Shown here in pieces: positions 1 through 42,520 of a DNA stretch of 42,520 nt (position 1 is the stretch's first letter; every line of letters starts with the position of its first letter). The position numbers and the translations under genes are program-made. Source of the stretch: Frankia nepalensis (GTDB taxonomy: Bacteria; Actinomycetota; Actinomycetes; Frankiales; Frankiaceae). The notes below the pieces were generated by a model. The model saw nothing but the letters and a program-made list of their open reading frames with translations, had not been told where the DNA came from and searched no databases. Where the stretch lies: NCBI RefSeq assembly GCF_016786325.1, contig NZ_JADWYU010000152.1, forward strand, positions 1 through 42,520. Direction: 5' to 3'.

Positions 1-32
1 GTGCTGGCCGGCGACGCGTCGCCGGCCAGCAC
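1..32 (-). terminator. Perfect 32-base palindrome downstream of the acyl-CoA synthetase gene
   Basis: The first 32 bases are a perfect inverted repeat: two 16-base arms (GTGCTGGCCGGCGACG and its complement) with no spacer. It lies 41 bases beyond the stop codon of the minus-strand acyl-CoA synthetase gene, so it could act as a factor-independent-like terminator, although no T-run follows within the window. It sits exactly at the window edge, so a joining artefact cannot be excluded. Confidence 0.5.
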
Positions 33-73
33 AAACGAAACTCCAGGCGGATCAGTGAACTGGGGCCGGCTGG

Positions 74-1732
74 TCAGGCTGTGAACCGCTTGCGCAGGGC
101 GTTCTTGGCGATCTTGCCCATGTCGGTGCGCGGAAGCTCGTCGAGGAACTCGAGCTGCTCGGGAAGCTTGAACTTCGCGAGGCCGGCCGCCAGGCCGTGC
201 GCCGCCAGGTCCTCCAGCGTCACGGGGGCCGCGCCGTCGGCGAGCCGGACGACGGCGCAGCAGCGTTCGCCGGTGCGGGGGTCTGGCAGGCCGATGACGG
301 CGACCTCGGCGACGGCCGGGTGGGTCTCGAGGATCTCCTCGACCTCGACGGCGGCGATGTTCTCCGCGTTGCGGATGATGACGTCCTTGCGCCGGCCGGT
401 GATGCGGACGTGGCCGCGCGGGCCGACGACACCCAGGTCGCCGGTGCGGAAGAAGCCGTCGCCGTCGAAGAGGTCCGCGATCTCGCGAGCCGGCACGCCG
501 AGGTAGCCGGCGAAGAGCTGCGGGCCGCGGACCAGCAGTTCGCCCTCGACGCCGGGCGGGCAGCCGGCGCCGTCGAAGCCGACGACCCGCAGCTCGACGC
601 CGGGAGCCGGGCGGCCCTCGGTGACCGTGAGCTCGTCGTCGGTGTCGTCGAGCCGCGCGTGCGTGGCCAGCGGGAACTCGGTCATTCCCCAGCTGGAGAG
701 CACCCCGCGCCCGCCCAGCTCGCGCGCCACCTCCTCGTGCAGGCCGGCGGGCTTGGGGGCGCCACCGCTGTAGGTTGCCCGCAGCTTCGGGTAGAGCACG
801 ACACCAGGATCCTTGGCCCTCTCGGCCGCCTGGGCGCCGATGTAAGCCCGTAGGAACGGCAGCGCCGAGCCGAGCATCGTCGCGCCATGCGCGGCCATCG
901 CTCGCGGCGTGGCCTGTGGGTCGAAGCTGTCGATCAGCATCAGGCGCAGGCCGGACAGCAGCGACGAGGCCAGCATGACCGCGCCGCCGATGTGCGCGAT
1001 CGGGAACGCGATCGGGTAGAGGTCGGCGGGCGTCGGCTCCGCCCCCGCGACGTTGCCGCGCGCCGCGACCGACACGGAGACGTCGGTGTGCAGGACGCCC
1101 TTCGGGGCGGCGGTGGTGCCCGAGGTGGTGTAGATCCAGCGGGCCTCGCCCGGGCCGGACGGCGGTGCCGGTGGCGGGACCGGCTCCCCCTCGGCGACCA
1201 TCGGCAGGGCGAGCCCGCCCGCGGCCGCGGCGGCGCGGTGGTCGACGAGCAGCAGGTCGGCCGTCCCGCCGCGCTCGGCGATGATCGCGCGGAACATCGC
1301 CTCGTGGTCGAAGCCGCGCCAGGTCGGCACCGTGATGAACACCGAGGTCGCGGCCTTCTCGGTGACGTAGGCGACCTCGCGCTCCCGCAGGGTCTGGATG
1401 ATCGGGTTCTGGACCGCGCCGAGGCGGGCCAGCGCGACCATCAGCACCGCCGTCTCGAGCGTCGTCGGCAGCTGCCAGCTGACGACTGTGCCGACGCCGA
1501 TCCCCCGCGCGGCGAGCGCCGCGGCGACGCGCTCGGCGGCGCCCTTGAACTCGGCCGCGGTCAGCGACCGGCCGAGGTCGTCGAGGAGCAGTTCGGCGTC
1601 GGGGGTGGCGGCGGCCCGGCGCTCGACCAGGTCCCAGTACGTGGCCGCGTCCCAGTCCGGCGCGGGCGGACCCTCGTAGGCGCCCACGCTCCCGGTGCCG
1701 TCCACGGTGCTTCCTGCCCGAGTCTCGCTCAC
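74..1732 (-). CDS. Class I AMP-forming acyl-CoA synthetase (fatty-acid/aryl-CoA ligase)
   Basis: Predicted 552-residue cytoplasmic ANL-superfamily ligase that would activate a carboxylic acid to an acyl-adenylate and then to its CoA thioester. The ATP-binding P-loop is clear (YTTSGTTAAPKG, about residues 201-212). It is followed by the WGMTEF motif, the GDLG...GRRKD hinge region and the C-terminal PRTDMGKIAK motif carrying the catalytic lysine. The GTG start at 1732 is chosen because GGGAG lies six bases upstream; a start at 1816 would add 28 poorly structured residues. The next gene upstream on the same strand is an amidohydrolase, suggesting a shared degradation pathway. The substrate cannot be read from sequence. 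The family call is secure; the choice between fatty and aromatic acid is not. Confidence 0.9.
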   Translation of the reverse strand: MSETRAGSTVDGTGSVGAYEGPPAPDWDAATYWDLVERRAAATPDAELLLDDLGRSLTAAEFKGAAERVAAALAARGIGVGTVVSWQLPTTLETAVLMVALARLGAVQNPIIQTLREREVAYVTEKAATSVFITVPTWRGFDHEAMFRAIIAERGGTADLLLVDHRAAAAAGGLALPMVAEGEPVPPPAPPSGPGEARWIYTTSGTTAAPKGVLHTDVSVSVAARGNVAGAEPTPADLYPIAFPIAHIGGAVMLASSLLSGLRLMLIDSFDPQATPRAMAAHGATMLGSALPFLRAYIGAQAAERAKDPGVVLYPKLRATYSGGAPKPAGLHEEVARELGGRGVLSSWGMTEFPLATHARLDDTDDELTVTEGRPAPGVELRVVGFDGAGCPPGVEGELLVRGPQLFAGYLGVPAREIADLFDGDGFFRTGDLGVVGPRGHVRITGRRKDVIIRNAENIAAVEVEEILETHPAVAEVAVIGLPDPRTGERCCAVVRLADGAAPVTLEDLAAHGLAAGLAKFKLPEQLEFLDELPRTDMGKIAKNALRKRFTA

Positions 1733-1886
1733 GCCGTCTCCCGCCCGCCTCGTCCGATCATGGTGTTCCGCGGAACCGTCGACCGCCGGGTTCGCGCGCG
1801 CGCCTGCCAGCGACACCCGCCCGGAGGCGGATGCCGCTGACGGTGGCGCCTGGTCGGGCCTTCGCCGGGCCCTGGTCAGGCCTGGG

Positions 1887-3170
1887 TCAGGCCGTGGCCC
1901 GGCTGGTCATCTCGGCGAGCGAGATGCCCTCGTGCTTGATCTCGAAGCGGCCCTTGTCGAAGGGGCGGATCTCCACGTCGTGGCCGGCGGTCTCGGCGCG
2001 CAGCGCGCCGACCGTGGACTGCTCCTTCGACCGGTGCGCGAACGGGTCGAACGAGTACCAGCGCATCGCGTTCTCGTACGACATCTTGTTGATGTCCTCG
2101 TCCGGCACGCCGACGCAGGACTTGAGCAGTTCCTCGCCCGGCCACGGCCAGCTGGAGTCCGAGTGCGGGTAGTCGCACTCCCACGCGATGTTGTCGATGC
2201 CGATCTTGTGGCGCAGCTCGACGCCCACCGGGTCCTCGATGAAGCAGGTCAGGAAGTGCTCCCGGAAGACCTCGCTCGGCAGCTTCCCGCCGAAGTTCTG
2301 GCCGGTCCACAGGTGGTGCATGTCGTAGGTCCGGTCGAGGCGCTCGAGGAAGTACGGGATCCACCCGGTGCCGCCCTCGGACAGGGCGATCTTGATGTCC
2401 GAGTACTCCTTGGGGATCCGCGACCACAGCAGGTCCGCCGCCGCGCTGCAGATGTTCATCGGCTGCAGGGTGATCAGGACGTCCATCGGGGCGTCGGCCG
2501 CGGTGAACGTGAGCTGGCCGGACGAGCCGAGGTGGATCGAGAGCACCGTGTCGGTCTCGACCAGCGCCCGCCACAGCGGGTCCCAGTGCGCGCTGTGGAA
2601 GCTCGGGTAGCCCAGGGTCGCCGGGTTCTCGGTGAAGGTCAGCGAGTGGCAGCCCTTGGCCGCGACCCGGCGGACCTCCTTGGCGGCGAGTTCCGGGTCC
2701 CACAGCACCGGCAGCGCCATCGGGATGAACCGGCCGGGGTAGGCGCCGCACCACTCGTCGATGTGCCAGTCGTTGTAGGCCTGTACGACCGACAGCGCCA
2801 GGTCCTTGTCGTCCGCGGCCGCGAACAGCCGGGCGCTGAACCCCGGGAACGACGGGAAACACATCGAGCCGAGCACGCCCGCGGCGCTCATGTCCTTGAC
2901 CCGCTCGTGGATGTCGAAACACCCAGGGCGCATCTCGTCGAAGGCGGTCGGCTCGACGCCGTACTCCTCCTTCGGCCGGCCGGCCACCGCGTTCAGCCCC
3001 ACGTTCGGGATGACCGTGCCGTTGAACGTCCACACGTCGGAGCCGTCGTCGCGGCGGACCACCTTGGGCGCCACGTCGTCGAACCTCGCGGGCAGCCGCC
3101 CCTCGAACATGTTCGGCGGCTCGACCAGGTGGTCGTCGACGCTGATCAGGATGAGGTCTTCAACGTTCAT
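1887..3170 (-). CDS. Amidohydrolase family protein (ACMSD-like, amidohydrolase 2)
   Basis: A 427-residue TIM-barrel metal-dependent hydrolase or decarboxylase of the amidohydrolase-2 group. The N-terminal metal-site motif reads SVDDHLVEPPNMF (from about residue 10), and the C-terminal hallmark D-Y-P-H with a nearby W-P (WECDYPHSDSSWPWP) is present. The ATG start is preceded by GGAGG six bases upstream. The protein begins directly with the family motif, so the start is well supported. Such proteins are common in actinobacterial aromatic and polyketide-like degradation clusters, where their exact reactions are often untested. The gene lies between the acyl-CoA synthetase and a mycofactocin-type SDR, all on the minus strand. 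A second, more distant family member lies at 35896-36984. Confidence 0.88.
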   Translation of the reverse strand: MNVEDLILISVDDHLVEPPNMFEGRLPARFDDVAPKVVRRDDGSDVWTFNGTVIPNVGLNAVAGRPKEEYGVEPTAFDEMRPGCFDIHERVKDMSAAGVLGSMCFPSFPGFSARLFAAADDKDLALSVVQAYNDWHIDEWCGAYPGRFIPMALPVLWDPELAAKEVRRVAAKGCHSLTFTENPATLGYPSFHSAHWDPLWRALVETDTVLSIHLGSSGQLTFTAADAPMDVLITLQPMNICSAAADLLWSRIPKEYSDIKIALSEGGTGWIPYFLERLDRTYDMHHLWTGQNFGGKLPSEVFREHFLTCFIEDPVGVELRHKIGIDNIAWECDYPHSDSSWPWPGEELLKSCVGVPDEDINKMSYENAMRWYSFDPFAHRSKEQSTVGALRAETAGHDVEIRPFDKGRFEIKHEGISLAEMTSRATA

Positions 3171-3324
3171 ACCGAGCCTCCGCTCGTCCGCGCTGACGAC
3201 GCCATCGTCACGCGATCCTTCTCGTCGTGTACAGGGTTCTCGGGTGCTCCTGGGTCAGCCCGCGGGCGAGGGGGCGGCCACGGGCAGGGGCCCGTCCCCT
3301 CCCCGACGTCACCGTCCGCCGGCC

Positions 3325-3359
3325 GGCGGACGGCGGACGGCGGACGGCGGACGGCGGAC
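3325..3359. repeat. Five tandem copies of GGCGGAC
   Basis: Five exact back-to-back copies of the heptamer GGCGGAC fill these 35 bases in the 266-base gap between the SDR stop and the amidohydrolase start. The period is not a multiple of three, so it is not a coding repeat. It resembles a simple variable-number repeat. Confidence 0.9.
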
Positions 3360-3376
3360 GGGACCACTCTCTTGAT

Positions 3377-3390
3377 CACGAAATATATCT
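3377..3390 (-). promoter_or_regulatory. AT-rich box CACGAAATATATCT, candidate promoter/operator
   Basis: An unusually AT-rich patch upstream of the amidohydrolase gene contains CACGAAATATATCT. The box recurs as CACGAAATGGATCT at 4312-4325, just upstream of the SDR start (12 of 14 bases identical). It may carry a promoter or a common operator for these two minus-strand genes; this is inference from similarity only. Confidence 0.35.
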
Positions 3391-3436
3391 TAATCTTTCA
3401 ACGTCGCCGGGTCACCGGGTCGATCGGCCGGGACGG

Positions 3437-4297
3437 TCAGAACATCGGGGTCTTGAGCATCGCGCCGGCGTCGACCCGCAGGTTGAGGCCGGTGATGTAG
3501 CGGGAGTCGTCGCTGGCGAGGAACAGCACCAGGGACGAGATGTCGTCCGGCTCGACGTAGGGGATCGGCATCGCCTGCATCACCGGGAAGGCGAGCTCCG
3601 CCTCCTCGCGGGTCGGCGCCCGGCCCTCGGCCACGATGTCCGGCCGGAACGCCTTGTACACGACCTCGTTGTGCAGCAGGTGCGTGTTGGTGTTGGTCGG
3701 GTGAATGGCGTTGAGCCGCACGCTCGCCGGGGCGAGCTGCAGCGCCAGCACCTCGACGTAGTTCGCGATCATCTTCTTGGCCAGCGAGTAGGCCACCCCG
3801 CCGGTGTTGCCCATGGCCTCGGTCGTGCCCTTCATCATTCCGGCGGTCGAGCCGGTGACGATGACCGAGGCACCCGCGCCGAGGTGCGGCAGCGACACCG
3901 CGACGGTGTTCAGCACGCCGACGAAGTCGACGTCCATGCCGTCCACGAAGCCACTGGCCAGGTGGGAGTCGATGGCGGGACATATGCCCGCGTTCGCGCA
4001 GACGATGTCGAGGTGCCCGAACCGGGCCAGGCCCTCGTCGAGCGCCGCCTGCAGCGTCGGGCGCTCCCGTACGTCGGCCTTCACCGCGACGATCTGGCGG
4101 CCGAGCGCCTCGACCTCCTTCACGGTCGCCGCGAGGTCCTCCGGCGTCGCCAGCGGGTACGGCACGCTGTCGATCTGCTCGCAGATGTCGACCGCGATGA
4201 TGTCTGCACCCTCGCCGGCCAGCCTGATGGCGTGGCTGCGCCCCTGCCCACGTGCCGCGCCGGTGATGAACGCGACCTTCCCGTCGAGCTTGCCCAC
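3437..4297 (-). CDS. Mycofactocin-type NAD-binding SDR family oxidoreductase (copy 1)
   Basis: A 286-residue short-chain dehydrogenase. The nucleotide motif TGAARGQGRSHA begins at residue 12, NAG follows at about 102, and the catalytic residues are Ser150, Tyr170 and Lys174 (YSLAK). The GQGRSHA signature, the insertion near residues 40-60 and the total length match the mycofactocin-coupled SDR group, whose members hold NAD non-exchangeably and pass electrons to mycofactocin. The GTG start has GGAGG about six bases upstream. A close paralogue lies at 11293-12162, with catalytic residues at identical positions. It probably oxidises an alcohol made in the local degradation pathway. The mycofactocin biosynthesis genes themselves are not in this window. 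Confidence 0.88.
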   Translation of the reverse strand: MGKLDGKVAFITGAARGQGRSHAIRLAGEGADIIAVDICEQIDSVPYPLATPEDLAATVKEVEALGRQIVAVKADVRERPTLQAALDEGLARFGHLDIVCANAGICPAIDSHLASGFVDGMDVDFVGVLNTVAVSLPHLGAGASVIVTGSTAGMMKGTTEAMGNTGGVAYSLAKKMIANYVEVLALQLAPASVRLNAIHPTNTNTHLLHNEVVYKAFRPDIVAEGRAPTREEAELAFPVMQAMPIPYVEPDDISSLVLFLASDDSRYITGLNLRVDAGAMLKTPMF

Positions 4298-4311
4298 GTC
4301 GCCCTCCGTAC

Positions 4312-4325
4312 CACGAAATGGATCT
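4312..4325 (-). promoter_or_regulatory. Box CACGAAATGGATCT upstream of the SDR gene
   Basis: This matches the box at 3377-3390 in 12 of 14 positions and lies 15 bases before the SDR start codon. It is a candidate regulator-binding site shared by the SDR and amidohydrolase genes, inferred from the repeat alone. Confidence 0.3.
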
Positions 4326-4354
4326 ACCGGCCGAATACTGAACTGTGATTCAAA

Positions 4355-5743
4355 CTACTCGGATCCGTGCCCGGTTCCCTCCGGACTACGACCGGATTTC
4401 CAGGCGATCACCGGGCCCGCCGCCGCGGTGAGCGAGCCGAGCGCCGCGTAGTCGACGGGAAGTTCGAGGACGCTCACACCCAGCGTGACCAGGGCGCCGG
4501 CCAGCCGCTCACGGTGCTCGGCCGACGACAGCGGCGCGCCGCGCTCCCCCCAGACCTCGACGACGAGGCTGACGCCGAGCTTCTCCGCCCACGCGAGGCA
4601 GTCCGCCGCGACGCCGGAGGTCGGCGGCCGGTCGACCACGGCCACCGCGGCGCCGGCGCCACGCAGGCCGGCCGACAGCGCCCCGGCGATCGCGGTCCCG
4701 GCCCGGCCGGCCGCGGGCACCCGGACGCTGCCGAGCCGGACCGTCGAGAACGTCCTGGCGATCCAGTGCGCCGCCGGGCCCGGCTCGGTCCAGACGTCAC
4801 CCGCCTCGCCGAGGACCGCGGCGAGGTCGGCCGCCGCGCACGCCGGGTTCAGCGGCGCGCCGGTCCGCGCGTAGAGCGGCTGGACCACGGCGAACAGCTC
4901 GCGGTAGAGCGCGGGGCGCTCGCCGCCCTCGACGACCGGCACCCGCGCGCGCAGGGACTCGGCGGCCGCAGGCAGATCGGTGACCTCGACGGTCAGGGTG
5001 CGCGCCGGGTCGAGGCCCGCGGCGGAGAACAACGCGGGCGCGCACTCGTCGGCGTCGAGCCCGACGGTGACGACGAGCGCGTCTGGGTGGGCGCCGGCGA
5101 GCGCCAGGTCGCGTTCCTGCAGGCAGCCGGTGCCCAGGTGGTAGGGGCTCGCCCAGTGGAAGACGCCCTTGGCGGCGAAGGTGTTGAGCACGCCCAGCCC
5201 GGTGGTCGCGGCGAACCTCTGTAGCGCCGCCGTGGCGTCGGCCCGCACGACCCCGCGCCCGGCGAGCACCAGGTCGGCCTCGGTGATCCCGCCGTCGCCG
5301 GGCAGCCAGGGCCGGCCCGTGAGCCGGGGCGCCAGGCTCGGGTCCTCGTGGCCGGCCCGGCCCGGCGAAGCGAGGCCGGCGCCGGGACCGCTGCCGGGGC
5401 CGGCCGACGCCGGGTCGAAGCCGAGGCGGACCGCGACCGCGCCGGCGCCGGACTCACGGGCGGACCGGGCCACGTCCGCCAGCTCGTCCGCCGAACGGGC
5501 GGTGACGGGTTCGCCGGCGTCGACCCGGCGGGACAGCAGCGTGAGCACCTCGCCGTCCCAGAGCGCCGCGAGGCCCGCGCCCATCGTCGCCTCGGCCTCG
5601 GCGAGCGCGAGCGCGCACGCGAGATCCGGCGCGGGCACCGGGCGGATGCCCGGCAGCGCGCGCCCGGCGGCCGGGCCGCCGGGCGTCGTGACGACGTACG
5701 GCAGCCCCCACCGGCCCAGCCACTCACCGACTGACACGTTCAC
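4355..5743 (-). CDS. Degenerate thiamine-diphosphate-enzyme-like protein
   Basis: A 462-residue protein resembling acetolactate-synthase or benzoylformate-decarboxylase type enzymes. The central segment (GRGVVRAD..., LGVLNTFAAKGVF, GTGCLQERD) looks like the middle domain of such enzymes. The N-terminal pyrimidine domain is short. The C-terminal third has VVDRPPTSG where the diphosphate/Mg-binding GDG motif is expected, and the downstream Asn is not evident. It is shorter than the usual 540-600 residues. The GTG start at 5743 follows GAGGGCGAG closely. It therefore looks like a non-catalytic or altered-cofactor homologue, possibly a subunit or regulatory partner. It is divergent from the NIPSNAP-like gene. 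The fold assignment is moderate and the function is unknown. Confidence 0.6.
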   Translation of the reverse strand: MNVSVGEWLGRWGLPYVVTTPGGPAAGRALPGIRPVPAPDLACALALAEAEATMGAGLAALWDGEVLTLLSRRVDAGEPVTARSADELADVARSARESGAGAVAVRLGFDPASAGPGSGPGAGLASPGRAGHEDPSLAPRLTGRPWLPGDGGITEADLVLAGRGVVRADATAALQRFAATTGLGVLNTFAAKGVFHWASPYHLGTGCLQERDLALAGAHPDALVVTVGLDADECAPALFSAAGLDPARTLTVEVTDLPAAAESLRARVPVVEGGERPALYRELFAVVQPLYARTGAPLNPACAAADLAAVLGEAGDVWTEPGPAAHWIARTFSTVRLGSVRVPAAGRAGTAIAGALSAGLRGAGAAVAVVDRPPTSGVAADCLAWAEKLGVSLVVEVWGERGAPLSSAEHRERLAGALVTLGVSVLELPVDYAALGSLTAAAGPVIAWKSGRSPEGTGHGSE

Positions 5744-5754
5744 CTCGCCCTCGA

Positions 5755-5781
5755 CGGAAAGTATGTTATATACAATCTGCG
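5755..5781. promoter_or_regulatory. AT-rich divergent promoter/operator between the TDP-like and NIPSNAP-like genes
   Basis: An AT-rich island (GTATGTTATATACAATC, 5761-5777) sits in the divergent gap, 18 bases above the minus-strand start. It contains TGT-N5-ACA symmetry. Read on the minus strand, CGCAGATTG followed by TATA matches CGCAGATTGCATA at 11040-11052 above another SDR gene. A regulator common to both promoters is possible. Confidence 0.4.
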
Positions 5782-5879
5782 CTGGCCACCCCCGTGAGCC
5801 ACCAACGGCCCGCCCGGACCGGCCAGCGCGACCGTGGGCGCGCGACGCCCGCCACCTCCGGCGAGGAGAGGCTGGCCTC

Positions 5880-6632
5880 ATGAGCACCGTCAACACCAAG
5901 GTCTATACCCACGAGTTCATCGACATCCGGGGCTCGAACCGGGCGAACTACGTCCACCACATGACGGCGAACTGGAGCCCGATCGCCCAGGAGGAGCGCG
6001 ACCAGCTCTGCTACGGCGTCTGGGGCGTCATCGGCACGACCGGCCGCTGGCCACAGGTGATCAACATGTGGGAGGAGGACGGCTTCGACGGGCTCGCGGC
6101 CGGCCTCGATCACGAGACCAAATCGGCCACCTTCCAGGACCCGAAGCTCGCCAAGTGGTGGGAGGAGGCGGCCAACTACCGCAGCGGCGGCCTCGACCGG
6201 GTGGTCGTGCCGGCGCCGTGGGCGCCGACGATCTCCCAGCTGTGCGCCGAAGGGGTACGCGGCGACGTGTACGCGCACGAGATGGTCAGGGTTCCGCGGG
6301 GCACGGCCCGCGACTTCCTGGAGATCGTCGCCGAGGAGGCGACGCCGGTGTTCGAGCCGTTCGGCTGGAAGCTCGCCGGGGCGTTCCGCACGGCGCTCGC
6401 GGACGACTCCGAGTGCCTGCTGCTGTGGGCGATCGAGAGCATGCAGGCCTGGGCCGAGCTGGAGAAGGCGGCCACCTTCGGCGGCGACGCGGTGAACCGG
6501 TGGAAGAAGCGGCTGTACGAGGTGAGCGACTCGTTCGGCCGGTTCCTGATGCGGGACGCGCCGCTGTCACCGATGCGGATCGGCCGCCAGCCCAGCCGCG
6601 CCGACCGGCACGAGGGCTGGACCGACCTGTAA
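5880..6632 (+). CDS. Two-domain NIPSNAP-like / dimeric alpha-beta barrel protein
   Basis: A 250-residue cytoplasmic protein with no signal peptide. It appears to be two similar halves. Each begins with a short beta-strand ending in H-E (YTHEF near residue 10; YAHEM near 130), followed by a helix and a Trp-rich strand region, as in NIPSNAP or antibiotic-monooxygenase-like ferredoxin-fold repeats. The ATG at 5880 is preceded by GAGGAGAG. It lies 61 bases before the acyl-CoA dehydrogenase on the same strand, so the two are probably co-transcribed. Members of this fold near CoA-thioester genes are usually uncharacterised. The domain call is from pattern only, and no catalytic residue can be named. 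Confidence 0.55.
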   Translation: MSTVNTKVYTHEFIDIRGSNRANYVHHMTANWSPIAQEERDQLCYGVWGVIGTTGRWPQVINMWEEDGFDGLAAGLDHETKSATFQDPKLAKWWEEAANYRSGGLDRVVVPAPWAPTISQLCAEGVRGDVYAHEMVRVPRGTARDFLEIVAEEATPVFEPFGWKLAGAFRTALADDSECLLLWAIESMQAWAELEKAATFGGDAVNRWKKRLYEVSDSFGRFLMRDAPLSPMRIGRQPSRADRHEGWTDL

Positions 6633-6693
6633 GCAGTCGAAGGATCTGTAGGCGTCAAGGAAGGCGTCCTCGGTGGCGCCCGGGAGGTCTGGC

Positions 6694-7800
6694 GTGAGCG
6701 TGTCGTTCAGTGAGGAACGCGAGCAGTTGCGCGGCGTCATGCGCGAGTTCCTCGCGGACGTCGCCGGCGAGGAGGCGGTACGCGCGAGCATGGTCACGCC
6801 CACCGGCTGGGACCCGGCCGTGTGGCGCGGTCTGGCCGAGGACCTCGGCGTCCTGGGCTTGGGCATCCCGGAGGAGCTCGGCGGCGTCGGCGGCGGCTTC
6901 GCCGAGATCGGTGTCGTCTTCGAGGAGAGCGGCGCCGCACTGCTGTGCGCGCCCCACCTGGCTACGGTCGCCGCCGCGCAGGCGCTGCTCGCCGCCGGCG
7001 ACGACGCCGCGGCGGCCGACCTGCTGCCGCCGGTCGCGTCCGGGACCGTCGCGACGCTGGCGGTCACCGAGGCCGACGGACGCTTCGAGGAGTCCTCGGT
7101 GCGGGCGACGGCCGAACGCGGCGCCGGCGGCTGGCGGATCTCGGGGACCAAGATGTTCGTCCTGGACGGCGCCACCGCCGAGCTGGTCCTCGTCGCCGCC
7201 CGCACCTGCGGCGGCGTGAGCCTCTTCGCGGTCGACGGCGACGCGGACGGCCTGCGCCGCGTCGGTCTCGCGACCCTGGACCAGACCCGCCGGCAGGCGC
7301 GCCTCGACCTCGCGGGGGTGCCCGGGCGGCTCATCGGTGCGGAAGGTGCCGCCTGGCCGGCCGTCGAGCGGGCGGTGCGACTGGCGATCGTGGCGCTGGC
7401 CGCCGAGCAGGTCGGCGGCGCGGGCAGGGTGCTGGACATGGCCGTCGAGTACGCGAAGACCCGGGTCCAGTTCGGCCGGACGATCGGCTCGTTCCAGGCG
7501 ATCAAGCACAAGTGCGCGGACGTGCTCGTCGAGGTCGAGTCGGCCCGCTCGGCGGCCTACGCCGCCGCCGCGGCGGCCGATCGACCGGACGACCCGGAAC
7601 TCGCACTGGTCTCGAGCCTGGCCAAGGCCTACTGCTCCGACGCCTACGTGCACGCCGCCGCTGAGAACATCCAGATCCACGGCGGCATCGGCTTCACCTG
7701 GGAGCACCCGGCCCACCTCTACTTCAAGCGGGCGAAGAGCTCACGGGTGCTGTTCGGCGACCCCGCGTACCACCGGGAGCTGCTCGCCCAGCGGCTGTAG
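6694..7800 (+). CDS. Acyl-CoA dehydrogenase
   Basis: A 368-residue flavoprotein that would oxidise an acyl-CoA at C2-C3 using FAD. The order is typical: an N-terminal helical domain (EEREQLRGVMREFL), a middle beta domain (SGTKMFVLDG) and a C-terminal helical domain with RVQFGRTIGSFQAIKHK, ending in IHGGIGFTWEHPAHLYFKRA. The Glu of WEH is the likely catalytic base, as in related actinobacterial FadE proteins. The GTG at 6694 follows GGGAGG with six bases of spacing; a GTG at 6673 in the same frame is less well placed. It follows the NIPSNAP-like gene on the same strand. The substrate is unknown; the branch suggests a non-classical or aryl/terpenoid acyl-CoA. Confidence 0.92.
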   Translation: MSVSFSEEREQLRGVMREFLADVAGEEAVRASMVTPTGWDPAVWRGLAEDLGVLGLGIPEELGGVGGGFAEIGVVFEESGAALLCAPHLATVAAAQALLAAGDDAAAADLLPPVASGTVATLAVTEADGRFEESSVRATAERGAGGWRISGTKMFVLDGATAELVLVAARTCGGVSLFAVDGDADGLRRVGLATLDQTRRQARLDLAGVPGRLIGAEGAAWPAVERAVRLAIVALAAEQVGGAGRVLDMAVEYAKTRVQFGRTIGSFQAIKHKCADVLVEVESARSAAYAAAAAADRPDDPELALVSSLAKAYCSDAYVHAAAENIQIHGGIGFTWEHPAHLYFKRAKSSRVLFGDPAYHRELLAQRL

Positions 7801-7871
7801 CCGGCGGGCGTGGCGGGGTCGGTCAGCCGTCGATCACCCGCGGGACTTGCGGAGCCGCGCGACAAGATAGT

Positions 7872-7885
7872 TAGCTAATTAGCTA
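7872..7885 (+). promoter_or_regulatory. 14-base perfect palindrome across the ArsR start codon
   Basis: TAGCTAATTAGCTA is a perfect palindrome whose last base is the A of the ArsR ATG. A direct repeat, TTAGCTA-A-TTAGCTA, overlaps it. No Shine-Dalgarno sequence precedes the ATG, and TAGCTA lies seven bases upstream in -10 position, so the transcript may be leaderless. A repressor bound here would block RNA polymerase, consistent with autoregulation. Confidence 0.7.
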
Positions 7886-8187
7886 TGAGCCTCGGTGAGA
7901 CGTTCCACGCCCTCGCCAACGAGAAGCGGCTGACCATCCTGCGCTGGCTGCGCGACCCCACCCGGCACTTCCCGCCGCAGCGGTACGGAGACCTCGTCGA
8001 GGACGGCGTCTGCGTCATGTTCATCGCCGACAAGCTCGGTGTGGCCGCGCCAACCGCCACCGCTCACCTACAGGTGCTGGCGAGGGCCGGCCTCGTCACG
8101 GCCAGGCGAGCCGGGCAGTGGACCTTCTACAAACGCGACGAGAACGCGATCGAGAACCTCAAGCGGCGGGTCGGAGCCGAGCTGTGA
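7885..8187 (+). CDS. ArsR-family winged-helix transcriptional repressor
   Basis: A 100-residue single-domain regulator. The helix-turn-helix is seen as MFIADKLGVAAPTATAHLQVL (about residues 50-70), followed by a beta-hairpin wing (ARRAGQWTFYKRDE). Only one cysteine (in GVCVMF) is near the usual alpha-3 metal site, so the classical arsenic or cadmium thiolate site is absent; the ligand may be an organic metabolite. A perfect palindrome overlaps the start codon. Its TGA overlaps the GTG of the dehydratase gene, so the two are translationally coupled and the regulator very likely controls that enzyme. The family call is firm; the inducer is unknown. Confidence 0.88.
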   Translation: MSLGETFHALANEKRLTILRWLRDPTRHFPPQRYGDLVEDGVCVMFIADKLGVAAPTATAHLQVLARAGLVTARRAGQWTFYKRDENAIENLKRRVGAEL

Positions 8188-9155
8188 GCGACGCCGCTGC
8201 CCGCGGCATCACCACGACGGATGCTGTCACTCCCGAGGTCATCGCGTCAGTCGACGAGATTCTGCGGCCTTACCTGCGGCGAACTCCAGTCCTCGGAATC
8301 GACCGGGCCGATTTCGGACTCGCGCCCGGGCCCCTCGCTCTCAAGCTCGAACACCTCCAGCACTCCGGGTCGTTCAAGGCACGCGGCGCATTCGCCAACC
8401 TGCTGCTGCGCGGCGTCCCTGAAGCCGGAGTCGTCGCGGCCTCCGGCGGCAACCACGGCGCCGCCGTCGCGTATGCCGCCCACGTCCGGGGAGTTCCGGC
8501 GCGGATCTATGTGCCGGAGGTCTCCTCGCCGGCGAAGATCTCCCGGATACGTGGGTATGGCGCCGAGCTCGTGGTCACGGGCGCGACCTACGCCGAGGCT
8601 CATGAGGCCAGCGGCGTCTGGGCGGCCGGTTCCGGTGCGTTGCCGGTGCCTGCCTTCGACCAGATCGAGACGATCCTCGGCGCGGCGACGCTCGCCGTCG
8701 AGCTCGAACGACAGGTTGGCCAGACGGCGACCGTGTTGGCGTCTGTCGGCGGTGGCGGGCTGCTCGCGGGCATCGCGGGATGGTGCGTCCACCGAACACG
8801 CGTCGTGGGCGCCGAACCTGAGAGCGCGCCGACCCTGACGCGGGCTCTGGCGGCGGGACGCCCGGTTGACGCCCCCGCCGGCGGCGTCGCGGTCGACTCC
8901 CTCGCGCCTCGCCGGGTCGGCGAGCACACCTTCCGGATCATCAGTCGTTACGTCGACCAGGTGGTTCTGGTGACCGATGACCAGATCCGGCAGGCCCAGG
9001 AGATTCTGTGGGACCGGCTACGCCTCGTTGCCGAGCCGGGTGGTTGCGCCGCCCTAGCCGCCGTTCTCGCTGGCAGGTACCTACCCGCGCCCGACGAGGC
9101 CGTCACCGTCGTGATCAGCGGCGCGAACACCACCGCGGTAAGTTTCGCCCCCTGA
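8184..9155 (+). CDS. PLP-dependent serine/threonine dehydratase family enzyme
   Basis: A 323-residue fold type II pyridoxal-phosphate enzyme. The Schiff-base lysine is Lys65 in SGSFKARGA, the substrate/PLP loop is SGGNHG (about 87-92), and the phosphate-binding glycine loop is SVGGGGLLAG. It would deaminate serine or threonine, or a hydroxy-amino acid, to a keto acid and ammonia; there is no ACT regulatory domain, so it is of the catabolic or broad-specificity type. The GTG start overlaps the ArsR stop as GTGA. Related enzymes also racemise or act on hydroxyaspartate, so the exact substrate is open. The pairing with an ArsR repressor is unusual and suggests metabolite-controlled expression. 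Confidence 0.85.
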   Translation: MSDAAARGITTTDAVTPEVIASVDEILRPYLRRTPVLGIDRADFGLAPGPLALKLEHLQHSGSFKARGAFANLLLRGVPEAGVVAASGGNHGAAVAYAAHVRGVPARIYVPEVSSPAKISRIRGYGAELVVTGATYAEAHEASGVWAAGSGALPVPAFDQIETILGAATLAVELERQVGQTATVLASVGGGGLLAGIAGWCVHRTRVVGAEPESAPTLTRALAAGRPVDAPAGGVAVDSLAPRRVGEHTFRIISRYVDQVVLVTDDQIRQAQEILWDRLRLVAEPGGCAALAAVLAGRYLPAPDEAVTVVISGANTTAVSFAP

Positions 9156-9225
9156 CCATCGGTTTGGCCGCCAGGTCGACCGGTCTCACCGATCAGTTCG
9201 GCGGGCGCGTGGCCCTCGCGGGTCG

Positions 9226-9993
9226 CTACCTCCTGGCCGCGCGCAGCCGGTCGCGCAGTTCCCGGACGTGGTCGGCGAAGCCCGGCCGGGCGACCGACCA
9301 CTCCTGGGCGGCCAGCTCCAGGGAGACCGCCTCGTCCGAGGACGTCATCGCCAGGCTCGCCCGCAGCGTCTCCTTGGTACGTGTCACCAGGTCGCGCTGG
9401 CGGCCCGCGGCGCGGGCCGCCAGCGCGCAGGCCCGGTCCAGCAGCTCGTCGTCCGGCACGCAGCGCCAGGCGAGCCCCGCCGCGGCCGCCTCCGCGCCGG
9501 TCAGCCGGTCGCCGCAGAGCACCAGCGCCGCCGCGCCCTGCGGACCTACCCGGTGGGCCAGTCGCCACAGGTGGCCCCCGCCGGGGTGGATGCCGACGTC
9601 GAGGAAGCGCGGGTCGAACGTCGCCGACGGCGAGGCGAGCACGACGTCGCAGGCCAGCGGCAGGTTCACCCCGGCGCCGATCGCCGCGCCGCCGACGGCG
9701 GCGATCGTCGGCACCGGGGCGTTCGCGACCGCGAGCATCCCCGCGTACAGCGCCCGCAGCGGCGCCTTCGGCGTGATCAGGTCGTCCAGGTTGCCACCGG
9801 CGGAGAACACCGGTGGGGTCGCGGCCAGCACGATCGCCCCCGCGCCCTCCGCCAGCGCCGACCCCACGGCGGCGGCGAGCGCGTCGGACAGTTCCAGCGA
9901 CAGCGCGTTGCGGTGCGCCGGGTCGTCGAGTGTGAGCACCGCGTACCCGTCGCGGAACTCGACGGCGACCAGCGGCCGCGCCTCGTCCGTCAC
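9226..9993 (-). CDS. Crotonase-superfamily (enoyl-CoA hydratase-like) protein lacking both classical catalytic Glu
   Basis: A 255-residue crotonase-fold protein with the CoA-binding and oxyanion-hole regions (HRNALS; FSAGGNLDDL; GAAIGAGVN). By alignment from memory with the rat mitochondrial hydratase, Glu144 (in GGGCELA) corresponds to Asn in GAGVNLP, and Glu164 (in QPE) corresponds to Phe in DPRF. Classical water addition is therefore unlikely; isomerase, hydrolase or other crotonase chemistry is possible. The GTG start has GGAGG five bases upstream. It lies 118 bases downstream of an SDR gene on the same strand, and the two probably form an operon. The fold is certain; the reaction is not. 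Confidence 0.85.
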   Translation of the reverse strand: MTDEARPLVAVEFRDGYAVLTLDDPAHRNALSLELSDALAAAVGSALAEGAGAIVLAATPPVFSAGGNLDDLITPKAPLRALYAGMLAVANAPVPTIAAVGGAAIGAGVNLPLACDVVLASPSATFDPRFLDVGIHPGGGHLWRLAHRVGPQGAAALVLCGDRLTGAEAAAAGLAWRCVPDDELLDRACALAARAAGRQRDLVTRTKETLRASLAMTSSDEAVSLELAAQEWSVARPGFADHVRELRDRLRAARR

Positions 9994-10013
9994 GTGGACC
10001 TCCGATCGCAGGT

Positions 10014-10042
10014 GTTCGGCCCGCGGGCGTTCGGCCCGCGGG
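10014..10042. repeat. Two tandem copies of a 15-base unit containing CCCGCGGG
   Basis: GTTCGGCCCGCGGG occurs twice with a 15-base period between the crotonase start and the SDR stop. Each copy includes the palindrome CCCGCGGG, so it could fold, but no clear terminator tail is seen. Confidence 0.75.
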
Positions 10043-10110
10043 TACCGGCGCGGCCGGCGCCGCGGGTGGGCCTCGGCGCCGTCGGCCGAGGTGGTCGGAC
10101 CCGCCGGGTG

Positions 10111-10956
10111 TCAGAGCTTGAAGTTGCCGGTCACGGGATCGATGTGGTCGTCGTAGTCGCCGGCGGTGGCCAGCTCGCCCATCGTCGCCAGGGTCGTGGC
10201 GTCGACCGGCGCGCTCGCGGGGTTGAGGGTGACGTCGTCGACGGCGATGGCCGGATGCGCGAACGCGAACGCGACCGTCTCGGCGATCGCGACGCCGACG
10301 TCGTCGACATGCATGTATTCGGCCGTGACGAGGCCGTTGCTCGCCCACTTCGGCAGGACCTCGCCGAGCACCGTGTGGTCGAAGTCGTTCGCGATCTCGG
10401 TCGGCATGGTCGCGCCGATCGTGAGCCGCAGGAAGCGGTGCTCGGGGTGCTCCAGTCGCCAGGTCCGCAGCGAATGATCCAGCGCCGCCTTGCTCGCCCC
10501 GTAGGCGCCCATACCGTGCGCCGGCTGCGCGACGTTGGCCGAGGAGACATAGAGGAAGAGGCCGGGCTCCCGCCGGGCGCGGATCGCGGCGGCGGTGACC
10601 AGCGCCGGGCCGGTGACGTTCGTGGCGAACGCGGTCGACCAGGTGGCGGCGGTCAGGCGCGTCATCATCTGCAGCGGCGAGATGCCGACCGGGAACAGCA
10701 CCGCGTCCACCGAGCCGAGCGCGTCCGTCGCGGCCGTCACGACGCGGGCGCACGCGTCCTCGTCGCGCAGGTCGGCCGGGATCGCGACACCTCCGCCCGC
10801 CGCGGCGACCACCTCTTCCAGTTGCTGGGCGCGGCGGCCGACGACGGCGATCTCGCCGCCGCGGGCCGCGACGGCGAGCGCGGTGGACCGGCCGACGCCC
10901 GACGAGGCTCCGACCACCACGATCCGGCGACCCTTTAAGTTGATCTCGATTCCCAT
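10111..10956 (-). CDS. SDR family NAD(P)-dependent oxidoreductase
   Basis: A 281-residue classical-size short-chain dehydrogenase. The cofactor motif is GASSGVG (residues 16-22), and the catalytic residues are Ser139, Tyr152 and Lys156 (YGASK). RR at 41-42, after the second beta-strand, suggests an NADP preference. The ATG at 10956 is chosen because GGGAG lies about seven bases upstream; an earlier in-frame start would add 15 residues that look like untranslated sequence. It is probably transcribed with the crotonase gene. It differs from the two mycofactocin-type SDRs in this window because it lacks the GQGRSHA signature and the extra insertion. The substrate is unknown. Confidence 0.88.
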   Translation of the reverse strand: MGIEINLKGRRIVVVGASSGVGRSTALAVAARGGEIAVVGRRAQQLEEVVAAAGGGVAIPADLRDEDACARVVTAATDALGSVDAVLFPVGISPLQMMTRLTAATWSTAFATNVTGPALVTAAAIRARREPGLFLYVSSANVAQPAHGMGAYGASKAALDHSLRTWRLEHPEHRFLRLTIGATMPTEIANDFDHTVLGEVLPKWASNGLVTAEYMHVDDVGVAIAETVAFAFAHPAIAVDDVTLNPASAPVDATTLATMGELATAGDYDDHIDPVTGNFKL

Positions 10957-11039
10957 GGACTGCTCCCTGGAAGGGCGGGGACGGGGGCACGTCCGGACCA
11001 ACGGCGGTGAGACCGAGCGGACCAGTGGGCCGCACCAGA

Positions 11040-11062
11040 CGCAGATTGCATACTATATCCGA
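11040..11062. promoter_or_regulatory. AT-rich site upstream of the SDR, similar to the 5755-5781 site
   Basis: CGCAGATTGCATACTATATCC stands out in GC-rich sequence about 85 bases above the SDR start. Its first nine bases, and ATA after one mismatch, match the minus-strand reading of the site at 5781-5755. It could be a promoter with an operator shared by both loci. Confidence 0.35.
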
Positions 11063-11237
11063 CGTTCCAGTCGACTCCGCAACCCATGATTCACCCTGGG
11101 CCGACCGGCTCAGCATCGGGATGAGACCGGTCGAGACTGACAAGATCGGTCGAGACTCCGGCGCCGCCGCGGCATGGGCCCGGGAAGGGGCCGGCGGACC
11201 GCCGCGGCTCCAGCGGGCGCCGGGGCTCCAACCGACG

Positions 11238-11278
11238 CGTGGCGCGTCAGCACGGCCGAGCCGTGCTGACGCGCCACG
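11238..11278 (-). terminator. Strong 19-bp hairpin downstream of the second mycofactocin-type SDR
   Basis: A perfect 19-base-pair stem (11238-11256 with 11260-11278) closes on a three-base CGA loop, 15 bases beyond the SDR stop codon. It is a very stable transcription terminator candidate, although no T-run follows. It separates the SDR/KAS III unit from the SDR/crotonase unit. Confidence 0.8.
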
Positions 11279-11292
11279 GGGTACGCGCGGGC

Positions 11293-12162
11293 TCAGCTGC
11301 CGATGGCGATCTCGCCCTTGAGCATCGCGCCGGCGTCGAGCCGGATGTTGAGGCCCGTGATGTAGCGCGAGTCCTCGCTGGCCAGGAACAGCACCAGCGC
11401 GGAGACGTCACCGGGCTCGAGGAACGAGATCGGCATCGGCTGCATGAACGGGAAGGCGACCTCGGCGTCCTCGCGGGTCGGCGTCTTGCCTTCCGCGACG
11501 AGGTCCGGGCGGAACGCGCGGTAGATGTCGTCGTTCTGCAGCAGCCGAGTGTTCACGTTGGTCGGGTGGATCGCGTTCAGCCGGATGTTGTGCGGCGCCA
11601 GCTGGAGCGCGAGCGTCTCGACGTACTGGAAGACCAGGCGCTTGGCGAACGAGTACGCCACACCGCCGGTCTTGCCCATCGCCTCGGTGGTGTTCTTCAT
11701 CAGGCCGGCGGTGGAGCCGGTGATGATGATCGAGGCACCGGCCTGAAGATGCGGGGCGACGACCGCGACAGTGTTGTGCGCGCCGACGAAGTCGACGTCC
11801 ATGCCGTCGATGAAGCCCTCGATCAGTGTGCGGTCGTTCATCGGCAGGATGCCGGCGTTCGCGAGGACGATGTCCACCTTGCCGAACTGGGCGAGGCCCT
11901 GGTCGAGCGCGGCCTTCAGCTGCTCCTTGATCCGCACGTCGGCCTTGACGGCGACGATGCTGCCGCCGGCCGCCTCAACTTCTTTGACGGTCTGCGCCAG
12001 GTCCTCCGCGCTCGCCATCTCGTAGTTGACGGTCGGGATGTCCTCGCAGATGTCGACCGCGATGATGCTGGCACCCTCGCTCGCGAGCTTGATCGCGTGG
12101 CTACGCCCCTGCCCGCGCCCGGCGCCGGTGATGAAGGCGACCTTGCCGTCCAGCTTGCCCAT
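11293..12162 (-). CDS. Mycofactocin-type NAD-binding SDR family oxidoreductase (copy 2)
   Basis: A 289-residue paralogue of the protein at 3437-4297. The two align without gaps through residue 180, with TGAGRGQGRSHA from residue 12 and the same catalytic Ser150, Tyr170 and Lys174 (YSFAK). The insertion after VDICE is diagnostic of the mycofactocin-coupled group. The ATG start has AGGAGGG four bases upstream. It lies downstream of a KAS III-like gene on the same strand, with a perfect inverted repeat between them that may regulate it. It differs from copy 1 mainly in the 41-60 and 103-118 segments, which probably line the substrate pocket. It is presumably an alcohol dehydrogenase regenerating through mycofactocin. 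Confidence 0.88.
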   Translation of the reverse strand: MGKLDGKVAFITGAGRGQGRSHAIKLASEGASIIAVDICEDIPTVNYEMASAEDLAQTVKEVEAAGGSIVAVKADVRIKEQLKAALDQGLAQFGKVDIVLANAGILPMNDRTLIEGFIDGMDVDFVGAHNTVAVVAPHLQAGASIIITGSTAGLMKNTTEAMGKTGGVAYSFAKRLVFQYVETLALQLAPHNIRLNAIHPTNVNTRLLQNDDIYRAFRPDLVAEGKTPTREDAEVAFPFMQPMPISFLEPGDVSALVLFLASEDSRYITGLNIRLDAGAMLKGEIAIGS

Positions 12163-12258
12163 CTAACCCTCCTGAATCGATCGCGGTCGCGATCGTGGCC
12201 TGGCGTCGCGATCGTGGCGGCTGCGCCCACGATGCTAAGACGACATCGTAGTTCTCCT

Positions 12259-12274
12259 ATGCGGAGATCCGCAT
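12259..12274. promoter_or_regulatory. Inverted repeat ATGCGGA-GA-TCCGCAT
   Basis: Perfect seven-base arms separated by GA lie between the KAS III stop and the SDR start, about 100 bases above the SDR. The symmetry and position suit a TetR- or MarR-type operator for the SDR. The flanking sequence also holds two copies of TCGCGATCGTGGC (12186-12198 and 12205-12217). Confidence 0.5.
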
Positions 12275-12344
12275 TTCTTGCGTATCGCTGGCGTATCACC
12301 GAAAGGGCTGGTAGTAGGCCAGAAGCCCGATGTCCGCGGTTGTG

Positions 12345-13394
12345 TCAGGGAACCCGGACCACCTGTGCGGCCCAGGCCAGTCCGGCGCCGAACCCCACGA
12401 GCAGGGCGAGGTCGCCGGCCCGCACCGCCCGGTTGCGGTGCAGCCGGTGCAGCGCGAGCGGGATGGACGCGGCCGACGTGTTGCCGGCGTCGGCGCCGTC
12501 GCGCGCGACCACCGCCCTGACGGCGCCGAGCTTCTCGGCGAGGGCGTTGACGATGCGCAGGTTGGCCTGGTGCGGGATGACGGCGGCGAGGTCCTTGGGG
12601 GCGACGCCGGCACGCTCGCAGGCGGCGAGCGCCACCCGGTGCACGCTCCCGGTGGCCCACCGGAAGACCGCCTGGCCCTCCATCCGCATCCGCTGGCTGT
12701 CCGGCTCGACCTGGATGAGCGACGCTTTCGAGCCGTCGCTGCCCCAGGTGACCGGGCCGATCGCGGCCGGCTCCCCCTCGGCGCCCGCCTCGGCCGGCCC
12801 GATGACGACCGCGCCGGCGCCGTCCCCGAAGATGATCGACGTGCCCAGGTCGGCGGGGTCGATGTAGTCGGTCATCCGCTCGGCGCCGACGACGACCGCG
12901 TGGCGGGCCGTGCCCGCGCGTACCGAGTCGGCGGCGGCCGCGACCGCGTAGCAGAAGCCCGCGCAGGCCGCGTTGAAGTCCACGGTCGCGGCGGCGGGCG
13001 CGCCAAGGCCGGCGGCGACCTCGGCGGCGACGACGCCGGCCCGTGGCTGGCTGCTGCAGGTCGCGACCATCACCAGGTCGACGTCGGCCGCCGTCAGGCC
13101 GCTGTCGGCCAGCGCTTCCCGCGCCGCGGCGAGCGCCATCACGCCGATGGTCTCGTCGGCGGCGGCGACCCCGCGGGTGACGAATCCGGTGCGGCCCTCG
13201 ACCCACTGGGCGGTCCGGCCGAACCTGCCGGCCAGTTCCTCGCTGGTGAGCCTGCCCACGGGCCGGTAGGCGCCGAGGCCGAGCAGCCGCGCGCCGCCGG
13301 GCGCGCGGCCGGTACCCCCCGGGCGCGCGACTCGGGGAGCGGGTATGGGGATCCGCGAGGTGCCGCTGGTCTCGGGGGTGGCGGCGGCTGTCAT
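12345..13394 (-). CDS. 3-oxoacyl-ACP synthase III (FabH/KAS III-like thiolase-fold enzyme)
   Basis: A 349-residue condensing enzyme. The complete Cys-His-Asn triad of KAS III is present: Cys144 in NAACAGF, His275 in IPHQAN and Asn305 in AGNTSAAS. The FGDGAGAVV motif is present too. The ATG start has AGGAG nine bases upstream. The first 33 residues are a Pro/Gly/Arg-rich extension before the usual start (RLLGLGAYRPVGRLT). It may start a carbon chain from an acyl-CoA, or make a beta-keto product in a secondary pathway; no acyl carrier protein or other fatty-acid-synthesis gene is nearby, so housekeeping fabH is unlikely. It precedes the second mycofactocin-type SDR. Confidence 0.9.
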   Translation of the reverse strand: MTAAATPETSGTSRIPIPAPRVARPGGTGRAPGGARLLGLGAYRPVGRLTSEELAGRFGRTAQWVEGRTGFVTRGVAAADETIGVMALAAAREALADSGLTAADVDLVMVATCSSQPRAGVVAAEVAAGLGAPAAATVDFNAACAGFCYAVAAAADSVRAGTARHAVVVGAERMTDYIDPADLGTSIIFGDGAGAVVIGPAEAGAEGEPAAIGPVTWGSDGSKASLIQVEPDSQRMRMEGQAVFRWATGSVHRVALAACERAGVAPKDLAAVIPHQANLRIVNALAEKLGAVRAVVARDGADAGNTSAASIPLALHRLHRNRAVRAGDLALLVGFGAGLAWAAQVVRVP

Positions 13395-13752
13395 CTTCCG
13401 GTTCTCCTCACTGCCGCCGGTGCCGGACGCGCCGGAAGGGCGGCGCCGGGAGATTCACCGATGAGGCATCCGCGCGGATCGTAGAAGCATTCCGGCGTCC
13501 CGTCAGGAGGGTTAAAGGTCACTTACTCGCCAGTCACAAACTTCCAGGCGCGATAGCGCCGTTCTGACGACCAGATTCAACTACGCGGCGTCGTCGGCGA
13601 TGAACACCGTGAAACCTCCGCCAGAGTTGTCCGGGCCGCGCGCAACCGTTGGGCGAACAACCTCCGCGCTCCCGTTCGAAATCCGGGCGCTTGTATGGCC
13701 GGCGGCACGGAGCACACGAACACCGCCCACGGATTGCGACGGCTTCCGCGGG
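13395..13752. other. 358-base intergenic gap
   Basis: The gap lies between the KAS III start and the stop of the Panacea-domain gene. It holds the KAS III upstream region, with a moderately AT-rich patch near 13505-13550 (GGTCACTTACTCGCCAGTC) that could include its promoter. No convincing gene, RNA or hairpin was seen. Confidence 0.5.
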
Positions 13753-14706
13753 CTACCTGCCGCGGCCGCCGTCGGCGTCGTCGGGGTCAGGAGTGACGGC
13801 CAGGACCGTGGCGAACCCTTCGCCGCGCCGGTCGAGGTCCGCGTAGAACCCGGCCAGGCAGCGCCAGGAGATCTCCACCTCGCCGCCACCGCTGGCCAGC
13901 GCGCGGCTCGCCTCGCGCCACGGCCGCTCCCCACACGCGAACGCGCGCAGCTGGCTCAGGCTCAGCCGCCCGTAGGAGTCGAGGATCATGTCGATGATCG
14001 CCCGCTCCCCGCGAATGAGGTGTTCCGGCACGCCACGAATGTCGCCGGGCCGTAGCTGGAAACCCCGGGAAGCCTGGTAGAGCGCGGGCACGACAGGACC
14101 ATCCCGCCAGCCGTGGACCGGCTCGGGAAAGATCGCCCGCCGATGCCGGGCCAGGCTCCACGCCTGCGCGTAGTACACGAGAATCTGTAGCCTGGGCGCC
14201 GCCATCGACCCCCGCTCGCGCAGGATGTAGGCGGCGACATCCAGCACGCTGGCCACCCCGACGACGATCCCGCCGTCCTCACCGGACCGGAAGGCGTTCC
14301 GCCCCGCGATAGTGATGGCGGGAGCCATGACACGGGCGTCCTCGGTCGTCCACCAGTAGAACCTCGTCTCGTCGTAGCCGACGACGAGCAGGGCACGCAC
14401 CGTCGCCGGCCCCCAGCCTCGCGCGCGTAGCTCCTCGTCCCAGGCGTCCTTCAGCCACCCTGGCGGCCCGTCCTCGAAGCGGCGCAGCGACACGCAGCCG
14501 GCGCCCCGGCAGCCGAGTTCCCAGCCGCCCGCCAGCAGCCAGGCCTCGACGGCCGACGCGAGCGCCCTGCCCGAACCGGCCTGCGCCACCGCCATCTCCG
14601 CCCGCGCCGTTCGGATGTCGAGCGGCCGCCCGGTCGCCTCGTCCGCGCGCCGCGCACCGCCGTCATGGGTGTTTGTCAGAGAGCACACAGGAACAGCGTA
14701 GGGCAT
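13753..14706 (-). CDS. Panacea (SocA-like, DUF4065) domain protein with an unassigned N-terminal half
   Basis: A 317-residue protein. Residues from about 153 (VLDVAAYIL, then LQILVYYAQAWSLA and GPVVPALYQA) to about 290 match the Panacea/SocA antitoxin domain, known as a versatile antitoxin or proteolytic-adaptor module. Residues 1-150 are not recognised; they include GCRGAGC and a Tyr/Trp-rich strand (YDETRFYWWTTED). The ATG at 14706 is a compromise: the frame is open up to 14958, and a GTG near residue 151 would give a bare Panacea domain. No toxin gene is evident next to it, so the N-terminal half might be a partner domain or a fused effector. Domain call moderately secure; start uncertain. 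Confidence 0.6.
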   Translation of the reverse strand: MPYAVPVCSLTNTHDGGARRADEATGRPLDIRTARAEMAVAQAGSGRALASAVEAWLLAGGWELGCRGAGCVSLRRFEDGPPGWLKDAWDEELRARGWGPATVRALLVVGYDETRFYWWTTEDARVMAPAITIAGRNAFRSGEDGGIVVGVASVLDVAAYILRERGSMAAPRLQILVYYAQAWSLARHRRAIFPEPVHGWRDGPVVPALYQASRGFQLRPGDIRGVPEHLIRGERAIIDMILDSYGRLSLSQLRAFACGERPWREASRALASGGGEVEISWRCLAGFYADLDRRGEGFATVLAVTPDPDDADGGRGR

Positions 14707-14970
14707 TTCGGCGATGCCACCGGAACCGGGACCGGTTATCACCCCGAAGAAGGCCACCCATTCCTGGTTCACGCCATCGATGGAGCTTTTGAAAGCGCTT
14801 ACCGTGCCGCCACGGCGCAGTCGACCAGATCGATTGCAATCCGGCGTCAATATCGAGGTTTGTTTCCATGGAATCCATTCGCATCCGCGTGGGCGGCCTG
14901 GCACGCGCGCGCTTCGCGGCAGTCCGACAGGACCGGCGGGCGCGGTCGGCGGCCCCACGGGGACGGAGCC

Positions 14971-17900
14971 CTAGGGACCGGGCCGGAGATACGGGAGGCG
15001 CATGCCGATCGCCGCGGCGTCCCGGGCGGCGGCACGGTCGAGGTCTGCCGCCTCGGCCTCGTGGCCGGCCCGACGCAGCGCGAGCGCGAGCCGCCGCCGC
15101 GCGCGGACCGCGAACGGCACGCCGCCGGCGGCCCCGGCCAGCTCCAGCGCCGCGCGCAACTGCCCGATGGCCTCGTCCACCCGCCCCAGCGCGAGGGCGA
15201 GCCCGCCCCGGTACAGCGCCGCGGGACCCATGCAGACCAGGCCGGGGATGAACGTGACCAGCGTGTCACCGTACGCTGTCAGCCGGTCCAGGAGGGCGTG
15301 CGCCCGCTCCACGAGATCAGGCGCGGGCTCGTCGAGCTGGGCGATGATCTCCGCGAGGTTCACGACATACACGGGCTCGAGCACCCCCGCCGGCACGTCG
15401 GCGAGGTCCGGCCGGACGAGGCGGCGCACCTCCGTGGCGGCCGCCGGCCCCCGGCCGTTCTCCACGAGCGCGAGCGCGCGGATCAACGCCCACTCGGCGA
15501 TCACCTGCTCCTCCAGGTCCTCCATCTGGGGGAGCAGCTGGCTCATGGCGCCGCGGTCCCAGGCGGTGAGGCCGTGGATCGTGCCGACCGACTGCGTGAG
15601 CAGGGTGACCGCTCCCGTCGTCACCTCCGGCCGGGGCGTGGCCAGCAGCGCCGCCACCTCGCCGGCGGCGCCGTACCGCCCGGCGTGAAGATGGCGCATC
15701 GCCTGCCAGCAGCGGTCGAGCAGGTCGAAGTCGGGGTCGCGCGTCTGGCCCAGCCGCCGGGTGAAGACCGCCGACTCGGCGTCCGCGCCGGCGACGTCAC
15801 CCAGCTCCCACAGTGCCGCCCGCCGCAGGTGCCGGGCGACCAGCTCGGTGCCCGCCGGCCCGCCGGCGCGGGCGAGCAGCGCGTCCGCGAGCGCCAGCCG
15901 ACGCGAGGCGTGCTGAGGTGTCCAGGCCGCCAGAGCCCGGGCGACCAGCAGGCCCGCCGGCTCCGCCGGCCCAGCCGCCTCGGGATCCGCCAGCTCGCCC
16001 GGCTCCGGGGGCGCCCCGGCGCGGGCCGCCGCGGCGGCCAGGCCGATGACCCGGCTCGCCGTGTCCGCGTCGTCGTAGCAGGCGCGGACCGCCGCCGCGG
16101 TGAGCAGCCGGACCCGCCGCGCGCCCTCGTCGGCCGGCAGCGCGGCCGCCGCCGCCTCCAGGTCGGCGACGAGGCCCGGGGCGGGGCTGTAGAACAGGGA
16201 GCTGTAGCCACCGACGGCGTCACCCGCGCGAGCCAGGGTCGCGAGCGCCGCGCGGACCGGGTCGCCGTTCGTCGCCGCGAGCCGCGCCGCCTCGGCGAGT
16301 ACCCGCTGTGCCTCGGCATGGTCGGCATACCGACGGCGCGCGGCGCCCAGTGCCGTCATCAGGTCGACCACCAGGCTCACCTCTCCGCCCGGCGCCAGGT
16401 CGAGGCCCTGACCGGCGAACGCGGCCGCGTCCTCGAACGCGAACTGGGCGAGCGCCTCACGCGCCGCCGCGAGCTGCGCCCGCGCGGCCCGCGCGTCCAC
16501 GCGCCCGGCCGCGGCGGCGCGCAGATGATGCGCGAGCACCGCGGCGGGCAGCGCGGCGCCCTGGTGGGCCACGAGCGCGTCGGCGACGAGTCCGGAGAGC
16601 CTGGCGTGCTCGCCAGCCCCCAGTCCGGCCAGCACCGCGTCGCGGACCAGGTCGTGGGTGAACCGCGCCCGGCCAGGGCTCGGGGCCTCGGCGAGGTCCG
16701 CGGCGACGGCCGTGTCCAGCGCGTCGAGCGCCTCGGCCTGGGTGAGGCGCGCGGCCGTCGCCACCACCGGCAGCGCCGCCTCCCGACCGGCGACGGCCAT
16801 CGTCCCGAGCAGGCGCCGCATCGCGGCGGGCATCGCCGCCAGGCGCGCGAGCACCGCGTCGCGCACCCCGGCGGGCAGCGCCCCGGGCGCGGTGGCCCGC
16901 TCGACCGACGTGGCCGCCGCCAGCCGGGCCAGTTCGACGACGAAGAACGGGTTGCCGGCCGTGCGCTCGCGGACGGCGGCCGCCGAAGCCTCGGTCAGCG
17001 CGGCACCGCTCACCGCGCGAAACAGCTGGTCGACCTCCGGCGGCGCGAGCCCGGCCAGCTCGGTCCGGACGAGCGCGGGATGACGGGCGAGGACGCCGAG
17101 CAGCCGGCGCGGCTGCTCGCCGGACACCGGCCCCGCGCCGGACGTGTCCGGCGCGGCGGGAGGCTCCGGCCGTAGCGTGCAGACCAGCAGCAGCGGGACG
17201 TCCCGCAGCTCGGTGGCGAGGATCTCCAGCACGGCCATCGACGCGGCGTCGGCCCAGTGCAGGTCCTCCAGCATCGCCAGAACCGGGCCGGCCGCGGCGA
17301 GGTCGGCCAGGTGGCGCCCGATCGCCAGCGCCACCTCGAACCGGGCGGGCCCGTCGGTGTCCCGGCCCGCGCCGAACGCGCCGACCACGTCGGCGGGCAG
17401 GCCACGCAGCAGCTGCCGCCACGGCCAGTAGGCCGGCGCGCCGGAGACCTGGGTGCACCGCCCCCACCGGACCTCCGCCCGCACCGACCGGGCGAGCTCC
17501 TCCACCAGCCTGGTCTTGCCGATGCCCGCCGGGCCGCGCACCACCGCGATACCCACCGACCGGCTCGCGACGGCCCGCTCCCACGCCCGTGTCAGCGCGG
17601 CGAGCTCGCCGTCCCGCCCGAGCAGGCCCGGACCGCCGTCTTCCTCGGGACGCGCCGGCGCGGGCCCCGTCGCCAGGGCCCGCGGGCCGGCGAGGGCGGG
17701 GTCCTGGCGCAGGATCCTCGTCTCCAGATCGCGCAGCTCCGGGCCCGGTTCCAGGCCGAGACCGCCGGCGAGCGCGCGCCGCGCCGCGCGCAGCGCGTCC
17801 AGCGCCTCGGCCTGCCGCCCGCCCCGGTACAGCGCGGTGGCGAGCAGGGCGTACGCGCGCTCGCGTGAAGGATGCCGCTCGGCGAACACCCGCAGCTCGC

Positions 17901-18477
17901 CGACGATCCCGTCGTGCTCCCCCAGGTCGAGCCGAACGGCGAGCAGATCCGCCTCGGCGGTGGCGCGGTCCTCGGCGAGCCGCACCCGGGTCGCCTCGGC
18001 CGCGGCGTGCGCTTCCAGGTCGGCGAACGGCTCGCCGCGCCACAGCGCGAGGGCGCGCTCCAGATGGGCGCGGGCACCGGACACGTCGCCGGCGGCACGC
18101 GCCCGGCGGGCCAGGGCCCGCGACTCGTCGAACCGCCCGCTGTCGAGGTCCATGGCGCCGGCGGCGATCAGGTAGGCCGGGCCCCGGGTGACCAGCAGCC
18201 GGTACGGCGCGCCCGCGCCCGGCTCCAGCACACGGCGCAGCGCCGACAGGTGGGCCTGCAGCGTGGAACGGGCCGCCGGCGGGGGTTCGCCGTGCCACAG
18301 CTCGTCGGCCAGCGCGTCCATCGTCACGGCGGCACCGGGACGCAGCAGCAGGAGGGTGAGCAGCTCCCGGCGCCGGCGAGGCCCGAGGTCCAACGAACGG
18401 CCATCCCCGAAGTCGGCGACCGTCGGGCCGAGCACGCCGAACCGGACGGAACCGGCGGCCGGTGAAGTACCGCTCAC
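14971..18477 (-). CDS. SARP/AfsR-type regulator: winged helix, BTAD, AAA ATPase and TPR-like tail
   Basis: About 1168 residues. An OmpR-like winged helix lies at about 11-105 (LTLLLLRPGAAVTMDALADELW), followed by a bacterial transcriptional activation domain at about 110-255. Next is an ATPase domain with Walker A GPAGIGKTR (about 318-326) and Walker B-like LAMLEDLHWADAAS, then a long Ala-rich helical region consistent with TPR repeats. This architecture is known for large SARP/AfsR-like activators that often control secondary metabolism or stress genes. The GTG at 18477 is used because the winged helix begins just after it and GGGGAGGGG lies upstream; the frame is open to 18747. It is divergent from the membrane protein and cupin pair, its most likely local targets. 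Confidence 0.85.
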   Translation of the reverse strand: MSGTSPAAGSVRFGVLGPTVADFGDGRSLDLGPRRRRELLTLLLLRPGAAVTMDALADELWHGEPPPAARSTLQAHLSALRRVLEPGAGAPYRLLVTRGPAYLIAAGAMDLDSGRFDESRALARRARAAGDVSGARAHLERALALWRGEPFADLEAHAAAEATRVRLAEDRATAEADLLAVRLDLGEHDGIVGELRVFAERHPSRERAYALLATALYRGGRQAEALDALRAARRALAGGLGLEPGPELRDLETRILRQDPALAGPRALATGPAPARPEEDGGPGLLGRDGELAALTRAWERAVASRSVGIAVVRGPAGIGKTRLVEELARSVRAEVRWGRCTQVSGAPAYWPWRQLLRGLPADVVGAFGAGRDTDGPARFEVALAIGRHLADLAAAGPVLAMLEDLHWADAASMAVLEILATELRDVPLLLVCTLRPEPPAAPDTSGAGPVSGEQPRRLLGVLARHPALVRTELAGLAPPEVDQLFRAVSGAALTEASAAAVRERTAGNPFFVVELARLAAATSVERATAPGALPAGVRDAVLARLAAMPAAMRRLLGTMAVAGREAALPVVATAARLTQAEALDALDTAVAADLAEAPSPGRARFTHDLVRDAVLAGLGAGEHARLSGLVADALVAHQGAALPAAVLAHHLRAAAAGRVDARAARAQLAAAREALAQFAFEDAAAFAGQGLDLAPGGEVSLVVDLMTALGAARRRYADHAEAQRVLAEAARLAATNGDPVRAALATLARAGDAVGGYSSLFYSPAPGLVADLEAAAAALPADEGARRVRLLTAAAVRACYDDADTASRVIGLAAAAARAGAPPEPGELADPEAAGPAEPAGLLVARALAAWTPQHASRRLALADALLARAGGPAGTELVARHLRRAALWELGDVAGADAESAVFTRRLGQTRDPDFDLLDRCWQAMRHLHAGRYGAAGEVAALLATPRPEVTTGAVTLLTQSVGTIHGLTAWDRGAMSQLLPQMEDLEEQVIAEWALIRALALVENGRGPAAATEVRRLVRPDLADVPAGVLEPVYVVNLAEIIAQLDEPAPDLVERAHALLDRLTAYGDTLVTFIPGLVCMGPAALYRGGLALALGRVDEAIGQLRAALELAGAAGGVPFAVRARRRLALALRRAGHEAEAADLDRAAARDAAAIGMRLPYLRPGP

Positions 18478-18739
18478 GGCGTCGATCTGCCCCTCCCCCG
18501 CTCGCGCCCCGAGTGAGCTTCCAGGCTCGCCGCGGCGTCGCGGCGAGCGTGTGCCACCGGGCACGAGATGGCGGCGGCTCCTCGATGGCGGCGGCTCATT
18601 GTGCCCAGCCGGCTCCAGGCACGCCAGCGGCCCGCAAGGCGGACGCAAGCCAGCCGCGGCCGGTTCACCAGCGCGGATCGGCATGGTATCCGCGCGACGG
18701 GCCCAGCGACGAGGCCGGCCCGGTGAAAAAGGAGAGACC

Positions 18740-19426
18740 ATGTCCACCCTTCAGCCAGCGGCAGCCGCGACCGGGGAGCCGTTCGCGCCCCGCGGACAGG
18801 CGGCCCCCGTGCCCGGCACGGCGGACGACACGCGGACACGCCGGGCGATGCTCGGAGCCGGCGGACTCCTGTTCGCCGTCGGAAACCTGCTGCACCCGCT
18901 CGAGCACAACGAGGCCGCCGAGCACGCGGCGACCTGGGCGGCGGCGCACGTGATCTTCGCGATCGGCGCGGTGCTCATCGCCGCCGGCCTGCCGCTGTTC
19001 GCCCGCCGGTTCGGCGCTGGCCGGCTGGCCGCCGTCGCCCGGGTGCTCACCTGGGTCGGGTTCGTGACGATGCCGGCGAACGCCGTCGTCGAGGTGTTCG
19101 TCGCGCCGAACGTCGACCACGAGACCCTGCACGCCGTCGAGTCCGACATGACGGTCGCCGCGGCGCCGCTCGGTTTCGCGTTCATCCTCGGCGTCCTGTT
19201 GTTCGGCGTCGCCGCGCTGCGCGCGGGCGGCCCGCTCCGGCCGGTCGGGACGGTGCTCGCCGCCGGTGGCGCGCTGCTTCTCGTCGGGCCTGGCCTGCCC
19301 ATCGCGGAGGGTTACTGGATCATCCCCACCACCGCCGCCATCGGCCTCGCGTTCACCGGCGTGGCCGTCATGGCGGTCACCGCCGGGAGCCGCGGCACCG
19401 GCCGGCGGCGGGGTGGCGGGAGCTGA
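18740..19426 (+). CDS. Small integral membrane protein, unknown function
   Basis: A 228-residue protein with six probable membrane-spanning segments after a 35-residue cytoplasmic leader (for example MLGAGGLLFAVGNLLHP, AAHVIFAIGAVLIAAGLPLF and AAAPLGFAFILGVLLFGVAAL). It ends in a positively charged Arg/Gly tail. The ATG has AAAGGAGAG five bases upstream, one of the strongest ribosome sites in the window. Conserved polar residues in membrane 1 and its loop (HPLEHNEAAEH) are notable. The cupin gene starts five bases after its stop. Divergence from the large SARP regulator suggests regulation by it. No family could be assigned. Confidence 0.75.
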   Translation: MSTLQPAAAATGEPFAPRGQAAPVPGTADDTRTRRAMLGAGGLLFAVGNLLHPLEHNEAAEHAATWAAAHVIFAIGAVLIAAGLPLFARRFGAGRLAAVARVLTWVGFVTMPANAVVEVFVAPNVDHETLHAVESDMTVAAAPLGFAFILGVLLFGVAALRAGGPLRPVGTVLAAGGALLLVGPGLPIAEGYWIIPTTAAIGLAFTGVAVMAVTAGSRGTGRRRGGGS

Positions 19427-19430
19427 CCGG

Positions 19431-19928
19431 GTGGACCCCTTCCACGTCCGGCCCGGCGCCGGGCACGGCGAGATCCGGGGCGCGGCCGCCGCTGGCGCCC
19501 CGGATACGCGCTCAGCGCCCGATCCGCTCGCCACGGCGGCGACGACCGGCGGCGCGTACGGCCTGCTCCGGGTCCGGCTGCTTCCCGAGGACGACGCGCC
19601 CATGCTCGCCCACCACGGCGAGGACCGGTCGTTCGTCGTCCTGGCCGGCCGGGCGCTCATCGAGGTCGGCGACGAGCCGAGGCGTTTCCTGGCCACCACC
19701 GGCGACCTGGTGTTCGTCCCCCGCGGCTGGACCCACCGCTGCGTCGCCCAGGAGCGGCCGGCCGACCTGCTCCTGCTGTTCACCCCCGGCGGCGCCGAGG
19801 GCCTCCACCTCGCGGCCTGGCCTCCCGGCGCTGACCCCGACCTCACGGTCCGCCTCGCCGCCGAGTACAACGTCGACGTTCTCGTCCGCCAGGCCGTGAC
19901 GGACGACGGCGGGCCGCGGCGCGGGTGA
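19431..19928 (+). CDS. Cupin-domain protein
   Basis: A 165-residue single-domain cupin. The first motif is represented by MLAHHGEDRSFVVLAGRALIEVG, with His-His and Glu as likely metal ligands. The second is GDLVFVPRGWTHRCVAQ, with the C-terminal histidine. It lacks a signal peptide. The GTG start lies five bases after the membrane-protein stop, with GGGAG eight bases upstream, so the two form an operon. The small size and lack of partner domains suggest a metal-binding sensor or a small dioxygenase/isomerase-like protein. The substrate cannot be predicted. Confidence 0.75.
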   Translation: MDPFHVRPGAGHGEIRGAAAAGAPDTRSAPDPLATAATTGGAYGLLRVRLLPEDDAPMLAHHGEDRSFVVLAGRALIEVGDEPRRFLATTGDLVFVPRGWTHRCVAQERPADLLLLFTPGGAEGLHLAAWPPGADPDLTVRLAAEYNVDVLVRQAVTDDGGPRRG

Positions 19929-20003
19929 CCTCGGGCTGTCTCCGGTCGCTTCTACGATCGACCCGGCGAGGTTGAACCCCGGGCGGCGGACGGAGAAGCG
20001 CGG

Positions 20004-22130
20004 GTGCTGCGGAGGCGGGCGGTCGAGCGGCTGCTGCGCGCCGCGGCCGGACGAGGATGGCGATCCCGGGACCGGGGAGTCCGGGCACTGGCCGAGGCCG
20101 TCGCACGGGGTGACCCGCTGCGGGACCGGTCCGCGGCGGCCGTGCCGCTGCTCCTGGACTACCTCGGCCTCCAGCCCGCGGTCATGGGCCCGCCGGAGAG
20201 TCGCCCGCCGCCGGACGCGCTGGTCGACCTGTTGCGGGCCGCCGCGCGGTCGTTCGTCGACCAGGCCGCGCGGGAGGCGGTCTGCGCGCGTGCGCGCAGC
20301 GGCGACGAGGAGGCCGTCGCGGCCGTCCGGGACGCCGGGTACCTGCCAGTGGACGAGGCGGACCGCGCGGCCGTGCTCGCGGTGACCCGGCAGTGGGACC
20401 GTTATCACGATCTCGACCCGGACGGCCGCCTGCTGGCCACGGTCTACGCGGACGCCCCCGAGCGGACGCGGTTCACGCTGCGCGCGGCGGCCCGCGCGGA
20501 CGGCCAGGCGGACATGATCCGGATGATGCTGGGCACCGACCCGGCGGACCGGCTCCGCGCCTTCAGGGTCGGCGAGAGCGGCGATCTCGTCGACGGCACC
20601 ATCGCCGCCGGCCGGCACGACGACCTGTGGCGGCTCGTCCCGCGGCTGCGGTACCGCGACGCGCTCTACGCGGCCGGCCGGCTGGAGGAGGCGGGATGGC
20701 GGCCCGGCCGTCCCGACGAACAGGCGCTGTTCGGCACGCTGCGGGGCGCCCTCGGACAGACCGTCCGGGACGACACCCGGATCGCCGTCCCCGCGCACGA
20801 CGTGCTGCTCACCCGGCTGTCGCTGGCTGTCCGGGTCGGGCAGACGTCCCTGCCCTGGCAGGGAGGAGCCGACCCGATCGAGCTCGCGATGGCCCCGGAC
20901 GGCTCCATGGTCACCGTCGTCGGGCGAAACGCCGTCTGGGTCTGGAACGTCGCGACCGGAGCGGTCCATCAGCACGCCGGGACGCGGTTTCGGACGCAGC
21001 TCGCCGGGGCGCTGCCCCCCGGCCCCCGGCCGGCCGCGGTCGTCGCCGGTGGCCACGACCGCGACGGGCCCGTCTTCCTCGTCCGTGGGGGTGAGGACGA
21101 GCCGGCCACGGTGCACGCGCTGGCCGCGGGCACCGACCGCCAGCTCGGCCAGACGCCGCGGCCACGGGCGCTGCTCCCGCTACCCGCCGATCCAGCCGCC
21201 TCCGGCGACCCCGCGTCGCGCGCCCGCGTGCTCACCGTGGCCGGCGGGCCGACGGTCCAGCTCTGGGGCACGACCGGCGAGCTCGGCCCGGCCCGGGTGC
21301 TGCCCGACGCCGGGCCACCGAACCGGCCCTACCGGGCCAGCCCGTACATGAACGCGTGCGCCATCTCGCTGGACGGCCGCCGGCTCGCGGTCGTCGACGC
21401 CGGCAACTGGGCGCACGTCTACGACCTGACCACCGACGCCGTGCTGGGCCACGCCTCGTTGCGGGCGCACTCGTCGACGCCCTTCCACGACGCCACCGTG
21501 CGGTTCACGCCCGACGGGCAGCACCTCATCGCGGTCGGCGGAAGCGGCGACGTGATGGTGCGCGTCGCCCCGGAGCTGCCGGTCGTCGCCACCAGCACGT
21601 CGGGGCACTACCTGCCCTGGAGCGCCGTCGTGCTCCCCCGGGCCCGCGCCGTCGTGTCCGTCGTCCCGCGGTCCCCGCTCGTGGTGCACTCCCTGTTCCG
21701 CGGCGCGGAGACGCAGACGATCGACGTGGGCGGGGCGCCGACGGCCGTCGCGGCGTCCGCGGACGGCGACTGGCTCGCGGTCCTGGTGGACCGGAGCCAG
21801 ATCTGTGCCTACGACCTGCGCGCGGCGCGGCTCGCGATCGTCCCGCTGGGCGACGCCACCCCGGACGACCTGACCACCGTGGAGAGCCTGCTGTCCACCC
21901 GGCGCGAGTCGCTCGACGCCCACCAGCGCGCTCACCTGGCCGCGCTCGCCGCCCTGCTGCGGCATCGGCTCCGCCACGAGATCCACCTCGTCGGGGCCGT
22001 CCCGGTGCCGGAGGGACGAAACCCGGCCCCCGCCGCCCGGCATGACATCGAGCTGGGCGACACCAGCCCAGGCGACACCGACTCGGGCGACACCGACTCG
22101 GGCGACACCGACTCGGGCGGGCCGGCATGA
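20004..22130 (+). CDS. Helical-domain plus WD40-like beta-propeller protein
   Basis: A 708-residue cytoplasmic protein. Residues 1 to about 285 are helical and Arg/Ala-rich, with repeated R-D-A and L-R-A elements suggesting HEAT/TPR-like packing. From about 290 to 610, repeated blade motifs occur (IELAMAPDGSMVTVVG...VWVWNVATG; CAISLDGRRLAVVDAGNWAHVYDLTT; VRFTPDGQHLIAVGGSGDVMV; AVAASADGDWLAVLV). This predicts a beta-propeller protein-interaction platform. The C-terminus carries four GDTDS-type repeats. The GTG start follows GGAG by eight bases. No kinase, ATPase or peptidase domain is seen. It resembles the scaffold parts of actinobacterial NACHT/WD40 proteins without the enzyme domain. The function is unknown. 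Confidence 0.7.
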   Translation: MLRRRAVERLLRAAAGRGWRSRDRGVRALAEAVARGDPLRDRSAAAVPLLLDYLGLQPAVMGPPESRPPPDALVDLLRAAARSFVDQAAREAVCARARSGDEEAVAAVRDAGYLPVDEADRAAVLAVTRQWDRYHDLDPDGRLLATVYADAPERTRFTLRAAARADGQADMIRMMLGTDPADRLRAFRVGESGDLVDGTIAAGRHDDLWRLVPRLRYRDALYAAGRLEEAGWRPGRPDEQALFGTLRGALGQTVRDDTRIAVPAHDVLLTRLSLAVRVGQTSLPWQGGADPIELAMAPDGSMVTVVGRNAVWVWNVATGAVHQHAGTRFRTQLAGALPPGPRPAAVVAGGHDRDGPVFLVRGGEDEPATVHALAAGTDRQLGQTPRPRALLPLPADPAASGDPASRARVLTVAGGPTVQLWGTTGELGPARVLPDAGPPNRPYRASPYMNACAISLDGRRLAVVDAGNWAHVYDLTTDAVLGHASLRAHSSTPFHDATVRFTPDGQHLIAVGGSGDVMVRVAPELPVVATSTSGHYLPWSAVVLPRARAVVSVVPRSPLVVHSLFRGAETQTIDVGGAPTAVAASADGDWLAVLVDRSQICAYDLRAARLAIVPLGDATPDDLTTVESLLSTRRESLDAHQRAHLAALAALLRHRLRHEIHLVGAVPVPEGRNPAPAARHDIELGDTSPGDTDSGDTDSGDTDSGGPA
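22056..22115 (+). repeat. Four 15-base tandem repeats encoding GDTDS
   Basis: Four back-to-back 15-base units, based on GGCGACACCGACTCG, lie near the 3' end of the propeller gene and keep its frame. They encode GDTSP then GDTDS three times, an acidic flexible tail that could vary in length between strains. Confidence 0.95.
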
Positions 22131-22184
22131 CCGACGGGCGGGCCCGAACAGGAACCCCCTTTCCGATCATCGCCCGGCGGTCGG

Positions 22185-22796
22185 TCAGGCGGCCGGCCCG
22201 TCGACGGCCGCGTGGTCACGCAGGCCGAGGCAGGCGAGCGCCGCGGTGGTGAGAAGGGTGACCAGGTCGGGGCGAGAAAGGCCGCTGTCGTAGCTGACGA
22301 CGGACTGGATGGCGCCGATGGCGGCGTGAACGAGCGTCTGGGCCGCCGCGTCCGACAGCTCGGGACGCAGCTCGCCGAGCGTGGTCACCCATTCCTCGTT
22401 GTAGCGGCGCTGCATACGGCGCAGGCGGCGGCCCTCGTCGGCGGGCAGGGTGGGCGCCTCGCGGCGGTAGAGCCCGACCATGTCGCGGTGGTCGATCGAG
22501 AAGTCGACCTGGGCCCGGACGAGCAGGAGCATCGTGGTCGCGCTGTCGTGACCGGCGTCGACGACGCGGGCGGCGTCGTCGAGCAGCTCGGTCATCGTGC
22601 GGTCGAGCAGCGCCGAGAGCACCTGGGCCTTGCTCTCGAAATGCCGGTAGACACCGGAACCGACGATGCCGGCGGCCTGGCCGATCTCGGCCATCGTCAC
22701 CGCGTGGTACCCACGGGCGGCGATCAGCTCCGCCGCCACGACGAGGATCTTGTCCCGTCGTTCCGGGTCGCGCACCCGGCCGGACGCCGCCGTCAT
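22185..22796 (-). CDS. TetR-family transcriptional regulator of the carboxylase/AtuA operon
   Basis: A 203-residue TetR/AcrR-type repressor. The N-terminal helix-turn-helix is clear (ILVVAAELIAARGYHAVTM, then IGQAAGIVGSGVYRHFESKAQVL), followed by a helical ligand-binding domain with WVTTLGELRPELSDAAAQ. It resembles the KstR2/FadR-like group that senses acyl-CoA, but the ligand is not readable. It is the last gene of the minus-strand cluster, 103 bases after the AtuA-like stop, so it probably represses that operon. Candidate operators are the palindromes at 29783-29792 and 29859-29880. No strong ribosome site is seen before the ATG. Confidence 0.88.
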   Translation of the reverse strand: MTAASGRVRDPERRDKILVVAAELIAARGYHAVTMAEIGQAAGIVGSGVYRHFESKAQVLSALLDRTMTELLDDAARVVDAGHDSATTMLLLVRAQVDFSIDHRDMVGLYRREAPTLPADEGRRLRRMQRRYNEEWVTTLGELRPELSDAAAQTLVHAAIGAIQSVVSYDSGLSRPDLVTLLTTAALACLGLRDHAAVDGPAA

Positions 22797-22899
22797 GCCG
22801 GCCGGCCCGCGCGCGCTTCGCCGCGGGTGCTCCGGCCGCGCGCGCCGGCGGCGGCGTGAACTCCTCGATCACGGCGGCTGGTCGCCCCGGCCCGCGGGC

Positions 22900-24831
22900 T
22901 CATGGCGTCTCGAGGAGGGCGGTAGGGATGTCCACGAAGCGGGAGCGTACGTACTCACCGAGGCCCTTGGCCTGCGGGTCGAGACGGGCGCTGGCGGCGA
23001 CGCCCGCGCCGAGCAGGCCGACGACGACGAAGTTCAGCGCGCGCAGGTTCGCGAGTTCATGGCGGCGCACCGGCAGGCCGCGCGCCTCGGGGAGCAGCTC
23101 GACGAACTTCTCGGTGGTGAGGGTGGCCGCGAGCCAGCGGTAGGCGGGGTCGGTCCGCGCCCACAGCCCGACGTTGGCGTTGCCGCCCTTGTCGCCCGAG
23201 CGGGCGCCGATCAGCCGGCCGAGCGGGACCCGCACGGTCTCGTCAGCCGCTGCCTCCTCGGCCGCCGCCTCCACCGCCGCCGCCTCAACCGCGGTCCCCT
23301 CGGCCGGCGCCGCGCCCGCCCGCCCAGGCATGTCACCCTCAGCGCCGCCATCGGTGCCACCGCCAGCGTCGACGCCGTCGATGCCGCCGCCACCGGTGCC
23401 GTCGACGCCGCCGGAAACGGCGGGATCCGCGGCTGACGGGCTGTGCGGGACGACCAGCGACGCGCCGTCGTCGAGCACGACGCGGTGCTCGACGGCGTCG
23501 CGGGCGACCAGCGTCGGCCAGTAGACGCCGTAGGAGCTCGCGCCGCCGGGCGGGGTGGTGGTGTGGAAGCCGGCGTAGCCGCCGAGGAAGAGGCTGCCCG
23601 CCGCGTCGGAGAACCGCCGGCCGACCTTCGCCGGGTCGCGGTCGCGCACCGTGACCCGCAGGTGCGCGGTCGCGAGCGCGTTCGTCTCGGCGTCGGGGCG
23701 GTCGAAACGCAGCAGCTGGACGTCCACCGCGTCGAACGAGCCCTCGCCGCCGAGCAGGTCGAACAGCTCCGCCCGGGCCCAGGCGGCCTTCTCCTCGATG
23801 TCGAGGCCGGTGAGGACCATGGTCACCGTGTTGCGGTAGCCGCCGAGGTAGTTCATCGCGACCTTGAGCGTGTCCGGTGGCGGGGTGCCACGCGTGCCGG
23901 ACAGCCGCACCCGGTCCTGGCCCCACTGGGTGACCCGGCAGGTGTCGAAGTGGGCGACGACGTCCGGGCCCGCGTAGGCGGGCGCGGCGATCTCGTAGAG
24001 CAGCTGGGCGGTCACCGTGCCGACGGTGACGGCGCCACCGGTGCCCGGATGCTTGGTGATGACGCTGCTTCCGTCGGCGGCGACCTCGGCGACCGGGAAG
24101 CCGGGGTAGCGGCGGTCGGCCACCTCGTCGAGGAACGGGTAGTTGCCGCCGCAGGCCTGCGGGCCGCACTCGATGACGTGGCCGGCGGCGACGGCGCCGG
24201 CGAGCCGGTCCCAGTCGGTGCGTTCCCAGCCGTGCCACCAGGCCGCCGGGCCGACGACCAGGGAGGCGTCGGTGACCCGCGGGGTGATGACGACGTCGGC
24301 GCCCGCCGTCAGCGCCGCCGCGATGCCCCAGCCGCCGAGGTACGCGTTCGCGGTCACCGGCTCGACGCCGGCATCGGCGAGGCCGCGGCCGGTGTCGAGG
24401 TGGGCGAACGGCTCGCCGCCGGCCCGCAGGGCACCGATCCGGTCGGCCAGGTCGTCGCCCGTCACGTAGGCGACGCTGGCGCGCAGGCCGAGCCCGGCGG
24501 CGACCTCACGGACCTTCTCGGCCAGGCCGGCGGGGTCGAGCCCCCCGGCGTTGGAGACGATCCTGATGCCGCGTTCCAGGCAGGTGCCGAGCACGTCCTC
24601 GACCTGGCTGAGGAAGGTCCGGGCGTAGCCCACGCCGCCGGGCCGGCCACGGGTCTTCCACAGGATCAGCATCGTCAGCTCGGCGAGGTAGTCGCCGGTC
24701 AGCACGTCGATCGGACCGCCGTCGACCATGAGCCGGGCGGCGTCGATCCGGTCGCCGAAGAAGCCGGAGCAGTTCGCGATCCGCGCCGGCCGCCGCACGC
24801 CGGCCGCCGACGCGGGCACGGGCGTCGTCAT
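22900..24831 (-). CDS. AtuA-like acyclic terpene utilisation family protein (DUF1446)
   Basis: A 643-residue protein. Residues from about 15 to 465 match the AtuA/DUF1446 domain (IANCSGFFGDR, GDYLAELTMLIL, GYARTFLSQ, SNAGGLDP, GGWGIAAALTAGADVVITPRVTDASL, ECGPQACGGNYPF). A Gly/Ala/Glu-rich low-complexity linker of about 70 residues follows. The C-terminal domain (VPLGRLIGARSGDKGGNANVGLW) is the AtuA C-terminal ferredoxin-like fold. AtuA proteins are needed for citronellol/geraniol catabolism in Pseudomonas, with an unclear reaction. The ATG overlaps the stop of the TIGR03084 gene (ATGA). The position beside a biotin-dependent carboxylase supports a branched acyl-CoA pathway. The linker contains unusual GGGGIDGVDAGG-type runs. 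Confidence 0.9.
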   Translation of the reverse strand: MTTPVPASAAGVRRPARIANCSGFFGDRIDAARLMVDGGPIDVLTGDYLAELTMLILWKTRGRPGGVGYARTFLSQVEDVLGTCLERGIRIVSNAGGLDPAGLAEKVREVAAGLGLRASVAYVTGDDLADRIGALRAGGEPFAHLDTGRGLADAGVEPVTANAYLGGWGIAAALTAGADVVITPRVTDASLVVGPAAWWHGWERTDWDRLAGAVAAGHVIECGPQACGGNYPFLDEVADRRYPGFPVAEVAADGSSVITKHPGTGGAVTVGTVTAQLLYEIAAPAYAGPDVVAHFDTCRVTQWGQDRVRLSGTRGTPPPDTLKVAMNYLGGYRNTVTMVLTGLDIEEKAAWARAELFDLLGGEGSFDAVDVQLLRFDRPDAETNALATAHLRVTVRDRDPAKVGRRFSDAAGSLFLGGYAGFHTTTPPGGASSYGVYWPTLVARDAVEHRVVLDDGASLVVPHSPSAADPAVSGGVDGTGGGGIDGVDAGGGTDGGAEGDMPGRAGAAPAEGTAVEAAAVEAAAEEAAADETVRVPLGRLIGARSGDKGGNANVGLWARTDPAYRWLAATLTTEKFVELLPEARGLPVRRHELANLRALNFVVVGLLGAGVAASARLDPQAKGLGEYVRSRFVDIPTALLETP

Positions 24832-25625
24832 GGGCGCTGCCCGCCCGGCGCGCGGCCGGGGGCGGGCGGGCCGGCGAAGACCTGGGCGACCTCCAGGAAG
24901 GCCAGCGCGTCGTCACCGGTCGCGGTGAGCGCCAGGTCGCGGTGGTGACGGCGCTGGGTGACCAGCAGGCAGAAGTCGAGCGCGGGCCCGCGCACGACGT
25001 TCGCCGCCCCCGGCGGTCCCCAGACCCAGGTGTCACCGGCCGGGGCGGTGAGTTCGACCCGCGGCGGCGCGGCCGGCGCCGGGCGGCCGTGGACGCTGAA
25101 GCCCCAGGGGATCGTGGCGACTCCCAGGTGCGCGACATGCCGCAGCCGCGCCGAGGGCGTCCGCGGCACGCCGAGGGCGTCGGCGACGTCCTGGCCGTGC
25201 GCCCAGGTCTCCATCAGCCGGGCGGTCAGCGACGTGGCGGCGCTCATCGGCCGGCTGAACCAGGGCAGCTTCGCCGCGGCCGGCACCGCGCCGAGTGTGG
25301 TCAGCAGATGTGCGCGGGCCCGCTCGAACCAGCCGAGCACGTCCGCGCCCGTCCGGTCGCGAAACCGCGCCGCCACGACGTCGGGGAAGTCCTCACCAAG
25401 CGCGACCAGCGCCTTCCTCTCGGCCTCGAACGCCGCCGCGTCGGTGGCGGCGAGTGTGGCGACCTCGTCGAAGAAGGCCAGGTGGGCGACCTGGTCGAGG
25501 ACGTCCCAGCCGACGGCCGGAGTCGGGACACGCCAGTCCGCCTCGTCGAGGCCGGCCACCAGCGCGGTCAGGTCCGCCGACTCGTCGGCCAGGTCGGCGA
25601 CGAGGGTCGCGACGTCGACCGCCAT
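24828..25625 (-). CDS. TIGR03084-family DinB-like metal-binding protein
   Basis: A 265-residue protein resembling the TIGR03084 group in the DinB/maleylpyruvate-isomerase-like four-helix superfamily. The putative metal histidines lie in GWDVLDQVAHLAFFDE and in METWAHGQDVADALG. A C-terminal beta-rich part (WVWGPPGAANVVRGPALDFCLLVTQRRH) follows. It overlaps the biotin-carboxylase stop by one base (TGATG) and the AtuA start by four bases, so translation is coupled. Homologues recur in actinobacterial carboxylase/AtuA clusters but remain uncharacterised; the reaction is probably mycothiol- or CoA-linked, which is speculation. The start is fixed by the overlap. Confidence 0.85.
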   Translation of the reverse strand: MAVDVATLVADLADESADLTALVAGLDEADWRVPTPAVGWDVLDQVAHLAFFDEVATLAATDAAAFEAERKALVALGEDFPDVVAARFRDRTGADVLGWFERARAHLLTTLGAVPAAAKLPWFSRPMSAATSLTARLMETWAHGQDVADALGVPRTPSARLRHVAHLGVATIPWGFSVHGRPAPAAPPRVELTAPAGDTWVWGPPGAANVVRGPALDFCLLVTQRRHHRDLALTATGDDALAFLEVAQVFAGPPAPGRAPGGQRP

Positions 25626-27775
25626 CAGGCCACCTCCTCGGCCGCGTCAGCCGCCGCGGCCGGCGTCGTCGCAGCGGCCGGCATCGCGGCCATGCCGGAC
25701 GTCGCGGCCGCGGCCGCGGCGACCGGGGTGAGGACGGCGAGCACCTTGCCCGCGTCGACGATGTCGCCCTGGCCGAAGCGCAGCTCGGTGACGACGCCGT
25801 CGTACGGCGCGGTGATCGTGTGTTCCATCTTCATCGCCTCCAGGACCGCGACGATCGCCCCGCTGGCGACGGTGTCGCCGACGGCGGCGAGCCGGACGAC
25901 CGTGCCGGGCATCGGCGCGACGAGCGAACCGGGCGGCGTGACGGCGCCCGGTTCGACGAACCGGGGCACCTCGCGCGCCGCCGTCGACCCGCCGCGGCCG
26001 TCCAGGTAGACCAGGTCGCCGCGACGGCCGCCGGCCGGTCCGCCGACCCGGGTGACCGTCACCCGGGCACGCACGCCGTCGACGGTGAGGTCGGCGAGAC
26101 CCGCGTCGGCGTGGTGGACCTCGACGTCGAGCGCCCGACCGGCGACCGTCGCCTCGACCCGCCGGCCGCCCGCGCGGGCGGTGACCCGGTGGCGGTAGGT
26201 GACCTCGACGGTGCCGCCGGCGGCCTCGAACTCGACCCGTTGCGGGGCGGAGGGCACGTTGCGCCAGCCGGGCGGGACGCCGGGCAGGGGCGCGCCAGCG
26301 CGGCGGTCGGCGGCCCCGGCGAGCGCGGCCGCGACGAGGTGGGTGGCCAGCACCTCCTCATCCGGCGCGGCCCCGGCGAGCGCGGGCCCGCCTCTGGCCC
26401 CGGGCGGGCCGGCGGAGCCGAGGGCGGCCGGGTCGTGCCGGTCCAGGTAGCCGGTGTCGATGTCGCCGGCGCGGAACTCCGGTTCGCGCAGGATCGCGAC
26501 CAGCAGGGACCGGTTCGTCGTCACCCCGTGCACCCGGGTGCCGTCGAGCGCCTTCGCCAGCCGGCGGACCGCCTGCTCGCGGCTCGCGCCGTGGGCGATC
26601 ACCTTGGCGAGCATCGGGTCGTAGTGCACGCCGACGACCGACCCGTCGGCGACGCCGCTGTCGACCCTGATCCCGGGCAGGGCCGGGACCTCGAACCGGT
26701 GCACGGTGCCGGTCGACGGCCCGAACCCGGCCGCGACGTCCTCGGCGTACAGCCGGGCCTCGATGGCGTGCCCGGTGATCCGCGCGGTCAGGAGCTCGGG
26801 CGGCAGCGGCGCGCCCTCCGCGACGAGCAGCTGGGTCCGCACCAGGTCGAGCCCGGTGATCTCCTCGGTGACCGGGTGCTCCACCTGCAGCCGGGTGTTG
26901 ACCTCCAGGAAGAAGAACCGGCCCGAGCGGTCGAGGACGAACTCGACGGTGCCGGCGCCGACGTAGCCGATCGCCGTCGCCGCGGCGACGGCGGCCGAGC
27001 CGAGGCGCCCGCGCAGCTCGTCGTCGACGGCGACGGACGGCGCCTCCTCGATGATCTTCTGGTAGCGCCGCTGGATCGAGCACTCCCGCTCGAACAGGTG
27101 CGTGACGTGGCCGTGGGCGTCGGCGAAGATCTGGACCTCGATGTGCCGGGGCCGCTCGACGTAGCGCTCCAGGAACACGGCGCCGTCACCGAACGCGGAC
27201 GCGGCCTCGCGCCGGGCGCCGGCGACGGCGGCGGGAAGCTCCGCCGGGGCGCGCACGATCCGCATGCCCCGCCCGCCGCCGCCGTGGACGGCCTTGACCA
27301 GCAGCGGGAACTCGAGCGACGCGGCCGCCCTGGCGAGCGCCGTCTCGTCGGCGGCCAGCTCCTCGTCGACGACCAGTCCCGGCAGCACCGGGACGCCGGC
27401 GGCGGCCATCAGTTCCTTGGCGCGGGTCTTCGAGCCCATCGCCTCGATCACGGCCGGCGGTGGTCCGACGAAGACGAGCCCGGCGTCGGCGCAGGCGCGG
27501 GCGAATCCCGCGTTCTCGGAGAGAAACCCATAGCCAGGGTGGATCGCGTCGGCTCCAGTACGCAGGGCGGCGGCGATGACGAGGTCGCCGCGCAGGTAGG
27601 TCTCGGCCGGGCTCGCGCCGGGCAGCCGGACGGCCTCGTCGGCGGCCGCGACGAAGGGCGCGTCCGCGTCCGCGTCGGAGAACACCGCGACGCATCCGAT
27701 GTCCAGCTCGCGCGCCGTCCGCAGCACCCGGGCGGCGATCTCGCCCCGGTTGGCGACCAACAACTTGGTAATCAC
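25625..27775 (-). CDS. Acyl-CoA carboxylase alpha subunit (biotin carboxylase plus biotin carrier)
   Basis: A 716-residue biotin-dependent carboxylase subunit. The biotin-carboxylase N-domain begins ITKLLVANRGEIAARVLRTA; the ATP-grasp domain follows (GGGGRGMRIV; ECSIQRRYQKIIEEAPS; EVNTRLQVEHPVTE). A BT linker domain is next, then the biotinyl domain with EAMKMEH, where Lys649 would carry biotin. About 35 Ala-rich residues extend beyond the biotinyl domain. GTG at 27775 is chosen because the conserved N-terminus starts there; an in-frame GTG at 27841 adds 22 residues. There is no good ribosome site at 27775. Its partner beta subunit is immediately upstream across a tandem repeat. Likely substrate: geranyl-, methylcrotonyl- or propionyl-type acyl-CoA. 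Confidence 0.92.
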   Translation of the reverse strand: MITKLLVANRGEIAARVLRTARELDIGCVAVFSDADADAPFVAAADEAVRLPGASPAETYLRGDLVIAAALRTGADAIHPGYGFLSENAGFARACADAGLVFVGPPPAVIEAMGSKTRAKELMAAAGVPVLPGLVVDEELAADETALARAAASLEFPLLVKAVHGGGGRGMRIVRAPAELPAAVAGARREAASAFGDGAVFLERYVERPRHIEVQIFADAHGHVTHLFERECSIQRRYQKIIEEAPSVAVDDELRGRLGSAAVAAATAIGYVGAGTVEFVLDRSGRFFFLEVNTRLQVEHPVTEEITGLDLVRTQLLVAEGAPLPPELLTARITGHAIEARLYAEDVAAGFGPSTGTVHRFEVPALPGIRVDSGVADGSVVGVHYDPMLAKVIAHGASREQAVRRLAKALDGTRVHGVTTNRSLLVAILREPEFRAGDIDTGYLDRHDPAALGSAGPPGARGGPALAGAAPDEEVLATHLVAAALAGAADRRAGAPLPGVPPGWRNVPSAPQRVEFEAAGGTVEVTYRHRVTARAGGRRVEATVAGRALDVEVHHADAGLADLTVDGVRARVTVTRVGGPAGGRRGDLVYLDGRGGSTAAREVPRFVEPGAVTPPGSLVAPMPGTVVRLAAVGDTVASGAIVAVLEAMKMEHTITAPYDGVVTELRFGQGDIVDAGKVLAVLTPVAAAAAATSGMAAMPAAATTPAAAADAAEEVA

Positions 27776-28134
27776 GGAGGCGTCACATCGTTTCTTTGTT
27801 CGTCTCGTCGCTTCACTCGATTCCTCCGGGAGCGGCACCACGAAGACCGCCTACCCGAAACCGCCAGCAACCCAACCCAGCACGACCCATACCTGCCAAC
27901 CGAACCGAAACCACAAAGACCGCCTACCCAAGGCCGGCAGGCAACCCGACCCCAGCACGACCGCCACCTATCGGCCGAACTGAAGCCCACACAAAGACCG
28001 CCTTTCCAAGGCCAGCAGGCAACCCGACCCCAACGCAACCGATACCTATCGACCGAACTGAAGCCCAGCGGAAGGAGGCAGTAGAAAGCAACCACCCAGC
28101 CAACTGGAACGGAGCAGCGAAAAGCAACCACAAG
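27776..28134 (-). other. 359-base spacer between carboxylase genes holding the tandem repeat
   Basis: This spacer breaks an otherwise tightly overlapped operon. It reads open on the minus strand from a GTG at 28131 to a TGA at 27774-27772, which overlaps the alpha-subunit GTG as GTGA, giving a possible 119-residue product. The frame consists mainly of 26-residue repeats, and its third codon positions are clearly less G/C-rich than in neighbouring genes. No ribosome site is seen at 28131. A non-coding repeat insertion is favoured over a real gene. Confidence 0.5.
27843..28071. repeat. Three tandem copies of a 73-78-base unit
   Basis: Units at 27843-27915 (73 bases), 27916-27993 (78) and 27994-28071 (78) all begin AAGACCGCCT. 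They share internal blocks CAACCCGACCCCA and GACCGAACTGAAGCCCA or close variants. Copies 2 and 3 are most alike, and copy 1 is shortened and diverged. The unit is less GC-rich than the surrounding genes. It lies wholly between two co-directional operon genes. Confidence 0.93.
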
Positions 28135-29766
28135 CTACATTCGGAAGACGCCGTAGCCACGGCGTCCCTCGATCGGGGCTGAATGCGCGGCCGAAAGCGC
28201 GAGGCCGAGCACGGTGCGGGTGTCACGGGGGTCGAGCACGCCGTCGTCGTAGAGCTTTCCGCTGATGAAGAAGGCATGTGACTCGGCGGCGATCTGGCGC
28301 TCGATCGCCTCCCGGCGCGCGTCGTCGGCCGCCTGGTCGAACGGCCGGCCGGACTCGGCCGCCGCGGCCCGCCCCACGATGGACAGCACGCCGGCCAGCT
28401 GGGCGGCGCCCATCACGGCGAGCCTGGCGTTCGCCCAGGCGAACATGAACCGCGGGTCGTAGGCCCGCCCGGACATGCCGTAGTTCCCGGCGCCGAACGA
28501 GGCCGCCATGTTGATGGTCAGGTGCGGCACCGTGCTGTTCGCGACAGCATTGATCATCTTGGCGCCGTCCTTGATGATGCCGCCCTGCTCGTAGGCGGCG
28601 CCCACCATGAAGCCGGTGGTGTTCTGCAGGAAGATCAGCGGGGTGTCCACCTGGTTGGCCAGCTGGATGAACTCGGCGCCCTTCTTCGCTTCCTCGCCGA
28701 ACAGGATCCCGTTCGCGTTCGCGAGGACACCGACCGGGAAGCCGTGGACCGACGCCCAGCCGGTCACCAGGCTCGTGCCGTACTCCGGCTTGTACTCGCC
28801 GAACCGGGAGCCGTCGACCACCCGAGCGAGCACCTCGCGCGGGTCGAACGGCATCCGGAAGTCCGCCGGGGCGATCCCGAGCAGCTCGTCCGGGTCGTGG
28901 AGCGGCTCGTCGGCGGGCAGCGTCGGCCCTGGGCCGCGCTTGCGCCAGTTCAGCTCGGAGACGATCCGCCGGCCGATCCGGATCGCGTCCAGCTCGTCGA
29001 CGGCGAAATGGTCCGCGAGGCCGGAGACCCGGGCGTGCATCGCGGCGCCGCCGAGGTCCTCGTCGTCGGACTCCTCGCCGGTCGCCATCTTCACCAGCGG
29101 CGGCCCGCCGAGGAACACCTTCGCCTGCCGGTCGACCAGCACCGCGTAGTCGCACATGCCGGGTACGTAGGCGCCGCCGGCCGTCGAGTTGCCGAAGACG
29201 AGCGCGACCGTCGGGATCCCCATCGACGACAGCTCGGTCAGGTCGTGGAAGATCTTGCCGGCCTGGACGAACAGCTCCGACTGGCTCGGCAGGTCGGCGC
29301 CGCCGGACTCGACCAGGTTCACCACCGGCAGCCGGTTGCGCCTCGCGACCTCGAGCGCCCGCAGCGTCCTGCGCAGCGAGAACGGGTTCATCGCGCCGCC
29401 GCGCACCGTCGGGTCGTGCGCGATGACCACCACCTCGACGCCGGCCACCACGCCGATCCCGGTGACGACGCTCGCGCCGACCGCGAACTCGCTGCCCCAG
29501 CCGGCCAGCGCCGACAGCTCGAGGAACGGCGAGTCCCGGTCGACGAGCAGCTCGATCCGTTCACGGGCGAGCAGCCGGCCACGCCTGTGGTGACGTTCCC
29601 GGTAGCGAGCCCCACCGCCGTCGCGGGCCTTGTCCAGCTCCGCCTCGAGCTCGGCGAGCACCGCGAGCTGGGCGGCGCGGTTCGCCCGGTACCGCTCGGC
29701 GCCCGTGTCGAGCCGGGACCGCAGCACGGTCCCCTCGGCCGCCCGCCAGCTCTTCCCAGCCTCCAC
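28135..29766 (-). CDS. Acyl-CoA carboxylase beta subunit (carboxyltransferase)
   Basis: A 543-residue crotonase-fold carboxyltransferase of the methylcrotonyl/geranyl/propionyl-CoA carboxylase type. Recognisable features are RERIELLVD, the N-domain oxyanion region with ESGGADLPSQSELF, FGNSTAGGAYVPGMCDY, FLGGPPLVKMATGE and the C-domain FLQNTTGFMVG, AYEQGGIIKDGAKM, ASFGAGNYGMSGRAYDPRFMF. The AYDPRF and GGA motifs favour an MCC/GCC-like rather than a strictly propionyl-CoA type subunit. The GTG at 29766 has AGGAGG four bases upstream. This is the first gene of the operon, and two palindromes lie just upstream. Together with the alpha subunit it would carboxylate an enoyl- or acyl-CoA using bicarbonate and ATP. 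Confidence 0.92.
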   Translation of the reverse strand: MEAGKSWRAAEGTVLRSRLDTGAERYRANRAAQLAVLAELEAELDKARDGGGARYRERHHRRGRLLARERIELLVDRDSPFLELSALAGWGSEFAVGASVVTGIGVVAGVEVVVIAHDPTVRGGAMNPFSLRRTLRALEVARRNRLPVVNLVESGGADLPSQSELFVQAGKIFHDLTELSSMGIPTVALVFGNSTAGGAYVPGMCDYAVLVDRQAKVFLGGPPLVKMATGEESDDEDLGGAAMHARVSGLADHFAVDELDAIRIGRRIVSELNWRKRGPGPTLPADEPLHDPDELLGIAPADFRMPFDPREVLARVVDGSRFGEYKPEYGTSLVTGWASVHGFPVGVLANANGILFGEEAKKGAEFIQLANQVDTPLIFLQNTTGFMVGAAYEQGGIIKDGAKMINAVANSTVPHLTINMAASFGAGNYGMSGRAYDPRFMFAWANARLAVMGAAQLAGVLSIVGRAAAAESGRPFDQAADDARREAIERQIAAESHAFFISGKLYDDGVLDPRDTRTVLGLALSAAHSAPIEGRRGYGVFRM

Positions 29767-29774
29767 CCAACCTC

Positions 29775-29796
29775 CTAGTGATTTAACGTTAACTAG
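29775..29796. promoter_or_regulatory. Palindromic site with TTAACGTTAA core upstream of the carboxylase operon
   Basis: A perfect ten-base palindrome, TTAACGTTAA (29783-29792), is flanked by CTAG at 29775-29778 and ACTAG at 29792-29796. It sits immediately upstream of the beta-subunit ribosome site, so a bound repressor would block expression. It is a candidate target of the TetR regulator at the end of the operon. Confidence 0.6.
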
Positions 29797-29858
29797 CACC
29801 GCTCAAAGATCGAGCAAGCACGCGGTCTTCGAGCGGTCCAGCCGCCCATGACGGGGCC

Positions 29859-29880
29859 TTAGTGAATTTAGAGTCACTAA
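29859..29880. promoter_or_regulatory. 22-base inverted repeat TTAGTGA-N8-TCACTAA
   Basis: Perfect seven-base arms with an eight-base AT-rich spacer lie 93 bases above the carboxylase beta-subunit start. The TAGTGA half-site is also seen at 29776-29781 in the nearer site. The size and symmetry suit a TetR-family dimer, and it is probably the main operator of the operon. Confidence 0.65.
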
Positions 29881-30294
29881 TGGGTCTCGCGCAACCCCGG
29901 ACGAACCGGGCCACGGTCCCACTCGTGGATCTCATGCGCGGACCGGCGAGGACACGGCCCGACAGACACTCGGACCAGCGGAGGCACCGGCCGGCAGGCG
30001 TGGACCCGCCGAGCGCCGATCCGCGCAGACAGCCATCGATCACCAGGCCCCTCGCGGCCCGGCCTGCCGGATGGATCACCAGGTCTGCGCGAAGTTCCGA
30101 TCAAAACGGTCAATAACCGCCGAACAGCGCACAGATCGGGCGGCCATGGAGGCCGCGCGACGCCTGACCGTTCTTGATCGTCAGATGTGCGCGCGGATCG
30201 GCGGCCGGGCACACCCAGACAAGATCACAAGGACGGCGCCGTCGACGCCGACCGGATCAGGCGCCGAAATCCGGGCGACCTCAGAACCTTCTTC
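29881..30294. other. Intergenic region without a recognised gene
   Basis: About 410 bases between the carboxylase operator and the end of endonuclease V. Several short open frames exist, but none shows a conserved motif, a good ribosome site or the usual codon bias. GATCACCAGG occurs twice (30034-30043 and 30073-30082). It may be decayed coding DNA; nothing can be named. Confidence 0.4.
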
Positions 30295-31011
30295 TCAGCC
30301 ACCGGGGGGCGAGACACGTCGCGCGTCCTGACCGGCGGGGCGCAGAGCGGCGCGGGAAAGGGCGTCGGCGCGGCGGGTGGGCTCCGGGAGGCGGTAGTGG
30401 GGGCTGAGAGCCAACGTCAGGTCGGTGGCCTCGTCGAGAGTCACGCGGTGGCCGACGGAGACGAAGACCGGCTTCACGTCGCTCTGGGTACGCACCGCCC
30501 GGCCGAGGGTCTCGGCGCCGTCGAGGAGCGGCGACCACTGGCCGCGCTCGGTTTCGGGTGCCTCGAAGGTCGCGGTGAAGGCTGTCTTGGCGACCCCGAA
30601 CGACGGCAGTCCGGTCACGACGCCGAGATGACACGCCAGGCCGAACCTTCTCGGGTGAGCGATCCCGTAGCCGTCACAGACGAGGACATCCGGCCGATCG
30701 GTCAGCTTCGCCAGCGCTTCCAGCAGGATCGGGACCTCCCGGAAACCCAGCAGCCCGGGGACGTAGGGGAAGCTCGCCGTCCCGGTCACGACCGCCGACT
30801 CGCGCGTCGCGAGGGTCGCCACGTCGATCAGGACCGCCGCCGCCGCGACCCGCGACGACCCGGCCTCGTACGACACGTCGAGCCCGGCGACGGTCACCGG
30901 CCAGCCGCGCAGCCCGCTGACCAGTTCCACCCGGGCCCGCAACTCCTCCTGCGCCGCCTCCGCCTCGGCCACCGTCGCGGGCGACACCGCGGGTCCGAGC
31001 AGGTCCGTCAT
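30295..31011 (-). CDS. nfi: Endonuclease V (deoxyinosine 3'-endonuclease)
   Basis: A 238-residue DNA-repair nuclease that cleaves the second phosphodiester bond 3' of deoxyinosine. The catalytic carboxylates of the family are present: Asp45 in GLDVSY, Glu92 in GLLGFREVP and Asp113 in CDGYGIAHPRRFGLACH. Lys142 in VAKTAF is also conserved. The length is typical, with a slightly extended C-terminus. It stands alone, with no obvious operon partner, and its ATG has no strong ribosome site. It is a housekeeping repair gene unrelated to the surrounding catabolic modules. Confidence 0.93.
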   Translation of the reverse strand: MTDLLGPAVSPATVAEAEAAQEELRARVELVSGLRGWPVTVAGLDVSYEAGSSRVAAAAVLIDVATLATRESAVVTGTASFPYVPGLLGFREVPILLEALAKLTDRPDVLVCDGYGIAHPRRFGLACHLGVVTGLPSFGVAKTAFTATFEAPETERGQWSPLLDGAETLGRAVRTQSDVKPVFVSVGHRVTLDEATDLTLALSPHYRLPEPTRRADALSRAALRPAGQDARRVSPPGG

Positions 31012-31329
31012 GGCCCGGAGGGTACCGATGTCCGTCGGCGCGCCGATCTGGCGCGTCGACCAGACCAGCCCACCGCCGGCCGTGGCAGCACGGAGACGGC
31101 AGAGTGCCGCGTCGACCGGGTTGTCAGGTCAGCGCCGCGGTGCGCTGGTTCGACCTCGACGCCGACGTGGCCGAACCGCGCCGTGGTGGGTGCGGATGGA
31201 ACCGCGTCGCCGGCCAAGCGCTGTCCATGACGGCGCCGAACGCACCCAGCGACCGGAGCCCGGTCGTTCAAGCTACTTTTAGCGCCCACCCAGCCATTCA
31301 TAGCCAACCTATAAAGAGAACGATTCAAG

Positions 31330-31346
31330 AGCGCTTATCTAGCGCT
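31330..31346. promoter_or_regulatory. AGCGCT-N5-AGCGCT motif (copy 1)
   Basis: Two AGCGCT palindromes separated by five bases, in AT-richer DNA upstream of the PIN toxin-antitoxin pair. The same arrangement, with further matching flanks (T after the first half, C after the second), occurs at 34951-34967 upstream of the VapB gene. Confidence 0.45.
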
Positions 31347-31434
31347 CGCCGAATCGCGACTTCGCCGCGAGCTTGCCAAATCGGCAATTTCGCATATCCT
31401 CATTTTTCGAGAGCTCCCTCTGACCCTATCGCCC

Positions 31435-31490
31435 CTGGCCCTGGCGCCCCGGCCCTGGCGCCCTGGCCCTGGCGCCCTGGCCCTGGCGCC
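31435..31490. repeat. Four tandem copies of a 14-base unit
   Basis: CTGGCCCTGGCGCC is repeated four times back to back (the second copy has one substitution) in the non-coding region before the antitoxin gene. The period is not a multiple of three. Confidence 0.95.
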
Positions 31491-31689
31491 CCTGACCCTA
31501 AGGATGAGGATGTCCCTCGAGATCAGCCCGAGCGGCGTGGCTCGCTCAGTGGTACATACCGACGCGCAGTCGCGACCACATCGTCGGGCTTCCGAAGCCA
31601 GCCGATCCCATGCTGGCACATCGCCCTGGCGGCTGGTCCTCCACGCGTTCAATCGGACGGTTCGGCCCGCCACAAGGCCCGCCAAGGCC

Positions 31690-31701
31690 TATCCTCAATC
31701 T
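31690..31701 (+). promoter_or_regulatory. Leaderless-type -10 element of the toxin-antitoxin pair
   Basis: TATCCT (31690-31695) lies exactly six bases before the antitoxin ATG, and no Shine-Dalgarno sequence is present. This is the arrangement of leaderless actinobacterial promoters. The VapB gene at 35129 has the same spacing. Confidence 0.5.
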
Positions 31702-31938
31702 ATGAGTAACGGCGACCCCGTGTACCGCGATCTGCACGAACTGGTCGACCGCCTCCGTCCCGAGCGCCTCGAAGAGGCGAAGCGGACGTTGCAGTGCATG
31801 ATCGATTATGACGAGCGGCGGACGAACGGCCGGCGGATGAGCGTGCGAGACCTGCCGCGCTTCGAAGGTCCCGAGGACCTCAGTGAGCGGGTAGACGAGT
31901 ACCTGTATGGCATCAACCGCGGGGACCGGCGGGAGTGA
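31702..31938 (+). CDS. Putative antitoxin of a PIN-domain toxin pair
   Basis: A 78-residue charged protein with a helical N-terminus (LHELVDRLRPERLEEAKRTLQCMID) and an acidic C-terminal stretch (RFEGPEDLSERVDEYLYG), a layout typical of antitoxins that wrap around their toxin. No ribbon-helix-helix or AbrB motif is obvious, so the family is not assigned. The ATG at 31702 has a -10-like TATCCT six bases upstream and no ribosome site. Its TGA overlaps the toxin GTG (GTGA), which ties the two genes together. The antitoxin role is inferred from this coupling and from the neighbour. Confidence 0.65.
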   Translation: MSNGDPVYRDLHELVDRLRPERLEEAKRTLQCMIDYDERRTNGRRMSVRDLPRFEGPEDLSERVDEYLYGINRGDRRE

Positions 31939-32339
31939 TCGTCGACACCAACGTGATCGTCGCGGCGATGAACCAGCGAGACAAGAACCACAAACAGATG
32001 ACGTCGCTACTGGAGGCACACGACAACGAACTCGTCGTCACACCGTATGTGGTTGCGGAGACATCCTACTTAATCACAAAACGAGTAGGAGCGAGCGCCG
32101 AGATCCAGTTCATCGACTCAGTCCACCGAGGCGCGTTCCGACAGGCCGATCTCACCGCCGCGGACATGTCTCGGATCGTCGAGCTGATGCGGCAGTTTCG
32201 CACGTTTCCCCTGGGAGCCGCGGACGCCTCGGTCATCGCTATCGCCGAGCGACTGGGAGAGCGAGACATCGCGACGATCGACGGACACTTCCGCGCGATC
32301 CGGCCGCACGGCCTGGACTACTTCAACCTGCTGCCGTGA
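31935..32339 (+). CDS. PIN-domain toxin (VapC-like ribonuclease)
   Basis: A 134-residue PIN-domain nuclease with all four acidic residues expected at the Mg-dependent active site: Asp4 in VDTNV, Glu42 in VAETSYL, Asp97 in GAADASV and Asp116 in TIDGHF. It would cleave RNA (often tRNA or rRNA in this family) when free of its antitoxin. The GTG start overlaps the antitoxin stop. The intact acidic quartet and normal length suggest a functional toxin. It converges on the FAD oxidoreductase gene with a hairpin between them. Confidence 0.88.
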   Translation: MIVDTNVIVAAMNQRDKNHKQMTSLLEAHDNELVVTPYVVAETSYLITKRVGASAEIQFIDSVHRGAFRQADLTAADMSRIVELMRQFRTFPLGAADASVIAIAERLGERDIATIDGHFRAIRPHGLDYFNLLP

Positions 32340-32397
32340 CGACGATCGGCACGCATCACGCGGTGAACTGATCGAGCCGCCGGACCGGGCCGGACTG

Positions 32398-32429
32398 TTG
32401 GTGCATTCGCCGCTCGGCGCATCCACCAA
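32398..32429. terminator. Hairpin between the convergent toxin and FAD oxidoreductase genes
   Basis: TTGGTG and CACCAA form outer arms, with an inner CGCCG-CT-CGGCG stem, in the 118-base convergent gap. It could end transcription from both sides. A direct repeat of about 19 bases (GGTGCATTC...CTCGG) overlaps it and recurs just after (32431-32448). Confidence 0.5.
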
Positions 32430-32457
32430 ACGGTGCATTCCTCACTCGGGGCCTTGC

Positions 32458-33984
32458 TCAGTGGGGCGGGCTCGTTCGGCGGGGGATCACCGGCGCGTCC
32501 CTGCCCGTGCCTGTGATCCGCTCCTTCGCCGGCCGGGTGGGCGAGCCAGCGGCTGGGCGCTTTTCCTCGTGGTACTCCTCCTCGACGTTGACCGTCCAGA
32601 CATCGTGCGCGGTGCCGTCGAGGATGTTCTCGACCGTGAGCATGGCGGTGAGCATCGAATGGTCGGCGTTGTTGTACCGGTGCATGCCGTTGCGGCCGAC
32701 CGGATGGACGTTCGGGACATTCTCCTCGAGCCATTCCCGCATGATCTCGACGTTGCGGCGGTAGTACTGATCGTAGGTCGGATACGCCTTGGGCACCCGG
32801 ACGACGTAGCCTCTCTCCACCGCGCCGGGCCGCACCAGCCTGAGCGACTCCAACTCCCGGGTTGCCAGCGCGATCAGCTCGTCGTCCGGCTTCGTCCACA
32901 TGTCGTCGCCCTCGAAGACGAAGAACTCGAGACCCAGACAGGTACGACCCTCCTGCACCAGGTAGGGCGACCAGGAGCCGTAGTTCTGGATGCGTCCGAC
33001 CCGGACGCCGGGGTCGTGGATGTAGATCCAGTTGTCCGGAAAGCTGAACTCCGCCGGGACGACGAGCGCCACGGTCAGGTAGTCCCGGTAACGGAGGTCG
33101 CGCGCCGCCTCGACGACGCGGGCGGGCGCGGGCGGGTCCATAGACAGGATCAGCGTCGACAGCGGCGTCGATGAGATCACGTGGTCCGCCGGCACCCGCT
33201 CGACCTCGCCGGCGCTCGTGGTGACCGTGATGGCGACCGCCCGGCCGTCTGCCCGGTGCACGGCGGTCACGGCCGCGTTCAACGTGACGCCGCCCCCCAG
33301 CTTCTCGACCTTGCGGGCGGCCTCCTCCCACATCATCCCCGGGCCGAGCTTGGGGTAGTGGAACTCCTCGATCAGGCTCGTGATCTCCTTCTGGTTCCGC
33401 CTCGGCAGGACGGCGTTGGCGATGGCGGAGGAGAGCGACAGGTTCTTCACCCGCTGCGCGGCCCAGTCGGCGGGCATCTCGCTGACCGGTATCCCCCACA
33501 GCTTCTCGGTGTACGTCTTGAAGAAGGTGCGGTAGAGCCGCCAGCCGAACCGGGCGACGAGCCACGCCTCGTAGTTGTCCGCCTGGTCCTTCGGCGGCCG
33601 CGCCCGCGCCCAGGCGTAGGAGCCGATGGCGAGCGCGGCCTGCGCGGGACCGAGGTTGCGCAGCGCGTTCAGCGCCCGCAACGGATAGTCGTAGAGCTTG
33701 CCCTGGTAGTAGATCCGGCTCATCCGTGGGCGGAGCAGGAAGTCCTCGGCCGGCAGGATCTCGCGCCACAGCGCCTCGACGGCGGCGACCTTGGTGAAGA
33801 AGCGGTGCCCGCCGATGTCGAACCGCCAGCCGTCGCGCTCCACCGTGCGGCTGATGCCGCCCACCACGTCGTCCGCCTCGAAGACGCGGACGGGCGCGCC
33901 GTGCGCCGTCAACTGGTAGGCGGCGGTCAGGCCGGCCGGGCCGGCTCCGATGACGACGGTGCGGGGAACCGCGGGCGAAGACAC
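32458..33984 (-). CDS. FAD-dependent oxidoreductase of the amine-oxidase/UDP-galactopyranose-mutase-like group
   Basis: A 508-residue flavoprotein. The N-terminal dinucleotide-binding motif is VVIGAGPAGLTAAYQL (glycine motif about residues 13-18), followed by the FAD-contacting DVVGGISRT and the DIGGHRFFTK motif seen in UDP-galactopyranose-mutase and protoporphyrinogen-oxidase-like proteins. The C-terminal FAD motif region is MHRYNNADHSMLTAMLTVENIL. The GTG at 33984 has AGGAG six bases upstream; a start at 34041 would extend it by 19 residues. It is divergent from a TetR regulator, with a palindrome between them that likely controls it. The substrate is unknown; a glycolipid or carotenoid-like role is possible. 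Confidence 0.82.
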   Translation of the reverse strand: MSSPAVPRTVVIGAGPAGLTAAYQLTAHGAPVRVFEADDVVGGISRTVERDGWRFDIGGHRFFTKVAAVEALWREILPAEDFLLRPRMSRIYYQGKLYDYPLRALNALRNLGPAQAALAIGSYAWARARPPKDQADNYEAWLVARFGWRLYRTFFKTYTEKLWGIPVSEMPADWAAQRVKNLSLSSAIANAVLPRRNQKEITSLIEEFHYPKLGPGMMWEEAARKVEKLGGGVTLNAAVTAVHRADGRAVAITVTTSAGEVERVPADHVISSTPLSTLILSMDPPAPARVVEAARDLRYRDYLTVALVVPAEFSFPDNWIYIHDPGVRVGRIQNYGSWSPYLVQEGRTCLGLEFFVFEGDDMWTKPDDELIALATRELESLRLVRPGAVERGYVVRVPKAYPTYDQYYRRNVEIMREWLEENVPNVHPVGRNGMHRYNNADHSMLTAMLTVENILDGTAHDVWTVNVEEEYHEEKRPAAGSPTRPAKERITGTGRDAPVIPRRTSPPH

Positions 33985-34053
33985 TTCGACTCCTGGCCTT
34001 TCCTTGATCCGAAAGCCGGCCACGACCAGCGGAGGCAGCACCGCCCACCTTGA

Positions 34054-34069
34054 TGGACATGACTGTCCA
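34054..34069. promoter_or_regulatory. TetR operator candidate TGGACA-TGAC-TGTCCA
   Basis: Perfect six-base arms around a four-base spacer lie between the divergent FAD oxidoreductase and TetR genes (70 bases above the former, 35 above the latter). The position fits a site where the TetR protein represses both itself and the oxidoreductase. Confidence 0.65.
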
Positions 34070-34103
34070 AATTTCTGGTCGATTGAGTCCAGGATAGTAG
34101 CCT

Positions 34104-34805
34104 GTGCCCGTGGTCGGCGAAGCAGGCGGGGTCCGCGAGGGGACGTCGAGCCACCGGCCGCGCGCCAAACGCGAAGCGATCATGGAGGCCGCTTTCGAGG
34201 TCTTCGCCCGCCAGGGCTACGCCGCGACCAGCCTCGACGACATCGCCGCGGCGACTCCGGCCTCGCGTCAGACCGTCTACAACCACTTCGGCGACAAGGA
34301 GCAGCTCTTCCTCGCCGTCATCGACGCCCAGATCTCGGTCAGCCTCGACGAGCTGCGCGCCGCGACGCTGGCGTTCCCCGACCGGGTCGACGGGGCAGAC
34401 GACGCGGCGAAGTACCTCGTCGACCTCGCGCACCGCCTCGTCGAGGTGTTCATGAGCCCGCGGACCGCGTCCCTGCGGCTTCTCGTGCAGACCGAGTCGC
34501 CGCGCCATCCGGGGCTGCTCGCCCTGTGGCGCTCACGGGTGGCCACGCCCGTCTGGCCCACCCTGATCGGCAACCTGGCCCGTCTCGCCCACGCCGGCGC
34601 GCTGCGCATCGACGACCCGGCCCGCGCCGCCGGCCAGTTCGTCACCCTCGTCTCCGGAACCTCCTGGCAGATGACCGAGCTCGGCACCTTCGCGATCTCC
34701 CCGCCCCCCGCGCCCGGCTCCCCCGAACTGGACACGGCCATCCGCTCCAACGTCGGCCTCTTCGTCCGCGCCTACGCCCCCGACACATCCAACGACGGCA
34801 CCTGA
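34104..34805 (+). CDS. TetR-family transcriptional regulator
   Basis: A 233-residue TetR/AcrR protein. The helix-turn-helix follows IMEAAFEVFARQGYAATSL, with the recognition segment IAAATPASRQTVYNHFGDKEQLF. The C-terminal domain (WPTLIGNLARLAHAGALRIDDP...FVTLVSGTSW) is of the TetR_C_7/AefR-like type. A GTG at 34104 or 34110 may be the start; both lack a strong ribosome site, and the domain starts about 15 residues in. It is divergent from the FAD oxidoreductase, with TGGACA-N4-TGTCCA between them, so it probably regulates that gene. The ligand is unknown. Confidence 0.88.
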   Translation: MPVVGEAGGVREGTSSHRPRAKREAIMEAAFEVFARQGYAATSLDDIAAATPASRQTVYNHFGDKEQLFLAVIDAQISVSLDELRAATLAFPDRVDGADDAAKYLVDLAHRLVEVFMSPRTASLRLLVQTESPRHPGLLALWRSRVATPVWPTLIGNLARLAHAGALRIDDPARAAGQFVTLVSGTSWQMTELGTFAISPPPAPGSPELDTAIRSNVGLFVRAYAPDTSNDGT

Positions 34806-35128
34806 CCTCTCCACCGCTCCACCCGTCCACTGGCGCCAATGCGGGCATTTCTCTTCGTCACCGAGCGCCTTCGGCGAAACTTCTACCCTCAAAGCCTTAA
34901 AGCGCAGGCAGGCTATACGAGCACCCCGATAGGACAGCGAGCGATTTACTAGCGCTTCACGAGCGCTCAGCTTTGTTCCATAGACTGGTCACCGACATCC
35001 ACCGATGCTTCGCGGGCATCGAGAGTGGCAAGTTCCCGCCACCCCCAACGTATAGAGAGCCCGAGGAACGCGGACTTCCGGATAAGTTCTTCCTGGTAGA
35101 GGTACACCAGATCACGTATGGTTCCGCC
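34806..35128. other. 323-base intergenic region upstream of VapB
   Basis: There is no gene beyond a weak N-terminal extension of the VapB frame. It holds the AGCGCT-N5-AGCGCT motif (34951-34967), a lower-GC stretch from about 34870 to 35130, and TATGGT (35117-35122) six bases before the VapB ATG, which may be a leaderless -10 element. Confidence 0.5.
34951..34967. promoter_or_regulatory. AGCGCT-N5-AGCGCT motif (copy 2)
   Basis: This has the same two-palindrome layout as 31330-31346, again in lower-GC DNA upstream of an antitoxin gene (here 162 bases before the VapB ATG). It may be an operator or a mark of common origin of the two toxin-antitoxin islands. Confidence 0.45.
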
Positions 35129-35401
35129 ATGGCCTTGAACGTCAAGGATCCGGAAACCGAGCGGCTGGCGGTGGAGGTGACGGCACTCGCTGACGAGACG
35201 ACGAAGCGGGCGATCAACGCCGCATCGCGGGAGCGGCGGCAGCGCCCGATAGCGACCCGAACGGCGCCGGATCGGCGCGCGCGGCTGTTGCGGTTCCTGA
35301 CCGACGAGGCGTGGCCGCGGATCCCGCCGGACCACCTCGGCCATGCGCCCACAAAGGCCGAACGCGAGCGGATCCTCGGCTACGGGCGGGAGGGCGGGTG
35401 A
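35129..35401 (+). CDS. vapB: VapB-type antitoxin (Rv0623-like), apparently orphaned
   Basis: A 90-residue antitoxin of the Rv0623/PSK family, beginning with the signature MALNVKDPETERLAVEVTAL and continuing ADETTKRAINAASRERRQR. These proteins pair a ribbon-helix-helix-like N-terminus with a toxin-binding tail. The ATG at 35129 fits this signature exactly; TATGGT lies six bases upstream, suggesting a leaderless transcript. Its TGA overlaps a GTG that should start vapC, but that frame closes after 30 codons. The antitoxin is intact in length; its partner is not. It may now serve as a decoy or regulator, or simply be decaying. Confidence 0.82.
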   Translation: MALNVKDPETERLAVEVTALADETTKRAINAASRERRQRPIATRTAPDRRARLLRFLTDEAWPRIPPDHLGHAPTKAERERILGYGREGG

Positions 35402-35490
35402 TCGTCGGCAAGGGGCATGCCAGTGTCGTCGCCTGGTGGAGCCTGGGGCGCCGGCCCGGGCTGGAGGTCGGGCTAGTCGCTGGAAGGTAG
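35398..35490 (+). pseudogene. Remnant of vapC
   Basis: A 30-codon frame starts with GTG ATC GTC, overlapping the VapB stop as in normal vapBC pairs, but the DTS motif of the PIN active site is absent (VIVGKGHASVVA instead of the usual V-D-T-S pattern), and it stops at 35490. The rest of a PIN domain is not found in any frame before the convergent gene. It overlaps the 3' end of that gene by 18 bases. Deletion of vapC is the simplest reading. Confidence 0.55.
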
Positions 35491-35790
35491 CCGGGCGGCC
35501 TGCTTCTCCACGAGGGGTACGCCGTTCGCGGTGAGGGTTCCCCTGCCGGACCTGGTGACCAGCAGCTCCAGCGAGTCCTCGCCGTCGAGGACGAACCGCT
35601 TGCCGAGCTGGCTGCCGCCCAGCAGCGCGGGATCGGCCGCGAGGTCCGGGGCAGGGGCCTCACTGTGCGCGATCAGCGGGGCACCGCCACAGCCGAGCTC
35701 CAGGGAGCCTCCGCCGGGGCGGACCACGATGACCTGGGTTTCGCAGACCTGGCTGGTCAGCCGGGAGCCGGCCTTGACCGTCGCTGCCAT
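35473..35790 (-). CDS. Small conserved hypothetical protein
   Basis: A 105-residue cytoplasmic protein. It contains SQVCETQVIVV, GGGSLELGCGGAPLI and GKRFVLDGEDSLELLVTRSGRGTL, a predicted beta-rich fold with two cysteines (in VCET and GCGG). Similar small proteins occur beside acyl-CoA ligase and amidohydrolase genes in actinobacteria, from memory, with no known role. The ATG at 35790 is preceded by a weak GAAGGG. It lies 105 bases downstream of the amidohydrolase on the same strand and probably belongs to its operon. No function can be assigned. Confidence 0.65.
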   Translation of the reverse strand: MAATVKAGSRLTSQVCETQVIVVRPGGGSLELGCGGAPLIAHSEAPAPDLAADPALLGGSQLGKRFVLDGEDSLELLVTRSGRGTLTANGVPLVEKQAARLPSSD

Positions 35791-35845
35791 GGAGATGCCC
35801 TTCTCAGGAGTCGATGCGTTCGGTCCGACGGGCGACCAGGCATGC

Positions 35846-35899
35846 CGGTCAGACGTCCGGTCAGACGGACCGGCCGGACGGGCCGGACGGGCCGGTCAG
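35846..35899. repeat. Short repeats overlapping the amidohydrolase stop codon
   Basis: GGCCGGACG occurs twice in tandem with a degenerate third copy (35872-35898), and GGTCAGACG recurs around it. The array runs into the stop codon at 35896-35898 of the amidohydrolase gene. A similar stop-codon repeat is found in the next gene upstream. Confidence 0.8.
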
Positions 35900-36984
35900 A
35901 CGTTGAAGATCCGCTTGGCGTTCCCGTAGACCATCTTGTGGGCCTCGTCGTCGGGGACACCGGCCATCAGGTCGGCGACGACCTTGCGGGAGTTCGGCCA
36001 GGTGCAGGCCGGGTGCGGAAAGTCCGTGGACCACATGATCCGGTCGACGCCGATCTCGTGGCGCATCTCGACGCCGCGCCGCTCGTCCATGAAGGTCAGC
36101 GAGATGTTGCGGTGGAAGTACGCGCTGGGCTTGTCCTTCAGCGCGGGGAACTCGTAGCCGTGCGTGGTCATCGAGTCGAGCGTGTTCAGGTACCACGGCA
36201 CCCAGGCCAGGCCCGGCTCGACGAGCACGAACTGCAGGTCGGGGAAACGCTCGAACAGGCCGGACAGCAGCAGCATGCCGAGCTGCTCGGCCAGCCGCAG
36301 CGGCTGCTGCGAGGTGAAGACGCCCATCTGCGGGGTCGGGTCACGCGCGGCGATCTCCCACGTGGCGTCCGAGACGCCGAGGTGGATGCAGACCGGGATC
36401 TTCATCTCCTGCAGCCGGGCCCACAGCGGGTCATAGCGCGGGTCGAAGTACTCCGGCAGGCCGCACTCGTTCGGGCTGGTCGGCAGGTGGATGGTGCGCG
36501 CCCCGTGATCGCTCACCAGTCGGTCCAGCTCGGCGACGGCATGGTCGATCTCCCGCAGCGGCAGCTGGTAGGCGACGAGCAGCCGGTCCGGGTCCGCGGC
36601 GGCGAAGTCCGAGCTGAAGTCGTTGAACGCCCGCGCGGTCTCCTTCCAGCCGTCCAGCATCTTGTAGAAGATCCGGAACGACGACAGGTCGGAGAAAAGG
36701 ATCTCGACGTCGACGCCGTCGTCGTCCATCGCGGCGAGGCGCGCCACCGGGTCGAAGTAGCCCGGGTTGCGTGCGGCCTCGTGCAGGTAGGAGCCCAGGC
36801 CCACGGGAGGCAGGCCGCGCAGGTGGACGGCGGCGCGCTTGGGTGCCTCGACCAGCCGGTTGGCGTGGTCGATGGCGTCGTGGAACTTCGCGGACGTGCG
36901 TTCTTTCAGCGCGTCGACCGTGCACTGGTAATGCGAGTCGACCGAGATGAGCCGATCGAGGCCGTTGGGAACAGAGCCGGACAT
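35896..36984 (-). CDS. Amidohydrolase family protein (ACMSD-like, second copy)
   Basis: A 362-residue metal-dependent hydrolase/decarboxylase. The N-terminal motif reads ISVDSHYQCTVDAL, and the C-terminal hallmark is MWSTDFPHPACTWPNS, matching the D-x-P-H...W-P pattern of the protein at 1887-3170. The two otherwise differ in length and middle segments, so they likely use different substrates. The ATG has GGGAGG four bases upstream. It lies 104 bases downstream of the split CoA-transferase and before a small conserved protein, all on the minus strand, suggesting one operon for a CoA-linked degradation step. Confidence 0.88.
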   Translation of the reverse strand: MSGSVPNGLDRLISVDSHYQCTVDALKERTSAKFHDAIDHANRLVEAPKRAAVHLRGLPPVGLGSYLHEAARNPGYFDPVARLAAMDDDGVDVEILFSDLSSFRIFYKMLDGWKETARAFNDFSSDFAAADPDRLLVAYQLPLREIDHAVAELDRLVSDHGARTIHLPTSPNECGLPEYFDPRYDPLWARLQEMKIPVCIHLGVSDATWEIAARDPTPQMGVFTSQQPLRLAEQLGMLLLSGLFERFPDLQFVLVEPGLAWVPWYLNTLDSMTTHGYEFPALKDKPSAYFHRNISLTFMDERRGVEMRHEIGVDRIMWSTDFPHPACTWPNSRKVVADLMAGVPDDEAHKMVYGNAKRIFNV

Positions 36985-37042
36985 GGTGCCTCCCTTTCCG
37001 GAGCGCTGCCGGGGTGGCCGGATGGCGGATGGGGCGCGGATG

Positions 37043-37093
37043 GGGTGCGGCGATTCAGCGGGTGCGGCGATTCAGTGGGTGCCGCGGTTCAGA
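37043..37093. repeat. Three tandem 17-base repeats covering the CoA-transferase stop codon
   Basis: GGGTGCGGCGATTCAGC, the same unit ending in T, and a diverged third copy lie end to end. The third copy contains the stop codon of the CoA-transferase gene (37089-37091), so the repeat has formed at, or grown from, the gene end. Confidence 0.9.
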
Positions 37094-38384
37094 GGGCGAG
37101 GACGGACCTGGCCTCGACGAGCGCGGCGGCCGCGGCGGCGTCGTAGCCGAGCTCGGCGAGGATCGCGCGGGTGTGCTCGCCCGCGAGGCACGGCGGGCCG
37201 GGCACCCGCCCGGGGTTGTCGGCGAGGCTGACCAGCACGCCGGCCTGCTCCAGCGTCCCGACGCCGGGGACCGTCGCGGTGACGACGTCCCCGAGCGCGC
37301 GCAGCGCCGGGTCCGTGAACAGCGCGGCGCCGAACGTGTCCACGGACAGCTCGCACGGCAGGTCGCGCTTCTCGAACGCGGCGACGACGTCGTCGGCGTC
37401 GCGGCGGGCGAACAGCGGCTCGAGGGCGGCTCGCAGCTCGGTGTCGCGCGCCACGCGGGCGGTGGCGTCCGCGAAGCGCGGGTCGGCCAGGAGTTCCGGC
37501 GCCGCCAGCGCCTCGCACAGGTCGGGCCACGCCGCCTCGTCGAGGACGGCGATCGACAGCCAGTCGTCGCCGGCGAGTCGGTAAAGGCCGTGCAGCGCCG
37601 ACAGGCCCCGCTGCCTCGCGTCGATCCGGGGCCGGTCGACGGGGGTGCCGTCGGCGAGGCTGTAGGCGTAGGACGTCGCCAGCAGGGTCGCGTTGATGAT
37701 CGCGGTCGACACCTTCTGGCCCTGCCCGGTGCGCTCACGGTGGTAGAGGGCCTGGATGACGGCCGTCGCCCACAGGAAGCCGTTGCCGGTGTCACCCATG
37801 TTCACCCGGCTCCACATCGGCGGGGCGCCGAGCCGGCAGGCGCCGTCCTCGTACTCGGTGCCGGCCAGCGCGTTGGCGGTCTGGTCGGTGCCGGGCTGGC
37901 GAGAGCGCGGGCCGTCCTCGAAGCCGCGGGTGTGGCAGTAGACCAGTCGCGGGTACCTGGCGCGAAGTTCGTCGTAGCCGATTCCGAGCCGCTCGGCGGC
38001 GCCGGCGCGCATGTTGTGCGCGACCACGTCCGCGGTGGCGAGAAGCCGCTCCAGCACCTCGCGGCCGGCCGGGTCCTTGAGGTCGAGCGCGATCGAGCGC
38101 TTGCCCCAGTTGGTGGCCAGGCCCATGTGCGTGCGGGTCCAGTAGCCGTCGTGCAGCGCGTGCACCTTGATGACGTCGGCCCCAAGGTCGGCGAGGACCT
38201 TCGCCCCCCAGGGACCCGCGACGCCGAGGCCGAGGTCGAGGACCCGCACGCCGTCGAGCGGGCCGCGCGGCAGCGCGCGGGCCGGCCCCGGGGGCGCGGG
38301 TGCCCGGATGGGAGCAGGCACCGGGGCGGCGCCGGGCACCGGGACGGGCGCGGCGGCCAGGACCGCCGCGGTGTGCTCCCCCCC
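37089..38384 (-). pseudogene. Family III (CaiB/BaiF) CoA-transferase, C-terminal domain, frameshifted from its N-terminal part
   Basis: The C-terminal half of what looks like a double-domain CoA-transferase, about 431 residues. It reads GEHTAAVLAA, a Pro/Ala linker, then a second complete CaiB-like domain (DGVRVLDLGLGVAGPWGAKVLADLGADVIKV; DLKDPAGREVLERLL; HNMRAGAAERLGI; GTDQTANALAG with the likely catalytic Asp). The frame joins the N-terminal part only if one G is removed from the G7 run at 38378-38384. A separate start is unlikely: the ATG at 38447 lies inside the other domain, and no ribosome site precedes the linker. It could be real as an independent gene, but the fusion reading fits better. 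Confidence 0.72.
38378..38384 (-). other. G7 homopolymer at the CoA-transferase frame break
   Basis: Seven consecutive G on the minus strand occur where the reading frame switches. Six would give PAPRRGEHTAAVLA, joining the end of the first CaiB domain to the linker of the second. It may be a sequencing error, a true mutation, phase variation or slippage. Confidence 0.8.
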
Positions 38385-39621
38385 GCCGGGGCGCCGGGCC
38401 CTGGACCGCGCCAGGCGTCTCGGAGAACTCCAGGACCACGCCGGCATGCCGGATCGGCCCGGCGTCGGGGTCGTCGACCTCGACGACGCAGCCCTGGGCG
38501 AGCAGGGCCGGGTCGGCGAACGCCTCCTCCGGCGAACGCACGAGCGCGATGCCGAGGTTGCGGGCCGCGCCGAAGGCGACCCACTGCTCGGACGGGAACT
38601 TCTTGAATGCCTCCTGGAGGAGCCCGTAGTACAGGTACAGGATCGGCACCTCGTCGGCGTCCATGCCGATGCGGATACCGGACTTCATGTCCTCCTTCGG
38701 GCCGTCGAGCACCAGTTCGTCGCCTTCGGCGGCCTCCAGGACGAGCGAAGGTCGGATCGTCCAGAAGTGCACCCAGCGGCCGTCAGCGCATTCGAACAGG
38801 CCCTCGGGCGAGCGCCGGTCGGTGACCCACATCCAGAAGCCGGGAGCGTCGAGGTTCTCAGCCCACTGCCAGTTCGGCGCGTTGGCCGCGATCGCGCCCC
38901 GAGCGAGCGACGTCTCGACCAGGTCGCCCCGGCCGGTGACCTCGCGGGCGCGAAGCGCCGCGCTCACGCCGACGACGGCGTTGTAGGCGGCGCCGAGGCT
39001 CGGCCAGGTCGACCGCAGGAAGACCGGCCCTTCCTGGTCGAACCGGTTCGCCGGCAGGTCCGGGATCTCGACGTCGGCGTTCGGGATGGCGGCGCCACGG
39101 ATCCTGTTCAGCGGAGTACCGAGAACGCCGCGCGACTCCCACTGCAGGCCGGTTCTGGCGGCGACGAGCGAGTCGTAGCCGGGCCGGTGCGCGTCCGGCC
39201 CGTCGGGGCCATAGCCGGTGATCGAGCAGTAGACCAGCCGCGGGTTGCGTGCTCGCAGCGTCGGCGCGTCGATTCCCAGGCGAATGGTGACGCCCGGCGC
39301 GAACGACTCGACGAGCACGTCCGCGGCGTCGGCCAGCCGCAGGAACGCGGCGCGCTGCTCGGCGTCGGTCAGGTCGAGCACGGCGGAGCGCTTGCCCCGG
39401 TTCCAGACCTTGTACGCGACGTCGTCGCGCACCGGGTCGCCCCCCGGCGGCTCGACCCGCAGCACGTCGGCCCCCGAGTCGGCAAGCAGCATGGCCGTGA
39501 TGGGCCCCGCGACACCCCAGGACAGGTCGAGCACCGTCAGGCCGGCGAGCGGGCCTCTCGCCCGCGCCGTCGCGCCGCCGACGGGTGGCGCCGTCGGGTC
39601 GCAGTGTCGCGTCTCGGCCAT
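38383..39621 (-). CDS. Family III (CaiB/BaiF) CoA-transferase, N-terminal domain, frameshifted
   Basis: The first 413 codons of a CaiB-like CoA-transferase. The domain starts GPLAGLTVLDLSWGVAGP and continues with NRGKRSAVLDLTD and PGYDSLVAARTG (Asp150 the likely nucleophile), then GDLVETSLARGAIA and the terminal AGVVLEFSETPGAVQG. In its own frame it runs on beyond the G7 run into meaningless Arg-rich sequence. The ATG at 39621 has GGGAGGGAA upstream. With one G removed, the whole gene (37089-39621) would encode about 843 residues with two CaiB domains, an architecture I recall from other actinobacteria. It is divergent from a TetR gene with an operator-like promoter between them. Confidence 0.8.
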
Positions 39622-39687
39622 TCTTCCCTCCCGCGTGCCCCAGTGGTCAGACCGGCGGGACTCGCCGCTCGGCGTGATGACCAGCAC

Positions 39688-39715
39688 GATAGCACTTACT
39701 ATGTTGTAGACACCA
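39688..39715 (-). promoter_or_regulatory. Promoter/operator of the CoA-transferase gene
   Basis: On the minus strand, TCTACAACATAGTAAGTGCTATC carries CTACA and ACATAGTA elements. Its 17-base core (39704-39688) matches 42130-42146 in 15 of 17 positions. TGCTATC resembles an extended -10. It lies in the divergent gap with the TetR gene, which is the likely regulator. Confidence 0.55.
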
Positions 39716-39908
39716 AAAATACCGAACCCCCTGCGCGCCAGGGAGAACGCCGACGCGTCACCCTCGCGGGCGCTCGACGTGGCCGACGGGACACCCCGCC
39801 GGCGGCGCGCCATGAAAGGATCTGGTCAACAACGGCCCGAGGCCCTCCAGCGGAACGAGGCCCACGCACCCAGGTCGAGCCGACGCCGGTGCTACCACGA
39901 GGAGCGAC

Positions 39909-40592
39909 GTGTCCGAGATCGCCGAGAACCTCGCCGGCGGCGTGGCCGGCCACACCGCCGCGCAGCCGCCGCGGGATCGGTCCCGCCGGCGCCGGGCGAG
40001 CCGCGACCCGGCGGGGCGCACCCAGATCCTCGACGCCGCCGTCGCGTGCATCCTCGAACTCGGCTTCTACCGGGCCAGCACCAATGAGATCGCGCGGCGC
40101 GCCAACGTGAGCTGGGGCGCGATCCAGTACTACTTCGGCTCGCGCGAATCCCTGATGATCGCGGCCGTCGAGGAGCTCAACCGCCGGTTCATCGCCTCGA
40201 TCGCGCAGCGCCACGTCGAGGGCGAAACCCTCGAGGAGCGCGTCGAGGCGCTCTACGAGCTGCTCGCGCAGTACTACAGCGCGCCCGCCTACCTCGCGCG
40301 GATGCAGATCATGCTGAACCTGCAGAGCGACCCGGACACCTCCGCCGAGGCCTCGGCCGCCCTGGCCGACATGTCGACGCAGGTCGCCGACCAGATCCGC
40401 CGGCTGCTGACCGAGGCGCTCGGCCCTGACGCCGACCCGGCCCGCAACAGCGCCCTGTTCCACGCGATCCGCGGCTTCGCCGTGTCCCGGCAGCTCGCCG
40501 AGTCCATCGACCCCGAGCACGGCCGGCACGACGACGAGGTCCGCCGGATCTTCCTGGCGAGCATCGTCGCCACCGAGCGGCGCTCTCACTAG
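39909..40592 (+). CDS. TetR-family transcriptional regulator
   Basis: A 227-residue TetR/AcrR-type regulator with a 30-residue Arg-rich leader. The helix-turn-helix follows ILDAAVACILELGFYRAST, with the recognition segment IARRANVSWGAIQYYFGSRESLM. The C-terminal helical domain has LYELLAQYYSAPAYLARMQIML. The GTG at 39909 has GAGGAG close upstream. It sits between the divergent CoA-transferase and the downstream lipoprotein, and related CTACAT-type palindromes occur at both promoters and at the last promoter in the window. It is therefore the best candidate regulator of this whole module. The ligand is unknown but probably a CoA thioester. Confidence 0.9.
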   Translation: MSEIAENLAGGVAGHTAAQPPRDRSRRRRASRDPAGRTQILDAAVACILELGFYRASTNEIARRANVSWGAIQYYFGSRESLMIAAVEELNRRFIASIAQRHVEGETLEERVEALYELLAQYYSAPAYLARMQIMLNLQSDPDTSAEASAALADMSTQVADQIRRLLTEALGPDADPARNSALFHAIRGFAVSRQLAESIDPEHGRHDDEVRRIFLASIVATERRSH

Positions 40593-40742
40593 GCCGCTCC
40601 CGGCCTACCGGGCCGCCCCCTGCGACGCCCCGCCCGGGCCACGCGCGCCGACACGGCGGCGAGCGCCGGGCCCGCCACTTTCGGTGGGATCGGGCGACCT
40701 CACCCGCTCCCACCTGCTCCGGGCGCGGTAGCGTGCGGTCCT

Positions 40743-40764
40743 CTACATCGCAACTACGATGTAG
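40743..40764. promoter_or_regulatory. 22-base inverted repeat CTACATCG-N6-CGATGTAG
   Basis: Perfect eight-base arms with a six-base spacer lie 35 bases before the lipoprotein start codon. CTACAT half-sites also occur in the CoA-transferase and 42128 promoters. It is a strong candidate operator of the TetR protein encoded just upstream. Confidence 0.75.
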
Positions 40765-40799
40765 TAACTCTCCGTATGTGTCAGCGGCAGGAGATGCTC

Positions 40800-42101
40800 A
40801 TGAACCGTCGGCGCACGCGCGCGCGGACCGCCACGGCGGCGGTCGCCCTACTCGTCGGCTTACCCGGGGTGCTCGCGGGTTGCGACTCGTCGCCCGCCAC
40901 GGGTCCCGGCAGCGCCGACGCGGCCTGTTCCGCGCCGGGCGTGACCGCCGACTCCATCAAGATCGGGCTCATCTTCCCTGACAGCGGCGGCGCCATCGCC
41001 ACCAGTTTCGGCGCGGCCCGCGGTGCCGCGGAGGCCAGGATCGGCGCCCAGAACGCGACCGGCGGGGTACACGGCCGCCGGATCGACCTGGTGTGGCGCG
41101 ACGACGCGTCGCGGGAGGACCAGTTCGCGCGGGCGGCGCACGAACTGGTCGACACCGAGGGCGTCTTCGGCCTGATCGCGACCTCGATCGCGCTCGGCCC
41201 GTCGGCGGACTGGCTGGCCAGCGACCGCATCCCCGTGACGGGCGTGGCGACCGGCGACGCCTGGGGCAAGCACGACAACCTGTTTCACTTCGGCTCGCTG
41301 TTCAACCAGGGTGGCGCCGTCGACACGTTCGGCAGGTTCGCGCGGGCGCGGGGCGCGACCAGGGCGCTCATCGTCGTGGACCCCGGAGCCGCGGCGTCGG
41401 GAGGCCTCGCGCACCAGTACGCGCCCAGCCTGCGCAGCCAGGGCGTCGAGGTGGTCGGCGAGGCCGCCTTCACCTCCGGCATCTCCAGCCCGGCCAAGGT
41501 CGTCAGCCAGCTGCGCGCGACGGGCGCCGACGCGCTGGTCGGCGCGATCCCGCTCGAGACGTTCATCGACATCTACGCGGCCGCGAAGAACGACGGGGTC
41601 CGGCTCAGGGTCGCGCTGACCAACAACGGCTACAGCTCGGCCATGCTCGCGCGGCGGGGCCCCGACATGGCGGGCATGTCAGTGATCGTCGGCTACCACG
41701 CGTTCGAGCAGAAGTCGCCGGCGATGCTCGCCTACCAGGAGGCGATGGCCAGGTACGCGCCGGAACTGGCCGACCCGAACGGGGAGCTCGCCCTCGGCGC
41801 CTACGTGGCGACCGACGAGATGATCAAAGGGCTCGAGGTCGCCGGGCCGTGCCCGAGCCGGGAGTCGTTCATCGCGAACTTGCGCCAGGTCCACGACTTC
41901 GACGCCGGCGGCCTGGTCGCGCCGACCGACCTGAGCACGCCGAACGCCCCGGCGGCCTGCTTCAACTTCCTGACGGTGGATCCGGCGGGCACGGCCTACA
42001 CCGTGGTGCCGGGCAACCAGCCGGACGGCTTCTGGTGCGGCGGGCCGGTCGACGAAGCGGCTGGCGTGTCCGCCGCGGGGGACGCGCCAGCCGGGGGCTG
42101 A
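40800..42101 (+). CDS. ABC transporter substrate-binding lipoprotein (branched-chain amino-acid/aromatic type)
   Basis: A 433-residue extracytoplasmic lipoprotein. A positively charged N-terminus (MNRRRTRARTA), a hydrophobic core and the lipobox VLAGC, with Cys28 as the lipid-modified residue, direct it to the membrane surface. The mature protein is a type I periplasmic-binding fold (SIKIGLIFPDSGG...; LIVVDPGAAASGGLAHQYAPSLRSQGVEVVGE; GADALVGAIP), as in LivJ-like receptors that also bind aromatic or acyl compounds. The ATG at 40800 is used because GGAG lies six bases upstream; ATGs at 40776 and 40794 are in frame. No permease or ATPase gene is inside the window, but transporter genes may follow past its end. 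Regulation by the 40743 operator is likely. Confidence 0.9.
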   Translation: MNRRRTRARTATAAVALLVGLPGVLAGCDSSPATGPGSADAACSAPGVTADSIKIGLIFPDSGGAIATSFGAARGAAEARIGAQNATGGVHGRRIDLVWRDDASREDQFARAAHELVDTEGVFGLIATSIALGPSADWLASDRIPVTGVATGDAWGKHDNLFHFGSLFNQGGAVDTFGRFARARGATRALIVVDPGAAASGGLAHQYAPSLRSQGVEVVGEAAFTSGISSPAKVVSQLRATGADALVGAIPLETFIDIYAAAKNDGVRLRVALTNNGYSSAMLARRGPDMAGMSVIVGYHAFEQKSPAMLAYQEAMARYAPELADPNGELALGAYVATDEMIKGLEVAGPCPSRESFIANLRQVHDFDAGGLVAPTDLSTPNAPAACFNFLTVDPAGTAYTVVPGNQPDGFWCGGPVDEAAGVSAAGDAPAGG

Positions 42102-42119
42102 CCGGCCAGCAACCTCTCA

Positions 42120-42148
42120 TTGAGTTGCTACATAGTAGATGCTATCAT
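42120..42148 (+). promoter_or_regulatory. Promoter with embedded operator leading off the window
   Basis: TTGAGT (42120-42125) and TATCAT (42143-42148) are spaced 17 bases apart, with TG in extended -10 position. The spacer contains CTAC-ATA-GTAG (42128-42138). The core matches the CoA-transferase promoter in 15 of 17 bases, so the gene after this promoter probably belongs to the same regulon. Confidence 0.6.
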
Positions 42149-42439
42149 TGCCCCGATCGCAGCTCGTGTCGATTCGGCGATGGCGGAATCCCACCCGAGG
42201 TCACCTGGCACACCCCGCGGCTCTACTGCCACGCCATGTCTGACCCCACCCGTGGCTGACGCCGGACGTCGGCGCCAGATCCGAGGCCCGGCTGAAGGAC
42301 CTGGGCGCGAGCCTGCCCCGACGGCCCGGTGAGCGCCCCCGCCGCGCGGCCGGCCGTGGCTCCCCGCCACGGCTGGCAGAGCGCCTGGCACCGCGCCGCG
42401 CGGTCATCCACCGTCGCGGCCCCTCAGATGGAGGACGTC
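42149..42439 (+). other. Leader region without a recognised gene
   Basis: About 290 bases between the promoter and a possible start codon. No conserved frame was recognised on either strand; several GC-rich inverted segments occur (for example GGCCGGCCGTGG near 42349) but no clear riboswitch or attenuator could be named. Confidence 0.35.
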
Positions 42440-42520
42440 ATGCACTTGTTACGGACCCGTCGCGGGGCCCCCCGGGGGCCCCGCGGCGCCCCGGGGGGGG
42501 GGGCCCCGGGCGCGCGGGGG
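42440..42520 (+). CDS. Possible start of a truncated gene at the contig edge
   Basis: ATG at 42440 has GGAGG (42430-42434) five bases upstream and begins MHLLRTRRG. The sequence then becomes pure G/C, so the remaining codons (Gly/Pro/Arg/Ala only) cannot be trusted. It may be the next gene of the lipoprotein module, cut off by the contig end. Confidence 0.3.
   Translation, partial: MHLLRTRRGAPRGPRGAPGGGAPGARG
42461..42520. other. Sixty-base pure G/C tail
   Basis: No A or T occurs in the last 60 bases, which consist of G and C runs, including a run of ten or more G. This is unlike the rest of the window and typical of a low-quality contig end. Confidence 0.85.

Follow-up and report, generated by a model that had tools for sequence, protein, structure and literature searches.

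A small dispersed repeat, partly duplicated in tandem, inserted between two carboxylase genes of Frankia nepalensis

The closest described systems to the repeat presented here are the MIRUs, which the available part of one account gives as 40–100-bp units scattered in the chromosome, with 41 locations in strain H37Rv (PMC2734929), and for which an excerpt of a review describes a frame within the unit, coupled with −4 spacing where the unit has inserted (PMC12548453); further features are outlined in the accessible section of PMC4128351. As in the first of these excerpts, the element at our locus is a short intergenic repeat scattered on an actinobacterial chromosome and arranged in tandem at some sites (PMC2734929), and between hemD and hemB it holds a frame coupled by −4 overlaps at the insertion site, as in the review excerpt (PMC12548453). 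It differs in coming from another genus, in the greater length of its full unit (about 120–145 nt), in occurring in both orientations, and in that most of its sites are not stop/start overlaps; the comparison is one of descriptions rather than of sequences, and our profile searches stayed within 35 family genomes.

Two other repeat classes bear a partial likeness. The element resembles a MITE in being small, free of coding signal, dispersed, and present or absent between species, but it has no inverted repeat of 12 nt or more (0 pairs in 27500–28400), only a 5-pair inverted match (GCC-NC/GN-GGC) inside the element, and no clear target duplication. With REP/REPIN sequences it shares the character of a small extragenic dispersed repeat; that class is defined by a short palindrome and high copy number, whereas here there is no compact palindrome and the sites are few (at least 10 copies at at least 5 sites in 10.7 Mb). 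A plasmid or phage origin was set aside, as neither collection gave a match to the element at E 0.01. The titles and abstract openings covered on repeats in Frankia, Pseudofrankia and other actinobacteria do not describe the element, and the portions available of PMC2770080 and PMC4447401 concern insertion sequences and general repeat counts.

The window, meaning the whole 42,520-nt stretch that was analysed, carries the two carboxylase genes on its minus strand, where the TAG stop of the carboxyltransferase gene (28137–28135) is separated from the GTG start of the biotin carboxylase gene (27775) by a spacer that holds a GT-rich repeat in three copies, one full and two partial. We read this spacer as an inserted small interspersed repeat without coding signal, found at a few sites in four Pseudofrankia genomes and later part-duplicated in tandem, which probably spread as passive or selfish DNA and would have drifted roughly neutrally once in place (probability about 0.72). 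Tandem Repeats Finder reports a period of 78, 2.0 copies, 88% matches and a score of 249, the top of 16 rows in the window, and a repeat search added the third, diverged copy, with start-to-start spacings of 73–78, along with a 34-nt repeat pair at the upstream end of the spacer. The sequence-only reading of this DNA had noticed a 73–78-base tandem repeat and a 359-base split of the two subunit genes by three repeats, and both observations hold; what it called alpha and beta subunits are, by their Pfam domains, a biotin carboxylase/BCCP gene downstream and a carboxyltransferase gene upstream. The tight coupling that it described at other junctions is likewise present, the following two overlapping by 1 nt (25625) and 4 nt (24828–24831). 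Coordinates are collected in Table 1.

Table 1. Features of the carboxylase spacer and its flanks, in window coordinates.
Feature	Coordinates	Strand	Basis
Inserted spacer between carboxyltransferase and biotin carboxylase genes	27776..28134	−	359 nt, against 5–68 nt in 14 of 14 family orthologues
Dispersed GT-rich element, full-length copy (copy 1)	27990..28132	−	R2 profile E 2e-22; R1 match 27996–28109
Copy 2, without the upstream part of the element	27912..27989	−	88% identity to copy 1 over 78 nt; R2 match 27915–27989, E 3e-9
Copy 3, more diverged, with frame-shifting indels	27845..27911	−	R1 match E 0.049; not in R2 matches at E 0.01
Two 34-nt direct repeats, spacing 36 nt, upstream end of copy 1	28062..28131	−	74% identity
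119-codon open frame; TGA overlaps biotin carboxylase GTG (GTGA)	27772..28131	−	No coding signal
GGAGG (27827–27823), 6 nt, GTG (27816): 14-codon frame ending in the GTGA overlap	27772..27827	−	Read from sequence
Carboxyltransferase subunit gene, upstream flank	28135..29799	−	Pfam PF01039
Biotin carboxylase/BCCP subunit gene, downstream flank	25625..27775	−	Pfam PF00289, PF02786, PF02785, PF00364

That the spacer is an insertion follows from the orthologous operons. Searching 35 family genomes with the carboxyltransferase gave 14 orthologous loci besides the window (L016–L029, carboxyltransferase identity 67–89%), and the comparison with operons lacking the repeat, which the earlier reading had proposed, found the element missing from all 14 junctions. 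Their spacers measure 5–68 nt, those of the three same-genus loci being 13, 14 and 16 nt; for L028 this uses the by-eye spacer of 5 nt, the script value of 133 nt being due to a shortened match. Another 15 pairs (L030–L044) are more distant, at about 50–52% identity, have spacers ranging from an overlap to 475 nt, and are taken as paralogous operons.

The repeat is also dispersed. A BLAST search with the spacer hit four other places in its own genome and weak ones in relatives, and a common GT-rich element was visible on reading several of them. Two profiles, both built from sequence only (R1 from 9 copies, R2 from 16), were run over the 35 family genomes, an order-level search giving the same 35. 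In the own genome (G000, 10.7 Mb) their matches mark at least 10 copies at at least 5 sites: the window, upstream of aroA (3 copies), dnaN-recF, upstream of a DEAD-box helicase (contig C340), and downstream of folE (3 copies). Other copies lie in G004 (hpcH-aldH, hemD-hemB and dnaN-recF), G005 (hpcH-aldH and hemD-hemB) and G006 (hpcH-aldH), so that a search of the repeat unit against the genome and its relatives, suggested in the sequence-only reading, gives at least 7 distinct sites across four Pseudofrankia genomes, the own one and those of three other species (flanking genes named by Pfam). These copy numbers are lower bounds, because, out of thousands of first-look candidates in each genome, only 89 or 150 were scored with the profiles. 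Own-genome matches to R2 have E-values of 3e-9 or better, while those in genomes beyond the four reach 8e-4 or weaker; the matches in G007, G023 and G027 (E 8e-4 to 0.009) stand outside the count of copies. A first pattern scan of genome contigs, a set from which the own genome or near records may be left out, returned nothing, and a looser scan returned one stretch, in Pseudofrankia sp. BMG5.36.

Identities between copies were taken from the 16-row alignment A3, which is also the basis of R2. Tandem copies within a site are 79–98% identical and copies at different sites 44–68%, and this higher likeness within than between sites suggests that the tandem copies (unit 73–78 nt in the window) probably arose in place after each insertion. 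Left out of A3 are copy 3 of the window, the second, partial copies in L048 and L014, and the R1 matches L049, L050, L054, L055, L059, L060, L063 and L064, which are weak and taken as chance. At the folE site (L067, G000:C365, about 1490–1875), copies 2 and 3 are each preceded by a duplicate of the last folE codons and stop, which indicates that host sequence was included in the tandem duplication.

Filled and unfilled versions of the same junctions could be compared by searching six flanking proteins in 8 genus genomes and reading the junctions. Every site lacks the element in some species. At dnaN-recF, G000 and G004 carry the element and the remaining six genomes have a short junction; hpcH-aldH is filled in G004, G005 and G006, without the element in G000, G001 and G003, and without a gene match in G002 and G007; the aroA and folE sites are filled in G000 only. 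At the helicase site the element is present in G000 and absent from G002, whose helicase is 97% identical. In a four-gene tree G004–G006 form one clade, G000 groups with G007 (support 0.985), and G001–G003 make a third group. At dnaN-recF (L005, L014), G000 and G004 have the element and a short flank in common, and G005 and G006, nearer to G004, keep the plain short junction; loss and independent insertion are left as alternatives for this pattern. Both orientations relative to transcription are found, with the opposite strand being sense at aroA, recF and hpcH.

Copies at other sites, together with orthologous sites lacking the element, support the dispersal side of the mobile repeat that the sequence-only reading had offered as its first option, and the element is probably mobile. 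Against our main reading, transposition itself was not seen, the inverted repeats and clear target duplications mentioned above are missing, and at the helicase site the element replaces about 34 nt instead of cleanly interrupting the sequence. In the window, a target-site duplication is only suggestive: the right flank resembles the ancestral stop-codon region to a degree reached by 172 (G001), 1597 (G003) and 184 (G005) of 3000 shuffles, and GATGT near both ends is not significant. At hemD-hemB, the element is flanked by ATGA and GTGA.

Once in place, copies at shared sites appear close to neutral drift, judging from their divergence. Identity in the hpcH-aldH core of G004, G005 and G006 is 88.0–90.3% against 85.4–92.4% at fourfold sites of the flanking genes, and the recF gap has 60.9% (215 aligned, 78 gapped columns) against 62.2%. 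The hemD-hemB gap, at 93.2% (161 aligned, 53 gapped columns), lies slightly above its fourfold sites (88.1 and 91.6%), which counts somewhat against neutrality, as does the better conservation between sites of blocks such as TTYTACTGCCT and GGTCGGGTT-CCTG than of the remainder of the element. Such conservation is what one would predict were the blocks needed for a copy to spread, or were they sites of binding or pairing; taken with the 5-pair stem described below, the blocks could point to a function of the DNA or RNA.

The sequence-only reading had also offered an odd small repeat protein, of 119 residues, which we consider hardly credible. The minus-strand frame that it described is real, as is its GTGA overlap with the biotin carboxylase gene: the frame begins with a GTG 3 nt past the upstream stop, has a coupled stop, and has an open counterpart in the copies at hemD-hemB. 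Its codon use is as poor as had been noted, with a log-odds of −0.92 per codon against +0.54 to +0.64 in four neighbouring genes, the same four from which the codon table was derived, and its GC at codon positions 1/2/3 is 0.57/0.65/0.61 against 0.72–0.80/0.48–0.56/0.93–0.96 in those genes. All six codons that differ between copies 1 and 2 change the residue, indels shift the frame in copy 3, the hemD-hemB copies differ between species by 3 synonymous and 4 residue-changing codons, and a Pfam search of the 119-codon frame gave no match. The protein was rejected on these codon statistics and this substitution pattern. In a first-order simulation the probability of the window frame being open by chance is 0.057, and 0.157 for any of three frames. 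A special shortage of stops on one strand was likewise rejected: the two strands hold similar numbers of stop trinucleotides (28 and 30 in 2187 positions), close to the average of the window.

A third option was a translational attenuator, or more generally a regulatory RNA, that balances the two carboxylase subunits. The position between the two subunit genes would suit such a role, four terminator-like matches on both strands exceed the 1.6 expected (sd 1.5), and a GGAGG with a short frame precedes the biotin carboxylase start; that 14-codon frame is a possible re-initiation leader. Folding of the minus-strand transcript, which the earlier reading had named as a check, gave little support, since the spacer folds no better than shuffles on either strand (z −0.03 and 0.01), nor does the leader (z +0.65), and Rfam gave no match at the gathering score. 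The near-neutral divergence, the absence of the element at all 14 orthologous junctions, and its placement elsewhere beside unrelated genes in both orientations also argue against an attenuator, which we regard as quite improbable; the GTGA coupling is the part of that proposal that retains interest.

Structure common to the copies was considered as well. A 17-pair hairpin that includes one compensatory pair was predicted from an initial set of 9 copies and is missing in predictions from 22 rows and from 16 rows. Three rows of the 22-row set are probably chance matches and several are partial, and the prediction was repeated with the 16 trusted rows, which give a weak structure (−1.8 kcal/mol, 9 pairs) that includes a 5-pair stem joining the two best-kept blocks. 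In this stem 93.3% of cells are paired and the covariation score is above that of all 500 shuffles, nearly all of it coming from one column pair; doubly changed pairs are no more numerous than usual (301 of 500 shuffles reach their number), and 8 of 9 doubly changed cells fall in that one column pair. Among seven site representatives it is equalled by 30 of 6349 column pairs and it is broken in copy 1 of the window, which weighs against an attenuator at this locus. The stem covariation appears real but thin, an unexplained hint from the alignment, for which the probability given to neutrality was reduced from 0.75 to 0.72 and that given to a regulatory RNA increased by a very small step. The columns concerned (A3 65–70 and 130–135, GCC-NC and GN-GGC) each hold a variable base, and the two bases vary together from site to site (G-C, C-G, U-G) apart from copy 1 of the window; these columns are perhaps short paired ends of the element.

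The MIRU accounts suggest a further explanation, in which an element of this kind enters stop/start overlaps and its own frame restores −4 coupling at both ends, so that it is tolerated in operons. The hemD-hemB junction, with gene starts inferred from the reading frame rather than from annotation, fits best. In 5 of 8 genomes (G001, G002, G003, G006 and G007) an ATG or GTG in the hemB frame overlaps the hemD stop by 4 nt, and the filled sites keep the outer overlaps: G005 reads ATGA-element-GTGA with one 54-codon frame from the first overlap to the second, and G004 has two frames (50 and 24 codons). This arrangement matches the MIRU account in the available excerpt of the review (PMC12548453). 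The window shows the −4 overlap at its downstream end only, and at the helicase site one of two frames ends in GTGA and the other runs in frame into the gene. The aroA site has a 113-codon frame that stops 4 nt short of the gene, hpcH in G006 has one of 30 codons that stays open into aldH, and no frame reaches the downstream start at recF or in the remaining hpcH copies.

Overall, −4 overlaps at both ends occur at only 1 of 6 co-directional sites, aroA, recF and hpcH being without them, and the element-free orthologous sites at recF, hpcH, aroA and the helicase are not −4 overlaps. The opposite orientation at three sites, the near-equal stop counts and the chance of an open window frame given above also weigh against this explanation, which we hold to be tentative and rather doubtful. 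The resemblance to MIRUs, as read from the junctions, is clear at one site and partial at two, and does not amount to a general property. Bolder still, and unlikely in our view, is the proposal of a MIRU-like mobile element outside mycobacteria, independent or anciently shared, that enters stop/start overlaps and couples its neighbours via a throwaway frame, with the window and hemD-hemB as two stages.

Under the preferred reading of a lineage-restricted, largely neutral or selfish element, insertion between the carboxyltransferase and biotin carboxylase genes would have removed their close spacing, part of the element would afterwards have been duplicated in tandem, and a frame would simply happen to stay open across the spacer and end in GTGA. 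Through that open frame and overlap, ribosomes may still reach the start of the biotin carboxylase gene. The element seems closer to small parasitic or neutral DNA than to a gene or regulatory switch. With it Pseudofrankia gains a family of small interspersed repeats, and its filled and unfilled site pairs beside core genes (dnaN-recF, hemD-hemB, aroA and folE) allow tests of how small insertions are tolerated between closely coupled genes; apart from those pairs, it is ordinary genome wear.

Two minor observations concern the neighbouring junctions. At hemD-hemB, G000 has another extra stretch (L095, G000:C343) that includes the palindrome GATCGGC-TTC-GCCGATC and stays open from the GTGA overlap, in frame, into hemB; a stretch in G005 (L063) holds a similar palindrome. 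In the window, the biotin carboxylase frame runs upstream as far as a GTG at 27841 (27772–27841), and the strong GGAGG suits the GTG at 27816, in a different frame, better than the expected start at 27775; given this placement and the upstream extension, automatic annotation may put the biotin carboxylase start elsewhere.
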